Shown: in pieces, positions 1 through 64,000 of the stretch
Layout of the letters: each line of letters starts with the position of its first letter
Position numbering within the stretch: position 1 is the first letter of the stretch
NCBI RefSeq assembly: GCF_900129225.1
Contig: NZ_FQUG01000002.1
Location: forward strand, 62,001-126,000
Direction of reading: 5' to 3'
Source: Schwartzia succinivorans DSM 10502
GTDB lineage: Bacteria; Bacillota; Negativicutes; Selenomonadales; Selenomonadaceae
DNA length: 64,000 bases
Notes under the pieces: model-generated
What the model was told of the DNA's origin: nothing
Database searches by the model: none
The model's input: only the letters and a program-made list of their open reading frames with translations
Program-made: the position numbers and the translations under genes

Positions 1-1
1 T

Positions 2-1249
2 GTGCGTTCCTTCCGCAGCGTTGACTGCAATCCTCCGTTTATTGCTCATGCGAAGGGAAGCCATATCTTTGATATCGACGGTAATGAATACATAGATTAC
101 GTTGGTTCATGGGGTCCGATGGTGGTCGGTCACGCACATCCGAGAGTCGTAAAGGCTCTGCAGGAGGCAGCAGAGCGCGGAACGAGCTACGGTGCTCCGA
201 CGCTTCTTGAGACGGAGCTTGCGAAGCTGGTAATGGAGGTTTATCCTTCTATCCAGGTTGTCCGCATGGTAAATTCGGGGACAGAGGCGACAATGAGCGC
301 CCTGCGTCTTGCACGGGGCTATACTCATCGTGATAAAATTGTAAAATTCATCGGCTGCTATCACGGACACAGCGACAGCCTCCTTGTAAAGGCAGGTTCC
401 GGACTTGCGACCTTCGGAGTGCCTGACAGTCCGGGCGTGACAGCAGGAGTTGCGGCGGATACGATTACAGTTCCTTATAACGACTTTGATGCAATCACAA
501 AGGTGATGAAGGAGCACGGCGACGGAATCGCTGCTGTTATCGTTGAGCCTGTAGCAGGAAACATGGGACTTGTTCTTCCGAAGCAGGGCTACCTTGATAA
601 GCTCCGTGAGCTTACGGAGGAGCACGGTTCGTTGCTTATTTTTGATGAGGTTATGTGCGGATTCCGTGCGTCACTTGGCGGAGCGCAGGCTGCATATGGA
701 ATAACTCCTGACCTCACATGTCTCGGTAAGATTATCGGCGGAGGACTTCCTGTTGCTGCTTACGGCGGACGCCGCGATATAATGAACTGCGTATCTCCGG
801 CAGGCCCTGTTTATCAGGCAGGAACTCTTTCGGGAAATCCTCTTGCCATGACGGCAGGAATTGAAACACTCAAAATTCTTACAGAGCAGTCTGAGGACGG
901 CGGCCCGGATTACAGCCGTGAGCTTACAATCAAGACGAAAAAACTGGTGCTGGGCTTTGCGGATATTGCGAAAAAGGCCGGCGTGCCTGTTCAGGTACAT
1001 CAGGCAGGCTCCATGTTCGGAATGTTCTTCAATGAAAATGAGGTCTATGATTACGATACCTCTGCCGCATCCGATCAGGAAGCATTCAAGGTGTGGTTCA
1101 TCAACATGCTGGAGCAGGGTATTTACCTTGCACCGTCCCAGTTTGAGACGATTTTCATGTCCGGCGCGCACACTGAGGAAGATTTGGATAAAACTCTTGC
1201 CGCTGCCGAGAAGGCTATGGCAGCCGTGGCGGAATACAGAAATAAGTAA
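2..1249 (+). CDS. hemL: glutamate-1-semialdehyde 2,1-aminomutase (5' truncated by window)
   Basis: PLP-dependent class III aminotransferase that converts glutamate-1-semialdehyde to 5-aminolevulinate, the C5-route entry to tetrapyrroles. Visible family signatures include [21 protein letters not shown] near the start, the [16 protein letters not shown] cofactor region at about residues 91-106, [14 protein letters not shown], and the Schiff-base lysine in [11 protein letters not shown] (about residue 243 of the visible part). [13 protein letters not shown] follows. The frame is open at the window edge: the first visible codon is GTG for Val in the family's 'PVRAFRSV' context, so roughly 20-25 N-terminal residues lie upstream and the GTG is not a start. 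The gene ends directly before a strong terminator, so it is the last of its transcript and probably unrelated to the downstream two-component genes. Confidence 0.95.
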
Positions 1250-1260
1250 TGGGGCAAAGT

Positions 1261-1303
1261 AAAGGGCAGTGACAAAATGCAACCATTTTGTCACTGCCCT
1301 TTT
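1261..1303. terminator. bidirectional intrinsic terminator between hemL and the kinase operon
   Basis: A long hairpin with arms AAAGGGCAGTGACAAAATG (1261-1279) and its complement starting at 1284, loop of about 4 nt, followed by a T run on the plus strand. On the minus strand a shorter T-rich stretch follows the same stem. It separates the convergent hemL and kinase/DHp transcripts. The stop codon of the small minus-strand gene (1291-1293) lies inside the stem. Confidence 0.9.
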
Positions 1304-1614
1304 TTCATTGATTCGGACCTTATGCCGGCAATTGTTTCCTCCTGCTTTGTTATGTGATCCAGTGCTGCTTTTGTGTTATTGTCCTTCAAGAGCGCGTAGA
1401 GCATCCGGTAATGATGACGGAGGTCGTGGCGCAGTATGCGCGTGGTCTTTATATCCTGCTGTATCAGCTCTGCTTCGTGCTTCAGGGAGTTCAGCCGCAG
1501 CAGAAGAAGATCATTGGCTTCTTCTTTTTGGATGTTGTCGTGCAGCTCCTTACGGAAGATAAGATACACGATGAGGAGCTGGCTCAGTGTGAGGAAAATT
1601 GCAAATATCAGCAT
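1291..1614 (-). CDS. small membrane protein consisting of one helix plus a stand-alone histidine-kinase DHp domain (no ATPase domain)
   Basis: 107 residues. One hydrophobic helix (about residues 2-20) is followed by a coiled-coil/DHp segment with the GHKL-family H-box ILRHDLRHH at about 60-68, then LLKDNNTKAALDHI. The protein stops before any N-box or G-box, so it has a candidate phosphoacceptor His but no catalytic domain. It overlaps the upstream kinase gene by 7 bp. A GGGAGG ribosome site sits in the kinase's last codons about 10 nt before the ATG, and the gene ends in the terminator, which all argue for a real, translationally coupled gene rather than a shadow frame. Over about 57 residues it aligns without gaps to the upstream kinase, where the His position is Asp. 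It may be the phosphoacceptor partner of that kinase. Alternatives are a decayed duplicate kinase or a regulatory decoy. Confidence 0.75.
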   Translation of the reverse strand: MLIFAIFLTLSQLLIVYLIFRKELHDNIQKEEANDLLLLRLNSLKHEAELIQQDIKTTRILRHDLRHHYRMLYALLKDNNTKAALDHITKQEETIAGIRSESMKKGQ

Positions 1615-2936
1615 TGTGCTTTGTCCTCCCAGTAGATTGTAATGCGAACCCAGCCGTTTTCACAGCTGAAATCCGCGTACCCGTTGTACTTCGTCAGGAA
1701 ATTTTTCAGGGAAAGCATCCCGATACCGTGTCCTGAGTGACCTGATTTTGGAAGCCCGTCCTCTCCCAGCTGCAATTCGCCGTGAAAGGTGTTGGCAAGC
1801 TCGAGCACGCATTGTGAACCATTGTGCTGGAGTATCAGCGTTATCTGGCGCGGCTCCTGCCCATTAGCGCTGGCGAGCAGTGCGTTTTCCAAAAGATTCG
1901 CGACAAGCACGGACAAATCATTTTCGTCGGTGTTCATGCCATTGGGAAGATTAATCTTTTGTATGATATTTATACCTTTTGCCTTGGCGCGGTGCAGATA
2001 AATAGAAATTGCCGCGTTCACTATGGCGTAGTCAGTGTAGGGAAGAATTGCCGCGGCAGAAAGCTTTTCCTCCTGTTGGGCGATGTACGCCTGCGCCTCT
2101 TTTATGTCACCTGTGTGAAGAAGCTGACGAAGCTGAGAATAGGTGTCAAGGAGTCCGTCCAGATGCTTTTGCAGCTGCTCGCGGTTGTCAGCTGCCAGGA
2201 GTCTGCCTTCTTCAAGGTACAAAAGCTCCTGCTTCAGCAGCATCTTTTCGTGCGTGAGACGTTTTCGCTCATATACCTGTTTGGCTGTACTCATAATGTA
2301 ATGGTATGTGAAAACAAAGGCCGCAGGAAGAAGAAGCCTCGCTATGCGCTCCTCCCAGGAATGCCACAGGACATTGTCGCTTATCAGAACGATATACCCC
2401 ACGGTCATGAGGAAGGGCAGCACAGCTATATAGATTCGTACATTTCTGCTGGTAAAGTGCGCGAAGGCAGGGAGAAGTGAATTGAAAAAATGACGGGAAA
2501 TGGGAAGAAACAGCAGGAAAAGCGACAGGTAGATAAAGGATTCGGTCTGCAGTACTACAGGTGTTGAGGCATCTCTGAAATAAAGCGCCAGAATAATGCA
2601 GCTAATGCTGTGTATAATAAAATTCCACAGGAAGGACATGCTGACGAGAAAAACGTGGGGAAGCTTCTGATCGGGAACTGCCTGAACAAGAAAATACTGA
2701 TATGGTATCCAGCCAAAAAGGAGTACAGCCTTATAGCTGGAGACGGTCATTTCGGTGCAGGTAAAAAGAGCAGCCGAGAAAGCCGTGAAGAAAATACTGA
2801 AGACGGACAGTCTTTTCAAAAGCGTACGTTTCGCTTCAGGTGTCATCATCTCGCGAAAAGCATAATATCTAAGGTAAATATCGGCAATACGGGCGAGCGT
2901 AATCTGAACAGCAAACAACAATATTGTCCAATCCAT
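1608..2936 (-). CDS. GHKL (AgrC/LytS-like) sensor histidine kinase lacking the usual phosphoacceptor His
   Basis: 442 residues. About six hydrophobic helices fill residues 1-215 and form the sensor. A coiled coil/DHp-like segment follows at about 220-290, then a GHKL ATPase domain with N-box NLLENALLAS and G-box GHGIGMLSLKNF. The expected RHDxxNH-type H-box is absent: the corresponding segment reads KHLDGLLDTY, with Asp at the aligned His position. The ATP-binding residues look intact, so the protein could phosphorylate a separate DHp domain, and one is encoded by the overlapping downstream gene. Divergent from a LytTR response regulator. A good SD (AGGAGGGGG) precedes the ATG. Ligand unknown: no AgrB/AgrD-like peptide gene was seen nearby. 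Confidence 0.88.
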   Translation of the reverse strand: MDWTILLFAVQITLARIADIYLRYYAFREMMTPEAKRTLLKRLSVFSIFFTAFSAALFTCTEMTVSSYKAVLLFGWIPYQYFLVQAVPDQKLPHVFLVSMSFLWNFIIHSISCIILALYFRDASTPVVLQTESFIYLSLFLLFLPISRHFFNSLLPAFAHFTSRNVRIYIAVLPFLMTVGYIVLISDNVLWHSWEERIARLLLPAAFVFTYHYIMSTAKQVYERKRLTHEKMLLKQELLYLEEGRLLAADNREQLQKHLDGLLDTYSQLRQLLHTGDIKEAQAYIAQQEEKLSAAAILPYTDYAIVNAAISIYLHRAKAKGINIIQKINLPNGMNTDENDLSVLVANLLENALLASANGQEPRQITLILQHNGSQCVLELANTFHGELQLGEDGLPKSGHSGHGIGMLSLKNFLTKYNGYADFSCENGWVRITIYWEDKAQC

Positions 2937-2971
2937 GACTGCTTCCCCCTCCTATGTGTACACATGATTAT

Positions 2972-2977
2972 ATTATA
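2972..2977 (-). promoter_or_regulatory. candidate -10 box for the kinase/DHp operon
   Basis: Read on the minus strand this is TATAAT; a second overlapping TATAAT lies at 2967-2972. The -35 position has no good match and abuts the tandem-repeat box at 2997, which fits an activator-dependent or autoregulated promoter. Confidence 0.5.
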
Positions 2978-2996
2978 TACGATTTGTATGGTATTT

Positions 2997-3029
2997 CATC
3001 ACTTTTTCGTTTTTTCCATCACTTTTTGA
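2997..3029. promoter_or_regulatory. tandem direct-repeat box A (probable LytTR regulator binding site)
   Basis: Two copies of CATCACTTTTT begin at 2997 and 3017, a 20-bp period that puts both on nearly the same DNA face. On the opposite strand each gives AAAGTGATG, which resembles known LytTR half-sites (roughly WMMGTTNRK) at 7 of 9 positions. The box lies in the 180-bp divergent space between kinase and regulator. A copy with a single mismatch over about 35 bp recurs at 4136, upstream of the adhesin operon. Binding by the adjacent regulator is inference. Confidence 0.7.
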
Positions 3030-3056
3030 TTACAGGTAAAAAGATTATTGATTATG

Positions 3057-3065
3057 TGCTATGAT
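3057..3065 (+). promoter_or_regulatory. extended -10 promoter of the response-regulator gene
   Basis: TGCTATGAT is an extended -10 (TGnTATGAT). It starts its hexamer 30 bp after the end of the second repeat of box A. No consensus -35 is present at 16-18 bp, so activation from box A is plausible. Confidence 0.55.
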
Positions 3066-3116
3066 TCGTGTAGGAGAAAAATTCAGCAGATATGATGGGA
3101 AAGAAGGGAACAGCTG

Positions 3117-3845
3117 ATGAGATTTGCGGTTGCGGACGACCTGGTGACGGATTTGGAGGCGGCGGAGACACATTTGCGTCAGTACATTGAGACAGCCTTT
3201 CCTGCCGGTATGAAAAATTTTGAGCTTGACACATTCCCGAATGCGGAGGAGCTGCTGAAAAATTTTTCACCGGGGAAATATGACCTTATGATTTTAGATA
3301 TTTTTATGGAAGATATGACCGGTATGGAGGCTGCGGAGGCGATCCGTCTTCAGGATGAAAAGGTTCCCATTGTGTTTTTGACTACGAGTCAGGATTTTAT
3401 GCTGGAGGGCTATCGGGTATTTGCGGCAGGGTATCTTATGAAACCCCTGGAGGAGCATGTAGAAGACTTCAATCGTACAATGAATCATATTCTGCCTTCT
3501 CTGGTAAAGGAAGAAAAAGGAATCCCGGCGGTGATTGACGGGGAGGCTGTTGAGATACCTCTGGGAAGGATTGTTTATGCCGATATCAATACCAGGCATA
3601 AGCTGACATTTCACCTCATGGATATAGAGGTGGAAACGAGTATGGCATATGCACAGTGTCAGGAGCTTTTGCTGACGAAGAGGAATTTTACCGAGTGTTA
3701 TCACCGCATTATTATTAATATGGACTACGTCCACCGCATGGAGGAAGATGATTTTGTAATGAAGGATGGCACGCGACTGCCAATCAGTCAGCGCCGTAAA
3801 AAGGAGACAAAGGCAGTTTACATGCATTATCTGGTGCATCGATGA
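3117..3845 (+). CDS. LytTR-family two-component response regulator
   Basis: 242 residues. An N-terminal receiver domain (about 1-120) has acidic residues DD at 7-8, the phosphoacceptor Asp61 in YDLMILDIFM, Thr90 in FLTTS and Lys109 in YLMKP. The C-terminal half (about 138-240) is a LytTR DNA-binding domain with IVYADINTRHKLTFHL, FTECYHRIIINMDYV and LPISQRRKKE. Such regulators bind tandem direct repeats and usually control extracellular or cell-surface products. It is divergent from the split kinase pair, its presumed phosphodonor. Identical repeat boxes upstream of this gene and of the two-partner secretion operon suggest autoregulation plus control of the adhesin. The SD is AAGAAGGG about 8 nt before the ATG. 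Confidence 0.93.
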   Translation: MRFAVADDLVTDLEAAETHLRQYIETAFPAGMKNFELDTFPNAEELLKNFSPGKYDLMILDIFMEDMTGMEAAEAIRLQDEKVPIVFLTTSQDFMLEGYRVFAAGYLMKPLEEHVEDFNRTMNHILPSLVKEEKGIPAVIDGEAVEIPLGRIVYADINTRHKLTFHLMDIEVETSMAYAQCQELLLTKRNFTECYHRIIINMDYVHRMEEDDFVMKDGTRLPISQRRKKETKAVYMHYLVHR

Positions 3846-3910
3846 TATAAACCCGCGGATGGGTAAAGTCGTGATGCGGCAGGGTGTAAAGATACAGGAA
3901 ATTCGGATGG

Positions 3911-4096
3911 GGCTGTGAAAAAGCATCTCTTGCCTTCCCCATTGGGGAAGGGGGACCACGCAGTGGTGGATGAGGTACACCAAGGAAAGCCGCTATTTAT
4001 GTACATAGCAGGCACTTTGGGGAGCACCTCATCCGAGCCCTTCGGGCCCACCTTCTCCTAAAGGAGAAGGCATTATTGTTGCTTTTTTCACAGTCC
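3911..4096. repeat. long imperfect palindromic intergenic element (MITE/REP-like)
   Basis: This fills most of the 417-bp gap (3846-4262) between regulator and tpsB. The outer arms are GGCTGTGAAAAAGC (3911-3924) and its near complement at 4081-4096. Inner arms TGCCTTCCCCATTGGGGAAGG...GGATGAGGT (3931-3976) mirror 4024-4072, and the centre GCTATTTATGTACATAGC is itself nearly palindromic. No coding capacity is apparent. Similar CCTTCCCC...GGATGAGGT intergenic elements are, from memory, widely dispersed in gut Firmicutes. Transcribed, it would fold into a strong stem that could stop read-through from the regulator gene. Confidence 0.7.
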
Positions 4097-4135
4097 TATT
4101 TTTTCATAAAGAAAAGGTCAAAAGGTATGAAAAAT

Positions 4136-4168
4136 CATCACTTTTTCGATTTTTCCATCACTTTTTGA
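4136..4168. promoter_or_regulatory. tandem direct-repeat box B upstream of the two-partner secretion operon
   Basis: Copies of CATCACTTTTT begin at 4136 and 4156, again 20 bp apart. Over about 35 bp the box differs from box A at a single position. It ends 94 bp before the tpsB start. Confidence 0.7.
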
Positions 4169-4198
4169 TTGGGTATAGATTTTTCTGAATTTTTGGGG

Positions 4199-4204
4199 TA
4201 TTTT
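4199..4204 (+). promoter_or_regulatory. candidate -10 of the adhesin operon
   Basis: TATTTT lies 30 bp after the end of the second repeat of box B, exactly the spacing between box A and the regulator's -10. Other AT-rich hexamers (GATAAT near 4213, TATAAA near 4230) are possible alternatives. Confidence 0.4.
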
Positions 4205-4262
4205 ATGAGTAGGATAATGTGTTTTATGGTATAAAAATGAACAAAAAGTCCGGGGTGGGGAA

Positions 4263-5963
4263 ATGCAGAAGACAGGAGAGTCTGAGAAAAAATATTTGTG
4301 CAGGATAATTACAGCGGTGCTTGCTGCAGGGCTGTGGACGGCTCAGGCGGGTATCGGACATGCGGCGTCGACATATTCGCCTATCGGGGGAGGCTCGGCG
4401 GGACGTCAGCTGCAGGACATGCGCGAGCAGATGGAGCGCGAGCGTGTGGAGCAGGAGCTGGCGGAGCATAGGGAGAAAACGACTATTGAGGACAATCAGA
4501 AGAAGCCTGAGGAGCAGGGGGGCAGTGTTGAGTTTCTTTTGAATGAGGTTGTAGTTGATGAGTCAGCGGTGCTTCCTGCGGAAAAAAGAGATGAGATTAT
4601 AAAGCCCTACATAGGGAAAATGGTCACGGTCAATGATCTCTACAAAATAGTCGCAGACATCAACGCTTTCTATGCGGAAAATCAGTACCTGACCTGCCGT
4701 GCTTATCTTTTGCCGCAGACCATTCACGATGGTGTTGTGCATATCTCTCTTATCGAGGGCAGGAACGGAGAGGTATTCCTTAAGGGGAACAGGCATACCA
4801 GAGCTTCATACATCACGGACCGCGTGCACGTCAAAAAGGGAGAGATTGAGAGCATGGCGGAGCTTGCGGAAAAGCTTCGCAGGTTCAACGGTACAAACGA
4901 CGTGCAGCTCCGGGTATCGCTTAAGGCAGGAGCAGAGGCCGGGACGACAGACTATGTTCTTACAGCGAGGGAACCGCAGAATTCCATGGTCACGATTTAT
5001 ACGGACAATGCCGGAAGCGAAACAACAGGGGATTTTCGCACCGGACTTTTCTACGCGAACAGAAGTCTTTTCGGAGACCGTGACGCGTTGTCCCTTGGAT
5101 GGCTCCGCTCAAGGGGAATGGATTCCGGCAATGTGAATTACAGTGTTCCTGTCGGGAGAAGCGGAACGCGGCTTTCGGCCTTCTACAGCTCCAACGGAAC
5201 AAAGGTTGTCAAGGGGCAGTACAAGGATTGGGACATTCCTGTAAGAGGACACGCCTCGTCCTACAGCTTTACTCTTACACAGCCGATTGTCGTAAAGGAT
5301 AACTCGAAGATAGAGGCATCCTTCGGCTGGCAGAAAATGCACTCCGTAACAGATATCGCGGGAATACAGATGATAGATGATGTCTTTACCGACTACACCG
5401 CGGCGCTGGCGATGACCTTCTACGGAAACCGCAGCGCGTTTTATCAGAAGCACAGCTTCACACACGGAGACTGGGACAATCAGTCCGAGCTTTCCCGTAT
5501 AGCAAAGCCGTCGGCGGATTACAATATCTATAATTTTACGGGTATCTTTCAGCAGGGGGCGGCCCATGGGCAGCTTTTCACGTTTCGGACGAATGTGCAG
5601 TGCAGCTTTACTGACGACCTGCGCCCTTCCAAGCAGTTCTTCATCGGCGGCGTGAACACTGTGCGCGGCTACAAAGAGAATACAGTGGGAGGCGACAGCG
5701 GCTGTTCGCTTTCCCTGGAATATTCCGTGCCGGTTACAAAGGACAGAGCACTTTCCATGTACGGTTTCTTGGATTATGGTACCCTTTGGGGCGACGCGCT
5801 GGCGGAGCATCATACATTGAGCAGCGCCGGCGTGGGCCTAAGAGCTAAAATAAAGGCTCTTTCTCTTGACATCTGTCTGGGCTTCCCGATGAAGAGGGAT
5901 TTGGACGGAAATGAAAAGGTGGACAGCATGCGGCTGAATTTTGTCGGAAGCCTGCGTTTTTGA
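4263..5963 (+). CDS. two-partner secretion outer-membrane transporter (TpsB/FhaC/ShlB family)
   Basis: 566 residues, the usual family length. A signal peptide (about 1-35, ending GIGHAAS) is followed by a charged helix at about 46-80 that would match the FhaC H1 plug helix. Two POTRA domains span about 88-162 and 163-236 (DLYKIVADINAFYAENQYLTCRAYLLPQ is typical of the first). A 16-strand-type beta-barrel runs from about 240 to the C-terminal Phe, with the conserved L6-loop VRGYKE at about residue 476. It exports the TpsA protein encoded 40 bp downstream. The ATG follows a G-rich stretch (GGGGTGGGG) acting as the ribosome site. The promoter region carries repeat box B. Confidence 0.93.
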   Translation: MQKTGESEKKYLCRIITAVLAAGLWTAQAGIGHAASTYSPIGGGSAGRQLQDMREQMERERVEQELAEHREKTTIEDNQKKPEEQGGSVEFLLNEVVVDESAVLPAEKRDEIIKPYIGKMVTVNDLYKIVADINAFYAENQYLTCRAYLLPQTIHDGVVHISLIEGRNGEVFLKGNRHTRASYITDRVHVKKGEIESMAELAEKLRRFNGTNDVQLRVSLKAGAEAGTTDYVLTAREPQNSMVTIYTDNAGSETTGDFRTGLFYANRSLFGDRDALSLGWLRSRGMDSGNVNYSVPVGRSGTRLSAFYSSNGTKVVKGQYKDWDIPVRGHASSYSFTLTQPIVVKDNSKIEASFGWQKMHSVTDIAGIQMIDDVFTDYTAALAMTFYGNRSAFYQKHSFTHGDWDNQSELSRIAKPSADYNIYNFTGIFQQGAAHGQLFTFRTNVQCSFTDDLRPSKQFFIGGVNTVRGYKENTVGGDSGCSLSLEYSVPVTKDRALSMYGFLDYGTLWGDALAEHHTLSSAGVGLRAKIKALSLDICLGFPMKRDLDGNEKVDSMRLNFVGSLRF

Positions 5964-6003
5964 GTAAGAATGGTTTTGTGTTGTAAGGAAAGGATAGATC
6001 GTC

Positions 6004-9000
6004 ATGTCGGGTTATCTCAGAAAAATACAGCGATACGGGAAATCACATGAGCTTGCGCGCCGCGTTACGTGCGGAATTGCGGCGGCGGGCATTTTCATGC
6101 AGCCCTTTATGCTGCAGGCGGTTTATGCCAGCGAAATTCAGAAGGACGGCAGCGCTGCGCCCATAACGGGAACAGATGGTGTTTACTCTATATTCGCAGA
6201 CAAGGTGAACGGCGATAATGCCGTCAGCGTTTTTTCCAAGTTTGATCTTACTCAGGGCGATATCGCCAACATGTATTTTGGTCTGGATAAAAACGGTAAC
6301 GCTTCGAATCTTTACAACTTCGTAAATGACCATATAAATATCAATGGTACAGTGAATGCCATACGCGGCGGAAATCTTGGCGGAAATATCTTTTTCATCA
6401 GCAGCAACGGAATTACTGTGGGTTCAACAGGCGTAATCAATGCCGGAACAATCAACATGGTAACACCTGTTTCCGGGGATTATTCTTCACTTAAGGGAGA
6501 TGCGCTTGAGAAGGCGGATTTTGATTTGGGAAGCAGGATGGCAAACGGAATGGTCAGCATAAATCCTGAGGGTACTATTCAGGTTGAAGGCAGACTGAAT
6601 GCCGTGGATGGCATCCATATGCAGTCGGCGAATATAAATCTTAAGGGGAATGCTCTCGTAGAGACAGGCGTGGTAGATTTTTCAACTCTTGTAAATCTTT
6701 CTGATGAGCAGAAAACAGCTGCAGGGTTTGGAAACGGCAGCCTTACGGCGACACAGGCAGGAAACGGAGATATTGTCCTTACTGCAGTGGCTGATGGCGC
6801 GACAGGTTCCTTCGCTCACGCGGAGGATTTCTGGGATGTACGCAAGGCGACGGTGACGGCGGACTCGGGAACGCGGATTAACGCTAATGGCGGCACCGGC
6901 AAGGGGGATGTGAAAATCTCTGCGACTGCCAAGAACTCCGATATCGGCTGGTATATGGATGAAAACTTTGACATAACGGTTGAGAATCCTCTGGGAAACA
7001 TTGTTAAGACAGAGGCTTCGATTGACCTTAACGGCAAAATTCATGCAACAAATGCTATTGATGTAAAAGCAACCTCCAGCAATGAGTATAACAGCCTGAA
7101 CGATACAGCCAAGCTCACTGATATCACAGGAGATATCACCCATCTGGCACACTGGGGCAAGGGCTATAATATCGTAAAGCGTGCCAGTGACATCCTGAAC
7201 GTGGATGTTATATACAGTCATCTCGAATCAAAGGCGGAGATAAATGTTGGCGCAGATGCGGAGCTGAAGGCAGATGCGGCATTTGACGGTGCAAAGAATG
7301 CAGTGAATCTTGAGGCGACAAGCGATACTACAAATGTGGTACAGGCAGCCACAAGCAGCGCAGACACGGCGGTTCTTGCGCCGGGCAGTCTCAGCAAGGA
7401 CACGCCAATCCCACCGGCAGGTTCGGGCAGGAAAAAAACGACGCACATTGCAGGAGCTGCGGTTGTTTATGGTGGAGCTCACAGCGAGGCGACGGTAAAT
7501 GTGGACGGTAAGATTGAAGCTGACGGCAGTATAAACGCAAAGGCGAAATCCACTGATGCTGTTGTTGCGAAGTCAAACGCGAACGGTTCAAAGGGAACGA
7601 ATACCGGTACAGCACCAAAGGTAAATATTTCCATAGTTTACGCGGACGGAACAAATTCTGCTGATGTGACCTTTGGCAAAGGTTCTTCAATCAAAAGCAG
7701 TGACGGAAACGTGACTGCAGCGGCAGCCGCGGCGAACAGTATTGATGCGGCGGCAACGGTAACGGCAAATCCCGAGGCACTGGGAAGTACTGCCATCAGT
7801 ATAATGACCTTTGACAGCGATTCAAAGGTTGACCTTAAGGGAACTGTTGAAGCGAATAATGGTGCGGTAGCGGCCTCTGCTACAAATCAGACTGCCCGTG
7901 ACAATGTTACTGCTGCAAACGGCATGAACGGAGCAGAGGAAACAAAAACAAAAGAGTTGTCAGGTGAGGCGGAGAAAAACGGTATCGTGGATGAGGAGCG
8001 GCTGAAGCCGCTTTTGGACGACGTCGCTGAAATTGCTGATGACATAGATAATAAAATTGACGATACAGCAGGTAATGGGAGCAAGCTATCCCGTATGCTG
8101 AAGGAAAAAACAGGCTATGATTCGCTGCTTACCGCCGGGGTAAGTATTGCTGTGGGCGAGCAGGATTTTGACGCGAAGGTAAATGTTGGCAGTGCTGCAG
8201 ACATCAGCGGCGGAGCCGTTTCCCTAACCGCAAAAGAAGACCTGCAGGATTTTCACATGTCCGCGACAGGCAACATGCAGAATAAAAATTCCAAGGACGA
8301 AACGATGATTTCTGCAGACGGCGCTATTCTTATCGGGCTTGTTGACAATAACGCAAGTGTGAATATAGACAGCAGGAACAATGCAGAGCACAGGCACGCG
8401 AAAATCACAGCCCTGGGTGCCGGCGGAATAGTCATCAACGCTCAGAGCACACAGGAATACGACCGTCTTGCGGGCCTTTGGGGTGACATAGAGAAGATAT
8501 ATGGAGATTTTGGGAAATTCATTGATGCTGTCAAGGATGACCCCGATGTTCCTCAGGAAAAAAAGGACGACCTCGAATATAAGGTACAAAAATTCGGAGA
8601 GGCGGTACAGTATCTTAGAAGCGGAATAAAAAAGAGTACGGGACTGGATGTAGCGGATTACACGGTCTCTGTCTCATCACACCCTACAACTCTTACCGGC
8701 GCGGCTTTGACGCTTCTTTCTCTTGCGGCCGGCATAGAGCAGAGTGTGGCAAGTCTCTCACAGGGATACCAGGCTGAAGCTAAAACCATAGTAAAATCCC
8801 TTGAGAATCAGGTTCTCATGTTTTTGACTCCTGAAAAATACGCGAATTTCGCGGCATCCAGCGCGGTGGGCACGGCTGCTGAGGGCTCGATAACCGCGGC
8901 AGGCTCGTTTAATCTGAACCTTCTTGATAACAATGCAAGGGTTAGTGTAGGAAACGGAGCGGTGCTGACGGCAAATGCCGGACCTGTGGTGATTAATTCC

Positions 9001-12000
9001 GAGGCAAAACAGACGAATGTCGTTATGAATGGCAAGGCAAATGTCACAGTAAGTCCCGAGGGGCTTATTGATTCAGTGAAAAAGGCAAAGAACGGAGAAG
9101 CTTTTGATGTCAAAAATATAATCCAGATGGATAAATCCAATGGAGTCGCCGTAGGCGGCTCTCTTGGTGTGTCCGAACATTCCACAACTAACATCGTTGA
9201 CATAGGTGCTGATGCGGAAATCACCGGCATGGATGGCCGCAAGACCATTGATACAGGGGAAAAAGATGATGATGACAATCCGATAACGAGGACGGATGAA
9301 TACAGCGGAATCACAATAAAGGCTGACAATCAGAACATCACCACGGATGTTTCCTACAGCGCGGGTCATGCAGGCAAAGCAGGCTTTGAAGGGCTTTTCT
9401 CGTGGATGGGAGGAGAGGCGAAAAATAATATTTCTATTGACGAAACGGCGAAACTTGACTCGCATTCCCAGACTTCAGATTTCAACACGGAAAAACGCGG
9501 CATTGATATCGAGGGAGATATGAATGTTGTCGGTACGAATCTCGTCGGAGCCGTAGCATGGAGCAGCGGGGCTGTCTCTATGGGTGCTGCTGACGGAATG
9601 TCATGCTATGACATAGATAATATTGTCCATGTAAGGGGCAATCTGAGCATTGACGGCACATCCCACTCAGGCGCGGCGGATTCAGCGCTGGACATAAACG
9701 CTCTTACTGACGGAGTAATCAACACTATTACTCTGGCAGGCGCGCTTACCACAACAAAAGAACCTGACAGCAAAGCTAAGGACGCAGGAGAAATTCTGGG
9801 GGATGATGAGACTATTCATGGGAATAATGATGAAGAGGGTATTGAGGACAGAATCGATATTGAGCTTCGTGACGTTCAGGATGATGCAAATGAAAATGTA
9901 AACGAAGTCAATGAAAATGACAACATAACAAATCCCCGGCAGAACGAAGAAGGAAAAGCAAATGCAAAGCAGGATACAAAAGCTCCGAAGCTTTATCTAT
10001 CCGGAGCGGGAAGCGCGTCGGTAAATATCATTAACACAAAAACCGAGGCAACGCTTAAAAATGCGAAAGTAACGGCGACAGGCGCTGACGCGGGAGCTTC
10101 AGTGCGCGTAAAAGCGGAGGACGCCGCTTTTGTGGGGGCTTGGAGCGGCTCTGCGGCTGTAAACTGGAAGCAGTCTGCAGCAACAAAAGCAGTAGATGAA
10201 GCAGGAGAGATAGCAAACAAGGAAACTGAGAATACAAGAGATACAGAGAAGCATGACCTGCTGGAGCAGCCGGACCACGATAAACCCGAGGCACCGGGAG
10301 AAGACTATAAGGCAGGAAACGAGGGGCTTGAGAGCTACAGTGTGGCAATGGCCGGCGCCGCGGCCATCAACTCCGCAATACAGACGGTCAATGCAAAGGT
10401 AGAAGACACAACCTTCAACCGCCTTGATTCATTGACGAATATCGCACAGAAGGACGGGGCCCTTGTCGCGGCAGGACTTGCCGTGGCAGTAAACAAGGAG
10501 CAGGCAGGCTCGAAGGGGGCAGCAGTTGACGCTGCAGGCTCTGCATCGATAAACGTAACGAAGGCTGATATTACGGCGAAGCTTTCGGATATTGAGGTAA
10601 CTGATAAGACTGACCGCAGGGCCGGGCTTAATAACTATGCCTTTGACAGCGATACTCAGGTTACGGGCGGAGCGAATACCACGTTCCTCATGGGCGGCAA
10701 AATGGGTGTCGGGGCAGGAGGCTCTGCAGCTATTGCGGATATTACCAATGACATAACCGCAGAAATGGACTCCGTCACATTGCATAATGAGCAGGAGGCG
10801 GATATTTCAAACCTCGCGGCAACAGACCTTACACAGGTTACGACTGCAATCGGTGTAAGCGCATCTGTAGGCGCTGAAATGGGCGCAAACTTCAACGGAG
10901 CACTTGCAGGCTCCTTTATAAAGAATAATGATTCTGCGGAAATTATTGATTTGTCTGTGGGAAAAGGCGGACTCATTTCAAATCAGGCGGCTGATACGAA
11001 TAATCTCAGCAAGCATTTTGACCAGGTAATTCAGGATAACGGCCTTGACCCTGTGGGTGTTACATACAGTGACAATGTTTCGGATAATGCTGCCACAACA
11101 GTAGAAAATTCCGTTACCATCAGTACAGATGATAAGAGCAGTACGCTTATTCTTACAGCAGCAATGGATGCTGTAATAAGCACGGGAAAGAAGAGCGTAG
11201 GCGGCGCGGGCGCGGCAGCAGTGTCGACCATAGATAACGACAAGCGTGCAGTTATCAAAGATAAAAAGAATAGGACAATCACAGCGGAGTCACTGAAAAA
11301 CGAGGCATCATCCGATGCGGTTCTCGTAAATATTGCAGGGGGCGCTGCGGTGTCTGCAGGTCCCTTCAGCGGCGCGGGCTCTGCAAGCATACAGTGGACG
11401 AGTAATGACGTTACGGCTTCTGTGGAGAACGCGGATATTAACGTTACAGGAAACGATGGCGTACAAATTTCAGCGGAAACAAAGGATGTTGATGTTAATA
11501 TATCCGGACAGATTTCCGCAGGAAAGAACGCAGCAGGGCTTGCGCTTGCTTATAATCACCTGAACAACAATACTGAGGCATACCTTAAAGGGACGACTCT
11601 GAACTTTAAAGAAAATGCCGAAGCTCCTCTGGAGGTTACGGCAAAGGACAGCGGCACGGTGGTTTCCGTGACGGCAGGAGTCGGCGGTGGAAGTACCGCG
11701 GCAGTGCAGGGTGCTGTTGCTGTAAATCAGGGCAGAAATAACGTTCTTGCCATCGTGGATGAAGGCAGCAGTGGTAAACGCAGCAGTATCAGCAACGCAA
11801 AGAGTATTGATGTATCGGCTAAGGATACAGGTGTAAAGGTCGCTGTGGCAGGAGGCCTTTCGGGCGCAGGCACGGCAGCCGTCGGCGGCGGTGTTGCATA
11901 CAATGAAATCGGAAGCTGGTTCGCAGATGACGATAAGACGGAGGAGGATGAAAAGCACCAGCAGATAAAGGCGGCTTTGCGCCATACGGATATTGTCAAT

Positions 12001-15000
12001 AATAATACGAATAACGGCGCTGTTTCTGTCATCGCAGAGGACAAGGAAAGAATCGGAACAGCAGCGGCAGGCATCGGCGGCGCGGGAACTGCGGCAGTAC
12101 AGGGCGCAGCGGCTACTTCTGTTATGGCACGCAATGTCAGGACAGAGGTTCTTGATGTTGATATGAACGCCTCAAAGGACAGTGCAAAGGACTCCCTGAC
12201 CGCAAAGTCTGAGGCAGACGGAAGCATTTATAATAATGCAATTGTTATCGCAGGCAGCGGTACTGCGTCTGTGGGTGCAGGTGTGTCCGTGAATTATGAT
12301 GGCACTGATACATCTGCGTCCGTATCGTTGGGTGTGTATAAGGTAACAGACCTTGATGTAGAAGCGGCGTCCAGGGAAAAAATAATGAATATCGGTATTG
12401 GAGTTGCAGCGGCGGGAAATGCAGGAATTACGGGCTCTGTGGCGGTCAGCGTACAAACAGGGGATACCGTTGCGCAGCTTGGAGACACTACAGACAGGAC
12501 AACTGTGAAATCCGATTCAAACGTGGTTGTTGCCGCGCAGAGCGACCGCGCAATAGATGTTATGGCAGGAACGGCAGCCGGTGCAGGAGAGGGTGCAGCA
12601 GTCGGGCTTTCCGTCGCTGTCAGCGACATTCAGGGAGATACTAAGGTTATCGTAGAGGGAAAAGAGACGGAAATTTCGGCAAAGGGAGGCCCGGAGGTAA
12701 AGCTCAATGATACACTTGAGGATAATCAGCTGATAAAGGATTATTCTTCGGGCGGAGATGCCATAGTTCCGGGCGTGTATATGGACCGTGTGGAAAATAC
12801 CTATGGCGGGGGCATAATTCTTTCTTCGTCTGCTGCGAATAAGATTGATATCTACAGTGCAAATTCCGGCTTTGCTGCTGTGGGCGGAGCTGTTAACGGA
12901 ACAGTCAACGTCAGTACAATCGGAGGCTCCACTGTAACAGAAGCGGAGGGAGCAGTTTTTGATGCCGGCACAGGAGATATAAATGTTATTGCCAAGGACT
13001 ATGCCAATAATTTCACCGCAGGCGGTGTTGCAAATATGGCAGCAGTGGGAGGCAACGTTGGTTTAGGCAGTGCCACTGTTACAATCAACCGCAACACGGA
13101 GGCTGCGCTTAGGGGGACGATTGCAGGAAATGACAAAACTGTTCTGAACGCGAACAACGCAAAAGTTCACGCTGACGCAGAATACGGCGCGGCAAATGCG
13201 AGCGTCGGAATCGGAATTACAGGAGTTGGCGGCGGAGTCAGCAATGTGGATAATATCACAATGCTTAAAGGACATACTACGGCAGAGCTGTCTGATTTTA
13301 CGGATATGACTGTCGGTAATAACGTTGATGTTCTTGCTAACCGTGAATCCTACATTCACACAATCGGAATAATGGGCGGTATTGCAGGTCTTGGTGCTAA
13401 TGTGGGGCTCGGGGTTGATGTTGTTCAGGATAAGGGCAAGGTAGAATCATGGATAAAGAACAGCAGCATTAAGGGCAAAGCAGTAAATGTTGACGCCAAA
13501 AATCTTACCGACGACAGCTATCAGATGTTTGCGGTGAACGCGGGAGCAGGAGCAGTCAGCGGTACTGTCAGTGTCGGCAATTTTGACAGCAGTGTTAGCG
13601 CGCAGGTGTTAGACAGCACCCTGGGTGAAGAAAATAATAAAATCAAAGACCTTACGGTCAGTGCGGAAAATCAGACGAAGGTCACTCCGAAAAACTGGTC
13701 GGGAAGCGCCGGTGCTGTTGCTTTGGGTGCAGGGGTGCAGGTGGCGACTATCGGTTCCAATGCAAAGGCTGCAGTGACGGGAAGTACGGTGCAGAGCAGT
13801 GGCGATGTGACAGTAGCCGCAAAGGATGAACGCAAGGCTGACCTCATGCTGGGCAATACGCTGTACGGTGGTGTGTCCGGCGGTCTTAATGTGGGTGTGC
13901 TCACGGTCAATCATGCGGTTGCGGATAAATATTCCTATGAGTCTGACGAAGGCGAGACAGCGGATGCAGGGGTGGATCTCGGAGCTGTGTACAAGAGCGC
14001 CAATGAGGCCATTGAAGGGAACCGCATGAGTTCGGATTATACCTTCGGATGGACTTCGGATGCTCCAAAGGTCGAAGCAGGCCGCGGTATGGATGCGGGG
14101 CAGCAGCCCGGCGGAGTCTACGCGGATGTTTCGGGCAGCAGCATAAACGCAGGCGACGGAGTAAAGGTCACGGCAGACGCGGTGACGAATCTCACGGAGA
14201 CAAGCGTCAATGCGGCGTTAAGCGGAGCAAACTTCGGCGGCAGCGTAGGTGTTCTTGATGCGGAAAGCAATACGGGCATTAAAGCAAACGGTACAAATAT
14301 TACGGCAGGTAATGATATTACTTTTGCAAACGGAACAAGCGGAAAATCTGAACTGAATCTTTATATGGGTTCGGCAACGTTAGCCATGAATCTGAACGGA
14401 GCCGTGGGTGTTGCCAATTCCTCGGCAAATAATACCATGACTGTGGAAAACAGCGTGTTGAACACCGCGGGAGGGAATATTTCGCTTTCATCCGGTAATG
14501 AGGAGGAGCTTGCGATTCATGCCGGAGCAGTCAATGCATCCATGGTTACCGGAGCGATTCAGGTGGCAGATGCGGGCATGAGCGGAGACACGGAAATCTC
14601 CATCAGCAATACACGGGCCGAGGCAAGGAAGGACGGAAAGGGCATTTTCGTGACGGCAAAGAACGCGCCCAAGGCAGAGGCAAAGACGGGCATGATGAAT
14701 GCATCTCTCGGAGCCAGCGGCGGTCTTTCAGTCGTTCATGTTGGCATAGGTGATGAAGACAAGCCTCTTGAGACGAAGCTTGATGTTAAAAACGGAAGCA
14801 GCTTTGTCGCGCCTGAGATATCTCTTTTGGCGGAGGCGAACGTTTCCGAGACAGCAATACTTGAATCTATTGCCGGGTCTCTGGGAGAAAATGTTATCAC
14901 AGATGTGAATCACGTCGACGCCTACAGCAACGTGACGGTAAACGTGGAGGAAGCTGCTTACGGAGCGGAGGAGACAAAGACAGATCTTGATATCAAAGGG

Positions 15001-18000
15001 AATAATGTTCTGACGCAGGATTCTTCGGCTCAGGGTTATGATGCGGGTCTTTGGGCCTCCTTCAGCAACAATTTCATGAAGACGAAGGATGTACTGAATA
15101 CCGCGGTTAACGCGAAGGGTGCAAAAAATGGTTCGGTACTTAAAGAAGTATCGGCAGCGGCAGCTTCATCGGTTTCCAACGCTTCAAGGTCGTCCAGCTT
15201 CGGAGGCGGTATGCTTGCCGAGGGTGCTGCTGTGCTTAAAAATGATGTCACCGCGGATACAAAAACGAATCTTTCCGGCAGCTGGACAGTGGACGGAGAT
15301 TTACTTGCATCGGCAGTTAACAAAGAAAATCTGACGCTTAAGGCAGATGCCTCTGCAGCTTCTGTTGTAAATGGCAGCGGTGCGGGATATACAGATACCA
15401 CGACGGAAAATGCGTCTGTTACAAATACGGCAAAGGTTGATACGACAGGAACCCAAAAATATTCTGCAGGAGTTCAGGCTGATAACACAGAGCATATTCT
15501 TGCAAGCGGCTTCGGTGCAATAGGCGGCGTAAATGCGGGCACCATGGATCAGACTCACAAGTACAGCAATCAGGTAAATTTCTCCGGTGCGGAGCTTATT
15601 GCTGACGGAGACATAAAGGCAGCTGCGGCCGCAAAGGGAAGCATTGACAGCAAGAACTTCCTTGATGCGGGAGCAGGCGGACTGGAGGTATCTGTCACAG
15701 ACAGCAGTCTGGATACGGATTTACGGAATGTGGTGAAGGCATCAAATTCCAAATTTAGAACAAATCTTGTAAACAAAGCCGGAGCAGCAGAACAAGGGAA
15801 CTATACGAATCTGGGTGTACCGGGAGGGGAAATCGATTTCGCAGCATATGATGACATCCGCCTGGCCTCTGACACCATCGCCAAGAGTGAGGGCGTTGTG
15901 GCGGGAGTTGCGGTTTCAGACGCGTCAAATAATCTCACGCGCAGCAATGAAGTAAGCCTTAACTCCTCTGCCGTTTCAAGCAGCGGGAATGTGGGTATTT
16001 ACGCAAACAGAAATATCAACGGAGGAAAGACGGGAACGGAGTTGGAGATCCTCAGCGACTCCTATAACCGCACATTCTTACCGTTTTCATCTTCGGCATC
16101 CATAAGCAGCAATGTAAAAAATACAAACAGTGTCGCCATCGACAAAAATTCTACCGTTCAGAGCATCGGAAATATTGCTCTCGCTGCTGACAATGGAAAG
16201 GACAGCATAAGTCAGTCCTCGACAGAGTATCGCTGGTTCACCGATTGCGACAGCGAGGGAACGACAAAAATGAACGGAGATGATTCGGGGCTTGGAAAGC
16301 CTGAGTATAACAACAGCGTAGTCATAGACGGCTCTGTTACTGCAGGAACACATAACAAGGCAAATGTTGAAATTACAGGGGATGTAAAGATAAGCGGTAA
16401 TGAGTCTTCCGGCTATAAAGCTGATATGAGCGGAGTCAAAGTCAATGTAAAGGAAGGTTCTGACTGGCTTACCGGCATTGATTTCCAAAAAGGAACTATC
16501 ACTATTGAGAACGGCTACTATGACCGTTATACGGAGCTTTCTAAAATGCTTCAGACATATACTCCCGGAACAGAGGAGTATAATTCGTACAAAGCGGAGA
16601 TGGATGCATTGTGCGAGGTCATGGTGCAGGCAGGCTTTGCTGTGAAAAATGGCAGCAGCTATGCTGTGGCTAAGAGCCGTGAGGCAGCAGCTGTTGTTGT
16701 GCCCGGTATGACGGTATCCGGCGGAAACGTAGAGATTGAGAGCGGCAAGCTGACCGTTACGGGAAATATCACCGCAAATGGCAGCCCTGAAGTGAAGATT
16801 ACAAATTCCAGCCCGACGTATCTCTATGTCAACGATGTTGTGGTTGAAACCGCAGGCGGTGATGTGACCTTTAACGGAAAATCCCTGTCAGGAAACGATG
16901 TTCCAAATGGAGTAACAGGCAGTAAAAAAATTAAGACTTCTATAGGCAGCGAGGCTTCCGGGGAAATCACGATTTCCAATGTCTGCGGTCCTACTGACCC
17001 GCTGAATCAGCCGGATATCGGTATATACGGTAACGTTACAAATAAAGCAGGCGATGTCACTATCTCCAATGACAGATACAACATCTATGTAGATAAGAAT
17101 GCAACGGTGAGCGGCACTAATATCTACATGAAAGCTGATAACGGCTCGGTTACACAATCGAATCCGAATGGTATTGTCATGATAGGAGCAGACCCGATTG
17201 CTCAATATATGCTTGACCATGCCGAGGATATTCAAAAGGCATTGGATAACTGGCTTAGGGCGGGTAAGGCAATACCTGCGTTCAGCACTTATTCTGATTA
17301 TGTCAATTGGGTTAAATCCTCCAGTGGGCTGAATATTCCTGTGAATGAAAAAGCTTCGGACCCCAGCGCAGGAATTATTGCAAACAACGGTATATTTATC
17401 AGCGGCCATGAGGTTAATATCGGAGGTCTTGTTCAGAGCGGCTACGATACATACTCGGTAAAGCTGACGGATGATTCTGTGGCTAAGGTTATTTCTCTGG
17501 ACAGTGAATGGGCTAAATCCAAGGTGAATCTTTCTGACAGTGATGTGATGTCAGGTACGAAGTATCTTGTTTCTGACAGGGGCGCTTATTATGATGAGAG
17601 CGCAAAATGCTACAAGTATCATGTTGGAGTTTATTACAATCCGTCAACGCAGAAGCTCATTGTTGATGATGTGAAAGCATCAGGCGGACAGATATTCATA
17701 AACGGTAATGTCGGTTCCACAGGGAACGGACGTATTTTGGCCGCATCCGGCGTGGCGAAGATAGACGTGGATACTACAGCCGTAAGTTACCGCGATCTTG
17801 TGCTGAACAATATAACGAACAGCAGCCGCAGCGGATACATCAATATCACAGATACTCTGCAGAACAAGGTGTTTGAGTATTCAAATACGGGAGATGCCGG
17901 AGTCAAAGGCAGGAGCTACGATATTGGAAAGACAGCAGGGGCCTGGGAAAATCTCTCAGGAACTGATATGTATCGTTTCAGCCCCAAGAAAAATCTGACA

Positions 18001-21000
18001 TATCAGTGGACGGGAGGCGTATCGGGCCAGACTGTTAAAACGTATGAGTATGTAACCACAGAATGGATAGGCTGCATTGATTATGATTCACCTACTGAAA
18101 TGACTAAAAATATGCCGGATTCAGAAAAAGAGAAAATACAGACTACCAGCTCTACGAATAATCCGGAAAATGTATTGGATACCAGCAGCTATCTGAAAGA
18201 GGGAAGCAACGGCAGCAAAGAATTTGTTATAAGTGGCACATATTCGGAAAATCTTATCGGAACGAGCCCTGTCACTCATGAGGTAGATAAATTCGCTTTG
18301 GGCTGGATTTATAAGGAAATCACATCAAGATGGTCAGAGACCTACGGAACGGCATCGTCAACTACCTACAGCGTAAAAGCGGACAATGATGTCAGTGTAG
18401 GTTTCCTGAGGGCTGATGTTAACGGGCGTGAAAAGCCTGCCATTGATGTCAATGCAGGAGGTAATCTCATAGTTGACGGAACGATTACATCCGCAACCAA
18501 GGACGATTATGCGTTGCTCAGTTCTATGGGAAATATATCCGGAAATGGCACAATAATAACAAACAACCTTATTGCAGGCGCAACAAAAGGCGTAGATTTG
18601 ACGCAGACCGCGAAAGCTGCCCGGGATTCAGACGGAAACAGTCTGGCTTCGAATATATCGCTCAGCAGTACTTACGGTAAAATCTCTCTTGATTCAAAGA
18701 ACGGAGATATAACACTTGTAGACGCCAGAGTATCAAAAGACGAACTTGGTTCTGAGATAAATATTCACGCTGCAGACAGCATTTTTGCGAATAATCCTGA
18801 GGCACATACTGCTCCGCTTCAGGCGGCGGTTATAAATCTCACAAGTGACCGCGGTTCAATCGGAACAAGGGAAAACGCACTCCGTATAAATGCAGGCTCT
18901 AAGGCTCTAAGCGGCAATGCGGCAGATTCCGGTGTCAGCGCTTTGGCGCAGGAAGGAATCTATCTTGAGCAGAGCAGCGGCGACATGCGCGTTAACCACA
19001 TTGAAAGCAGAAACGGCGATGTTGAGCTGTTTGCTCCGAATGGAAACATCGTAGACGCTTCGGATGCAGAGAGTGTCTCCAATACACCCTCACGCGTGCA
19101 GTCATGGATTGATGCAGGACTCATTTCGGCAGAGGATGCTGATGATTCCAAAGCAAAAATTTCCGGAGAAATTCAGGAATCTACAAAGAAGAATCTCGAA
19201 ATCCGTTTCAGCCAGCTTACGGGAAAGATGGAGAACCGTACTGTTGACGGGTATAAATCCGCGGCTGCGGAATACTCCGATGCAGTAAATTCCGCACGCA
19301 GCGCTTATGTTCAGACGCTTCGTTCCAGCGCGGCAGCGGATGCGGATAAAAAAGCAGCAAAGGCTGCCTACGAGAAGGCACAGAAGGAGTTCTTCGACGG
19401 GAAGGACTACACGGCGGAAGAGCAGAACGCTATTATAGCGTACTCCGAAGCTGTACGGGACGACGCTGTACAGGCATACGGCTGGACGAAAAATGAGCTC
19501 CTGTATGCCATTAAGAGCAGCGTAATCAACAGTGACCCGGGGCGTGTAAGCCTTCTTGATACTGCAAACGTCAAAGGCCGCAATGTAACTCTTCATGCCA
19601 AAGGTATCGGAGCGGACAGCGAAATAACCGTCATCAATAAAGCGGATATCAAGAACCATCTGCAGGAGCTTTCCCAGGCTCATATCGGAGGAGTGACGAA
19701 AAACTACGACGAAAACGGCGAGCTCGTGAGCATTACGCTGGACAATCGCCAGCCGCTCACCTACGAAGTAGATGAGAGTAATCCGAATAATATGGGAAAA
19801 ATCACCGTGGATACTGCGGGTCATATTTACCTCGCCACTACCGCAGGAAAAGCTATGCACCTCAGCAGCGATATGGGCACTGATTCACAGAACGTCATGC
19901 TTTATGCAGGAAACGGCATAGATTCTACAGGTACTGTCTCAGCTAAGGATCTCTCCATGTATGCAGGGCAGGGAAGTATTGGAAGCAAGGCTGATGCCGT
20001 TGATGTAAATGTGGCGGGGACACTTTCAGCTAACAGCGGCGATTCCATATATATTGCGCAGACTGCAGGAGAAAACCTTACACTTCGCGCGCTTGCGGCG
20101 GATAATGATATAGAAATCTCCGCTGAAAAGGATATCCTCATGGAGAAGGACGGAGCAGGTTATATCAATGCCGGAAATATGATTTCCCTGGCCTCGGGCA
20201 GCGGAAGTATCGGTTCGGATGATTCTGCCGTACGCATTTTGGATAATGGTGTTGTCATAAATGCGGCTGCAAGTGAAGGAAACGCATATACCGCAGGAAC
20301 GGGGAACAGCGGCGGAAATCTTGTCCTCGGCAAAATTCAGAGTAAAGAGCTTCATGCCTCAAATGATGAAGGAGATATTGTTCTTTCCAAGGGTGAAAAG
20401 AAAGCAGATATCAGTCTGAACGGTGACTCATCTATTACCGCAAAAAATCTGAATCTCACCGACGGAAGCATAAAAGAGGAAAAAGGGACACTCAGGCTTG
20501 AAGCGGAGAATACAATAGCACAGAAGGATACAGGAAACTCCCGTATATCTACCGGAAAAAATGCAAAGCTGCTGCTGCAGACGGGCAAAGCCTCGGAAGC
20601 AGGAGGCAGCATAGACATCGGCGCAATAGCCAACACCTTCGAAAAGGCAGCGGTATGTGCAGCCGACAGTGAAAAAGGCATAGAAGGAAATGTCCGTGTA
20701 ATATCCAACGCGGAGAACGGGCTTGATGTCACCTTCGGCAACGGTGCGGACACGCTTAAGGTCACAGGCGGAGAAACAGCGAAGCGTATTGATGTCACTG
20801 TACAGAACTGTGCGCCAAAGAGCGACCTTACCATCAACGGAAAGCTGGAAACGACGGACAGAGGAATTGCCTTTACAAGCAGCGGAGCTCTCGCTGAAAA
20901 TGCTGACCTCACCAGTGACAAAAATATGGTGCTGGCGGCCAATGAAAATATTGCCGTCAATGGAGCTCTTACGGCTGAAAACGGAAGCATAGGAATAAAA

Positions 21001-22782
21001 TCGCTGAAAGGAAGCATTGAAGTGACAGGTAAGCTTACGGCTGAAGCGGTAGGCTTGGCTGCACAGAAGGATATCTCCGTCAGCGGCGGTACATCTGCAA
21101 ATAATATAAAGGCAGAGGCCGAAGGCGATGTTAAGCTCTCAGATATTTCTGCTGTGGAAACTTTGCAGGCGAATGCCGGCAATGATGTGACCGTTTCAAA
21201 TAGTGGGGCAGATACTCTGCGTGCAGACGCAGGAGGAAATGCATCCATCTCGGGTACTTCTGCCAAAGCCATGCACGTGGATGCAGTCGGTAACGCCGTG
21301 CTTTCCGAAACGTCTGCTGATATTATGAATGTGTCAGCAGCAGGAGATGCAGTGCTTTCCAAATCGTCTGCCGATATCATGAATGTGTCAGCCGACGGGA
21401 ATATAACGCTGAATGCAGAAGTTACGGCAAAAGATACGGCAAATCTTTATGCAGGAAAGTCCGTGGAGATTGGAAGCAGTCTGAACGTCAACGATCTCTA
21501 CGCGAAGGCAGGAGAGGATATCACCCTCAGGGACGGCGGAAAGACGGTTGCTGAGTCTGCGGCAGGAAACCTTACCCTTGATGCGGGAAAGAATCTTGAG
21601 CTTGGCGTTACGACTGTCAGCGCAGGAAAGAATCTTATGCTCAGGGCAGGCAGGGAAGATGCCAAGCTCCGTGCGGCGGGCGTCGGAGAAATCAATCTCA
21701 CATCTGCGACGGCAGGAGAAAATGCGTCTGTTTACACTAACCGTGGCGCGGCGAATATCGAAACGGTCACTGCCGGGAAAAATATATCCGTTTCAACCGG
21801 AAGCGGAGAGCTTAACGTAGGCACTGCAGAATCGTCCCATGGAAATGTCAATCTTTCTACGAGGAGCGGAGAGATAAATGCAGGAGATGTTGAGGCTGTC
21901 AATGGCAGTGTTAATCTTTCGACGGTAAGCGGTGCTGTAAACGTCACTGGAGATATAAATGCTGCAGGACGTGCGGTGGTTTCCTCTGTCAGTGGAGCCA
22001 TTAACGCAGACAGAAGTATTATCGCAGGCAGTATCGACATTACAGGCGGTGGAAACATTAACGCCAAGAGCCTTAACAGCACAGGAGAAACCTTCCTGAG
22101 TGCAGGCGGCGGAGATATGACCGTAAATACAATTGACGCGGGAGGTCTTACGGCAATTCATAGAGGAACGGGAAGCATGAACCTTTATGAATCTGCAATA
22201 CACGGGGACGGTGCAGTTCTTCATATTGGTAATGGAAACGTGAACCTCGGCAAACTCAGTGTTGGGCATGAGATAGACATTGCTCAGCTCGGCAGCGGAG
22301 ACATCGTCGCAACGGGTGAACTTAAGGCAGGTCAGCGTCTGGAGCTTATGGCGAAAAACGGAAATATGGACCTCAAGGATGTGGACGGCGGCAATCGCCT
22401 GATGATTTTGAACTACGGAAAGGATAAAGACACAAAGGCGGACAGACTCCATGCCGACGAGCTCATTACACTTTATGCAATCAATCAGGATTTTGGAACT
22501 GTTGAGTCGCCGACGGTGCTTGATATTCTTCTGGCAGGAGATCAGACACGCACGGCAGTCGGCTTATGGCACAGTCCGAAGGACGCAGATTTGATTGAGT
22601 TCAACGAGGATGTTCTAAGCGGAGCATATTCCTTCCGCTATGACCTTCTGAAGCTGAATGATCTCATTGATTTCCGTGCCTGGATGCAGAGCATGCCTGA
22701 GAACGCGAAGCCGGGCAGCATTCAGATCGCAGCCGCGGAGAATGAGGATGACAACGAGGAGCTTTTGAGAGCCCTTTCGTAA
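6004..22782 (+). CDS. giant filamentous adhesin / TpsA exoprotein, LktA-like (5592 aa)
   Basis: A single uninterrupted 16.8-kb frame. The N-terminus has an extended signal peptide (about 1-42, ending QAVYASE), then a TPS secretion domain (about 45-300) with the ISSNGITVGSTGVINAGTINM haemagglutination-type motif. The rest is mostly short beta-strands rich in Asn, Gly, Ala, Ser and Thr, consistent with a very long right-handed beta-helix. It resembles proteins annotated as leukotoxin-LktA-family filamentous adhesins in Negativicutes and Fusobacteria. Irregular parts: helical segments at about residues 643-709, 818-949 and 4380-4505, acidic linkers at about 1256-1328 and 1398-1441, a Gly/Ala-rich repeat block at about 1886-2210, and 18-residue repeats at about 5035-5137. 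There is no recognisable C-terminal toxin, cysteine-protease or Hint domain, so a CDI toxin role is unlikely. Predicted role: surface attachment or autoaggregation. SD AAGGAAAGGA. Confidence 0.9.
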   Translation: MSGYLRKIQRYGKSHELARRVTCGIAAAGIFMQPFMLQAVYASEIQKDGSAAPITGTDGVYSIFADKVNGDNAVSVFSKFDLTQGDIANMYFGLDKNGNASNLYNFVNDHININGTVNAIRGGNLGGNIFFISSNGITVGSTGVINAGTINMVTPVSGDYSSLKGDALEKADFDLGSRMANGMVSINPEGTIQVEGRLNAVDGIHMQSANINLKGNALVETGVVDFSTLVNLSDEQKTAAGFGNGSLTATQAGNGDIVLTAVADGATGSFAHAEDFWDVRKATVTADSGTRINANGGTGKGDVKISATAKNSDIGWYMDENFDITVENPLGNIVKTEASIDLNGKIHATNAIDVKATSSNEYNSLNDTAKLTDITGDITHLAHWGKGYNIVKRASDILNVDVIYSHLESKAEINVGADAELKADAAFDGAKNAVNLEATSDTTNVVQAATSSADTAVLAPGSLSKDTPIPPAGSGRKKTTHIAGAAVVYGGAHSEATVNVDGKIEADGSINAKAKSTDAVVAKSNANGSKGTNTGTAPKVNISIVYADGTNSADVTFGKGSSIKSSDGNVTAAAAAANSIDAAATVTANPEALGSTAISIMTFDSDSKVDLKGTVEANNGAVAASATNQTARDNVTAANGMNGAEETKTKELSGEAEKNGIVDEERLKPLLDDVAEIADDIDNKIDDTAGNGSKLSRMLKEKTGYDSLLTAGVSIAVGEQDFDAKVNVGSAADISGGAVSLTAKEDLQDFHMSATGNMQNKNSKDETMISADGAILIGLVDNNASVNIDSRNNAEHRHAKITALGAGGIVINAQSTQEYDRLAGLWGDIEKIYGDFGKFIDAVKDDPDVPQEKKDDLEYKVQKFGEAVQYLRSGIKKSTGLDVADYTVSVSSHPTTLTGAALTLLSLAAGIEQSVASLSQGYQAEAKTIVKSLENQVLMFLTPEKYANFAASSAVGTAAEGSITAAGSFNLNLLDNNARVSVGNGAVLTANAGPVVINSEAKQTNVVMNGKANVTVSPEGLIDSVKKAKNGEAFDVKNIIQMDKSNGVAVGGSLGVSEHSTTNIVDIGADAEITGMDGRKTIDTGEKDDDDNPITRTDEYSGITIKADNQNITTDVSYSAGHAGKAGFEGLFSWMGGEAKNNISIDETAKLDSHSQTSDFNTEKRGIDIEGDMNVVGTNLVGAVAWSSGAVSMGAADGMSCYDIDNIVHVRGNLSIDGTSHSGAADSALDINALTDGVINTITLAGALTTTKEPDSKAKDAGEILGDDETIHGNNDEEGIEDRIDIELRDVQDDANENVNEVNENDNITNPRQNEEGKANAKQDTKAPKLYLSGAGSASVNIINTKTEATLKNAKVTATGADAGASVRVKAEDAAFVGAWSGSAAVNWKQSAATKAVDEAGEIANKETENTRDTEKHDLLEQPDHDKPEAPGEDYKAGNEGLESYSVAMAGAAAINSAIQTVNAKVEDTTFNRLDSLTNIAQKDGALVAAGLAVAVNKEQAGSKGAAVDAAGSASINVTKADITAKLSDIEVTDKTDRRAGLNNYAFDSDTQVTGGANTTFLMGGKMGVGAGGSAAIADITNDITAEMDSVTLHNEQEADISNLAATDLTQVTTAIGVSASVGAEMGANFNGALAGSFIKNNDSAEIIDLSVGKGGLISNQAADTNNLSKHFDQVIQDNGLDPVGVTYSDNVSDNAATTVENSVTISTDDKSSTLILTAAMDAVISTGKKSVGGAGAAAVSTIDNDKRAVIKDKKNRTITAESLKNEASSDAVLVNIAGGAAVSAGPFSGAGSASIQWTSNDVTASVENADINVTGNDGVQISAETKDVDVNISGQISAGKNAAGLALAYNHLNNNTEAYLKGTTLNFKENAEAPLEVTAKDSGTVVSVTAGVGGGSTAAVQGAVAVNQGRNNVLAIVDEGSSGKRSSISNAKSIDVSAKDTGVKVAVAGGLSGAGTAAVGGGVAYNEIGSWFADDDKTEEDEKHQQIKAALRHTDIVNNNTNNGAVSVIAEDKERIGTAAAGIGGAGTAAVQGAAATSVMARNVRTEVLDVDMNASKDSAKDSLTAKSEADGSIYNNAIVIAGSGTASVGAGVSVNYDGTDTSASVSLGVYKVTDLDVEAASREKIMNIGIGVAAAGNAGITGSVAVSVQTGDTVAQLGDTTDRTTVKSDSNVVVAAQSDRAIDVMAGTAAGAGEGAAVGLSVAVSDIQGDTKVIVEGKETEISAKGGPEVKLNDTLEDNQLIKDYSSGGDAIVPGVYMDRVENTYGGGIILSSSAANKIDIYSANSGFAAVGGAVNGTVNVSTIGGSTVTEAEGAVFDAGTGDINVIAKDYANNFTAGGVANMAAVGGNVGLGSATVTINRNTEAALRGTIAGNDKTVLNANNAKVHADAEYGAANASVGIGITGVGGGVSNVDNITMLKGHTTAELSDFTDMTVGNNVDVLANRESYIHTIGIMGGIAGLGANVGLGVDVVQDKGKVESWIKNSSIKGKAVNVDAKNLTDDSYQMFAVNAGAGAVSGTVSVGNFDSSVSAQVLDSTLGEENNKIKDLTVSAENQTKVTPKNWSGSAGAVALGAGVQVATIGSNAKAAVTGSTVQSSGDVTVAAKDERKADLMLGNTLYGGVSGGLNVGVLTVNHAVADKYSYESDEGETADAGVDLGAVYKSANEAIEGNRMSSDYTFGWTSDAPKVEAGRGMDAGQQPGGVYADVSGSSINAGDGVKVTADAVTNLTETSVNAALSGANFGGSVGVLDAESNTGIKANGTNITAGNDITFANGTSGKSELNLYMGSATLAMNLNGAVGVANSSANNTMTVENSVLNTAGGNISLSSGNEEELAIHAGAVNASMVTGAIQVADAGMSGDTEISISNTRAEARKDGKGIFVTAKNAPKAEAKTGMMNASLGASGGLSVVHVGIGDEDKPLETKLDVKNGSSFVAPEISLLAEANVSETAILESIAGSLGENVITDVNHVDAYSNVTVNVEEAAYGAEETKTDLDIKGNNVLTQDSSAQGYDAGLWASFSNNFMKTKDVLNTAVNAKGAKNGSVLKEVSAAAASSVSNASRSSSFGGGMLAEGAAVLKNDVTADTKTNLSGSWTVDGDLLASAVNKENLTLKADASAASVVNGSGAGYTDTTTENASVTNTAKVDTTGTQKYSAGVQADNTEHILASGFGAIGGVNAGTMDQTHKYSNQVNFSGAELIADGDIKAAAAAKGSIDSKNFLDAGAGGLEVSVTDSSLDTDLRNVVKASNSKFRTNLVNKAGAAEQGNYTNLGVPGGEIDFAAYDDIRLASDTIAKSEGVVAGVAVSDASNNLTRSNEVSLNSSAVSSSGNVGIYANRNINGGKTGTELEILSDSYNRTFLPFSSSASISSNVKNTNSVAIDKNSTVQSIGNIALAADNGKDSISQSSTEYRWFTDCDSEGTTKMNGDDSGLGKPEYNNSVVIDGSVTAGTHNKANVEITGDVKISGNESSGYKADMSGVKVNVKEGSDWLTGIDFQKGTITIENGYYDRYTELSKMLQTYTPGTEEYNSYKAEMDALCEVMVQAGFAVKNGSSYAVAKSREAAAVVVPGMTVSGGNVEIESGKLTVTGNITANGSPEVKITNSSPTYLYVNDVVVETAGGDVTFNGKSLSGNDVPNGVTGSKKIKTSIGSEASGEITISNVCGPTDPLNQPDIGIYGNVTNKAGDVTISNDRYNIYVDKNATVSGTNIYMKADNGSVTQSNPNGIVMIGADPIAQYMLDHAEDIQKALDNWLRAGKAIPAFSTYSDYVNWVKSSSGLNIPVNEKASDPSAGIIANNGIFISGHEVNIGGLVQSGYDTYSVKLTDDSVAKVISLDSEWAKSKVNLSDSDVMSGTKYLVSDRGAYYDESAKCYKYHVGVYYNPSTQKLIVDDVKASGGQIFINGNVGSTGNGRILAASGVAKIDVDTTAVSYRDLVLNNITNSSRSGYINITDTLQNKVFEYSNTGDAGVKGRSYDIGKTAGAWENLSGTDMYRFSPKKNLTYQWTGGVSGQTVKTYEYVTTEWIGCIDYDSPTEMTKNMPDSEKEKIQTTSSTNNPENVLDTSSYLKEGSNGSKEFVISGTYSENLIGTSPVTHEVDKFALGWIYKEITSRWSETYGTASSTTYSVKADNDVSVGFLRADVNGREKPAIDVNAGGNLIVDGTITSATKDDYALLSSMGNISGNGTIITNNLIAGATKGVDLTQTAKAARDSDGNSLASNISLSSTYGKISLDSKNGDITLVDARVSKDELGSEINIHAADSIFANNPEAHTAPLQAAVINLTSDRGSIGTRENALRINAGSKALSGNAADSGVSALAQEGIYLEQSSGDMRVNHIESRNGDVELFAPNGNIVDASDAESVSNTPSRVQSWIDAGLISAEDADDSKAKISGEIQESTKKNLEIRFSQLTGKMENRTVDGYKSAAAEYSDAVNSARSAYVQTLRSSAAADADKKAAKAAYEKAQKEFFDGKDYTAEEQNAIIAYSEAVRDDAVQAYGWTKNELLYAIKSSVINSDPGRVSLLDTANVKGRNVTLHAKGIGADSEITVINKADIKNHLQELSQAHIGGVTKNYDENGELVSITLDNRQPLTYEVDESNPNNMGKITVDTAGHIYLATTAGKAMHLSSDMGTDSQNVMLYAGNGIDSTGTVSAKDLSMYAGQGSIGSKADAVDVNVAGTLSANSGDSIYIAQTAGENLTLRALAADNDIEISAEKDILMEKDGAGYINAGNMISLASGSGSIGSDDSAVRILDNGVVINAAASEGNAYTAGTGNSGGNLVLGKIQSKELHASNDEGDIVLSKGEKKADISLNGDSSITAKNLNLTDGSIKEEKGTLRLEAENTIAQKDTGNSRISTGKNAKLLLQTGKASEAGGSIDIGAIANTFEKAAVCAADSEKGIEGNVRVISNAENGLDVTFGNGADTLKVTGGETAKRIDVTVQNCAPKSDLTINGKLETTDRGIAFTSSGALAENADLTSDKNMVLAANENIAVNGALTAENGSIGIKSLKGSIEVTGKLTAEAVGLAAQKDISVSGGTSANNIKAEAEGDVKLSDISAVETLQANAGNDVTVSNSGADTLRADAGGNASISGTSAKAMHVDAVGNAVLSETSADIMNVSAAGDAVLSKSSADIMNVSADGNITLNAEVTAKDTANLYAGKSVEIGSSLNVNDLYAKAGEDITLRDGGKTVAESAAGNLTLDAGKNLELGVTTVSAGKNLMLRAGREDAKLRAAGVGEINLTSATAGENASVYTNRGAANIETVTAGKNISVSTGSGELNVGTAESSHGNVNLSTRSGEINAGDVEAVNGSVNLSTVSGAVNVTGDINAAGRAVVSSVSGAINADRSIIAGSIDITGGGNINAKSLNSTGETFLSAGGGDMTVNTIDAGGLTAIHRGTGSMNLYESAIHGDGAVLHIGNGNVNLGKLSVGHEIDIAQLGSGDIVATGELKAGQRLELMAKNGNMDLKDVDGGNRLMILNYGKDKDTKADRLHADELITLYAINQDFGTVESPTVLDILLAGDQTRTAVGLWHSPKDADLIEFNEDVLSGAYSFRYDLLKLNDLIDFRAWMQSMPENAKPGSIQIAAAENEDDNEELLRALS
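11659..12640 (+). repeat. Gly/Ala-rich degenerate repeat block inside the adhesin gene
   Basis: Six degenerate units start near 11659, 11833, 12055, 12232, 12388 and 12556, a spacing of 156-222 nt (about 52-74 residues). Each carries a core such as GVGGGSTAAVQGAVAV, GLSGAGTAAVGGGVAY or GIGGAGTAAVQGAAAT. Similar cores recur more loosely elsewhere in the protein. Confidence 0.65.
21106..21415 (+). repeat. 54-bp (18-residue) tandem repeats near the adhesin 3' end
   Basis: About six tandem units, with residue pattern (L/M)x(A/V)xAxG(N/D)xxxSxxSAxx. The two most alike units start at 21301 and 21355 and both contain SADIMNVSA, so their DNA is nearly identical. This fits one coil of a beta-helix per unit and recent unit duplication. 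Confidence 0.75.
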
Positions 22783-22790
22783 GAAAATTA

Positions 22791-22828
22791 AGCAGGCAGC
22801 CAAAAATTCAACGGTTGTCTGCTTTTTT
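22791..22828 (+). terminator. intrinsic terminator after the adhesin gene
   Basis: AGCAGGCAGCC pairs with GGTTGTCTGCT across an 11-nt loop, followed by TTTTTT. It closes the two-partner secretion operon. Confidence 0.85.
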
Positions 22829-22915
22829 CGGGTATGAATAAGTGATGGAGTAATTGGAAAAACAGGGATTTCGACTGAACATGATAAATATTTCTTTCGT
22901 TATCAGACATTTTTC

Positions 22916-22944
22916 TTGTTTTGGAGTGCGTGTATGGGTATAAT
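22916..22944 (+). promoter_or_regulatory. sigma-A-type promoter of the ABC importer operon
   Basis: TTGTTT (22916-22921), a 17-bp spacer and a perfect TATAAT (22939-22944), about 40 bp upstream of the binding-protein start. Confidence 0.75.
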
Positions 22945-22985
22945 GAATTTAGGTTTAAGTACATAAACTAAAGGGGGATTTTACA

Positions 22986-24035
22986 ATGAAATTCAAAAAG
23001 GTTGCTGCTGCATGCCTTACGGGTGCCTGCCTGGTCGGTGCACTGGGATGCGGCGGTGGCGGCGGTGACAAGCCGAAGGCTGACAACAATGCACAGTCGC
23101 TGAAGGGCAAGGAGCTTGTTATGTATGTTTCTTTCCATGAGGATACGGCAAAGGAACTTAGCAAGCTGTTCAAGGAGAAGACAGGCTGCGAGGTCAAGTT
23201 TATCCGTCTCCCGACCGGTGAGGCTGTGGCCCGTCTCCAGGCTGAGAAGGATGCTCCTAAGGCTGATCTCTGGCTTGGCGGCACGGTTGATGCTCATGAG
23301 CTTATGAAGCAGAAGGGTATCACGACTCCGTACAAATCGAAATTCGACGAAAATCTTCCGGAAAAATACCGTGATAAGGAAGGCTTCTGGAAGGGCACAT
23401 ATGTTGAGACTCTTTCCATCGGTGTCAACGAGCAGCGCTTCGAAAAGGAATTCAAGGATAAGGGCCTGAAGATGCCTGAGACTCTTGAGGACCTTCTTAA
23501 TCCTGCCTATAAGGGCGAAATCATCATGCCGGATCCGGCTAAATCCGGTACGGGTTATACCTTCGTAAGCTCGCTCGTACAGAGCATGGGCGAGGAGAAG
23601 GCTCTTGCATATCTCAAACAGCTCAAGGGCTCTGTTGCACAGCTGACTCCGTCGGGCTTCACACCGGCACAGAAATGCGGCGCAGGTGAGTTCCTTATCA
23701 CTGTGAACTTCCTCTCTGACCAGACTCTGGTAAATAACAAGGGCCAGAAGCTGCATCGCACGGTGTTCAAGGATGCAGGCTGGAGCCTTTGCGGTGTTTC
23801 CAAGCTGAAGGGCGGCGCACACAGTGCTGAAGCTGATGCTTTCATCGACTTCATGCTTTCGAAGGAAGCAGGAGACATTTTGGTTAAGACGACAAATGGT
23901 ATTGCATGCAATCCGAAATCTGCTGTACCGGAAGGTCTGAAACCGTTGAATGAGCTTCCGCTCTTCGATAAATATGACTTCGCACAGGCAGGAAAGGTAA
24001 AGGACGAACTGCTTGCTAAGTTTGCAGCTCTTTAA
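22986..24035 (+). CDS. ABC importer substrate-binding lipoprotein (Fe3+/AfuA/2-aminoethylphosphonate type)
   Basis: 349 residues. A lipoprotein signal peptide places Cys22 after GALG, then a Gly-rich tether. The mature part is a family-1 extracellular solute-binding protein: ELVMYVSFHEDTAKELSKLF at the N-terminus, KADLWLGGTVDAHELM, a GEIIMPDPAKSGTGYTFV hinge region and a C-terminal EAGDILVKTTNGIACNPKSA segment. The family includes ferric-iron (FbpA), sugar-phosphate (AfuA) and phosphonate (PhnS) binders. The adjacent Tyr pair that binds iron in FbpA is not obvious, so the substrate is open. First gene of a three-gene operon with a strong promoter, SD AAGGGGG and a downstream terminator that would favour excess binding protein over the membrane components. 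Confidence 0.88.
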   Translation: MKFKKVAAACLTGACLVGALGCGGGGGDKPKADNNAQSLKGKELVMYVSFHEDTAKELSKLFKEKTGCEVKFIRLPTGEAVARLQAEKDAPKADLWLGGTVDAHELMKQKGITTPYKSKFDENLPEKYRDKEGFWKGTYVETLSIGVNEQRFEKEFKDKGLKMPETLEDLLNPAYKGEIIMPDPAKSGTGYTFVSSLVQSMGEEKALAYLKQLKGSVAQLTPSGFTPAQKCGAGEFLITVNFLSDQTLVNNKGQKLHRTVFKDAGWSLCGVSKLKGGAHSAEADAFIDFMLSKEAGDILVKTTNGIACNPKSAVPEGLKPLNELPLFDKYDFAQAGKVKDELLAKFAAL

Positions 24036-24061
24036 TCGCTGCTTTAAGGATTGGTAAGGAG

Positions 24062-24104
24062 ACCGCCGAAGGGACGCTTGGTGCGCTCCTTTGGCGGTTT
24101 TTTT
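24062..24104 (+). terminator. intra-operon terminator/attenuator between binding protein and permease
   Basis: ACCGCCGAAGGGACGC (24062-24077) pairs imperfectly with GCGCTCCTTTGGCGGT (24083-24098), followed by seven T. No new promoter is obvious before the permease, so partial read-through is likely. Confidence 0.8.
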
Positions 24105-24121
24105 GAATATGGGGTGGTAAT

Positions 24122-25780
24122 ATGACTGAGTCCGTGAGCCGCGAGAAGAGCGGCTGGGCGGCCGAACTCAAGGTTTTGACGCGCGAACCGCAGATTCTTT
24201 TGGTAATCGGGATTTTGTTCGTGCTTTTTGCTTGCTTTATAATTTATCCGTTTATTAAGATTATTCTCGTGCCGTCGGCATCTGACTGGGCGGCAGCCTT
24301 TACCGGTAAGGAATTTTATGAGGCCTTTTGGCATACCATGGCATCCTCGCTTTTGGCGACAACCTCTGCGATGGTGCTGGGCTTTATGTATGCCTATGCG
24401 ATGAATTACACGGAGATGCCGTGTAAAAGATTTTTTCAGGTCGTTGCGCTTTTGCCAACGATGGCTCCGTCGGTTGTGTCAGGTCTTGCTTTTATCATGC
24501 TTTTCGGCCGGCGCGGCTTTATTACGTGGAATATTCTCGGTCTTAAGACCGACCTTTACGGCTGGTTCGGTCTTTGGGTTGTTCAGACAATCGCGTTTTT
24601 CCCTCTTGCGTATATAACGATTTCGGGCGTACTCAAAGCAATCAGCCCGAATCTTGAGCTGGCTGCTCAGAATCTCGGCGCTCGTGGTTTTTATCTTTTC
24701 CGCACTGTAACGCTGAAGCTGGCTACGCCGGGCCTTGCAAGTGCATTTCTTCTTGTAGGCATCAGCAGTCTGGCGGATTTCGGTAATCCTATGCTGGTTG
24801 GTGCGAATTATCATGTTCTCGCTACAGAAGCATATGCACAGGTTGTGGGAGCGTGGAACCTCCCGATGGGCGCGGTGCTTTCTGTAGTGCTGGTTGTGCC
24901 GACGCTTCTGGTATTCTTCGTTCAGCGGTATTATCTCGAAAAAAATTCCTACGTTACTGTCACCGGAAAGCCTGTATCGGGCCTTAACCGCGTAACGGTA
25001 AGTCCTGCTGTACGCTGGATGCTTTTTGGCGTGTGCCTTTTTATCGCGCTGACAATTCTTCTTATTATCGGCGTTGTGTTCATGTTCGCGTTTACAAGAA
25101 CCTTTGGTTATGACTATACCTTTACAATGGATTATTTCGTAGAGGGTGTTCTCCAGTCGGCATCAATGAAGAACAGCTGGATTGCTTCAATCGCAACAGC
25201 AGGAATCACTACGGTTCTTGGCATCCTTTTGGCATTCCTTACACTCCGCCGCCGCTTCCCAGGGCGTGCAGTTCTGGATTTTCTTGCTATGCTCCCTGTA
25301 TCCCTTCCGGGTACCTTCATCGGTCTTGCTCTCATCATGGCATTTAATTCCGGTGTTGTGGAGCTTACGGGAACACTTACCATTATTATCATAGGTATGA
25401 CACTGAGACAGCTTCCCGTGGGCTACCGCCAGGCAGTTGCAGGTCTGTCGCAGATTGATAAGTCAATGGAGCAGGCGTCTACAAACCTTGGTGCTGACAG
25501 TGCAAGGACCTTTTTCAAAATTGTTGTCCCGATGCTCAAAAACGCGCTATCCATCAGCCTCGTGTATTCCTTCATGAAGTCAATGAATACGCTGTCTACT
25601 GTTATCTTCCTGATTTCGCCCGAGTGGAATCTGGCGTCTGTAAATATCATGAGCCTTGCAAATCAGGGCTTTTTGACGGTTGCAAGCGCAACGGCGGTAG
25701 GCATGATGCTGACGATTTTCGCGACCTTCGGTCTGGCGAAGCTATTGCTTAGAGACCAGATCAATATCTTCGATTTGTGA
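24122..25780 (+). CDS. ABC importer permease, two fused membrane modules (FbpB/AfuB type)
   Basis: 552 residues with about 12 hydrophobic helices in two homologous halves. Each half has the cytoplasmic coupling (EAA) loop: LELAAQNLGARGFYLFRTV near residues 177-196 and MEQASTNLGADSARTFFKIV near 450-470. One polypeptide thus supplies both membrane domains, as in FbpB and AfuB. It moves the substrate delivered by the upstream lipoprotein using the ATPase encoded 14 bp downstream. The start is ATG after GGGGTGG. Confidence 0.9.
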   Translation: MTESVSREKSGWAAELKVLTREPQILLVIGILFVLFACFIIYPFIKIILVPSASDWAAAFTGKEFYEAFWHTMASSLLATTSAMVLGFMYAYAMNYTEMPCKRFFQVVALLPTMAPSVVSGLAFIMLFGRRGFITWNILGLKTDLYGWFGLWVVQTIAFFPLAYITISGVLKAISPNLELAAQNLGARGFYLFRTVTLKLATPGLASAFLLVGISSLADFGNPMLVGANYHVLATEAYAQVVGAWNLPMGAVLSVVLVVPTLLVFFVQRYYLEKNSYVTVTGKPVSGLNRVTVSPAVRWMLFGVCLFIALTILLIIGVVFMFAFTRTFGYDYTFTMDYFVEGVLQSASMKNSWIASIATAGITTVLGILLAFLTLRRRFPGRAVLDFLAMLPVSLPGTFIGLALIMAFNSGVVELTGTLTIIIIGMTLRQLPVGYRQAVAGLSQIDKSMEQASTNLGADSARTFFKIVVPMLKNALSISLVYSFMKSMNTLSTVIFLISPEWNLASVNIMSLANQGFLTVASATAVGMMLTIFATFGLAKLLLRDQINIFDL

Positions 25781-25794
25781 GGAGCTGGATATAG

Positions 25795-26856
25795 ATGAGT
25801 GAAACAGTGATGGAGCTTAAGCACATCAATAAATTTTTCGGGTCAACCCAGGTAATTCATGATGTGAATTTCAAGGTGCAGAAGGGTGATTTTGTTACCC
25901 TGCTTGGGCCTTCGGGCTGTGGTAAAACAACTATTCTCCGAATGATTGCGGGCTTTTACGAGCCGGACAGCGGAGAGATTCATCTGGCAGGGCGCCAGAT
26001 TGAGCGTGTTCCACCCTACGCCCGTAATACGGCTATGGTTTTTCAGGAGTACGCGCTTTTTCCGCATATGACTGTCTTTGAAAATGTTGCATACGGTCTT
26101 CGGGTTCGCCACACAGAGGATTCCGTTGTGAAGAAAAAGGTGGGGGAAGCTCTTGAGCTTATGCAGCTTCTCGGCATGGAGGACCGTTATCCGAATCAGA
26201 TGTCAGGCGGTCAGCAGCAGCGTGTTGCGGTTGCACGTGCTCTTGTCATGCAGCCTGATGTCCTTCTTCTCGACGAGCCGCTCTCGAATCTCGACGCGAA
26301 GCTTCGCGAGTCGGTGCGTGTTGAGCTTAGAAGCATCCAGCAGAAGATGGGGCTTACGACGATTTACGTTACCCATGACCAGCAGGAAGCGCTTTCCATG
26401 TCCGATTCGGTTATCGTGCTGCAGAAGGGCTTCCTTCGTCAGCAGGGAAAGCCTCATGAGATTTATTTTGCTCCGCGTACGCCGTTTGTGGCTGACTTCA
26501 TTGGTACGACCAATCTCATAAAGGTCAACGGAGACGATGCTCTTTTGGTTGGCTATGATGAGGATACTGTTCTTCAGGCAGATGCTGTATGCCCGAAGGG
26601 AGAGCATACGCTTTCCATTCGTCCGGAATCAATCCGTCTTTCGGAAAAGCCGTCTCCAAGCGCAACAGATAATATCATGCCTGTGACAGTCGTCCGCAGC
26701 ATGTTCCTCGGAGAAAAGATGCGTTATTTCGTTCAGGACCGTAAAGGTCAGGAATGGATTGCGGATATCTTTGATCCGGGACGCAAAATTTATGAGGGAG
26801 AGGTCTACATGCTCTTTGCGGCAGACCGCACCCATGTAATTGAAGAAGATGATTGA
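25795..26856 (+). CDS. ABC importer ATPase (FbpC/AfuC/PotA type)
   Basis: 353 residues. Walker A GPSGCGKT (about 38-45), Q-loop FQEYALFPHMTVFENVAYGL, signature MSGGQQQRVAVARAL, Walker B VLLLDEPLSNLD and switch His in YVTHDQ. A C-terminal TOBE-like domain (about 240-350) contains HTLSIRPESIRL. It energises the importer encoded by the two preceding genes. SD GAGGAG lies about 10 nt before the ATG. A terminator follows at once. Confidence 0.93.
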   Translation: MSETVMELKHINKFFGSTQVIHDVNFKVQKGDFVTLLGPSGCGKTTILRMIAGFYEPDSGEIHLAGRQIERVPPYARNTAMVFQEYALFPHMTVFENVAYGLRVRHTEDSVVKKKVGEALELMQLLGMEDRYPNQMSGGQQQRVAVARALVMQPDVLLLDEPLSNLDAKLRESVRVELRSIQQKMGLTTIYVTHDQQEALSMSDSVIVLQKGFLRQQGKPHEIYFAPRTPFVADFIGTTNLIKVNGDDALLVGYDEDTVLQADAVCPKGEHTLSIRPESIRLSEKPSPSATDNIMPVTVVRSMFLGEKMRYFVQDRKGQEWIADIFDPGRKIYEGEVYMLFAADRTHVIEEDD

Positions 26857-26860
26857 TAAA

Positions 26861-26898
26861 TAGAGCCTGTGCATGCGCATGGGCTCTATTTGTTTTTT
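26861..26898 (+). terminator. intrinsic terminator after the ABC importer
   Basis: TAGAGCCTGTGC (26861-26872) pairs with GCATGGGCTCTA (26877-26888) with two GU wobbles and a 4-nt loop, followed by a T-rich tract. Confidence 0.8.
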
Positions 26899-26952
26899 AA
26901 TAATTCTATATTTTTGTTTTCGTTTTTATGTTATAGTAATTATGTAAAAACA

Positions 26953-26982
26953 AAAAATAGTAAACAGGTATTTACTATTTTT
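26953..26982. promoter_or_regulatory. perfect inverted repeat upstream of mlaE (candidate operator)
   Basis: AAAAATAGTAAA (26953-26964) and TTTACTATTTTT (26971-26982) are perfect 12-bp arms around CAGGTA. The right arm overlaps a possible -35 (TTTACT) placed 16 bp before TAAAAT at 26993-26998. A repressor site is the likeliest reading. A weak AU-rich terminator is less likely because the stem has few G-C pairs. Confidence 0.55.
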
Positions 26983-26998
26983 CTTTTTGTGTTAAAAT
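26971..26998 (+). promoter_or_regulatory. possible mla operon promoter
   Basis: TTTACT, 16-bp spacer, TAAAAT. Transcription would start about 25 bp before the mlaE ATG. TATAGT at 26932 is an alternative -10 without a matching -35. Confidence 0.35.
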
Positions 26999-27031
26999 CA
27001 AAAGGTGACTATAGGAGGAAGCAGGCGCGGT

Positions 27032-27802
27032 ATGGAGCACTTTCTGGAAAAATTAGGCAGCGCTGTAATCAAGTGGCTGCAATATATCGGTGAAGTAGTG
27101 CTTCTTTTTGTTGAGACACTGCGCCAGATGAAGAAGCCTCTGCGTATACACCACATGTTCGCGCAGATGGCGCACCTCGGTGTCGATACTCTTCCGATTG
27201 TCGGGCTGACACTTCTTTTTACCGGTATGGTTATGACGCTTCAGGTTGCTCACGAATTTATACGGTTTGGCGCGCAGTCAACCATTGGCGGTGTTATTAC
27301 CATAGCTGTTGGACGTGAGCTTGGACCTGTACTTGTGGGTGTCGTGGCGGCAGGCCGTGTCGGAGCAGCTATAACCGCGGAAATCAGTACGATGAAGGTA
27401 ACCGAGCAGATTGACGCGCTGCGCGTTATGGCGACAAATCCTGTGGGCTACCTCGTGGTGCCACGCATGCTGGCATGTATGTTCATGGTTCCTGTGCTTA
27501 CAATCTTCGGAGATTTTATAGGTGTCGTCGGCGGCTGGTTCGTTGCCGTATTCAGGTCAGGAATAAGCTCGTATCTGTACTGGCACTCCATAACGATGTT
27601 TGTGGAGGCCTATGATATTACAGGCGGTCTGATAAAGTCCGTTGTTTTTGGCATTATTATTGCGGTTCTCGGCTGTTACTGCGGTCTTAAGGCACCGAAC
27701 GGTGCAGAGGGTGTCGGTCTTGCGACGACACGGTCGGTGGTCAGCGCTATTATAATGATTTTCTGTGCAAACTGCTTTTTGTCGCTGATTCTATATCAAT
27801 GA
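27032..27802 (+). CDS. mlaE: MlaE-family phospholipid ABC transporter permease
   Basis: 256 residues from the ATG at 27032, which follows AGGAGG (27013-27018). An in-frame GTG at 27005 lies upstream of that ribosome site and would add nine residues (TIGGSRRG...), so it was not chosen. The MlaE/YrbE signatures are present: about five membrane helices, GELGPVLVG-like GRELGPVLVGVVAAGRVGAAITAEISTM and TEQIDALRVMATNP. It forms the inner-membrane channel of the Mla system, which moves phospholipids between the membranes. First gene of mlaE-mlaF-mlaD, with tolC and tamB following, an order described in Veillonella. Confidence 0.94.
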   Translation: MEHFLEKLGSAVIKWLQYIGEVVLLFVETLRQMKKPLRIHHMFAQMAHLGVDTLPIVGLTLLFTGMVMTLQVAHEFIRFGAQSTIGGVITIAVGRELGPVLVGVVAAGRVGAAITAEISTMKVTEQIDALRVMATNPVGYLVVPRMLACMFMVPVLTIFGDFIGVVGGWFVAVFRSGISSYLYWHSITMFVEAYDITGGLIKSVVFGIIIAVLGCYCGLKAPNGAEGVGLATTRSVVSAIIMIFCANCFLSLILYQ

Positions 27803-27811
27803 GGCTGAGAT

Positions 27812-28561
27812 ATGATACGACTGGTAGATGTGAATAAGTCCTTCGGACAGAAGGAAGTGCTGCGCCACATCAATTTGACAATAAATGATGGTGAGACGCT
27901 GGCGCTTATTGGCGGCTCCGGCTCCGGAAAGAGTACTCTGCTCCGGCTGATGATTGGATTGATACAGCCTACAAGCGGAGAAATCTGGATTGATGATGAT
28001 GAAATATCCCACTATGATGAAGCACAGATGGACAAGGTTCGTGTGCGTATGGGTATGGTATTTCAGTATTCGGCGCTTTTCGATTCAATGACTGTCGGAG
28101 ACAATGTGGCATTCGGTCTTCGGGAGCATACGGACTATGATGAGGAGAAGATACGTTCAATAGTAAGTGAAAAGCTCGGACTGGTTGGTCTTACCGATGT
28201 TGAGGACATGATGCCCAATGAGCTTTCGGGCGGAATGAAGAAGCGTGTGGGACTTGCCCGCGCCATTGCCTTTGAGCCGTCTACTATTTTTTATGATGAG
28301 CCGGATTCAGGCCTTGACCCGGTGACAACGGAAAAGATTGACGAGCTTATCATATCAATGCAGAAACGGCTTAACGTAACATCAATTGTTGTCACTCATG
28401 ATATGGAAACAGCATGCTTTGTCGCTGACCGCATTGCTATGGTCTACGAAGGAGAGCTTATAGCCTGCGCGCCTGTGGATGAATTCAGGCGTATGAAGGA
28501 TGAACGCATCCGTGCATTTTTGCGCGGCTTGTATATAGGGGATAAGGAGGCGGAAGGATGA
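27812..28561 (+). CDS. mlaF: MlaF-family phospholipid ABC transporter ATPase
   Basis: 249 residues. Walker A GGSGSGKST (34-42), Q-loop FQYSALFDSMTVGDNV, signature LSGGMKKRVGLARAIA, Walker B TIFYDEPDSGLDP and switch His in VVTHD. The GGMKKR signature is typical of MlaF rather than importer ATPases. The Walker B loop reads DEPDSGLD instead of the common DEPTTGLD. It pairs with MlaE. Its stop overlaps the mlaD start (ATGA), pointing to coupled translation. The start lies 9 bp after mlaE. Confidence 0.94.
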   Translation: MIRLVDVNKSFGQKEVLRHINLTINDGETLALIGGSGSGKSTLLRLMIGLIQPTSGEIWIDDDEISHYDEAQMDKVRVRMGMVFQYSALFDSMTVGDNVAFGLREHTDYDEEKIRSIVSEKLGLVGLTDVEDMMPNELSGGMKKRVGLARAIAFEPSTIFYDEPDSGLDPVTTEKIDELIISMQKRLNVTSIVVTHDMETACFVADRIAMVYEGELIACAPVDEFRRMKDERIRAFLRGLYIGDKEAEG

Positions 28562-29832
28562 GTAATGAGGCGAAGGTAGGCGCGTTTACGCTTGCGGGAA
28601 TCGTGCTGCTGGCAGGATTTCTGTTCGGTCTTTCGAATTTCCATCTTTTCGGAACGAAAAATTATTCGCTGCACATTGGCTTTACAGAGGTTATCGGGCT
28701 GAATCCCAGTGCGGAGGTGCTGTTTGCCGGTGTGTCTGTAGGACGCGTAAAATCCGTTGAAACAGACGGTATGGGTGCTGTGGTAAACGTGGAAATAAAG
28801 CCGGAGATAAAAATTCCCCGCGGCTCGAAATTCTCGGTGGGAACAAGCGGTTTTCTCAGTGAGAAGTTCGTCAGTATTTCACCGGGAACCGACAGGGGCG
28901 ATTACCTCAAGGATGGGGAATACGTATACGGTATAAGTGAAGTCACCATGGATTCAATGATGGCGAACATGAATATGGCAGTTAATAAGATTCATGACCT
29001 TCTGGAGTCGGTAAACAACATACTTGGAAATCCAAGGCTGCAGACTTCAATGGTTGAAACTGCCGTTAACATCAAGGATATTACGGCAAATATGCGCGAT
29101 CTTACGGGTTCGCTTTCGCGTATGGCGGTTAATAGTGAAACTGATATTCAGCAGATGGTAAAAAATTTGAACCGTATGTCCGCAAGCCTTGTGGAGACAG
29201 CGGCTGAGGTCGAGGTGCTTGTCAAGAACTTCTCCGGAGACGGAGAGACAGGAGCAAATCTCCGTATGGCAATAGCAAATCTGGCATCAACAAGCGCGCG
29301 TATAGAAAATATGGCAAAATCCGTCGAGGGCTTTGTGACGGACCCGCAGACGGCGGAGGATTTGCGTGCTACTCTTCATAATGCCCGCGGAGTATCGGAA
29401 AAGGCGAACAATATGCTGGGAGGTCTTTCAAAGGGACATTTTGAGGCAGGACTTGAAGAGATGTACAGCAGCAAAGGCCACGACTGGCAGACGAATTTCG
29501 ATATGCGACTCTACCCGTCAGCGGACAACTTCTTTCTCCTCGGCGTCAATGACATCGGTGACGGAAACCGGTTCAACGCTCAGGTAGGGAAACAGGGAGG
29601 CGCTTTAGGCGTACGTGCCGGAGTTATTGACAGCAAGGTCGGGGTCGGACTTGATGTGGATGCCGGTTCCCGTTGGCGGTTTTCAGTAGATGGATACGAT
29701 CCCAATCATGCAAAGGTAAAGGCGCGTGTGCGCTTTAAGGTAACAGATAACTGGTCGATATTCAGTCAGATGAATCATGTGAATGACAGCGATCGGAGAG
29801 CAACATATTTTGGCATACGTCATGATTTTTAA
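28558..29832 (+). CDS. mlaD: MCE-domain protein MlaD with C-terminal beta-barrel-like extension
   Basis: 424 residues, more than twice E. coli MlaD (183). An N-terminal anchor helix (about 8-28), an MCE domain (about 36-115, with GLNPSAEVLFAGVSVGRV and SEKFVSISPG), a long helical stretch (about 120-290) and a C-terminal domain from about 299 of alternating strands ending GIRHDF, with a terminal Phe as in outer-membrane barrels. This is the transenvelope form reported for the Veillonella parvula Mla system, in which one protein spans the periplasm and could replace MlaA/MlaC. It overlaps mlaF by 4 bp. Confidence 0.92.
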   Translation: MSNEAKVGAFTLAGIVLLAGFLFGLSNFHLFGTKNYSLHIGFTEVIGLNPSAEVLFAGVSVGRVKSVETDGMGAVVNVEIKPEIKIPRGSKFSVGTSGFLSEKFVSISPGTDRGDYLKDGEYVYGISEVTMDSMMANMNMAVNKIHDLLESVNNILGNPRLQTSMVETAVNIKDITANMRDLTGSLSRMAVNSETDIQQMVKNLNRMSASLVETAAEVEVLVKNFSGDGETGANLRMAIANLASTSARIENMAKSVEGFVTDPQTAEDLRATLHNARGVSEKANNMLGGLSKGHFEAGLEEMYSSKGHDWQTNFDMRLYPSADNFFLLGVNDIGDGNRFNAQVGKQGGALGVRAGVIDSKVGVGLDVDAGSRWRFSVDGYDPNHAKVKARVRFKVTDNWSIFSQMNHVNDSDRRATYFGIRHDF

Positions 29833-29907
29833 AGAATAATTTCACATAAAAGTGTTATGATAAAGGCAATCTTTAGCTGATTTGAAGATGCTGGGAGGTA
29901 TTTTAAC

Positions 29908-31596
29908 GTGAAGAGATATAATTCCAAAAGACTGACTGCTCTTGTTTTGAGCAGTATTTTCAGCCTGACCGTAATGGGAACGGCCTATGCGGAGATTTCC
30001 GAGAACTATGTACGCGATGACACGGAGCGTCTTAAATCTACCCGTATAGAGGAAATGAGTGTGCCCCGAACGGCGGCTGTCAATTCCGCGTCCATGGGTA
30101 ATCCTGCGGTCGTTGACCTGACACTTCTTGAGAGCGTAAGGATGGCCATGAACAATAACAGGACAATAAAGGAAGCGGATACGGATGTTGATTCCGCAAA
30201 ATGGGCACGTCATGAAGCAAGACGCGCTGCCGGTCCTCAGCTCACATGGGAAGGCTCAGCCCGTAAAATAAAGGGTAAGGCCGGAGACTACATTGATCAG
30301 CAGCGTCAGATGGGAAACATTAACTACGACGGAACAAAGAGCTACACGAATTCCTTCTCTGTGGCAATTCCTATTTATACCGGTGGGAAAATTGAGAACA
30401 GTATTGCGGCATCAGAATATGGAATTGATGTGGCTGACCTGACTCTGGAAGCAACTAAGCAGAATATCCGCTATCAGACGACGGCGGCTTATTACAACAT
30501 TCTGCAGAACCGCAATCTGATTCAGGTGCGTCAGGAGGCTGTCGATACACTGGCGGCACATCTGAAAAATGTTAATGCCCAGTACACTGTCGGAACGGTC
30601 GCAAAATCCGACCTTCTCCGTTCGCAGGTTGAGCTGGCCAACGCGCAGCAGAATCTTATCAATGCACAGAACAACTACGATATTTCGGTTGCAACCTTTA
30701 ATAACATAGTCGGGCTGCCGATAAATACTATTGTAAATGCCAGTGATGAGCTCACATATACAAAGTATGAGCTGTCGCTTCCGGCATGTACTGAGTACGC
30801 ACTCTATCACCGTCCTGACGGACTTGCTGCTGACCGCGGAGTAAAGGCCGCGGAGGCACAGATGAACGCGGCAAAATCCGGATGGCAGCCGTCCCTTACT
30901 GCACAGGTTTCCAGAAACCTTGGCGGTGACGGCCCGTTCAAGACAAACGGCAGTGTTGATAACAACAGCACCACCTACGGTGTCGTAGCAACATGGAATA
31001 TTTTTGACAATGGAATCACTGAGGCACAGGTAGCCCAGAAGAAGGCCGCTCTTAAAAAGGCACAGCAGGAAGCCCTGGCAATGGATGATAAGATTCAGCT
31101 TGATGTGCAGACGGCACTCCTGAACCTGCAGGCAGCTGAGAAAAATATCCAGACTACAAAGGTTGCCGTGGATAAAGCCCAGGAGGATTATAAAATCGCT
31201 CAGGTACGTTACAGCGCAGGTGTAGGTACAAACCTTGACGTTATGGATGCGGAGCAGGCGCTTATAACGGCACAGACGACGTACATAACGGCGCTTTACA
31301 ACTACAACACAAGCAAGGCAAGCCTCGATATGGCAATGGGCATCAAGGTTGACCTTGATGTTGCAGGCTATTACAAGAATGGGCTGCCGGGAGATATTCC
31401 TGTAAGGGAATCCGCAGATAAAACACAGAACCTTTCGGCATCGGAAGCTGCTATGCCAAAGACACATGCAATACAGCTGCCGCACGCGGAGCGTCCGTCC
31501 GAGCATGAAAGCGCAAATGTGGACGTAGCAACAGAGGCTGCGATGGCGGAGGAAGCCGTTGCCGAGGCGGCGGTTTCCGAAACAGAGGAAGGCTGA
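29908..31596 (+). CDS. tolC: TolC-family outer-membrane efflux protein
   Basis: 562 residues from a GTG start with GGGAGG 9 nt upstream. A signal peptide (about 1-29, ending TAYAE) is followed by two outer-membrane-efflux repeats, VDLTLLESVRMAMNNNRTI at about 69 and a second half starting near residue 290. Typical helical/barrel motifs include FSVAIPIYTGGKIENSI and VVATWNIFDNG. The C-terminus (from about 495) is an Ala/Glu-rich tail with no fold apparent. It would form the trimeric exit duct for tripartite pumps or type I export. No pump components are adjacent; the setting is the mla/tamB envelope cluster. Confidence 0.92.
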   Translation: MKRYNSKRLTALVLSSIFSLTVMGTAYAEISENYVRDDTERLKSTRIEEMSVPRTAAVNSASMGNPAVVDLTLLESVRMAMNNNRTIKEADTDVDSAKWARHEARRAAGPQLTWEGSARKIKGKAGDYIDQQRQMGNINYDGTKSYTNSFSVAIPIYTGGKIENSIAASEYGIDVADLTLEATKQNIRYQTTAAYYNILQNRNLIQVRQEAVDTLAAHLKNVNAQYTVGTVAKSDLLRSQVELANAQQNLINAQNNYDISVATFNNIVGLPINTIVNASDELTYTKYELSLPACTEYALYHRPDGLAADRGVKAAEAQMNAAKSGWQPSLTAQVSRNLGGDGPFKTNGSVDNNSTTYGVVATWNIFDNGITEAQVAQKKAALKKAQQEALAMDDKIQLDVQTALLNLQAAEKNIQTTKVAVDKAQEDYKIAQVRYSAGVGTNLDVMDAEQALITAQTTYITALYNYNTSKASLDMAMGIKVDLDVAGYYKNGLPGDIPVRESADKTQNLSASEAAMPKTHAIQLPHAERPSEHESANVDVATEAAMAEEAVAEAAVSETEEG

Positions 31597-31641
31597 GGCG
31601 CTTCTTCAAAAGTTTACTAGAGAGTTGGGGAGTTGTTGTCG

Positions 31642-34600
31642 ATGAATCGCAGATGGACCATTACAGCCGGTGCAGTTTTGGCCGCATGCTTTTTCGTCGC
31701 CGTATCCGTCTGGTACTATATCGGTACGCGTGAATTCATGGAAAATATGGGCAGCATGGTGTCTGAAAAGGCATCTGATGCTCTTGGAGTGCGCGCCGAA
31801 ATCGGTACGGTACGGGTGGACTCTCTACATTCGTTGACAATACGTGACATATCCCTATGGGACAAAAAAGGTAAGGAAATCATTAAAGCTGAGTCGGCAA
31901 CTGTCGGCTTCAGCTTTTTTGGCGTTCTTGGGGGAAATCCTGCCAAGGCCGTAAAGGATGTGGATATTCATAAGCTGTCTGCCGTTATTGAGAAACGCGG
32001 CGATGACACATGGAACTATCAGGACCTTATTTCTGACGACAGTGAAAAATCCGATTTTGCCGGCATCGTGCGGGTTGATAACGGAGAAATCGCGGTGCGT
32101 ATGGATGGAAAGGAACTGCTCGCGGAGGGACTTCGCGGGGCTGTTGATTTTTCTGATACAGACGCGATGAAGCTGAGCGCCAGAGGCTTTATAAACGGGG
32201 CGAAGGTCTCTGCCGAGGGTACTTTGGGTGAAGAAATCCGCCTTTCCGTAGACGGTGAAAATGTAGATATCGGAGATTATCTTTCCTGGATTCCGGCCGG
32301 AACACTTCCGGAGTCTGTTGAAATAAAAAAAGGAAAAATTGATACTTTGTCAGCTGTTATACAACGCAAGAACGGAGAATATTCCGCGAATGGAAAGGTA
32401 AATGTCAGCGGCGGAGAAGTCAAGGTACTGGATACCGAGATAAAGGAAATCCGCGGACTTGCGGATATATCAGGGAAAACTGTCAATATTTTCCTGGGTG
32501 CTGTTGCAGAGGAGCAGCGGGCAGCGGTTCACGGGAAAATTATTTTCGGAGACGGTGAGCCGAGACTCAGCCTTGTGGCAGAATCCCAGGAGTTTGATCC
32601 AAGCCGTGTTCTGCCTGACTGCCCATATCATGGAGCTGTGGCTGTTGTAGCGAATATCAGCGGAACTCCTTCAAATCCTGCTGTTAAGGGTGAGCTTTCT
32701 GCCAAAAGCGGCGAGGTATACGGCTATACCTTCAGCAATGCGAAGGCTTATGCAGCGTATGAGGATGGGAGAATTGTTCTCCGCTCTCTCAAAACGGAGC
32801 TTTACGGGGGCAGGGCAGAGGCAGAGGGTGAATTTGACGCAAAAAGCTTTGGCTTTAATGGTCATGTCAAGCTGTATGATGTGAGCATGGAAGGCTTTGG
32901 TGATGTGCTACCGGGCGTTTCGGGAAAAGTCAGCGGCGACCTCGGGATAGCAGGAAGAGGAAACGATGCCAATATGCTGAGTGTATACGGAAGTGTATCG
33001 GCGAAGGATGCGGGGTATAAGGGTATTTCGATACCAAAGGCAGAGGCTTCCTTCTATTTTGCAGATAACAGTGTCATTATTGATTATGCCGATCTTATGC
33101 TTGAAAACGGCGGGGAGCTTGGTGTCGAGGGTACAATCAGGGATATGACCGAGCTTGACTTAAGCTATTACGCGCTGCACGTAGATCTTTCAATGCTCAG
33201 AAATTTGGAGCCTAACGCAAATATGACAGGCTTTGCGGATTTTGACGGAACAATCCGCGGTCCTGTGGAAAATCCGTTTGTAAAGGTGCGGTACGCTGCC
33301 ATGGCAGGAAAGCTTTTTGAACAGCCGTACAGGTCATTGCACGGCTCGGCCAGCGGAAATCTCGACGGAATTTCCATTGACTCCTTCTCAATGGAAAATG
33401 ACGGCAATGTCAACTGGCTTGTGGAAGGTACGATCGGCTTTACCGGCGCACGCCGTGTAAATCTTACAATAGACACGACGGGTGTGCGGATGGAGGATAT
33501 CGCAGCTCTTGTAGCGCCTGATGTTCCTATCACCGGTAATGTCGATAACATCATAACCATTAAGGGTACTCTTGATGATCCTGAGATGACAGGCTACATT
33601 CACTTCTACCGCGGAAGCTACAACGGTTATCTGCTTTCCGGAATGGACGGAGATTATACGTTAAAGAACGGCGTGATGACGCTTCATGACTTCCATATTT
33701 TTTCACCGCTTGTGGATATGGATCTTAACGGTACAATCACACGTTCAACTCAGGCGCTTAATCTTAAGGTTGAGGCACATGATATCGACATGAAACGGTT
33801 TGAGCATCAGCTTCCTTATCCTGTTATGGGACATGGGAAGTTTGAGGGACTTATCGCAGGAACGCTTTCGTCGCCAACCTTCGATGGCAGGCTGACCGCC
33901 CCGGAGCTTTACTTCAACGGTGAGACTGTTACTAACGTAGTGGGCCAGGTCAGCATGCGAAACGGTCGTGTGGTGTGTGAACCTGTCCGCTTCGAGCAAA
34001 AGGGCGGACTCTACACTATGACGGCTTCGGCTGACCTTAAGACAGAGAGGCTCTCAGGCAGAATCGAGGTCAAGGGCGGCGACGTCAACGCGCTTATGAC
34101 AATAGGCAACGTCAAAAACCAGGCGGTGCACGGCCACGTTGACGGAACTATTGATGTTTCCGGAACCTTCTCCAACCCTTCAGCAAACGCTTCGGTTTTC
34201 ATGAAGGACGGAGATATCGGGGGCTATGAGGTCACAAATACGTATTTCAACGGAACTCTTTCAGACCGTGTCATTTCAATAGACAGGTTTGAGGGAGAGC
34301 AGGGAACAGGCCGGTTTGCCGCAAACGGAACCGTGGACCTGGACGGCGCTATGGAAGGAAGATTTTCTGCACAGAATATTGATGCAGGTATGATTCCTGC
34401 AGCCGCAGGCTCCGATTATAAGTTTAAGGGGCTTATGAACATCGAAGCTCAATTTGGCGGGACAGTAAATAATCCTTCTGCGGAAGCGTCTGTTGAGATT
34501 TCCAGCGGTGGTGTGGGAACCTCTGCTTTCGATACAATGACAGGACTCTTCAGGCTTCGCGGCCCTGTTATTGAGGTGCAGCAGTTTATCGTTCAGAAAA

Positions 34601-35958
34601 CCCAGGGAGGAAAGCTGTACAAGGCAAGTGCCTACGGAATGATTCCTCTCAGAGCGGTTACCAGCAGCTTTGGCGAAAGTCTTGAGGAATATGATCAGAT
34701 GAATCTGCAGCTGTCCCTGGATGACGGTGATCTCGGACTCCTTCCGGTCATATCGGATTCAGTAGACTGGGCTGTTGGAGAAACACAGGGAACGCTTTTG
34801 CTGGGAGGTTCGCTTGCGGAGCCGTCAATTGTTGGAACACTTGGATTGAAGGATGCTTCTGTCAAGCTTAAGAATCTTGATGTTCCGTTTACTGAGCTGA
34901 ATCTTGGGATAAACTTTGCAGGAGATACCTTTACAATAAGCGAGGGACGCGGAAAACTTGGGAACGGAAGCTTCACGATGGAAGGATCAATGCGCATAGA
35001 AGGCCGTACTCCGGTTGGCTATGACATGAAGCTTCATGCAGATAAGCTTGATGTTCAGTGTCCTTTCTACCGCGGACCGTTTTCTTTTGATGCTGAACTC
35101 AATGAGGGAACATTCTTCGGAAGGATATTTCCGAAGCTTACATTAAAGGCAAAGGTGGATAACTGCACAATATCTGTTCCATCTATACCGGAAAGCGAAG
35201 GGGAGCTTCCTCCGATGCTGCTTGATGTAGGAATTGAGGTTGGGAAAAATACTCATTTCTACAGTTCTGCGCTGTATGACATGTGGCTGCAGGGAAATAT
35301 TCACTATGGAGGAACAACCCGTCATCCGTCACCGTCGGGAATGATTTCGGTACGGCGCGGTACTGTTACGTATCTGCAGACGCTGTTCAGAATCCGTCAT
35401 GGAGAGGCTTACTTTAACCAGGTGCACTCATTCCTGCCCAGTCTTTCCTTCCATGCGGATACACGGCTGAGCCGGACGAAGATATTCCTGGGCATTGAAG
35501 GACCTCTGGAAGGAATGGAGCTTAAGCTAACATCAAGTCCTGAGATGAGCCGTGAGGAAATCCTGAAGCTGCTGACTATGCGTGGCGCATACATGAAGGG
35601 GCAGGATACGTCAAAAGGCGAGTGGGCTGCACTTTTGGGCGCGGGCCTGCAGATGAGCTTCCTGGGCGATGTTCAGGAAACTGTGAGAGGCTTTTTGATG
35701 CTTGATGAGCTGGCGATTGTAAAAGATGATTTCAAAAAATCTAAAAAAGTTAGAGACAACGGTTCAACTGAAGGGTATAATGTAAAGTTAGGTAAATATA
35801 TTACAGATAAGGTCATGCTGCAATACACTCAGGGAATCAATCAGAATGTGAGCAGATTCTTTGTGAGGTATGAATTCGATGATCGTCTGAGTGTGTTTGC
35901 CGGTACCCGTGAAAACAACGATAAGGTTGTCGGCTTTGAGGGCAGGTTCAGATTTTGA
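31642..35958 (+). CDS. tamB: TamB/AsmA-like translocation and assembly protein
   Basis: 1438 residues from the ATG at 31642, 9 nt after GGGGAG. A TTG three codons upstream touches the SD and is unlikely to be used. An N-terminal signal anchor (about 5-27) precedes a very long beta-rich body that would form a hydrophobic groove across the periplasm. The C-terminal DUF490 domain contains LTSSPEMSREEILKLLTMRGAY and ends FEGRFRF. In proteobacteria TamB bridges inner membrane and TamA/BamA and is implicated in lipid transfer. Here it follows mlaEFD-tolC and shortly precedes bamA. Its stop overlaps an upstream in-frame TTG of the next gene. Confidence 0.93.
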   Translation: MNRRWTITAGAVLAACFFVAVSVWYYIGTREFMENMGSMVSEKASDALGVRAEIGTVRVDSLHSLTIRDISLWDKKGKEIIKAESATVGFSFFGVLGGNPAKAVKDVDIHKLSAVIEKRGDDTWNYQDLISDDSEKSDFAGIVRVDNGEIAVRMDGKELLAEGLRGAVDFSDTDAMKLSARGFINGAKVSAEGTLGEEIRLSVDGENVDIGDYLSWIPAGTLPESVEIKKGKIDTLSAVIQRKNGEYSANGKVNVSGGEVKVLDTEIKEIRGLADISGKTVNIFLGAVAEEQRAAVHGKIIFGDGEPRLSLVAESQEFDPSRVLPDCPYHGAVAVVANISGTPSNPAVKGELSAKSGEVYGYTFSNAKAYAAYEDGRIVLRSLKTELYGGRAEAEGEFDAKSFGFNGHVKLYDVSMEGFGDVLPGVSGKVSGDLGIAGRGNDANMLSVYGSVSAKDAGYKGISIPKAEASFYFADNSVIIDYADLMLENGGELGVEGTIRDMTELDLSYYALHVDLSMLRNLEPNANMTGFADFDGTIRGPVENPFVKVRYAAMAGKLFEQPYRSLHGSASGNLDGISIDSFSMENDGNVNWLVEGTIGFTGARRVNLTIDTTGVRMEDIAALVAPDVPITGNVDNIITIKGTLDDPEMTGYIHFYRGSYNGYLLSGMDGDYTLKNGVMTLHDFHIFSPLVDMDLNGTITRSTQALNLKVEAHDIDMKRFEHQLPYPVMGHGKFEGLIAGTLSSPTFDGRLTAPELYFNGETVTNVVGQVSMRNGRVVCEPVRFEQKGGLYTMTASADLKTERLSGRIEVKGGDVNALMTIGNVKNQAVHGHVDGTIDVSGTFSNPSANASVFMKDGDIGGYEVTNTYFNGTLSDRVISIDRFEGEQGTGRFAANGTVDLDGAMEGRFSAQNIDAGMIPAAAGSDYKFKGLMNIEAQFGGTVNNPSAEASVEISSGGVGTSAFDTMTGLFRLRGPVIEVQQFIVQKTQGGKLYKASAYGMIPLRAVTSSFGESLEEYDQMNLQLSLDDGDLGLLPVISDSVDWAVGETQGTLLLGGSLAEPSIVGTLGLKDASVKLKNLDVPFTELNLGINFAGDTFTISEGRGKLGNGSFTMEGSMRIEGRTPVGYDMKLHADKLDVQCPFYRGPFSFDAELNEGTFFGRIFPKLTLKAKVDNCTISVPSIPESEGELPPMLLDVGIEVGKNTHFYSSALYDMWLQGNIHYGGTTRHPSPSGMISVRRGTVTYLQTLFRIRHGEAYFNQVHSFLPSLSFHADTRLSRTKIFLGIEGPLEGMELKLTSSPEMSREEILKLLTMRGAYMKGQDTSKGEWAALLGAGLQMSFLGDVQETVRGFLMLDELAIVKDDFKKSKKVRDNGSTEGYNVKLGKYITDKVMLQYTQGINQNVSRFFVRYEFDDRLSVFAGTRENNDKVVGFEGRFRF

Positions 35959-35972
35959 CAGGGGGTGTTTTT

Positions 35973-36614
35973 TTGGAGCAGCTTGAGCAATATATCCATG
36001 AATTGAATAAAATCAAACTGCTCACCTCTGATAGAGAAGCTGAGCTATGGAAGGCTTTCAAAGAAAAGGGAGACACGGCTGCAAGGAAGGAGCTTATCCA
36101 ATCTTACCAGCCGCTTGTCTTCAAACAGGCACTGCCGTACCGCTTCATGGACAATATAATGGATGTGCTGCAGGAGGGTACGGTGGGACTCATTGAGGCG
36201 GTGGAAAGCTATGAACCTTCGCGGGGAGTTGCATTCAGCCTTTTCGCGGTGCATCGCATCCGCGGGCGTATGCTCAATTTTTTGAAAAAAGAGGGCAGAT
36301 CGGATCTCGCATGTATCGACGGTGCTGTAGATGATGACGGATTTTCATTGAAGGAACAGATTGCAGATCCCTGCGCATCAGTTTCTGAGATGGCAGAGTC
36401 CCACGAGCTGTCGGCACGTGTCAGAGAGGCCCTGCTGCGGCTTCCACAAAAAGAACGCATCGTTCTTGAGGAAGTATGCATAGGGTCAGCTGATGTGGGT
36501 ACGGCCGCAGAGCAGCTTCAGGTGAGCGAATCGCACATATACCGGCTGCAGAAAACCGGAATAAGGCGTATCCGCGGGATGATGTCCCGATTCATGCAGC
36601 ATTGGAAATCGTAA
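35973..36614 (+). CDS. sigma-70-family RNA polymerase sigma factor
   Basis: 213 residues from TTG at 35973, 7 nt after AGGGGG; an in-frame TTG at 35955 precedes the SD. Region 2 includes ELIQSYQPLVFKQALPYRF, DVLQEGTVGLIEAVESYEP and GVAFSLFAVHRIRGRMLNFL. Region 4 includes LRLPQKERIVLEEVCIG and the helix-turn-helix AEQLQVSESHIYRLQKTGIRRI. The spacer between them is short, so region 3 is reduced, as in some FliA/sporulation-type and ECF-like sigmas. Placed between tamB and bamA, it may direct an envelope-related regulon, but nothing in the sequence shows its target promoters. No anti-sigma gene is recognisable, although the next gene is a single-pass membrane protein. Confidence 0.88.
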   Translation: MEQLEQYIHELNKIKLLTSDREAELWKAFKEKGDTAARKELIQSYQPLVFKQALPYRFMDNIMDVLQEGTVGLIEAVESYEPSRGVAFSLFAVHRIRGRMLNFLKKEGRSDLACIDGAVDDDGFSLKEQIADPCASVSEMAESHELSARVREALLRLPQKERIVLEEVCIGSADVGTAAEQLQVSESHIYRLQKTGIRRIRGMMSRFMQHWKS

Positions 36615-36764
36615 GGCAGAGGAAAATAGCCTTGCGGGGGCAATTTTGGGACAAAATTAAAGATAATATCGTGAAAACGGGTTTTTTGAAAGAATTTCCC
36701 GTGCAGAATGTGTCGGCTTTCTTTGGAATATACTATTGTAGTATGTTGTGAAGGAGGAAACGCT

Positions 36765-37292
36765 ATGTCGGACAAACGCACTGATTTTAAGCAGCATGTG
36801 CGGGCGGCAAAGGAGTGGCTGGGCGAAGCCGAATCGTCTTTGGATAAGGAAGAGGATCTTCGCGGGGATTTGAATCTCATGCTGGCTCAGGCGGAGCTTC
36901 AGCGTGCTCATGAAACAAAGCACCTGACAGCACGTCAGCGTTTGATTAAACGTGTTGTTCCTGTTGCATGTGCGATGTTTGTGCTAGGCGTTGTCTGGCA
37001 GGTTTTTACGGTTATATATCCCAAGCCCATTACAGAGCCTGTTCCTGAAAGGCCGGCTGAGACTCAGGCAGTGAAGGAACTGCCTGCAAAAAAGATAATG
37101 CCGCTGGAAAAACAGGAAATTACGCTGCATGAAAGAGAAATAGATATCCCGGCTGCTGCGGAAGCACCGGCTGTTGAAGAGAGCTCGCCGGCTGAAGCAA
37201 GTGAACCGGTAAAGGAGCCGGCAGCGGCAATGCCGGACAGGGATATGCAAAAGCTTATGAATACCGCAGGTAAAAGTCTGCGGGCACAATGA
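36765..37292 (+). CDS. hypothetical single-pass membrane protein
   Basis: 175 residues from the ATG at 36765, 6 nt after AAGGAGGAAA. The cytoplasmic N-terminal part (about 1-60) is charged and helical, a membrane helix follows at about 65-86 (VVPVACAMFVLGVVWQVF), then a Pro/Glu/Ala-rich extracytoplasmic tail. I do not recognise a family. Its place directly after the sigma factor and the topology (cytoplasmic domain, one helix, periplasmic tail) would fit an anti-sigma or an envelope scaffold protein, but no anti-sigma motif such as a zinc-binding HxxxCxxC is present. Bounded by a 150-bp upstream and 41-bp downstream gap. Confidence 0.75.
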   Translation: MSDKRTDFKQHVRAAKEWLGEAESSLDKEEDLRGDLNLMLAQAELQRAHETKHLTARQRLIKRVVPVACAMFVLGVVWQVFTVIYPKPITEPVPERPAETQAVKELPAKKIMPLEKQEITLHEREIDIPAAAEAPAVEESSPAEASEPVKEPAAAMPDRDMQKLMNTAGKSLRAQ

Positions 37293-37333
37293 TAGATTGA
37301 TAAGAAACAAATCATGTTTGGGAGGTTTCGTCT

Positions 37334-39577
37334 TTGACTAAGAAATCGTATCGGGCCTTGGCCTTATCAGTAGCACTTACGGCAAGCGTCACTGCGCTTC
37401 CGGCGCAGTATGTGTATGCTGCCGAGGAAGGAGAACCTGCAGCAGAGGGAGTATTCAATCCCTTGAATCTTCCTGATATATCAGCAGCACCTTCCGAGGT
37501 TATTCCATCGGATCAGGCCACGGCAGAGCAGACAACAGCGCCTGGAGTGGCAAGACCGGAGCTTACTCCCGAGGAGATTGCTGCCGCACGTGCAAAAGCA
37601 GAGGCTGAGGAAGCTGCTGCACAGGCGAAGGCTGCGGAAAATGCCGCTGCACAGGCTGATGCGAATGCTGCGGATAAACAGCTCAAGGAGACGGGAACAC
37701 TTCCAACAGAGATACCGGCGGAAGTACCTGCTGAGGCTGCGGCAGAGAATGCGGATGTTTCTGCTGAGGCGGCTCCTGAGGAAGCACCGAAGGAAGCAGC
37801 TCCAGAAGCGGCAAAGCCTGCAGCTGCTGACAATGCAAATCAGACTGCTGCAGACCGCTGGGCAAAATCCCGTCCGGATGAAGACCGAATCGATCGTTGG
37901 CTCAGCTCCTTTGAAGGACAGACGATTGTTGATGTTGAATTCCAGGGTGCAAGTCCTGAAACCTTGAAGGATGCGAAAGCTGCTCTTTCGACACGCTCCG
38001 GAGACGTGTTCAAAAAAGACCGTATGGAAAATGACCGTGCCGCTATCTATGATACAGGCTGGTTCTATGATGTATTCCCGACCTTCCAGACTATTCCGGA
38101 AGGTGTCGTGATTACATATCATGTGCTTGAAAATCCGACGCTGGTTTCTTTTGAGCTTACGGGAAATAAAGCAGAGTCCACAGAGAAGCTTATGAAGCTC
38201 GTTACCGTTAAAGAGGGCAGAATGCTCAACACACGGGAGCTTCATGAGAATATTCAGGCAATCACAAATAAATATCATGATGACGGATATATTCTCGTCA
38301 AGCTCAGCAACCTTGATATTGACCGCGACGGTAAGCTCAAGATTGTCATAAACGAGGGTATACTTGAAGGATATACTGTCAAAGGAAATACCAAAACAAA
38401 GGATAAGGTCGTTATACGCGAGATGCGTCAGAAGCCGGGCGAAGCATTTAACGCAAAGCTGGCACGCCGCGGAATGCAGCGAGTATATAACCTCGGATTC
38501 TTCGAAGATGTCAATATGAAGCTTAATCCGGGTGTTGAGCCGAATGCTGTTGTGCTTGAGGTAGATGTAGTTGAAAAGCGTACAGGAAACTTCAGCGTCG
38601 GCGCAGGCTACAGCTCCAGAGACGGTTTTGTCGGAATGGTTGGTGTCGGTGATACTAACTTCCGCGGAATCGGCGACGCGTTTAACTTCCAGTTCGAGTT
38701 CAGCGGTGATAATACAGATGCCCACGGCTACAGCTTCATGTACCGCAAGCCATGGCTTGACCGCCGTGAGACGGCTGTAACATTCCGTATCTATAACAGA
38801 ACATACGAGTACTACGATTATAATACAGACGGCGATAAGCTCGAGGAATATATGCGTAAATATTCCGGCGGAGAAATTACGCTGAGCCGCCCGATGAATG
38901 AATATCAGACCAATTACATCACCCTTAAAAACCGCAAGGACAGGTATATAAGCCATGAAGGCGGTCCATGGAACAGAAGCGGAGACGCATGGGCGCCGGA
39001 TGCGAAGGGAAATATCGTTAACAGCAAGGAATGGCGTGACAAGAACTTTGGTCTTACCAGAAGTATTACGCTCATGCATGTAACGGATACGCGCGATAAC
39101 GTATACTTCCCGATGACGGGTGATCGTCTGAGCTTCAGCGGTGAGTTTGGCGGTTTCGGCGGTGACTTTAATTTCCGTAAGTTCACGGTGGAGGAAAATC
39201 ACTATATCAAAGCAGGTCATGCCCAGGTATTTGCACTGCGGGGAATGTATGGACGCGGCTTTGGTAATATAACGGAAGCAAATGAGTACCGTATCGGCGG
39301 TCAGACTACGCTTCGCGGTTATCGTGACGATCAGTTCCGTGGGAACAACATGTTCATTGGTTCTGTTGAATATCGTTTCCCGATTGTCAGCAAGGTACAG
39401 GGCGCGCTCTTTACCGACTTCGGTGCTGCATGGGACAGCGGCTGGTCTCCGAAGCATTTCCACGAAAGTATCGGTCTTGGCCTTTCGGTTCAGACGCCTG
39501 TCGGTCCTATTCGTGTGGATCTTGCTCATGGAAGTAAGGGCAACCGCGTTCACTTCAGCGTCGGCGGCAATTTCTGA
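37334..39577 (+). CDS. bamA: BamA, outer-membrane protein assembly factor (Omp85)
   Basis: 747 residues from a TTG start, 8 nt after GGAGG. A signal peptide (about 1-30, ending YVYAAE) precedes an Ala/Glu/Pro-rich low-complexity linker (about 31-180). Three POTRA domains follow (about 195-265, 266-342, 343-418) with FELTGNKAESTEKLM, YTVKGNTKTKDKVVIREM and MQRVYNLGFFEDV. The C-terminal barrel contains the L6 motif TLRGYRDDQFRGN and ends FSVGGNF. It folds and inserts beta-barrel proteins. E. coli BamA has five POTRAs and no such linker; the reduced form is usual in Negativicutes. Neighbouring tamB and ompH/skp genes serve the same process. Confidence 0.95.
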   Translation: MTKKSYRALALSVALTASVTALPAQYVYAAEEGEPAAEGVFNPLNLPDISAAPSEVIPSDQATAEQTTAPGVARPELTPEEIAAARAKAEAEEAAAQAKAAENAAAQADANAADKQLKETGTLPTEIPAEVPAEAAAENADVSAEAAPEEAPKEAAPEAAKPAAADNANQTAADRWAKSRPDEDRIDRWLSSFEGQTIVDVEFQGASPETLKDAKAALSTRSGDVFKKDRMENDRAAIYDTGWFYDVFPTFQTIPEGVVITYHVLENPTLVSFELTGNKAESTEKLMKLVTVKEGRMLNTRELHENIQAITNKYHDDGYILVKLSNLDIDRDGKLKIVINEGILEGYTVKGNTKTKDKVVIREMRQKPGEAFNAKLARRGMQRVYNLGFFEDVNMKLNPGVEPNAVVLEVDVVEKRTGNFSVGAGYSSRDGFVGMVGVGDTNFRGIGDAFNFQFEFSGDNTDAHGYSFMYRKPWLDRRETAVTFRIYNRTYEYYDYNTDGDKLEEYMRKYSGGEITLSRPMNEYQTNYITLKNRKDRYISHEGGPWNRSGDAWAPDAKGNIVNSKEWRDKNFGLTRSITLMHVTDTRDNVYFPMTGDRLSFSGEFGGFGGDFNFRKFTVEENHYIKAGHAQVFALRGMYGRGFGNITEANEYRIGGQTTLRGYRDDQFRGNNMFIGSVEYRFPIVSKVQGALFTDFGAAWDSGWSPKHFHESIGLGLSVQTPVGPIRVDLAHGSKGNRVHFSVGGNF

Positions 39578-39579
39578 TT

Positions 39580-40869
39580 ATGCTGCGGCGTGAGGTATTC
39601 TGCTGTCTTGCCGTTTTGCTTCTCACGGTGATGCTTGCTGCGGAAGCGCAGGCATCTGCTTTCGTGGAAACTGTAAAGGCTGATGTTGAATCCGGACAGA
39701 ACCTTCCTCCGCTGATTGAGAGGCGTATGGAGACAACTGTTTCGGCAATCGGCGCACAGCTGTTGGAGGGGCGCCGTATTTCTGAGGCAGAGGCATCCAG
39801 GGCCAATGACGAAAAAGTCATACGTGAGGTTTTTGACAAGGTTCTTGTCGGATATTCTGTACAAAGTGTCCGGATTGAACCGGCGGAGGAAACGCATGTG
39901 TTTGTTTCGTTGATTCCGTGGGCAGATGTGATTCGGAAGGTCAATGTTGATATAACGGTTGAAGGGATGTCTCCTGCCGTTGAACCGCTCGTGCGGCGCG
40001 ATCTGGCAGATGTAGGTCAGGTGTTTGAAGGGGGGCTTTCGGGACTTCCTGAGGCTGCCACGGACTGGACAAACGGTGTTTTGAAGCGCAGCCTTAACGA
40101 GTATCTTGATGAGCATCTTCCTGAGTTTCGCGGTGATTTTGAAATACTTTCCGGAGAAGAAACTTCAGTAAAGCTTATAGTATATCCTCGTCTTCCTGTT
40201 ATCCGTACTGTTGACTTGAGTATGCGTTCGGATTCAATTCCGAACCTCACACTGCTCAATCACAGGGCGCACATGCAGGAGTCTGTGAATACACTTATCG
40301 GTGTGCCGGTGTCGTTTGTAAAACGTCACAGTGCTGAATTTGAAGCAATGTTTGCCAAGGATTTGGACAGTATGGATGACTTCCGGGCGCTTTCGATGCA
40401 CACAGAAGTCAAGCTTTTGCGTATAAGTGAGGATTTGGCTGTTATGAGCCGCTCGAACACGAAGAAATATCTTATAAGGCTGGAAGGCTGGACGGATATA
40501 TCACGCAGGGGCGACAAGGACGAACATACGGTATTCCGGTTGCACGTTGGCCGAAGGTTTACTCCTCAGGATGAGATTTTTCTCCAGACTGATTTCCTTC
40601 CGCACGTTGTCGAATGGAAGTGGGATGTCGGCTATGCGAGACACTTCACTCCATGGACCAGGGCTATTGTCCGCTATGACCTGAAAAAGGACAGATTCGT
40701 CCTTGGAGGAGAGCAGGCAATCTCTGACAGATGGATGCTCAGGTATGAATACCGATGGGCAGACCAGAAGGGGGAGGCCGCTGTACGCTATCGTATGCAT
40801 GATTTCCTTAGTTTTGAATACGCTGTTGATAAGGATGACAACTGGCTGAGAGTCATAGGAAATTTCTGA
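39580..40869 (+). CDS. uncharacterised exported, outer-membrane-like protein downstream of bamA
   Basis: 429 residues starting 3 nt after the bamA stop with no clear SD, so translation is probably coupled to bamA. A signal peptide (about 1-26, ending EAQASA) is followed by a mixed domain (about 30-300) that includes POTRA-like alternation (VEGMSPAVEPLVRRDLADVGQ; DLSMRSDSIPNLTLLNHRAH). The last about 130 residues are amphipathic strands (HTVFRLHVGRRFTPQ, WMLRYEYRWADQ) ending VIGNF with a terminal Phe, typical of barrel proteins that BamA assembles. I know no named family. The partial barrel and POTRA-like part suggest an assembly cofactor or a small outer-membrane protein. Confidence 0.8.
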   Translation: MLRREVFCCLAVLLLTVMLAAEAQASAFVETVKADVESGQNLPPLIERRMETTVSAIGAQLLEGRRISEAEASRANDEKVIREVFDKVLVGYSVQSVRIEPAEETHVFVSLIPWADVIRKVNVDITVEGMSPAVEPLVRRDLADVGQVFEGGLSGLPEAATDWTNGVLKRSLNEYLDEHLPEFRGDFEILSGEETSVKLIVYPRLPVIRTVDLSMRSDSIPNLTLLNHRAHMQESVNTLIGVPVSFVKRHSAEFEAMFAKDLDSMDDFRALSMHTEVKLLRISEDLAVMSRSNTKKYLIRLEGWTDISRRGDKDEHTVFRLHVGRRFTPQDEIFLQTDFLPHVVEWKWDVGYARHFTPWTRAIVRYDLKKDRFVLGGEQAISDRWMLRYEYRWADQKGEAAVRYRMHDFLSFEYAVDKDDNWLRVIGNF

Positions 40870-40902
40870 TGTTTTTCCTATATGATTCTTTCGGTCAGCC
40901 TA

Positions 40903-40931
40903 TGGAAAAATCTGACAAACGGCGTTATAAT
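40903..40931 (+). promoter_or_regulatory. promoter for the OmpH/Skp gene cluster
   Basis: TGGAAA (40903-40908), 17-bp spacer, perfect TATAAT (40926-40931), about 50 bp before the first ompH start. Confidence 0.55.
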
Positions 40932-40980
40932 AGTAATGTTTTTAAAGTATCATGATAAAAAAGAAAAGGAGTCTTCTCAC

Positions 40981-41451
40981 ATGATTAAACTTGAAAAGAA
41001 ACAGATCAAAATCTTCAGCATTCTCATTGCAATTGTTTTCGTAGGAAGCGTTGTGGCTCTCGGTGTTTCCCAGATGGGCAGCATGACAGGCGTTGCTTCC
41101 GCGGCATCCTCTTCTGTGGGTGTGATTGATTACCGTCAGGCAATGAGCCAGTCTCCTGACCTCGCTGCTGCAGACCAGCAGATGCAGGCGGCTGTTGAGG
41201 AAGCAAAGAACGATTTCGAAACAAAATCCGCTAACATGGGTGATGAAGAAAAGGCTGCGTACTATCAGCAGACGCAGGAGCGCCTCGCACAGAAACAGCA
41301 GGATCTCATCGAGCCAATCCAGAAGAAAATTGACGAGGCTGTAAAAGCAGTTGCAGAAGCTAAAGGACTGCAGGTCGTTCTTGATAAGAACGCAGTTGTT
41401 TACGGCGGACAGGATATTACGCAGGATGTTGTTAAAAAGCTTGGCAAATAA
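40981..41451 (+). CDS. ompH: OmpH/Skp-family periplasmic chaperone (copy 1)
   Basis: 156 residues from the ATG at 40981, after AAAAGGAG. An N-terminal hydrophobic segment (about 10-31) with a possible cleavage site near GVASAAS is followed by the OmpH fold: VGVIDYRQAMSQSPDLAAADQQM, a central coiled coil (about 60-125) and the C-terminal AKGLQVVLDKNAVVYGGQDITQDVVKKL typical of the family. Skp trimers hold unfolded outer-membrane proteins for BamA. First of three related tandem genes. A further in-frame start upstream (40882) precedes the promoter and was rejected. Confidence 0.92.
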   Translation: MIKLEKKQIKIFSILIAIVFVGSVVALGVSQMGSMTGVASAASSSVGVIDYRQAMSQSPDLAAADQQMQAAVEEAKNDFETKSANMGDEEKAAYYQQTQERLAQKQQDLIEPIQKKIDEAVKAVAEAKGLQVVLDKNAVVYGGQDITQDVVKKLGK

Positions 41452-41476
41452 GCAGTACATCTGAATAGGAATTTTT

Positions 41477-41508
41477 GTACCGAGCCTTTATTGTGCTCGG
41501 TACTTTAT
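41477..41508 (+). terminator. hairpin/attenuator after the first ompH gene
   Basis: GTACCGAGC (41477-41485) and GCTCGGTAC (41494-41502) form a perfect 9-bp stem followed by TTTATT. The weak T tract suggests partial termination, giving more Skp copy 1 than the downstream paralogs. Confidence 0.65.
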
Positions 41509-41543
41509 TAACTCGGCAAATTTGTGGATGAGGAGGGATTGCG

Positions 41544-42602
41544 ATGGCTGATGAGAAAATGCCCAATGGCACCGGGAAAAAAATTCCCGGGTCTATACTC
41601 ATCGGCGGCGCAGTTCTTCTGTGTATTCTGACAGCGGCAGCGTTTCTGTTTACGGGAAATAAACCCGTTGAAAGGCCTGCGGCAGCGGTATCGGACGCGG
41701 CAGGAATTATCGATGTAAAGAAGGCCATGCAGGCGCATAATGCTTATGGCCAGCTTTCAGCGCTCCGCGAGGAACGTGAGCGCATGGCTGTTGATCTGGC
41801 TGTTGCACAGCGTATGGTTATTAAGCTTTTGGCACCTAAAGCGGAAAAGGGTCCATTTGATGCGGCTGTACGTCAGAAGGTCAGGACGGAAGCCATTCAT
41901 ATGCACGGTGAGGTTGTTGAACGTCTTGATGCGGCAGAAAAGGCGGAACGTGAAGCTACACGCCCCATGCTTGAAGCCGCGAGGGATGAAATCAATGCCG
42001 AGTATTTCAATGAAATTTTCAATATTCAACTGAAGCTGGATAATGCAAAGGCGATGCGCCTTTCCGAGGAAACACTGCAGGAGCTGAAGAACCGTCTTCA
42101 CGAGCTGCAGATGGAGCGCGGTCGCAGACAGATTGCACTTTGGAGAGCGTACGAGGAAAAAATCAAGCAGCACCGTGCTGAGCTTGCGGCACGGGAGGGC
42201 ATACAGGAAGAGGATGCTTCCGCCCAGATGACTGAGCGCATGCGTGCCGCAGAGTCAGCGAAACAGAGTTCCGCTCAGGCACGTAATGTGGATGCGATGC
42301 AGAGGAATATGCTGGATGCATCTAAGCTTAGGGCACGAATTCAGGAAAAAATGCAGATGCTGAAGGCAAAGGATCAGGAAATTGCGGCGCTGGAGGCATA
42401 CATGCTTAAGGAGATTGCAGGAAAAGCTGCAAAGCTTGCGGCCATTCATCATTTCTCCATAATTTATTCTTCGCCTGCGGTGGATGTTTCATCAATTTCC
42501 GCCGGATGGCTGCATAATGGCAAAGTCTTGAAAAAGAATGCCCGTGTTGTGGCCGGAAGCGCACAGGATATTACGGATGAACTCATCCGTGAATTACAAT
42601 AA
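41544..42602 (+). CDS. extended OmpH/Skp-like membrane-anchored coiled-coil protein (copy 2)
   Basis: 352 residues, about twice the family length. An N-terminal helix (about 17-37, SILIGGAVLLCILTAAAFLF) without a clear cleavage site suggests an inner-membrane anchor. AGIIDVKKAMQAHNAYGQL matches the OmpH N-terminal strand. A very long Glu/Arg/Ala-rich coiled coil runs about 70-300. The C-terminus (AIHHFSIIYSSPAVDVSSIS...AQDITDELIREL) matches the OmpH C-terminal strand and its DIT(Q/D)(D/E)L(I/V) ending. It would be an anchored Skp-like holdase or spacer. The SD is GAGGAGGGA. The pre-existing hairpin upstream may lower its expression. Confidence 0.82.
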   Translation: MADEKMPNGTGKKIPGSILIGGAVLLCILTAAAFLFTGNKPVERPAAAVSDAAGIIDVKKAMQAHNAYGQLSALREERERMAVDLAVAQRMVIKLLAPKAEKGPFDAAVRQKVRTEAIHMHGEVVERLDAAEKAEREATRPMLEAARDEINAEYFNEIFNIQLKLDNAKAMRLSEETLQELKNRLHELQMERGRRQIALWRAYEEKIKQHRAELAAREGIQEEDASAQMTERMRAAESAKQSSAQARNVDAMQRNMLDASKLRARIQEKMQMLKAKDQEIAALEAYMLKEIAGKAAKLAAIHHFSIIYSSPAVDVSSISAGWLHNGKVLKKNARVVAGSAQDITDELIRELQ

Positions 42603-42621
42603 CGAAAGAGGCTAACAGATT

Positions 42622-43065
42622 ATGAGGTTTGGTAAAAAATCAGGATTGATAGCGGGGGCAGTGCTCCTGGCGTCTGTCCTTATGACCGGCTGCGGAGGAA
42701 ATCAGGCGTCGGTCGGATATTTCAATGCAGAACGTATTGATAAAGAAAGTGAAGCACTCAAGGCTATCGAAGCAGAAGCAAATGAAAAGCTGGCAGAGGC
42801 ACAGAAGGAAGCAATTGCACTTCAGGGAAAACGTGCTGAGATGTCCGATGAGGATTTCATGAAGGCACAGCAGGCGCAGATGCTTAAGATGCAGGCGCTT
42901 AACCAGAAGTATCAGATAGAAATTCAGCAGAAGGTGCAGCAGGCACTTGAGACTATCAGCAAGGAGAAAAAGCTGGACGCTGTTATGGCAAACAGTAATA
43001 TGCAGAAGGCGGTTATTCTTGGTGGAGTAGATATAACTGATGATTTGATTCAGAAGTTGAAATGA
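42622..43065 (+). CDS. OmpH/Skp-like lipoprotein (copy 3)
   Basis: 147 residues. A lipobox places Cys24 after SVLMTG. The mature part follows the OmpH plan: SVGYFNAERIDKESEALKAI, a coiled coil rich in Gln/Lys (about 45-110) and AVMANSNMQKAVILGGVDITDDLIQKL, which closely parallels the ends of the two preceding proteins. A lipid-anchored Skp homologue is unusual relative to soluble proteobacterial Skp. It lies 19 bp after copy 2 and 32 bp before lpxD, tying outer-membrane protein chaperones to lipid A synthesis. Confidence 0.85.
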   Translation: MRFGKKSGLIAGAVLLASVLMTGCGGNQASVGYFNAERIDKESEALKAIEAEANEKLAEAQKEAIALQGKRAEMSDEDFMKAQQAQMLKMQALNQKYQIEIQQKVQQALETISKEKKLDAVMANSNMQKAVILGGVDITDDLIQKLK

Positions 43066-43097
43066 CTTGTAAGAATGATGTTTGAGGGGAAACCGAT

Positions 43098-44123
43098 ATG
43101 AAGATAACACTGGAGAAAATTGCAGCATTGGTCAAAGGAAGACTTGAAGGTGACGGTGCTGCTGTTATTGAAGGCGTAAATAATATTGACGCGGCCGGAG
43201 CAAAGGAGATTACCTTTGCAGACGAAAAACATTTTGAGGAAGCCTCCAAATGCGGTGCTGCCGCTGTAATTCTTCCTGAGGGCGAGGGCAAGGTTGGAAA
43301 GCCATCAATTTATGTTGCGGATGTTCGTGAGGCATTTGCTGTTCTTCTTAAGACGTTTACGCCGCCGCTGTCATTTGAAAAAGGTGTAAGCCCCGAGGCG
43401 CATATCGGAAAGGATGTAAGCATCGGAAAGGATGTCATCATCATGCCCTTTGCAGTGGTTGATGACCATGCGGTAATCGGAGATGGCGTAACACTTTATC
43501 CGCACACATATATCGGACAGTACGCGGAGGTTGGCGACGGCTCGCTTATTTACTCAAATGTTACTGTACGTGAGCATTGTCGTGTGGGAAAGCGTGTTAT
43601 AATTCACAGCTCAACAGTCATCGGGTCAGACGGTTTCGGCTTTACGACAAAGGACGATGTTCATACAAAGGTTCCGCAGGTTGGCTGCGTCGTTGTGGAG
43701 GATGACGTGGAGATTGGCGCTCAGGTTGGAATAGACCGTGCTACTACAGGAGCAACGGTTATCGGACATGGCACGAAGATTGACAACCTTGTTCATATCG
43801 GGCATAACTGCCGGATTGGAGCAAACTGCCTCATTGTGGCGCAGGTAGGAATATCCGGATCTACGATTGTCGGTGATAATGTTACCTTTGGAGGACAGAC
43901 GGGAACGGTCGGTCATATTCATATCGGAGGACATTCGGTATATGCCGCAAGAAGCGGTATCATCGGAGATATGCCGGAGGGTGTTTTCTGTTCAGGCTTC
44001 CCTGTACAGCCGCATCACGACTGGCTGCGTATGCAGGCAGCGCTTAAAAAGCTTCCTGATATGATGAAAAAAATGAAGGCGCTTGAGAAGAAGCTCGCGG
44101 CTTATGAAGAAGGAAAGAAATAA
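43098..44123 (+). CDS. lpxD: UDP-3-O-(3-hydroxyacyl)glucosamine N-acyltransferase
   Basis: 341 residues, family length. An N-terminal uridine-binding domain (about 1-95, EITFADEKHFEEASKCGAAAVI), then left-handed beta-helix hexapeptide repeats from about 100, with GSDGFGFTTK and DNLVHIGHNCRIGANCLI. His236 matches the catalytic His of the family. The C-terminal helices (about 315-341) are coiled. It adds the N-linked acyl chain in the third step of lipid A synthesis. ATG after GAGGGG. Next gene starts 3 bp after the stop. Confidence 0.96.
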   Translation: MKITLEKIAALVKGRLEGDGAAVIEGVNNIDAAGAKEITFADEKHFEEASKCGAAAVILPEGEGKVGKPSIYVADVREAFAVLLKTFTPPLSFEKGVSPEAHIGKDVSIGKDVIIMPFAVVDDHAVIGDGVTLYPHTYIGQYAEVGDGSLIYSNVTVREHCRVGKRVIIHSSTVIGSDGFGFTTKDDVHTKVPQVGCVVVEDDVEIGAQVGIDRATTGATVIGHGTKIDNLVHIGHNCRIGANCLIVAQVGISGSTIVGDNVTFGGQTGTVGHIHIGGHSVYAARSGIIGDMPEGVFCSGFPVQPHHDWLRMQAALKKLPDMMKKMKALEKKLAAYEEGKK

Positions 44124-44126
44124 GCT

Positions 44127-45002
44127 ATGCTGGCATATTATTTTGCAAAGGCAACGAGCTTTATCCTGTGTATTCTGCCTGCCGGATTTTGCGAATGGCT
44201 CGGAGTTACTCTTGGAAAGCTCACCTGGTGCTTTGTTCCAAGGAAACGCCGGCGCATGGCACGTGACAACGTTATGCGCTGCCTTGGGGTAGATGAAGCT
44301 GAAGCGGACCGCATTGCAAAGGCCAGCTGGGTGAGATTCGGCCCTATGCTTATGGAAGTAATGAGATTTCCGAAGATTTTGGAGCACATGGATGACTATG
44401 TGGAAATCGAGGGAATGGAGTATCTTCAGGAAGGTCTTTCTAAGGGAAAGGGAGCTGTAATCGCAACGTCACATTCAGGCAATTGGGAGCTGATGGGCGG
44501 CGCTCTTGCAAACGCGGGGATTTCCCTTGTAGGCGTGGCAATGCGTCAGAAGGAAGCCGGCTTTGATAAGTTTATCAATGAGTACAGACGCCTTGTGGGC
44601 ATGCATATTACCTATAAGGATAATGTACGTGAAATGTTCGATATGCTGAAAAAGGGCTGGACAATTGGTCTTCTGATGGATCAGGACAGCAGCCTTCGGG
44701 ATGGGATAATTTTTGACTGGTTCGGACAGCCGACGAATTTTGTTCAGGGACCTGCCGTGATGGGACGTTTTCAGGGTATTCCGGTTTTCCCGGGATATAT
44801 AACACGGAAATCTGACGGTCATCACAAGATTATTATTTATCCGCCTATATTTGTCGACAAAACAAAGGACAAAGCCGGAGATATACGGAAGGCAATGATT
44901 GCGATAAGTGAAGTGCTTGAGGCACACATACGAAAATATCCTGAGGAATGGTTCTGGCTTCACGACCGATGGAAGTCCGTTCGGAATAAAGATAATCCAT
45001 GA
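44127..45002 (+). CDS. lpxL: lipid A biosynthesis acyltransferase (LpxL/HtrB family)
   Basis: 291 residues. An N-terminal membrane-associated segment is followed by the acyltransferase motif HSGNWE (HX4E) near residue 115, the GLLMDQDSSLRDGIIFDWFGQP substrate loop, PAVMGRFQGIPVFPGYI and a C-terminal PEEWFWLHDRWKS. It adds a secondary acyl chain to Kdo-lipid A at the inner membrane. A second family member is at 57034, so hexa-acylation could need both; which is LpxL and which LpxM cannot be told from sequence. The SD lies within the end of lpxD. A terminator follows. Confidence 0.9.
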   Translation: MLAYYFAKATSFILCILPAGFCEWLGVTLGKLTWCFVPRKRRRMARDNVMRCLGVDEAEADRIAKASWVRFGPMLMEVMRFPKILEHMDDYVEIEGMEYLQEGLSKGKGAVIATSHSGNWELMGGALANAGISLVGVAMRQKEAGFDKFINEYRRLVGMHITYKDNVREMFDMLKKGWTIGLLMDQDSSLRDGIIFDWFGQPTNFVQGPAVMGRFQGIPVFPGYITRKSDGHHKIIIYPPIFVDKTKDKAGDIRKAMIAISEVLEAHIRKYPEEWFWLHDRWKSVRNKDNP

Positions 45003-45008
45003 TTGAGG

Positions 45009-45034
45009 GGCAGCCTTTGAGGGCTGCCTTTTTC
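45009..45034 (+). terminator. intrinsic terminator after the first acyltransferase gene
   Basis: GGCAGCC (45009-45015) pairs with GGCTGCC (45022-45028) over a 6-nt loop, followed by TTTTTC. Confidence 0.85.
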
Positions 45035-45061
45035 TTTGAAAGTAGTGTAAAAGTAAAAAAC

Positions 45062-45090
45062 TTGCGTATGAAAGAAATCTTCGTTAAAAT
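45062..45090 (+). promoter_or_regulatory. promoter of the lpxC operon
   Basis: TTGCGT (45062-45067), 17-bp spacer, TAAAAT (45085-45090). It lies just after a terminator and about 55 bp before the chosen lpxC start. Confidence 0.6.
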
Positions 45091-45143
45091 AAATAATATG
45101 GGAAAATATGGACTTAATGCTTAGGCTTTTGGGAGGCTTTGTT

Positions 45144-45965
45144 TTGAAGCAGCAAACTATCGCAAAGGAAGCAGTCTATACAGGAGTAGGACTGCATTCG
45201 GGAAAAGAAGTTCACATGAGACTTCTTCCGGCGCCGGTGGATACCGGCATTGTTTTTGTGCGTACGGATATCGAATGGCAGCCGACTGTTCGTGCTGTAG
45301 CGTCAAATGTAACCGCAACTGTTCGTGCGACCACGATAGAGGAAAACGGAGTGAAGTTTTTCACTATCGAGCATCTGATGTCTTCGTTTCAGGCAGCACG
45401 CATTGATAACTGCCGCGTAGAGCTCGATGCGGAGGAACCTCCGGTTGCTGATGGGGCAGCACTTGTTTTTTTACAGCTTCTGGAATCGGCCGGAATAAAG
45501 GAGCAGGAGAAGGAACGTAAGGAGACTGTTATTGACCGTGTTTACCGTGTGGATGACGGAGACCGTTTTGTCATGGTTCTGCCTTACGATGGACTGCGCG
45601 TATCCTTTACATCGCTTAATCCGCATCCTTTGGTTGGCACACAGTACTGTGATGTCATTCTTGAGGGGGATGCGTACAGGAAAGAGATTGCGCCTGCGCG
45701 TACCATTGCGTATGAAAAGGAAATCGAGGCGCTGCGGCAGATGGGCCTTGGACTTGGCGGAACGCTTGAAAATGTCATTGTGTACAGCGACGAAAAATGG
45801 CTGAACACGCTGCGGTTTCCTGATGAGCTTGTTCGCCACAAGGTGCTTGACGTGTTGGGCGACCTTAGGCTGGCAGGACTTATCCGCGGACATGTAATCG
45901 CTGTTAAATCAGCACATGCCCTGAACACGCAGCTGGCAAAAAAAATATACGAGACACTGCGCTGA
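45144..45965 (+). CDS. lpxC: UDP-3-O-acyl-N-acetylglucosamine deacetylase
   Basis: 273 residues from TTG at 45144, 7 nt after GGGAGG. This gives MKQQTIAKEAVYTGVGLHSG, which matches the family N-terminus; the ATG at 45108 would add 12 foreign residues and has no ribosome site. Zinc-site residues are His77 in FFTIEHLMSSF, and His232 and Asp236 in VRHKVLDVLGD; the catalytic His258 lies in KSAHALN. It carries out the committed step of lipid A synthesis. A separate promoter and weak TTG start suggest it is set at its own level. fabZ follows 36 bp downstream, and these two enzymes are fused in some bacteria. Confidence 0.95.
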   Translation: MKQQTIAKEAVYTGVGLHSGKEVHMRLLPAPVDTGIVFVRTDIEWQPTVRAVASNVTATVRATTIEENGVKFFTIEHLMSSFQAARIDNCRVELDAEEPPVADGAALVFLQLLESAGIKEQEKERKETVIDRVYRVDDGDRFVMVLPYDGLRVSFTSLNPHPLVGTQYCDVILEGDAYRKEIAPARTIAYEKEIEALRQMGLGLGGTLENVIVYSDEKWLNTLRFPDELVRHKVLDVLGDLRLAGLIRGHVIAVKSAHALNTQLAKKIYETLR

Positions 45966-46001
45966 ACTGAAAATAGCTTGGAACTGAAGAGGAGTGAAAG
46001 T

Positions 46002-46442
46002 ATGGTACTCGATATTAAAGAAATACAGCAGATTTTACCGCACCGCGCACCAATGCTTCTGGTAGACCGTATCATTGAGATTGAGCCATTCGAGTCGGCA
46101 ACCGGGATAAAAAATGTCACGGCTGACGAGCCCTTTTTTGCAGGGCATTTCCCGGGCAATCCGATAATGCCGGGAGTACTGCTGCTTGAGGCAATGGCAC
46201 AGGTAGGCGGAATAGCGATGCTTTATCCGGAAGAGCACCGCGGAAAGATTGCGCTTTTTGGCGGTATGGAGAATGTGAAATTCAAGCGTCCCGTTGTTCC
46301 GGGAGATCAGCTAGTAATGAAGGCCAAGCTGCTGCATGTTGTGAAGTCAAGCTTTGGAAAGCTTCATGCTGAGGCTTTCGTGGACGATAAACTTGTGGCG
46401 CAGGCAGACTTCATTTTTGCTCTGAAGAAAAATGAAGATTAA
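46002..46442 (+). CDS. fabZ: 3-hydroxyacyl-ACP dehydratase
   Basis: 146 residues from the ATG at 46002, about 8 nt after AGAGGAG. An in-frame TTG at 45978 lies upstream of that SD and was rejected. Hot-dog fold with active-site His49 and Glu63 in FFAGHFPGNPIMPGVLLLEAMAQ and substrate-channel IQQILPHRAPMLLVDRI. It dehydrates 3-hydroxyacyl-ACP, competing with LpxA/LpxD for the same pool. Placement between lpxC and lpxA is the usual balance point of phospholipid and lipid A synthesis. A 189-bp gap follows, in which no strong promoter was recognised. Confidence 0.95.
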   Translation: MVLDIKEIQQILPHRAPMLLVDRIIEIEPFESATGIKNVTADEPFFAGHFPGNPIMPGVLLLEAMAQVGGIAMLYPEEHRGKIALFGGMENVKFKRPVVPGDQLVMKAKLLHVVKSSFGKLHAEAFVDDKLVAQADFIFALKKNED

Positions 46443-46631
46443 AAGGAAAAGTATAGAAAATAGAGCATATTAAGTAGATTTTTGTCGTAAAATGGAGTTG
46501 TTTCTGTGGGATTGTGGAAAATGAGGTTATTTAGTCCGAAATCGTCTGCAAGAAATATCGTATCCAAGGGATTATATTTTACGTAAGGAAGAGTTTACTC
46601 ATAAAGCAGGTTCGATGGAGGAGTGTAGGAA

Positions 46632-47453
46632 ATGAGCGCGGAGAATGAAAATACAAACAAAATACATGAGACCGCGGTGATATATCCCGGAGCACAGCTA
46701 GGGAAAAATGTTGAGGTAGGTCCTTATGCGGTTATCGGCCCTAATGTTACAATCGGGGACGGTACGGTAGTTGGACCGCATGTTGTTATTACAGGCTGGA
46801 CCAAAATAGGTAATGACTGTAAGTTTTATCAGTTTGCATCAGTCGGCGAGGAGCCGCAGGATTTGAAGTTTGTCGGTGAGAAAAGCTATGTCGTCATCGG
46901 AGACCGTACGAAGGTACGCGAGTGCGTAACGATACACCGTGCGACCGGCGAGGGCGAGGAAACCCGCATTGGCAACGACTGCCTGCTGATGGCTACGGTT
47001 CACATTGCGCATAACTGTGTGGTGGGAAACAATGTTATTATGTCGAATGCAGCCATGATTGCAGGACATGTTCAGGTTGAGGACCGGGTAGTTATCGGCG
47101 GAATGACAGGTGTCCATCAGTTCGTAAAAATCGGACGTAATGCCATGGTCGGCGGAATGAGCCGCCTGACGCAGGACGTAGTTCCGTATACGATTGTAAA
47201 CGGTGCCCCTGCGCGTGCTATTGGCTTAAACAGCGTAGGAATTTCACGTGCGGGAATTTCTTCGGATTCGCGCCGGCGTCTTAAACAGGCGTATAAGATT
47301 TTATACCGCTCAGGGTACAATGTATCCAAAGCTATTGAAATTATTGAGCAGGAGGTAGATTCCTGCCTGGAGGTTGACCATTTCCTCCGTTTCCTGAGGA
47401 ACGCGGACCGTGGTATCTGCCGCGGAGGCCGAAGCGATTCGGATAATGCCTGA
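46632..47453 (+). CDS. lpxA: UDP-N-acetylglucosamine 3-O-acyltransferase
   Basis: 273 residues. Left-handed beta-helix of hexapeptide repeats (about 10-190: [25 protein letters not shown]), the family signature [16 protein letters not shown] and [11 protein letters not shown], and catalytic His127 in [16 protein letters not shown]-terminal helical domain follows from about 200. First step of lipid A synthesis: acyl transfer from 3-hydroxyacyl-ACP to UDP-GlcNAc. SD GGAGGAG. lpxI follows 29 bp later. Confidence 0.96.
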
Positions 47454-47482
47454 GAGGAAAAAACCATATACTGGAGGATACG

Positions 47483-48289
47483 ATGGAAAAAATCGGTCTT
47501 TTGGCAGGTGTAGGTCATCTGCCGGTGGAGTGCGCGCAAGCCGCGTCAAAACTCGGGTATGAGGTCTATGCAGTTGCGCTCCTTTCCGAAGTCGATAAGA
47601 CATTGAAGGATTGTGTTGCCGGCTATGCTGATATTAATGTCGCAAAGGTCGGAAAGATCATAGATTTTCTGAAGGAAAATGACGTTCATAAGGTTACTAT
47701 GATAGGTAAGGTCACAAAGGAGCTTTTAATGAGCGGAAATTATGCGCTGCCTGATTTTCGCACAGTGAAGCTTCTGTGGTCGCTGCCGGATCACAAGGAT
47801 GACACTATAATGCTTACCTTTGTTGAGGAGCTTGCGAAGGAAGGAATTGAGGTCTGTGACCAGACACTTCTGATTCGTCCGCTGATGCCTGAAAAGGGAA
47901 CGCTTACGAAGCGCGAGCCGACGGAGGCCGAGCTCAAGGATATGGAGTTCGGATTCCGTATGGCAAAGGAAATCGGCCGGCTTGATGTTGGGCAGACTGC
48001 GGTGGTCAAGGATTTGGCGGTTATGGCGCTGGAGGCAATTGAAGGAACCGATGCCTGCATAGACAGAGGAGGAAAGCTTTCACGCGGCGGAGCTGTCGTG
48101 GTGAAGGTTGCTAAGCCTGAGCAGGACCTGAGATTTGATGTTCCGGCGGTTGGTGTCACGACTATTGAACACATGGCTGCGGTGGGAGCAAAGGCACTGG
48201 CTATAGAGGCCGGACATACGCTTTTGGTTGACCGCGAGGAAGTTATTGCTCTGGCGGAGAAGAACAAGATAACTATTGTTGCCATGTAG
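47483..48289 (+). CDS. lpxI: UDP-2,3-diacylglucosamine pyrophosphatase LpxI
   Basis: 268 residues, the DUF1009 family. The N-terminus IGLLAGVGHLPVECAQAA and the C-terminal RGGAVVVKVAKPEQDLRFDVPAVG with VGAKALAIEAGHTLLVD are characteristic. It hydrolyses UDP-diacylglucosamine to lipid X; it is the functional replacement for the unrelated LpxH, and no lpxH-like metallophosphoesterase is present here. Located between lpxA and lpxB as in other LpxI users. SD GGAGGA about 5 nt before the ATG. A terminator follows. Confidence 0.95.
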   Translation: MEKIGLLAGVGHLPVECAQAASKLGYEVYAVALLSEVDKTLKDCVAGYADINVAKVGKIIDFLKENDVHKVTMIGKVTKELLMSGNYALPDFRTVKLLWSLPDHKDDTIMLTFVEELAKEGIEVCDQTLLIRPLMPEKGTLTKREPTEAELKDMEFGFRMAKEIGRLDVGQTAVVKDLAVMALEAIEGTDACIDRGGKLSRGGAVVVKVAKPEQDLRFDVPAVGVTTIEHMAAVGAKALAIEAGHTLLVDREEVIALAEKNKITIVAM

Positions 48290-48309
48290 TCCGTAGAAAG
48301 AACAGATGC

Positions 48310-48345
48310 GCGGCGGATACTACGAAAAGTATCTGCCGCTTTTTT
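48310..48345 (+). terminator. intrinsic terminator between lpxI and lpxB
   Basis: GCGGCGGATACT (48310-48321) pairs with AGTATCTGCCGC (48328-48339) over a 6-nt loop, followed by six T. A possible weak promoter (TTGATT 48395-48400 and TATGAT 48420-48425, long 19-bp spacer) lies before lpxB. Confidence 0.88.
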
Positions 48346-48473
48346 GTTTGCTGTGCGGTACTGAGATTTTGCCCGACAGTCCATAGCAAAAATTTTGATT
48401 AATGGTGTTATGTGTGAGTTATGATATACTATTATGTATATTGTTTTGACTTTTGCCGAAAGGAGGCGGACGT

Positions 48474-49640
48474 ATGAAGATTATGCTTTCTGCCGGAGAA
48501 GTGTCCGGAGACCTGCACGGTGCAAGTATAGCTGCTGCGATACATGAACTTTCCCCCGAAACTGAGCTTATCGGGTTTGGAGGGAAACAAATGCAGGCGG
48601 CAGGTGTCCGCCTCAATGCCGACATGGCTGATTACAGTGTTATGGGGGTTTGGGAGGTAATCTTAAATCTCCGCCGCATTATGCGGCTGTTAAATCATCT
48701 GACAAATGTGATGAAGGAGGAACGTCCGGATCTTTTGGTGCTTATAGATTATCCGGATTTTAACTGGAGACTTGCAAAACGGGCGAAGGAATTAGGTATC
48801 CCTGTTTTTTCCTATATTCCTCCATCAGCGTGGGCATGGAGAAAGGGGCGCGCAAAAAGCTGCGCTGCTCTTGCCGATGAATTTGCGGCCATTTTCCCTT
48901 TTGAAACAAAGGTCTATGAGGATGCTGGAGCAAACATAAGCTTTGTAGGAAACCCCCTTGTGGATAAGGTGCGCCCTTCAATGAGTGATGAAGAGGCAAA
49001 GGCATATTTCGGGATAAAGGCTGATGAATATCCCGTTCTTTTGATGCCGGGAAGCCGCCGACAGGAAATAGAGCTTTTATTTCCTGCTATGCTTGAAGCT
49101 GCCAAACGCATTAAGGAAGTAAAGAAGGACACAGTCTTTTATCTTCCTGTCGCACAGAGCATGGCGCAGGAAGATATGGAAAAAATGGCAGAGAAGGCTG
49201 GTGTCGATATCCGTTTTACCCATGACCATACCTATGACCTCATGGCGCAGGCGGAATTTTCCCTTGCAACCTCCGGCACGGTTGTTTTGGAGGCAGCACT
49301 TATGGGGCTTCCATGTATAGTTTTGTATCGGCTTTCACCGGTATCGTATTTTTTCGGAAAGCTCCTTGTTCATGTGAGGTTTTTCAGCTTGCCGAATATT
49401 TTATTGGGCGAAGAAATCCAGCCGGAGCTTTTGCAGGATGAAGTGAATCCTGAAAGAATTTTGAAGGAAGCACGCCGCTTTTGGGAGGAGTCATCCTACG
49501 CTGAAGGTGTGCGAAAAAAACTGCGTGAGGCATGTGACCGCCTGGGTCCGCCCAATGCTGCAAAACGCGTTGCAGAGCGAATCCTGGCTGCGGCTGTGAG
49601 GCTTGGCGCAGATAAGCAGACTTTCGGAGGATCTGTATGA
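48474..49640 (+). CDS. lpxB: lipid A disaccharide synthase
   Basis: 388 residues from the ATG at 48474, after AAAGGAGG; an in-frame TTG at 48453 precedes that SD and was rejected. GT-19 glycosyltransferase with MKIMLSAGEVSGDLHGA at the N-terminus, YIPPSAWAWRKGRAKS, FVGNPLVDKV, LLMPGSRRQEIELLFPAML and ATSGTVVLEAALMGLPCIVLYR. It condenses lipid X with UDP-diacylglucosamine to the tetraacyl disaccharide. Its last 4 bp overlap msbA (ATGA). Confidence 0.96.
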   Translation: MKIMLSAGEVSGDLHGASIAAAIHELSPETELIGFGGKQMQAAGVRLNADMADYSVMGVWEVILNLRRIMRLLNHLTNVMKEERPDLLVLIDYPDFNWRLAKRAKELGIPVFSYIPPSAWAWRKGRAKSCAALADEFAAIFPFETKVYEDAGANISFVGNPLVDKVRPSMSDEEAKAYFGIKADEYPVLLMPGSRRQEIELLFPAMLEAAKRIKEVKKDTVFYLPVAQSMAQEDMEKMAEKAGVDIRFTHDHTYDLMAQAEFSLATSGTVVLEAALMGLPCIVLYRLSPVSYFFGKLLVHVRFFSLPNILLGEEIQPELLQDEVNPERILKEARRFWEESSYAEGVRKKLREACDRLGPPNAAKRVAERILAAAVRLGADKQTFGGSV

Positions 49641-51358
49641 AAAATTACACAAGATTGTTAAAATATATACTTCCATACAAGAGAAGGCTTTTTGAGGCCA
49701 TCGTATGCATTATAATCGCGGCGGGCGCGAATTTGTATCTGCCATGGATTATAAAGGACATGATTGATAAGGTTCTCGCCGAGAAGGATATGCTTATGCT
49801 GAATGTGATAGCAGCGGGAATTGTTATTACGTTCCTTATACGCGGAATTTTTTACTATGGGCAAAGTTACCTCGTGTCTTTTGTCGGGGAACGTGTTATC
49901 ATAGATGTCAGGGAAATTTTGTTTAAAAAATTTCAGCGTCTTCCGCTTTCGTATTTTGACCGTCATCAGACAGGCGAAATAATGAGCTACATTACAAATG
50001 ATGTTGCGGCGCTTCAGAACGCACTTGTGGACAGACTCATTGAATTGGTCACGGAGAGCTCGATTTTCGTAGGCTCTCTTGTTATGATGTTTCTGCTTGA
50101 CTGGCAGCTCAGTCTTTTGACGTTGATTACCGTGCCGCTGGTAGGCGAGGCTATGAAAATTTTCGGTCGTAAGATGAAATCCTCCGGTGCAGTTATACAG
50201 GAGCGGCTGGCAGATATTACGGCACTTATGCAGGAGAGTATCTCCGCAGTACGCGTGGTAAAGTCTTTTGTGCGTGAGGATTTTGAAATTCAGCGCTTTA
50301 CAAGGGAAAATGACCTGAATTTCCGCGCTCAGATGAAGAGCGTGCAGATTCAGAGCCTTTTGACGCCGACGGTTGAGTTCCTCGCGGCTCTGGCGGTTAC
50401 TGTTATCGTGTGGTTCGGCGGCTATGAGGTAGTCAATGGAAATATAACGGCAGGCGCGCTGGTTGCATTTTTGACTTATGCTGTAAACCTTGCAAATCCG
50501 GTTAAGAGAATCAGCCGTGTTTACGGTACCATTCAGAAGGCTATGGCAGGCGCGGAGCGTGTCTTTGGTATAATGGACATGCCTGAGGCGATTGCTGACA
50601 AGCCGGAGGCAAAGGCTATGCCTGCGGTTAAGGGTTATGTTGAATTTGATGATGTGACATTTGGCTATAAGGACGATATCCCGGCACTTGAGCATATCAG
50701 CTTTAAGGCAGAGCCCGGGCAGATGATTGCCTTTGTAGGACCCAGCGGAGCCGGCAAGTCAACGATAGCAAATCTTATTCCGCGCTTTTATGACGTCAAT
50801 GGGGGAGCTATACGTATTGACGGGCAGGATGTGCGGGATGTGACTATGTCATCCCTTCGCGAGCAGATTGGTATTGTTCCGCAGGAAACGATGCTGTTTT
50901 CAACGACGGTTCGCGAAAATATCCGTTACGGACGATTGGACGCTACCGATGAGGAGCTTGTCCAGGCTGCCAAGGATGCGAACGCCCACGAGTTCATTAT
51001 GCAGCTTCCGGAGGGCTATGATACGAAAATAGGCGAGAGGGGCCTTAATCTTTCCGGAGGACAGCGTCAGCGTATTGCTATCGCGCGTGCAATATTAAAA
51101 AATCCACAGCTGCTTATTCTTGATGAGGCTACATCAGCACTGGATACGGAAAGCGAGAAGATTGTTCAGGCAGCTCTTGACCGTCTGATGGTGGGACGTA
51201 CATCCTTCGTTATCGCCCATCGTCTTTCGACTATATTCAATGCTGACCAGATTTACGTCATTGAAAAAGGACATATCAGGGAGCATGGGACACATGAAGA
51301 GCTTCTTGCTCTCGGAGGTCTCTACAGCAGTCTGTATAATATTCAGTTCAGCAAATAA
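49637..51358 (+). CDS. msbA: lipid A export ABC transporter MsbA-like
   Basis: 573 residues, a half transporter. Six membrane helices (about 15-310), then an ATPase domain with Walker A GPSGAGKST (368-376), signature LNLSGGQRQRIAIARAIL, Walker B LLILDEATSALDTES and switch His in VIAHRLS. It flips core-lipid A across the inner membrane for Lpt. Coupled to lpxB by a 4-bp overlap and followed after 28 bp by the waaA-lpxK fusion, which fits an LPS role rather than drug export. Confidence 0.93.
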   Translation: MKNYTRLLKYILPYKRRLFEAIVCIIIAAGANLYLPWIIKDMIDKVLAEKDMLMLNVIAAGIVITFLIRGIFYYGQSYLVSFVGERVIIDVREILFKKFQRLPLSYFDRHQTGEIMSYITNDVAALQNALVDRLIELVTESSIFVGSLVMMFLLDWQLSLLTLITVPLVGEAMKIFGRKMKSSGAVIQERLADITALMQESISAVRVVKSFVREDFEIQRFTRENDLNFRAQMKSVQIQSLLTPTVEFLAALAVTVIVWFGGYEVVNGNITAGALVAFLTYAVNLANPVKRISRVYGTIQKAMAGAERVFGIMDMPEAIADKPEAKAMPAVKGYVEFDDVTFGYKDDIPALEHISFKAEPGQMIAFVGPSGAGKSTIANLIPRFYDVNGGAIRIDGQDVRDVTMSSLREQIGIVPQETMLFSTTVRENIRYGRLDATDEELVQAAKDANAHEFIMQLPEGYDTKIGERGLNLSGGQRQRIAIARAILKNPQLLILDEATSALDTESEKIVQAALDRLMVGRTSFVIAHRLSTIFNADQIYVIEKGHIREHGTHEELLALGGLYSSLYNIQFSK

Positions 51359-51386
51359 ATTTTAAGCATATAACAGGGGAAAAAAC

Positions 51387-53888
51387 ATGCAGTTACTATA
51401 TAATATCGCCGCCATAATCGTGGTGCTGCTCATTATTCCGGTATTCGCGGTCAGGGCAATACGTGAGCGCGGATTCGTTGAGCGTATCCGTCAGTCTCTG
51501 GGTTTTGTTCCGGAGGAGGAGCTTGCGAAGGTAGCGAAGAAAAACTGTATATGGGTTCATGCGGCATCGGTGGGTGAGGTCGTTGCGGCAAGTCCGCTTA
51601 TCAAGGAATTTCGTAAGGAATTTCCCAAAAGTCCGATTCTTGTTTCTGTTGTAACAACCAGCGGCTATGAAATGGCTAACCGCATTATAAAGGATGCGGA
51701 CAGTATTATATATTTCCCGCTGGATCTGCCTCTTCTGGCTGCGCATATGGTCCGTATGATTACTCCACGTGTCTTTATGCCCGTAGAGACAGAACTTTGG
51801 CCGAATTTCCTCCGTGCGTGCCGTACCATGAACATCCCCGTCATGATGGTCAACGGACGAATAAGCGATAAGAGCGTAAAGCGATATCATCATCTGCACA
51901 GTCTTCTTGACGACATGATAGGCACTGTTACGAAGTTTGCCATGCAGTCGCCTATTGATGCAGAGTATATCATACGTCTGGGTGCGAATCCGAATCTTGT
52001 CGTAGTAACAGGAAATACGAAGTTTGACCAGACCTATACCGATGTCAGCACAAAGGAAAAGCAGCGGCTGATTGACGAAATGGGAATTCAGAATAATGAC
52101 GGCATTTTCCTTGCAGGAAGTACACACCGGGGCGAGGAAGAACCGGTGCTTCAAGCCTTTAAGGAGGTTCGTAAGGAAAAGCCGAACGCTAAGCTGGTTA
52201 TTGCTCCGCGTGAGCTGCTCAGGGTACGTGAGGTTATTGCAATCTGTCATAGTGCCGGTTTTAAGACGGCAAGGCGTACTGAGCTTTTGGAGCATCCCTC
52301 CGAAGGACACGATATTGTAATCCTTGACACCATAGGAGAGCTTGGACAGGTATACAGCGTCGGTGACGTTATTTATGTAGGCGGAAGCCTGATTGCCCAC
52401 GGCGGCCATAATATCCTGGAGCCTGCGGCTCACGGAAAAGCCATCATTGTTGGCTTTAACATGTTCAATTTCAAGGAAACCCATGCGCTTTTCACAAAGC
52501 GAAGCGCGGTAATCACGGTACAGAACTCTGCCGAGCTTACCCAAGAGGTTGTGCGCCTTTTCAGCGATGATGAGGAACGCCACCGCATGGAAAGTGAAAC
52601 ACTCGCTATCTGCAGCGAAAATAAGGGCGCGGCACGCCGCTCCGCGATTCTTCTCCATGAAATGCTGGAGCAGGTGGAGGAGCGCCGTCTTGCGAGCGGA
52701 TATATCAAATCTACAAACAAGGTTGAAAACTTCCAGACGTATTTCTACCATTTGATTCACAGCCGCAAGAGCCACGGGCTTCTGGTGCAGATGTTTATAG
52801 CTGTACTCTATATTTTCTCGCTTATATACGGCGGTCTTGTAAATCTGAAGCTTGCCGGATATAAATTCGGCGTTTTCAGCCGCAAAAAGCTTGGATGCTA
52901 TGTAATCAGTCTTGGTAACATAACTGTCGGTGGTACAGGAAAGACGCCGACTGCCCAGCTTCTTGCAAGGGAAATCCGTAATCTTGGATACCGCGTTGTC
53001 ATACTTAACAGAGGCTACCGTGCAAAATGGCGCGGCGAGGTCGGCGTGGTTTCCGACGGAAAGACTCTTCACATGACAGCGGCGGAGGCAGGCGATGAGG
53101 CGTACATGCTTGCGAAGCACCTGCCGGATGTTCCGGTGCTTATCGGACCCGAGCGCTATCAGACAGGTACATACGCCATAGAGCATTTCGGTGCTGAGGT
53201 GGCAATTCTCGACGACGGATATCAGCACTGGCAGCTGGACCGTGACATGGATATCGTACTTATCGATGCAGTGAATGTTTTCGGAAACGGATATATGCTC
53301 CCACGAGGAACGCTGCGCGAACCTATATCCCATATCGACCGCGCGGACATCTGCCTTCTTACAAAGGTTGACCAGGCGTCCGAGACTTCAAGGCAGTATA
53401 TCCATACGGTCATTGAAGAGGAGAACGAGCATGCCCTTGTTGTGGAGTCAGTCCACCGTCCGAGAGGCTTTATTGAACTGGCTGACTGGCACGCAAATAT
53501 CGCAAGCGAAGGAATAGATGTCAATCAGATGAAGGGCAAGCGTGTTATGGCTGTGTCTGCTATCGGAAATCCGGCTTCCTTTGAGCAGACATTGGCAAAT
53601 CTCGGCGCCGTTGTCGTTGAGAGCCTTCGTTTCCCTGACCATCATGATTATACGGAGCAGGAGATGCTTGATGCCGCAAATCTCGCTGTTCAGATGGATG
53701 CTGAGGCTGTCGTAATAACAGAAAAGGATGCCGTCAAGGTTCCTATTCTGACACGCGACACGATAGTCGGAAAGCTTGGACATATGGTTCCTATTTATGT
53801 TGTCAGCGTCGAGGTAACCTTCAGGGATGATGCGGACCGTATTTTGGGCTGTATTCATAAGGACTTGAAGGAAAAGCTTGGTAAATAA
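51387..53888 (+). CDS. waaA-lpxK: fused Kdo transferase (WaaA) - tetraacyldisaccharide 4'-kinase (LpxK)
   Basis: 833 residues in one frame. Residues about 1-425 are WaaA/KdtA (GT-30): an N-terminal membrane helix, HAASVGEVVAASPLI with the catalytic Glu64, PVETELWPNFLRACR, VTGNTKFDQ, LAGSTHRGEEE and VGGSLIAHGGHNILEPAAHG. Residues about 455-833 are LpxK: a membrane helix (about 468-485), Walker A GGTGKT (515-520), the DDGYQHWQLDRD motif and RFPDHHDYTEQEM. The two enzymes catalyse consecutive steps (4'-phosphorylation of the disaccharide, then Kdo addition), so fusion would channel lipid IVA. They are normally separate proteins. SD AGGGGA. Confidence 0.94.
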   Translation: MQLLYNIAAIIVVLLIIPVFAVRAIRERGFVERIRQSLGFVPEEELAKVAKKNCIWVHAASVGEVVAASPLIKEFRKEFPKSPILVSVVTTSGYEMANRIIKDADSIIYFPLDLPLLAAHMVRMITPRVFMPVETELWPNFLRACRTMNIPVMMVNGRISDKSVKRYHHLHSLLDDMIGTVTKFAMQSPIDAEYIIRLGANPNLVVVTGNTKFDQTYTDVSTKEKQRLIDEMGIQNNDGIFLAGSTHRGEEEPVLQAFKEVRKEKPNAKLVIAPRELLRVREVIAICHSAGFKTARRTELLEHPSEGHDIVILDTIGELGQVYSVGDVIYVGGSLIAHGGHNILEPAAHGKAIIVGFNMFNFKETHALFTKRSAVITVQNSAELTQEVVRLFSDDEERHRMESETLAICSENKGAARRSAILLHEMLEQVEERRLASGYIKSTNKVENFQTYFYHLIHSRKSHGLLVQMFIAVLYIFSLIYGGLVNLKLAGYKFGVFSRKKLGCYVISLGNITVGGTGKTPTAQLLAREIRNLGYRVVILNRGYRAKWRGEVGVVSDGKTLHMTAAEAGDEAYMLAKHLPDVPVLIGPERYQTGTYAIEHFGAEVAILDDGYQHWQLDRDMDIVLIDAVNVFGNGYMLPRGTLREPISHIDRADICLLTKVDQASETSRQYIHTVIEEENEHALVVESVHRPRGFIELADWHANIASEGIDVNQMKGKRVMAVSAIGNPASFEQTLANLGAVVVESLRFPDHHDYTEQEMLDAANLAVQMDAEAVVITEKDAVKVPILTRDTIVGKLGHMVPIYVVSVEVTFRDDADRILGCIHKDLKEKLGK

Positions 53889-53900
53889 GGAGATTTTTAC

Positions 53901-54632
53901 ATGAAGACACTTTGCGTTATTCCGGCGCGGTACGCATCTACGCGTCTGCCGGGAAAACCGCTTAAGGATATTGCAGGAAAGCCTATGATATGCAGGGTAT
54001 ATGACCGTGCGGCGCAGGCAAAGAAAATAACTGAGGTTGTCGTTGCTACAGATGATGAAAGAATAATTGAGGCGGTCGAAAAAAACGGCGGCAAAGCAAT
54101 GATGACGTCAAAAAATCATCCTACAGGCACAGACCGTCTTGCAGAGGTTGCGGCTGCATATACCGATGTTGACCTCATTATCAATGTTCAGGGAGATGAG
54201 CCCCTTATTGAGCCTTCTCTCATTGATGAACTGGCAGAGGCATTTGAGGAAGACCGTGAGCTTCTTATGGCGACGGTAATGACTCCAATGACGGATGAGG
54301 AAGAACAGAAAAATCCAAACAATGTTAAGGTTGTAACGGACAAAAACGGGTATGCGCTCTATTTTTCCCGTTCCCTTATGCCTTATCCGAGAGTAGAAGG
54401 AAAGGCACCTGTGCATAAGCATATCGGAATTTATGCGTACAAGAGGGATTTTTTGCTGCAGTACGCAAAGCTTGCCCCGACACCTTTAGAGCAGGCTGAG
54501 TCGCTGGAGCAGCTGAGAGCACTTGAAAACGGATACCGCATCCGTGTGATAGCGACCAACGCGAAATTTGTCGGAGTCGATACGGCAGAAGATCTCGCGA
54601 AGGTTAATGAGATATACAGAAATATGAACTGA
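53901..54632 (+). CDS. kdsB: CMP-Kdo synthetase (3-deoxy-manno-octulosonate cytidylyltransferase)
   Basis: 243 residues, family length. The nucleotide-binding N-terminus IPARYASTRLPGKPLKDIAG, NHPTGTDRLAEV, INVQGDEPLIEP and the C-terminal HIGIYAYKRDFLLQY and LEQAESLEQLRALENG are diagnostic. It activates Kdo with CTP for WaaA. The gene lies 12 bp after the waaA-lpxK fusion with SD AAGGAG and opens the kdsB-kdsA-kdsD-kdsC Kdo block. Confidence 0.97.
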   Translation: MKTLCVIPARYASTRLPGKPLKDIAGKPMICRVYDRAAQAKKITEVVVATDDERIIEAVEKNGGKAMMTSKNHPTGTDRLAEVAAAYTDVDLIINVQGDEPLIEPSLIDELAEAFEEDRELLMATVMTPMTDEEEQKNPNNVKVVTDKNGYALYFSRSLMPYPRVEGKAPVHKHIGIYAYKRDFLLQYAKLAPTPLEQAESLEQLRALENGYRIRVIATNAKFVGVDTAEDLAKVNEIYRNMN

Positions 54633-54659
54633 GTGATGATAAAAGAAAGGTTGTGCATC

Positions 54660-55487
54660 ATGAATACAGTAAAAATCGGAAATTTTGAGATGGGAGCAGG
54701 AAACCCTTTGGTGCTCATGGCAGGTCCGTGCGTTCTGGAGGATTATGAGCGCTGTCTCTTTATTGGACGTACTATACGCGATATTACAAGCCGTCTTGGT
54801 ATTCCATATATCTTCAAGGCATCCTTTGATAAGGCAAACCGCTCATCCTTCCATGGATTTCGCGGCCCCGGTCTTGAGAAGGGGCTGGAAATGCTTGCAA
54901 ATATCAAAAAGGAGCTCGGGGTACCTGTCGTGACTGATATCCATACGGAGCTTCAGCCGGAGCCTGTTTCAAAGGTCGTGGATGTCCTTCAGATTCCGGC
55001 ATTTCTCTGCCGTCAGACTGATCTTTTGAATGCTGCTGCAAAAACAGGGGCAGTCGTAAACGTTAAAAAGGGACAGTTCATGGCGCCTAAGGATATGCGG
55101 AATGTTGTTGACAAGATTCTTGAGGGCGGCAATTCGAATATCATACTGACGGAGCGCGGAGCTTCCTTTGGTTATAATAATCTTGTGGTTGATATGAGAA
55201 GCTTCCCGATAATGCGTTCCTTCGGTTATCCTGTTGTGTTTGACGCTACACACAGCGTTCAGCTTCCGGGAGGAAGCGGTACAAGCTCCGGCGGAAACCG
55301 TGAACTGGCGGAGTATCTTGCACGTGCAGCAGTAGGTGCAGGCGTTGACGGACTTTTCATGGAGGTTCACGATAATCCTGAGGAAGCACTCTGTGACGGT
55401 CCGAACAGTATTTATCTCGATAAGCTGGAGGATATCCTGAAGGACTGCCTGTCGATTTATAATATCGTACGCAAGAAACTTTACTGA
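54660..55487 (+). CDS. kdsA: 3-deoxy-8-phosphooctulonate synthase (Kdo-8-P synthase)
   Basis: 275 residues from the ATG at 54660, about 9 nt after GAAAGG; an ATG at 54633 immediately after kdsB lacks an SD. TIM-barrel DAHP-synthase superfamily: [76 protein letters not shown] and [11 protein letters not shown]. It condenses phosphoenolpyruvate with arabinose-5-phosphate. The active-site loop AGPCV would place a metal-binding Cys, suggesting the metal-dependent class. Confidence 0.96.
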
Positions 55488-55501
55488 GGAAGGTCCTGAG
55501 C

Positions 55502-56476
55502 ATGAGTTTAATCAAGGAAAAAGCAGTTGATACGCTGAAAATTGAAATTGATGCGGTAACTAAGCTCATTGACCGCATTGATGATGAGTTCGAGGATGCG
55601 GTAAATGGTATACTGGAATGCAAAGCCCGCCTTATCGTTACAGGAATAGGGAAATCCGGTCATGTGGGGCAGAAGGTTGCTGCAACGCTGGCAAGTACCG
55701 GAACACCTTCTTTCTTTATGCACCCTGCGGAGGCTTTTCACGGTGATTTGGGTATGGTCACGGCTAACGATATAGTGCTGGCTATTTCAAACAGCGGTGA
55801 AACAAACGAGGTTGTCAATATTCTGCCTATTATCCGCAGAATAGGTGCCAAGATAATAGCTCTCTGCGGACGCCGTGATTCTACACTTGGAAAAAATGCT
55901 GACTGGTTTATAGATGCAGGAGTCGATCGCGAAGCATGTCCTTTGGGACTTGCTCCGACGGCCAGCACAACGGCAGCCCTTGCAATGGGCGACGCTCTTG
56001 CAATGGCGCTTCTTTCTGCAAGAAATTTCACGGCACAGGATTTTGCGGTATTTCATCCTGGCGGATCTCTTGGGAGGAAACTTTTGCTGACGGTGGAAAA
56101 TGTCATGCATTCCGGAGACGAGAATCCTGTTATCGGTGTAGAAAAGACGGCAAAGGAAGCGCTCTTTGTCATGACGGCAAAGGGAGTAGGCGCAACATCC
56201 GTAGTATCTTCGGACGGTACATTTATCGGGCTTGTTACGGACGGAGATATCCGCCGCTGTCTTGCACAGGGAAGCGAGTTCTTGAACGAGCCGGTTGATA
56301 ATTTTATGACAAAGAATCCGATTACTATAACAAAGGATAAGCTGGCGGCTTCGGCGCTCAGCATTATGGAGAAGCATAAGCCACGGCCGATAACTGTTCT
56401 GCCGGTAGTCGATGATAAAAAACATCCGATAGGGATAGTACATCTTACAGACCTTTTACGTCAGGGAGTCGTATGA
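55502..56476 (+). CDS. kdsD: arabinose-5-phosphate isomerase
   Basis: 324 residues. SIS domain (about 35-180) with IVTGIGKSGHVGQKVAATLASTGTPSFFMHPAEAFHGDLGM and AISNSGETNEVV, then two CBS domains (about 205-324). It interconverts ribulose-5-phosphate and arabinose-5-phosphate, supplying KdsA. Its stop overlaps the kdsC start by 4 bp. Confidence 0.95.
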   Translation: MSLIKEKAVDTLKIEIDAVTKLIDRIDDEFEDAVNGILECKARLIVTGIGKSGHVGQKVAATLASTGTPSFFMHPAEAFHGDLGMVTANDIVLAISNSGETNEVVNILPIIRRIGAKIIALCGRRDSTLGKNADWFIDAGVDREACPLGLAPTASTTAALAMGDALAMALLSARNFTAQDFAVFHPGGSLGRKLLLTVENVMHSGDENPVIGVEKTAKEALFVMTAKGVGATSVVSSDGTFIGLVTDGDIRRCLAQGSEFLNEPVDNFMTKNPITITKDKLAASALSIMEKHKPRPITVLPVVDDKKHPIGIVHLTDLLRQGVV

Positions 56477-57015
56477 TGGAAGAAGCAAGAGATGCAGACG
56501 TCCTCGGGCGTGCAAAGAAAATTAAAATGATTATTCTCGATGTGGACGGAGTCCTTACTGATGGAGGCGTTCATATCGGTGAAGAGGGAGAACTCTTTAA
56601 GACCTTCAACATCAAGGACGGCATGGGAATCGCTCTTTGGCAGAGGGCCGGTTTTAGGACGGCAATCATTACGGGGCGCAGGTCCAAGATGCTGGAAAAA
56701 AGGGCTGAGGAGCTTCATATCACGGAGTTCAGACAGGGATGCCTGGATAAGCGTGATGCCTATAAGGAGATTAAGGAGAAGTATTCTTTGAAGGATGAGG
56801 AAATCGCCTACATCGGTGATGACCTTATTGATCTTCCTGTTATGATACAGGTTGGCTTTGCAGCTGCTCCTGCGGACGCGGTCAGTGATGTGCGCGAACG
56901 CGCTCACTTTGTCACTGAAGCATACGGAGGGCGCGGAGCTGTTCGGGAGGTTTTGGAATTTATTCTCAAATCTCAGAACCTGTGGAAGGATATAGTAAAC
57001 ACTTTTTTGAGTTAA
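56473..57015 (+). CDS. kdsC: Kdo-8-phosphate phosphatase (HAD family)
   Basis: 180 residues. HAD-family motif DVDGVLTDG with nucleophile Asp23 and Asp25, IITGRRSKMLEKRAEEL and the acidic motif IGDDLIDLPVM. The C-terminal TEAYGGRGAVREVLE is the KdsC-specific active-site tail. It releases Kdo from Kdo-8-phosphate. ATG at 56473 overlaps the kdsD stop; a second ATG follows directly. With kdsB, kdsA and kdsD this completes Kdo synthesis. Confidence 0.95.
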   Translation: MMEEARDADVLGRAKKIKMIILDVDGVLTDGGVHIGEEGELFKTFNIKDGMGIALWQRAGFRTAIITGRRSKMLEKRAEELHITEFRQGCLDKRDAYKEIKEKYSLKDEEIAYIGDDLIDLPVMIQVGFAAAPADAVSDVRERAHFVTEAYGGRGAVREVLEFILKSQNLWKDIVNTFLS

Positions 57016-57033
57016 GCTTTTGGAGGAACAAGT

Positions 57034-57945
57034 ATGATTTATCGCTGCCTTATGCTGCTCAGCAGAATCGTCTGCTGTCTGCCGCATTCGGCCCTGCTGG
57101 TTCTGGGCCGGGGAGCGGGTGTCCTGTATTACAAATTCATAAAGAAGCAGCGTGAACGCGCCGTGCAGCAGATGATGGAATGCCTTGACATGCCGGAGGA
57201 TGAGGCCCGTAAAACCGTGAGGGAATCCTTCATAAATCTCGCTACCAATGTTTTTGAGATTCTTTACATGCCGCATCTCAATAAAAAGAATTTTCATAAA
57301 TATATTGAGATTGATCATCTTGAACGCATGAAGGATGCTCTTGCTGAAGGGCATGGTGTTGTAGTTCTTACAGGCCACGTTGGAACCTGGGAATGGCTGT
57401 CTGCGGCATTTACTCTTTCGGATCTTCCGGTTACTGCAATCGCAAAGCCACAGCCGAATGAGCAGTATACACGTGTGCTGAATGACCTTCGGGCTACTAT
57501 AAATGTTGAGATTTTCAGCCGGGGTACAAGCGAGCTCCTTGCGGCAGCACGGGCACTTCGTCATGGCAAAATTCTGGGATTCCTGGCAGACCAGGATGCG
57601 GGCCCCGGGGGAGCCTTTATTGATTTCCTCGGAAAAACCGCGTCAACGCCAATGGGACCTGCGGTGTTCTCACGCAAGTTCAATGCCCCTGTGCTTCCTG
57701 CGTTTATACTCAGAAAGCCTGATGGAACCCATAAGGTTGTTATCGGAGAGGCAATGCGGTATGAGGATCACGGAGATACAGACAAGGACCTCTACGATTT
57801 CACTGTGCGCATGACACGCATACTTGAAGGGATTATAAAGGAAAATCCGACTCAGTGGCTTTGGTTCCAGAAGAGGTGGAATACGCCTCCGGAGCAAAAG
57901 CATGTTAAACACCATACTGTCAAGGCAGAGGAGGAGCAGCCGTAA
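57034..57945 (+). CDS. second lipid A secondary acyltransferase (LpxL/LpxM family)
   Basis: 303 residues. Same family as the product at 44127: HVGTWEWLSAAF carries HX4E near residue 114, then FLADQDAGPGGAFIDFLGK, PMGPAVFSRKFNAPVLPAFI and ENPTQWLWFQKRWNTPP. The C-terminal 20 residues are charged and variable. It likely adds a secondary acyl chain to Kdo2-lipid A, downstream of the WaaA step whose gene is nearby. Which acyl position it modifies cannot be read from the sequence. SD TTGGAGGA; lptC follows 2 bp after the stop. Confidence 0.9.
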   Translation: MIYRCLMLLSRIVCCLPHSALLVLGRGAGVLYYKFIKKQRERAVQQMMECLDMPEDEARKTVRESFINLATNVFEILYMPHLNKKNFHKYIEIDHLERMKDALAEGHGVVVLTGHVGTWEWLSAAFTLSDLPVTAIAKPQPNEQYTRVLNDLRATINVEIFSRGTSELLAAARALRHGKILGFLADQDAGPGGAFIDFLGKTASTPMGPAVFSRKFNAPVLPAFILRKPDGTHKVVIGEAMRYEDHGDTDKDLYDFTVRMTRILEGIIKENPTQWLWFQKRWNTPPEQKHVKHHTVKAEEEQP

Positions 57946-57947
57946 TC

Positions 57948-58493
57948 ATGGAAAAGAAAATGAAAATGGTGATGCTTCTTGCAGCGGCTGCCTTTATAGG
58001 CGGAATCGCATGGGTAGTATTCTCCGTACCTAAGGAAGAAAATGTGAAGGAAGCCGGAGACCCCGGTCCAAGACTTATGGAATATTCCTCCAACACTATT
58101 CGTGAAGAAAAGGATGGAAAGGTCATATGGGAGATTTATGCTGAGCAGTCACAGATGAATGTGGATACTCAGGATACGGTTTTCCAGAACGTAAAAGGAA
58201 AATATTATCAGGGAGATAAGCTTATCACCATTACAGCGCCCCACGGCGTCTATAACAGCAAGACGCGCAATGTGCGGCTGGACGGCGGAGCAAAGGCCGT
58301 AACAAGTGATAACGAGACGCTGGACTGCGCATCCCTTGAATGGGTGGCAGATGAAGGACGGCTTTTGGCAATAGGAAAAGCGAAGCTTGTGCGCGGTGGG
58401 GTAACAATCACGGCGGACAGGATTGAAGCCGCAGACGAATTTAATTCCTTCAAGGCGCAGGGTAATGCGCATATCGTGAAAGGAAAGGAATGA
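57948..58493 (+). CDS. lptC: LPS export protein LptC
   Basis: 181 residues. An N-terminal membrane anchor (about 6-26) precedes a periplasmic beta-jellyroll: GKVIWEIYAEQSQMN, GKYYQGDKLITITAPHGVYNS and ADRIEAADEFNSFKAQGNAHI. It takes LPS from the LptBFG transporter and passes it to LptA. The SD GAGGAGGAG lies within the end of the acyltransferase gene. Its stop overlaps the lptA start. Confidence 0.92.
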   Translation: MEKKMKMVMLLAAAAFIGGIAWVVFSVPKEENVKEAGDPGPRLMEYSSNTIREEKDGKVIWEIYAEQSQMNVDTQDTVFQNVKGKYYQGDKLITITAPHGVYNSKTRNVRLDGGAKAVTSDNETLDCASLEWVADEGRLLAIGKAKLVRGGVTITADRIEAADEFNSFKAQGNAHIVKGKE

Positions 58494-59200
58494 GCACGAT
58501 GAAATCAATTCATAAGAAAAGTATTGCAGCTGCAGCAGCTGTGCTGCTTGGTATTTCTAGCTTTGCAATCGTCGGAGCGGAGCCTTCAAACGGAGCATCC
58601 GAACTGAACGGAGATGTGGTAGAATATAATGCGAAGACGGGCCTCATGACGGCAGATGGACATGTTGTTCTTAAGCATAATGACGGTGTTGCAAGAGGCA
58701 GCCATGCAGAATACAATACGAAAACACAGGACGGTCTTTTGACCGGCGGAGTAGTCGCCAATCAGGGGGATACGCACCTTACATGTGATTCCGTGCGTTT
58801 CTTCGGAGGAACTCAGGTCGTGGCTGAAGGAAATGTTCATGGCTCAAAGGGAGATAAAGCCTATGAGGGACCGCGTGCGGAATACTCCACTGACAATGAG
58901 TATCTGAGACTTCCCGCAGGAGGTACAATCACCACGGCGGACGGCTCTTTTACAGCAGATTACATGGAGGGCTGGATGAAGGAAAATCATGCCCGCGGTG
59001 TAGGTAATGCCTATGTTACCAGCCCGAAGAGAAACTTTGAGGGCGGCGGAGATGAGGCCGAGTATTTCGGAGAAGAAAGCGGAAAAGTGGTTTTGACAGG
59101 TAACGCATGGGCAATTCAGGACAATAACAGGCTTAAGAGCCAGCGTCTTACGGTTTATCTCGATGAAAAGGGACAGGCACAGACAGAGGCGGCACAGTAA
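58490..59200 (+). CDS. lptA: LPS transport periplasmic protein LptA (OstA-like)
   Basis: 236 residues. Signal peptide (about 1-30, SFAIVGAE), then repeated OstA jellyroll strands: LNGDVVEYNAKTGLMTADGHVV, ARGSHAEYNTKTQDGLLTGGV and VLTGNAWAIQDNNRLKSQRL. It builds the periplasmic bridge for LPS. Longer than E. coli LptA (185). ATG at 58490 overlaps the lptC stop; an internal ATG at 58499 is an alternative. lptD is not in the window. Confidence 0.92.
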   Translation: MSTMKSIHKKSIAAAAAVLLGISSFAIVGAEPSNGASELNGDVVEYNAKTGLMTADGHVVLKHNDGVARGSHAEYNTKTQDGLLTGGVVANQGDTHLTCDSVRFFGGTQVVAEGNVHGSKGDKAYEGPRAEYSTDNEYLRLPAGGTITTADGSFTADYMEGWMKENHARGVGNAYVTSPKRNFEGGGDEAEYFGEESGKVVLTGNAWAIQDNNRLKSQRLTVYLDEKGQAQTEAAQ

Positions 59201-59230
59201 GAGTCCTAAGGAACAAAGGAGTTTTACGGT

Positions 59231-59950
59231 TTGTATATCGAAGCAAGAGACTTAGTAAAAACATATAAGAATCGGAACGCCGTTGACCATGTGTCAATCA
59301 AGATGAAGACAGGTGAGATAGTCGGCCTTCTTGGACCTAACGGTGCCGGTAAGACGACGACCTTTTACATGATTATCGGCATTGAGCGTCCGACCTCCGG
59401 AGAGGTTTTTCTGGACGACAAGCCAATCGGAAATTTACCGATGCATGTGCGCGCGCAGATGGGAGTAAGCTATCTGGCACAGGAGGCATCAATATTCCGT
59501 AAGCTGACCGTCGAGGAAAATCTCATGGCTATTTTGGAGATGACGGGAGCCGGTAAAAAGGAATGTCGGCAGAAAATGTCGGATCTTCTGGAGGAATTTC
59601 ACGTAGCACATGTCCGGGAGCGCAAAGGAACGGAGCTTTCCGGAGGCGAGCGCCGCCGTGTTGAAATCGCGCGCTGTCTCGCGCTTGAGCCTAAATTCAT
59701 CCTGCTGGATGAGCCGTTTGCCGGGGTTGATCCGATTGCCGTTGCGGATATTCAGGGAATTATTGAATATCTGAGAAAGCGTGGTATTGGAATCCTTATT
59801 ACGGACCATAACGTCAGGGAGACGCTGCGTATCGTTGACAGGGCGTATATATTAAACAACGGGGAAATCCTTTTGGAAGGCGACCGTCACAAGATTGCAA
59901 ACGATGAGCTTGCAAAGAAATTTTATCTGGGTGACAATTTCACCCTGTAG
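59231..59950 (+). CDS. lptB: LPS export ABC transporter ATPase LptB
   Basis: 239 residues from a TTG start with AAAGGAG 9 nt upstream. Walker [10 protein letters not shown] (35-43), Q-loop [20 protein letters not shown], signature [16 protein letters not shown], Walker [17 protein letters not shown] and switch His in [11 protein letters not shown]. The [13 protein letters not shown] segment is LptB-specific. It powers LPS extraction with LptF/G and is followed 14 bp later by that permease. Confidence 0.96.
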
Positions 59951-59964
59951 GAGTATAGGAAATA

Positions 59965-61062
59965 ATGCATATTCGGCTTTTAGACCGCTATATTTTCCGT
60001 GAGGTGTTCTTCACCTTTCTGTTTGGTATTGCGGCGTTTACAACAGTATTTGTGGGATCCGGAACACTGTTTCGAATCGCACAGTATATGACAGAATATG
60101 GGGCTTCGCTTAGCTCCTGCATAAAAATTTTTGTTCTCAGCCTTCCGGGGGCTGTAATCTGGACATTCCCTATGTCCATGCTGCTCGGGACGCTCCTGGC
60201 ATTCGGAAGATTGTCAAGCTCCAGCGAGATTACGGCTATGAAGTCATGCGGCGTCAGCTTTTGGAGAATTGCGGCACCGGGACTTCTTCTTGGTCTGGTT
60301 GTGAGTTTTTTTGCTGTGTGGTTCAATGAATATATTGTGCCCTGGTCCAACGAGGCGTACACAAGAGTTCTGAACTACGAAATCAAGGGTAATACGGCAC
60401 CGCAGTCACAGGACCATATTATTCTTAAGGACATCAAGAGCGGTGTTATTAACCGTCTCATATACGCGCGCCGTTATGACGCGTCCACCGAGCAGATGCA
60501 GAATATTACAATGCAGCTTTTCGAAAATGGAAAGGTGAGCCATGTAGAAAATGCTGAGTATGCAGAGTGGAAGAATGGAACATGGACGATGCATCAGGGC
60601 GTAATATACGATATTCCGAAGGAAGAGGGCGCTGCCCAGCACCTGATGCACTTTGATACGCAGCTGCTTCCAATCAATGACAGCCCGCGTCAGATTGTCC
60701 GTTCACAGAAGAGACCTGAGGAAATGACAATCCGTGAGCTTCGTGAGACAATTAAGCTTCTAAAGGGGCAGTTTGTAAATTCCAGAAAGATGGAGGCTGA
60801 ATTCCATCAGCGCTTTACTGTACCGTTTGCCAGCTTTATCTTTGCGCTGGTGGGTATTCCGCTTGGCCTTCAGCCAAACCGCGCAAGCTCTTCACGTGGC
60901 TTTGCTCTCAGTATAGTGATTATTTTCATATACTACTCGCTTATGACTATGGGAGGCGCTTTTGCACAGGGGGGGACGCTTCCTGCCATGTTTGCGGTCT
61001 GGATTCCGAATATCGTCGGTCTCATAGCGGGTGTATATCTTATGTGGAAGGCATCAAGGTAA
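59965..61062 (+). CDS. lptF: LPS export permease LptF/LptG family
   Basis: 365 residues, YjgP/YjgQ family. Helices at about 13-33, 58-80, 98-120 and three near the C-terminus flank a periplasmic jellyroll (about 140-260). Signatures LLDRYIFREVFFTFLFG, SEITAMKSCGVSFWRI and RFTVPFASFIFALVGIPLG. It forms the channel driven by LptB. Proteobacteria carry both lptF and lptG; only one copy is here, so it may act as a homodimer or its partner may be elsewhere. SD GTAGGAG. Confidence 0.92.
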   Translation: MHIRLLDRYIFREVFFTFLFGIAAFTTVFVGSGTLFRIAQYMTEYGASLSSCIKIFVLSLPGAVIWTFPMSMLLGTLLAFGRLSSSSEITAMKSCGVSFWRIAAPGLLLGLVVSFFAVWFNEYIVPWSNEAYTRVLNYEIKGNTAPQSQDHIILKDIKSGVINRLIYARRYDASTEQMQNITMQLFENGKVSHVENAEYAEWKNGTWTMHQGVIYDIPKEEGAAQHLMHFDTQLLPINDSPRQIVRSQKRPEEMTIRELRETIKLLKGQFVNSRKMEAEFHQRFTVPFASFIFALVGIPLGLQPNRASSSRGFALSIVIIFIYYSLMTMGGAFAQGGTLPAMFAVWIPNIVGLIAGVYLMWKASR

Positions 61063-61099
61063 GAAAAGTAAGCTAAGTACAGTGAATGGGGGGAAAACA

Positions 61100-62284
61100 A
61101 TGTACGGAGTTGTGCTCATTGTGGTTCTTGTTATAACCGGCGGTGTGATTGCTTTTATCGGCGATCGCGTCGGAACAAAGGTGGGCAAGAAAAAGCTGTC
61201 TCTTTTCGGACTGCGCCCGCGGCATACCTCTGTCATTGTTACCATTATCACAGGTATTTGTATTACGACTATGACCTTCGGCGTAATGGCGGCTGTCTCA
61301 AAGGACGTGCGCACGGCACTTTTCGGTATGGAAAAACTGAACAGGGCAATGCAGGAGACACAGGAACGTCTGAATACGGCAGGCGTGAAGCTTTCTGCAG
61401 CTGAGGAGCAGCAGAAGAAGGCTGAGGAGAAGCTGAAGGATTCACGGGAAGAAATAGAAAAGCTGCAGTCAAAGCAGGAGAAGCTTGCAGCAAGAGCATC
61501 CGAACTTGAGGCAGGCAATGCCGCACTTGAAGCTGAAAAGGGTGCGCTGCTTTCAAAGAATGACGCGCTTTCTTCAGAAAATACAGCGCTTGAAGCCGAC
61601 AACAAATCACTGGAGCAGCGTTCTGAGCTTCTACGGCAGGGCCTGCAGACGATGCGCGAAGGAGATATTGTTTTCCGTGCAGGAGAGGTTGTTGCCAGCG
61701 GAGTTATTGAGGGCGGCCGGTCGAAGGAAGAGATCCGTGAGGATATGGAATCTCTTATAGTCCTGGCGAACCGGAATACGACCCAGCGGCTTGGCGTGAA
61801 TGATGAAAACAGCAGCATTTGGATTTATCAGCCTGAATACGATAAAGCAGTAGAAACGATTTCGTCAGGTAAAAATGATATGGTTGTCCGTATAGTTGCA
61901 GCTGGAAATCTTATTGCCGGAGAGCCTGTCCGTACAAACCTTCAGTTGTTCAAAAATTCGATTATCTACAGGAAAAATGAATTTATTATAGCTCGGCCGT
62001 TCCGTATCACTGCAGGGGATAGTTCAGAGGCTGAGAATACGGTCATGAGTTTCCTGAAGGATGTGAACCTCGCGGCAACAGACCGTGGTATTCTGCCGGA
62101 CCCTATACGCGGCTCCGTCGGTGTTATGGAGGGCTCACAGTTCTTTGATGTTGTGCAGGCGCTTGTGCCGATATCCGGTGATATTATTTTGAGCGCGTAT
62201 GCCCGTGATGATACGGATGCTCTCGGCCCACTGCGGCTTAATATAAAGCTGGAGTCCGGCTTTACTTCTGATTCTTCAAACTAA
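61100..62284 (+). CDS. DUF3084 membrane/coiled-coil protein
   Basis: 394 residues from the ATG at 61100, after GGGGGGAAA; an in-frame upstream start at 61031 lies inside lptF and was rejected. Two membrane helices (about 3-22 and 45-66) flank the basic GDRVGTKVGKKKLSLFGLRPRHTSV, a DUF3084 hallmark. A coiled coil follows (about 85-205, with ELEAGNAALEAEKGALLSKN type heptads), then a soluble domain with IVFRAGEVVASGVIEGG and AARPFRIT-like segments. Function unknown. Conserved linkage with LPS transport genes suggests an envelope role. Confidence 0.85.
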   Translation: MYGVVLIVVLVITGGVIAFIGDRVGTKVGKKKLSLFGLRPRHTSVIVTIITGICITTMTFGVMAAVSKDVRTALFGMEKLNRAMQETQERLNTAGVKLSAAEEQQKKAEEKLKDSREEIEKLQSKQEKLAARASELEAGNAALEAEKGALLSKNDALSSENTALEADNKSLEQRSELLRQGLQTMREGDIVFRAGEVVASGVIEGGRSKEEIREDMESLIVLANRNTTQRLGVNDENSSIWIYQPEYDKAVETISSGKNDMVVRIVAAGNLIAGEPVRTNLQLFKNSIIYRKNEFIIARPFRITAGDSSEAENTVMSFLKDVNLAATDRGILPDPIRGSVGVMEGSQFFDVVQALVPISGDIILSAYARDDTDALGPLRLNIKLESGFTSDSSN

Positions 62285-62302
62285 GTACAAAGGAGCCCTG
62301 AA

Positions 62303-62698
62303 ATGATAATAGCCGTTGATCCCGGAAGAGAAAAATGCGGGATAGCTGTTCTGAGAGAAAACGGAGAGGTTAAGGAGCATTCCGTCATTGCCACCGTCTG
62401 GCTTACGGAGGAACTGAAGGAGCGTGTTGAGCGTTATAAACCCTCGCTTCTGGTCATAGGCAACGGAACCTCAAGCAAAAGCGCACAGGCGGCTATACGG
62501 GAGGAGTTTCCGGAGCTTTCTGTCCATGAGGCGGACGAGTACCGTACAACGGATGATGCGAAGCGGGCCTATTGGGAGGAAAATCCTCCTACAGGCTGGA
62601 GACGATTTTTCCCGACAAGCATGCAGGTTCCGCCGGTTCCGATAGATGATTATGCAGCCATTATTTTGGGACAGCGTTATTTAATCAATCGAAGATGA
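62303..62698 (+). CDS. YqgF/RuvX-like RNase H-fold protein
   Basis: 131 residues. The N-terminus MIIAVDPGREKCGIAVL carries the first catalytic-type Asp6 of the RNase H/resolvase fold, the middle LLVIGNGTSSKSAQAAI, and PVPIDDYAAIILGQRYL supplies a late acidic residue. The family includes the pre-16S rRNA processing nuclease YqgF, but this short divergent branch is commonly annotated only as a YqgF-related or Holliday-junction-resolvase-like protein. SD AAAGGAG. Not obviously connected with LPS. Confidence 0.75.
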   Translation: MIIAVDPGREKCGIAVLRENGEVKEHSVIATVWLTEELKERVERYKPSLLVIGNGTSSKSAQAAIREEFPELSVHEADEYRTTDDAKRAYWEENPPTGWRRFFPTSMQVPPVPIDDYAAIILGQRYLINRR

Positions 62699-62740
62699 GT
62701 CCCACGACGCCTGGGGGATTTTTAAAGGAGTGAAAAATAC

Positions 62741-63202
62741 ATGCCGGAAAAAAAGGAGCGTCCTGAGTGGACAGAGTATTTTCTCGACATAGCGGCGGCG
62801 GTGGGACGCCGTTCTACGTGTCTGAGAAGACAGTACGGTGCGATTATAGTAAAGGATAGAATTATCATCAGTACAGGTTACAATGGCGCACCGCGCGGCG
62901 AAGCAAACTGCATTGATACCGGTATCTGTGAGCGTGAGCGCCTGCATGTTCCTAAAGGGCAGAACTATGAGCTTTGTGTAGCTGTTCATGCTGAACAAAA
63001 TGCTATAATTAATGCGGACCCTGTAAAAATGCAGGGAGCTACTATATATATCGTGGGCTTTAATTCTGACGGAACGCTGGCATCGGGTAAACCGTGTCTT
63101 TTGTGCCGGCGCATGCTCCGCAACGCGATGATAAAGGAAGCTGTCTATAAGGAGACAGATGGCAGTGTGGTCTGTATAGCTCCTAAGGATATTAAGGACT
63201 GA
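62741..63202 (+). CDS. dCMP deaminase (ComEB-like)
   Basis: 153 residues. Zinc-dependent deaminase: YNGAPRGEANC substrate loop, HAE motif (His83, Glu85) in AVHAEQNAI and PCLLC (Cys119, Cys122). It deaminates dCMP to dUMP for thymidylate synthesis. The first residues PEWTEYFLDIAAAVGRRSTCLRRQYGA match the ComEB/dCMP-deaminase family rather than cytidine or tRNA-adenosine deaminases. SD AAAGGAG 8 nt before the ATG. A terminator follows. Confidence 0.93.
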   Translation: MPEKKERPEWTEYFLDIAAAVGRRSTCLRRQYGAIIVKDRIIISTGYNGAPRGEANCIDTGICERERLHVPKGQNYELCVAVHAEQNAIINADPVKMQGATIYIVGFNSDGTLASGKPCLLCRRMLRNAMIKEAVYKETDGSVVCIAPKDIKD

Positions 63203-63204
63203 TG

Positions 63205-63245
63205 AAAAGACTGTGCCGAAAATTTACGGCATGGTCTTTTCTGTT
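63205..63245 (+). terminator. intrinsic terminator after the dCMP deaminase gene
   Basis: AAAAGACTGTGCCG (63205-63218) pairs with CGGCATGGTCTTTT (63227-63240) over 14 bp with two GU wobbles and an 8-nt loop, followed by a short T tract. Confidence 0.8.
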
Positions 63246-63274
63246 GCAAAAAAGCAGAAAAGAAAGGTGAATTT

Positions 63275-64000
63275 ATGAAAAAGGCGCATTTCCTGCGTGG
63301 CTTCTGGAATCTTTTCCATGGCTATTGGCATTCAGAAGAAAAATGGAAGGCCTGCGGACTTCTTGGCGTTGTTATTTCCTTGAATTTTGCTATGGTCTAT
63401 CTCGTAGTACTTATAAATGAATGGTACAAGGATTTTTACGACGCGCTTCAGGCTTATAACTACGAACTTTTTTGGCCGCTTCTCGGACAATTTACAGCGC
63501 TTGCGCTGCTTCATATTGTGATTGCAGTCTACGCAATCTATCTCCAGCAGCTTTTGCAGATACGATGGAGAACATGGATGACGAAGCGGTATGTCAGTGC
63601 ATGGCTCAACGGACAGTCCTATTACAGGCTGCAGGTAGTGGGGAGCGACATGGACAACCCTGACCAGCGTATTCAGGATGACATCAACCAGTTTGTTAGT
63701 TTGACCCTCGGCCTTCTGGTGAACATTTTGAAGCAGCTCACCACATTGGCTGCATTTGCGGTTGTATTGTGGAATCTTTCGGGTGTTATTGAGGTCCCTG
63801 TAGGGAGCTGGAATTTTCAGATTTATGGATATATGCTTTGGTTTTCGCTTCTGTATTCGGGACTCGGAACATGGTTTGCCCATCTTGTGGGGCGTAAGCT
63901 CATCCGACTGAACTATGACCAGCAGCGGTATGAGGCTGATTTCCGTTTTTCCATGACACGTGTGCGTGAAAACAGTGAAAGCATTGCTTTTTATCGAGGC
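63275..64000 (+). CDS. SbmA/BacA/YddA-type ABC transporter (3' truncated by window)
   Basis: 242 residues visible, frame open at the window end, start ATG 63275 after AAAGG. Four hydrophobic segments are visible (about 27-48, 70-95, 145-166 and 188-210). The membrane domain signatures QIRWRTWMTKRYVSAWLNG, YYRLQ and DNPDQRIQDDINQF are those of the ABC_membrane_2 (SbmA/BacA/YddA/Rv1819c) family. Members export or import peptides, cobalamin or siderophore-type compounds. The ATPase half, if present, lies beyond the window, so YddA-like full transporter versus SbmA-like permease cannot be decided. Separated from the upstream gene by a terminator. Confidence 0.85.
   Translation, partial: MKKAHFLRGFWNLFHGYWHSEEKWKACGLLGVVISLNFAMVYLVVLINEWYKDFYDALQAYNYELFWPLLGQFTALALLHIVIAVYAIYLQQLLQIRWRTWMTKRYVSAWLNGQSYYRLQVVGSDMDNPDQRIQDDINQFVSLTLGLLVNILKQLTTLAAFAVVLWNLSGVIEVPVGSWNFQIYGYMLWFSLLYSGLGTWFAHLVGRKLIRLNYDQQRYEADFRFSMTRVRENSESIAFYRG

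Follow-up and report, generated by a model that had tools for sequence, protein, structure and literature searches.

Near the start of the window analysed here, a 64-kb stretch (C13:62001-126000) of the genome of the rumen-type bacterium Schwartzia succinivorans DSM 10502, a small set of regulatory genes is followed by genes for the secretion of a very large surface protein. The response regulator is encoded on the plus strand (3117..3845), and its 242 residues combine a receiver domain (PF00072, E = 2.1e-15; 57.3 bits against a cut-off of 30.2) with a LytTR DNA-binding domain (PF04397, E = 7.2e-7; 29.8 bits against a cut-off of 22.6), which places it among the LytTR-family response regulators. 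Divergent from it, on the minus strand, lies the gene for a 442-aa GHKL kinase (PF14501; 1608..2936), the end of which is overlapped by 7 bp by a 107-aa open reading frame (1291..1614, minus strand). The latter has no family match above cut-off, and a HEPN assignment was dismissed because its score (E = 0.015) fell below the model cut-off. Beyond the regulator gene, on the plus strand, a TpsB-type outer-membrane transporter of 566 aa with POTRA_2 and ShlB domains (PF08479/PF03865; 4263..5963) adjoins a giant TpsA-type filamentous adhesin of 5592 aa (6004..22782). The N-terminus of the adhesin matches NF012204 (NCBIfam, LktA-family filamentous adhesin) at 144.8 bits, and PF05860 finds no match in it. 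With a POTRA-bearing TpsB next to a TpsA, the two genes form a two-partner secretion (type Vb) system.

Two copies of one direct repeat, CATCACTTTTT-N9-CATCACTTTTT, stand upstream of these genes. Box 1 (2997..3027, units 2997-3007 and 3017-3027, plus strand) lies 5' of the response-regulator gene and box 2 (4136..4166, units 4136-4146 and 4156-4166, plus strand) lies 5' of the two-partner secretion operon. The sequence-only reading had described duplicate boxes, each of two units 20 bp apart and differing at one base over about 35 bp, and had seen the unit nowhere else in the 64 kb. These claims hold on measurement: the period between units is exactly 20 bp in both boxes; the two can be written as TCATCACTTTTTCG[T/A]TTTTTCCATCACTTTTTGATT, 36 bp with a single difference (3010 T / 4149 A); and the only exact copies of CATCACTTTTT in the window are the four box units, all on the plus strand. 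At one mismatch the unit occurs seven times in the window against 1.97 expected, a number that no shuffle reached. The -10-like hexamers assigned to the boxes are also present, TATGAT at 3060 and TATTTT at 4199 (plus strand), but the gap between box end and hexamer, given as 30 bp, is in fact 32 bp for both.

A scan of both strands of the whole genome (2,658,431 bp in 20 contigs), allowing up to three mismatches, found three boxes, all perfect and all on one strand, and the reversed control pattern gave no match in the same scan. Box 3 (C13:405829-405859) lies about 100 bp upstream of two related tandem genes of 1219 and 1070 codons. Both have a common signal-like N-terminus (KAQAALALAVSLWIAGGG) and VYGG-type repeats, and their C-terminal regions are nearly identical and end in GGVAVTFNF, as expected of autotransporter barrels; no barrel model of Pfam matches them. 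From these features we describe the pair as autotransporter-like (type Va), and on that assignment all three boxes precede either the regulator gene or type V secretion genes, at whose promoters they stand, rather than being scattered over the genome. Elsewhere the genome encodes four further exoproteins with a TPS domain (PF05860; C14:75012-79014, C14:125430, C15:233951), and as none of their genes is accompanied by a box, the box is selective.

A dispersed non-coding repeat of about 180 bp, with imperfect inverted arms, occupies window positions 3915-4100, between the regulator gene and box 2; six other copies are 86-96% identical over nearly their full length, and the genome has many more that are partial or diverged. 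With so abundant an element close by, the boxes might themselves be copies of a dispersed repeat that have no regulatory role. We find this scarcely credible, as the boxes lie outside the 3915-4100 repeat and number only three, and between genera it is the spacer that varies, while half-site, spacing and promoter distance vary little.

The three boxes have a common promoter layout: a weak -35 begins after a gap of 9 bp from the second half-site, and a further 17 bp separate it from the -10. The putative regulator promoter (3037..3065, plus strand) would comprise TAAAAA (3037-3042) and TATGAT (3060-3065), and the putative tpsBA promoter (4176..4204, plus strand) TAGATT (4176-4181) and TATTTT (4199-4204), both assigned from their sequence and from offsets as in other boxes; behind box 3 the hexamers are TAGATT and TATGTT. 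In a non-redundant set of 48 boxes, drawn almost wholly from the family, the match to TTGACA peaks sharply at offset +9 (at least 4/6 in 25 of the 48) and that to TATAAT at offset +32 (at least 4/6 in 24 of the 48). Many boxes of the large genus g13 are without promoter-like hexamers at the expected offsets.

Published LytTR operators consist of 9-bp repeats such as ACCACTTAC, with spacers of 11-13 bp and mostly placed 10 bp before the -35 (PMC6193735), and they have architecture in common rather than sequence (PMC4847170). Expressed as a 9-mer, our box is ATCACTTTT-N11-ATCACTTTT, 10 bp before the -35, and has the architecture of a LytTR operator: paired direct repeats of 9-11 bp, 11-13 bp apart and just 5' of the -35. 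Like the operators of LytTR Regulatory Systems (LRS) and those of the AgrA/ComE/YpdB type (PMC6193735, PMC4847170), it has two direct repeats of 9-10 bp with a short spacer, lies about 10 bp before the -35 and would serve autoregulation; an ACCACTT core is common to those operators and to the ACC variant of the box. It differs from them in its half-site, ATCACTTTTT, and in its targets, which are type V secretion genes, and its 11-bp spacing (20-bp period) is that of a minority class among LytTR operators. Sequence-based mapping to a solved LytTR-DNA complex gave, among the matches listed, receiver domains only.

The boxes are, on this sequence evidence, very probably landing sites where one regulator switches on both its own gene and the giant-adhesin genes. 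We infer the sign of this regulation, and the regulator might instead repress from the boxes. Repression is plausible at the divergent kinase operon, the putative promoter of which (2972..2999, minus strand; -35 ATGAAA at 2999-2994, -10 TATAAT at 2977-2972; 10/12 consensus matches) reaches into the outer end of box 1 with its -35 (2994-2999). As a general account of the boxes, however, repression is improbable: each lies wholly 5' of a weak -35 at fixed spacing, where LytTR activators usually bind (PMC6193735), and stays clear of the promoter that follows it. Alongside activation of the regulator and adhesin genes, the bound regulator might also damp kinase synthesis because of the overlap at box 1, a speculative idea since promoter-like sites of that kind are no commoner in the region than in shuffles.

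Relatives of the regulator (E <= 1e-20) occur in 89 of 189 family genomes, and that of Schwartzia sp. RUI279 (a MAG) is 93% identical. In relatives from several genera the box is conserved in the same position, about 70-190 bp before the start codon of the regulator gene, with the half-sites kept and the spacer diverged. Among 70 distinct upstream regions of regulator relatives, 19 contain a perfect tandem of the CACTTTT core, where dinucleotide shuffles averaged 0.0. The close relatives G063 (69% identity), G198 and G199 have no clear box 5' of the regulator. A further genome, G067, has too short a gap between the genes, and its nearest box is found behind the kinase genes (L106 2735-4518). 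This box is directed through those genes in antisense orientation, with the regulator gene some 1.7 kb ahead of it, and a long, excludon-like antisense leader is possible there.

As a loose scan at three mismatches was too noisy in AT-rich genomes, a strict pattern (AYCACTTTTT twice, with at most one mismatch) was used in its place across the family, and gave 71 boxes in 31 genomes against 2 control matches. Box and regulator (E <= 1e-50) occur together in 26 of the 189 genomes, the box alone in 5 (incomplete genomes), the regulator alone in 29 and neither in 129, an association (odds ratio 23, p = 3.7e-12) that is inflated by the kinship of the genomes. One genome of genus g13, G147, has 28 loose matches (up to three mismatches) against 1 in the control and none in the strict scan, and perhaps carries a variant box with many targets.

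The distribution of boxes also bears on which protein would bind them. The genome encodes exactly two LytTR proteins, and the second (C13:417967-418662) lies 12 kb from box 3; it might be the one that binds the boxes, with the neighbouring regulator a bystander. We regard this as very unlikely, given that boxes precede the gene of the first regulator in several genera, that none of the three boxes in the genome lies upstream of the second, and that distant homologues of the second are widespread in genomes without boxes. The second LytTR system (L004 16539-18674) consists of an ordinary full-length kinase and a regulator, divergently arranged, and then a HlyD-type gene.

With the neighbouring regulator as the predicted binding protein, the genes directly behind boxes in relatives outline its likely reach. 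Besides the regulator gene itself, they encode TpsA-type adhesins (G003, G182), an SLH porin (G001), AIDA-type autotransporters (G067 and, judged by the N-terminus, G075), a glycosyltransferase of the TibC type, which modifies adhesins of the AIDA group (G067, G075), other surface proteins with a signal sequence (G067, G077) and a PilZ protein resembling YcgR (G074). By gene content, this reads as a surface-adhesion regulon, and we found no type V adhesin regulon of this kind in Negativicutes described in the open-licence literature. The link first drawn between the LytTR system and the adhesin operon is well supported and passed those of its refuting conditions that can be checked computationally: the box is not scattered, keeps its position before the regulator gene in relatives and has the geometry of LytTR operators. 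The scheme was incomplete, as it lacked the third target, the wider regulon in relatives and the split kinase.

The two products of the kinase genes are complementary in the motifs that they have lost. The large subunit (442 aa) has membrane helices, a DHp hairpin whose H-box His is lost (Asp260) and an intact GHKL ATPase; the small subunit (107 aa) has an N-terminal membrane helix that runs into a DHp hairpin with the H-box RHDLRHHY (His63), and has no ATPase domain. The second kinase of this type in the genome is an ordinary one, with the H-box RHDLRHYNRLL and the ATPase in one protein; in alignment with it, Asp260 replaces the His in the large protein, and the small protein reads RHDLRHHYRMLYALL. 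All 15 large subunits have lost the His, and every partner has kept it. Among 14 aligned large orthologues it is replaced every time, by D, S, E, N, Q, K or G, with an invariant N-box (NLLEN) and a nearly invariant G-box region; the small partners (n = 12) all have RHDLRHHY and no ATPase. AlphaFold gives the small protein a long helix (2-77) and a second helix (81-105) at a mean pLDDT of 90, a model of a membrane-anchored DHp hairpin. The large protein is modelled as a membrane bundle, DHp helices and a Bergerat fold, with moderate confidence in the DHp-ATPase region, and its best PDB match is AgrC (6e52, E = 5e-9).

This is not a conventional AgrC-type kinase, with the H-box His and the ATPase in one protein, nor is it an LRS, in which a membrane inhibitor takes the place of the histidine kinase, as its regulator carries a receiver domain and is flanked by kinase genes. 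Instead, because the loss is cleanly complementary in 29 adjacent gene pairs, and because longer partners and intermediates exist in other genera, 1608-2936 and 1291-1614 look like a split histidine kinase, with the His and ATPase domains on separate, complementary proteins. DHp-only phosphotransferases such as Spo0B are known, and with that precedent the small H-box protein could be a separate phosphotransfer protein, or else an inhibitor like the membrane inhibitor of an LRS. We consider this rather unlikely: the neighbouring ATPase protein has lost the His completely, in a reciprocal manner, the large and small genes are in every case next to each other and in many cases overlapping, and a path from tandem full kinases to the split pair is marked by intermediates.

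The split kinase appears to be one end of a series. In other genera and in paralogous systems, a partner of about 300 aa, with a membrane domain and an H-box but no ATPase, stands beside a His-less large kinase (17 pairs). Full-length partners are found in G163 and G109, and G027, G062 and G212 look intermediate, G027 keeping both H-boxes with one N-box lost (NLLEAA). The smallest His subunit of the series is that of 107 aa. We read this as a tandem duplication followed by a division of labour. For the Selenomonadaceae as a whole, it is fairly probable that a tandem pair of AgrC-type kinases became, through loss of the ATPase from one half and of the His from the other, an obligate two-protein kinase that drives a LytTR surface-adhesin regulon with an operator type of its own.

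Like AgrC-type GHKL kinase/AgrA-type regulator pairs, the Schwartzia system has a polytopic membrane kinase with a GHKL ATPase and a LytTR response regulator. Unlike them, its catalytic protein is without the phosphoacceptor His, which sits on the separate 107-aa membrane protein, and no peptide gene was identified at the system. Split kinases have been predicted more widely from domain counts. Phosphoacceptor and ATPase are likewise on different proteins in CheA3/CheA4 of Rhodobacter sphaeroides (PMC3591291) and in Hik36/Hik43 of Synechocystis (PMC7656254), and in both cases the halves must cooperate. In contrast to these CheA-type examples, the Schwartzia pair is of the GHKL/AgrC type with both halves membrane-bound, is encoded next to a LytTR regulator and has visible evolutionary intermediates. 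We found no example of an AgrC-type split kinase in the open-licence literature.

Overall, we think it quite likely that the boxes are operators of a LytTR regulator that activates its own gene, the two-partner secretion operon and the autotransporter-like pair, with input from the split kinase. Binding, activation, subunit pairing and phosphotransfer we infer as follows. Acting in trans, the ATPase subunit (1608-2936) would phosphorylate the small membrane subunit (1291-1614) at His63, and the phosphate would pass from there to Asp61 of the regulator. Once phosphorylated, the regulator (3117-3845) would occupy both half-sites as a pair and recruit RNA polymerase; these sites, of 9-10 bp each, are spaced 20 bp apart, would face the same side of the helix and end 9 bp upstream of the weak -35. 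In this way it would activate its own gene, giving positive feedback, together with the two-partner secretion operon that exports the 5592-aa adhesin and the distant pair of autotransporter-like genes at box 3.

For the Negativicutes, which are diderm Firmicutes, the analysis supplies a defined operator for type V adhesin control, together with the geometry of its promoters and a set of target genes. The kinase pairs offer a natural series, from tandem full-length proteins to an ATPase subunit with a 107-aa His subunit, in which to study how and why sensor kinases split. In theory, split kinases can give switch-like output (PMC3591291), which would suit the all-or-none display of a 5592-residue adhesin.

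Finally, regulators that go with ATC boxes have Gln at LytTR residue 225, and those of the ACC-box clade have Arg. A Gln-A/Arg-G specificity code at this residue is kept only as a lead, since each group also forms a clade of its own and genus g13 fits the code imperfectly. A second operator type, ACCACTTTTT-N10-ACCACTTTTT, occurs in genomes with a paralogous LytTR regulator whose residue 225 is Arg in place of Gln, at L109 5710, L121 2346 and L122 1143 in G067, at L050 in G064 and at L088-L105 in G027.
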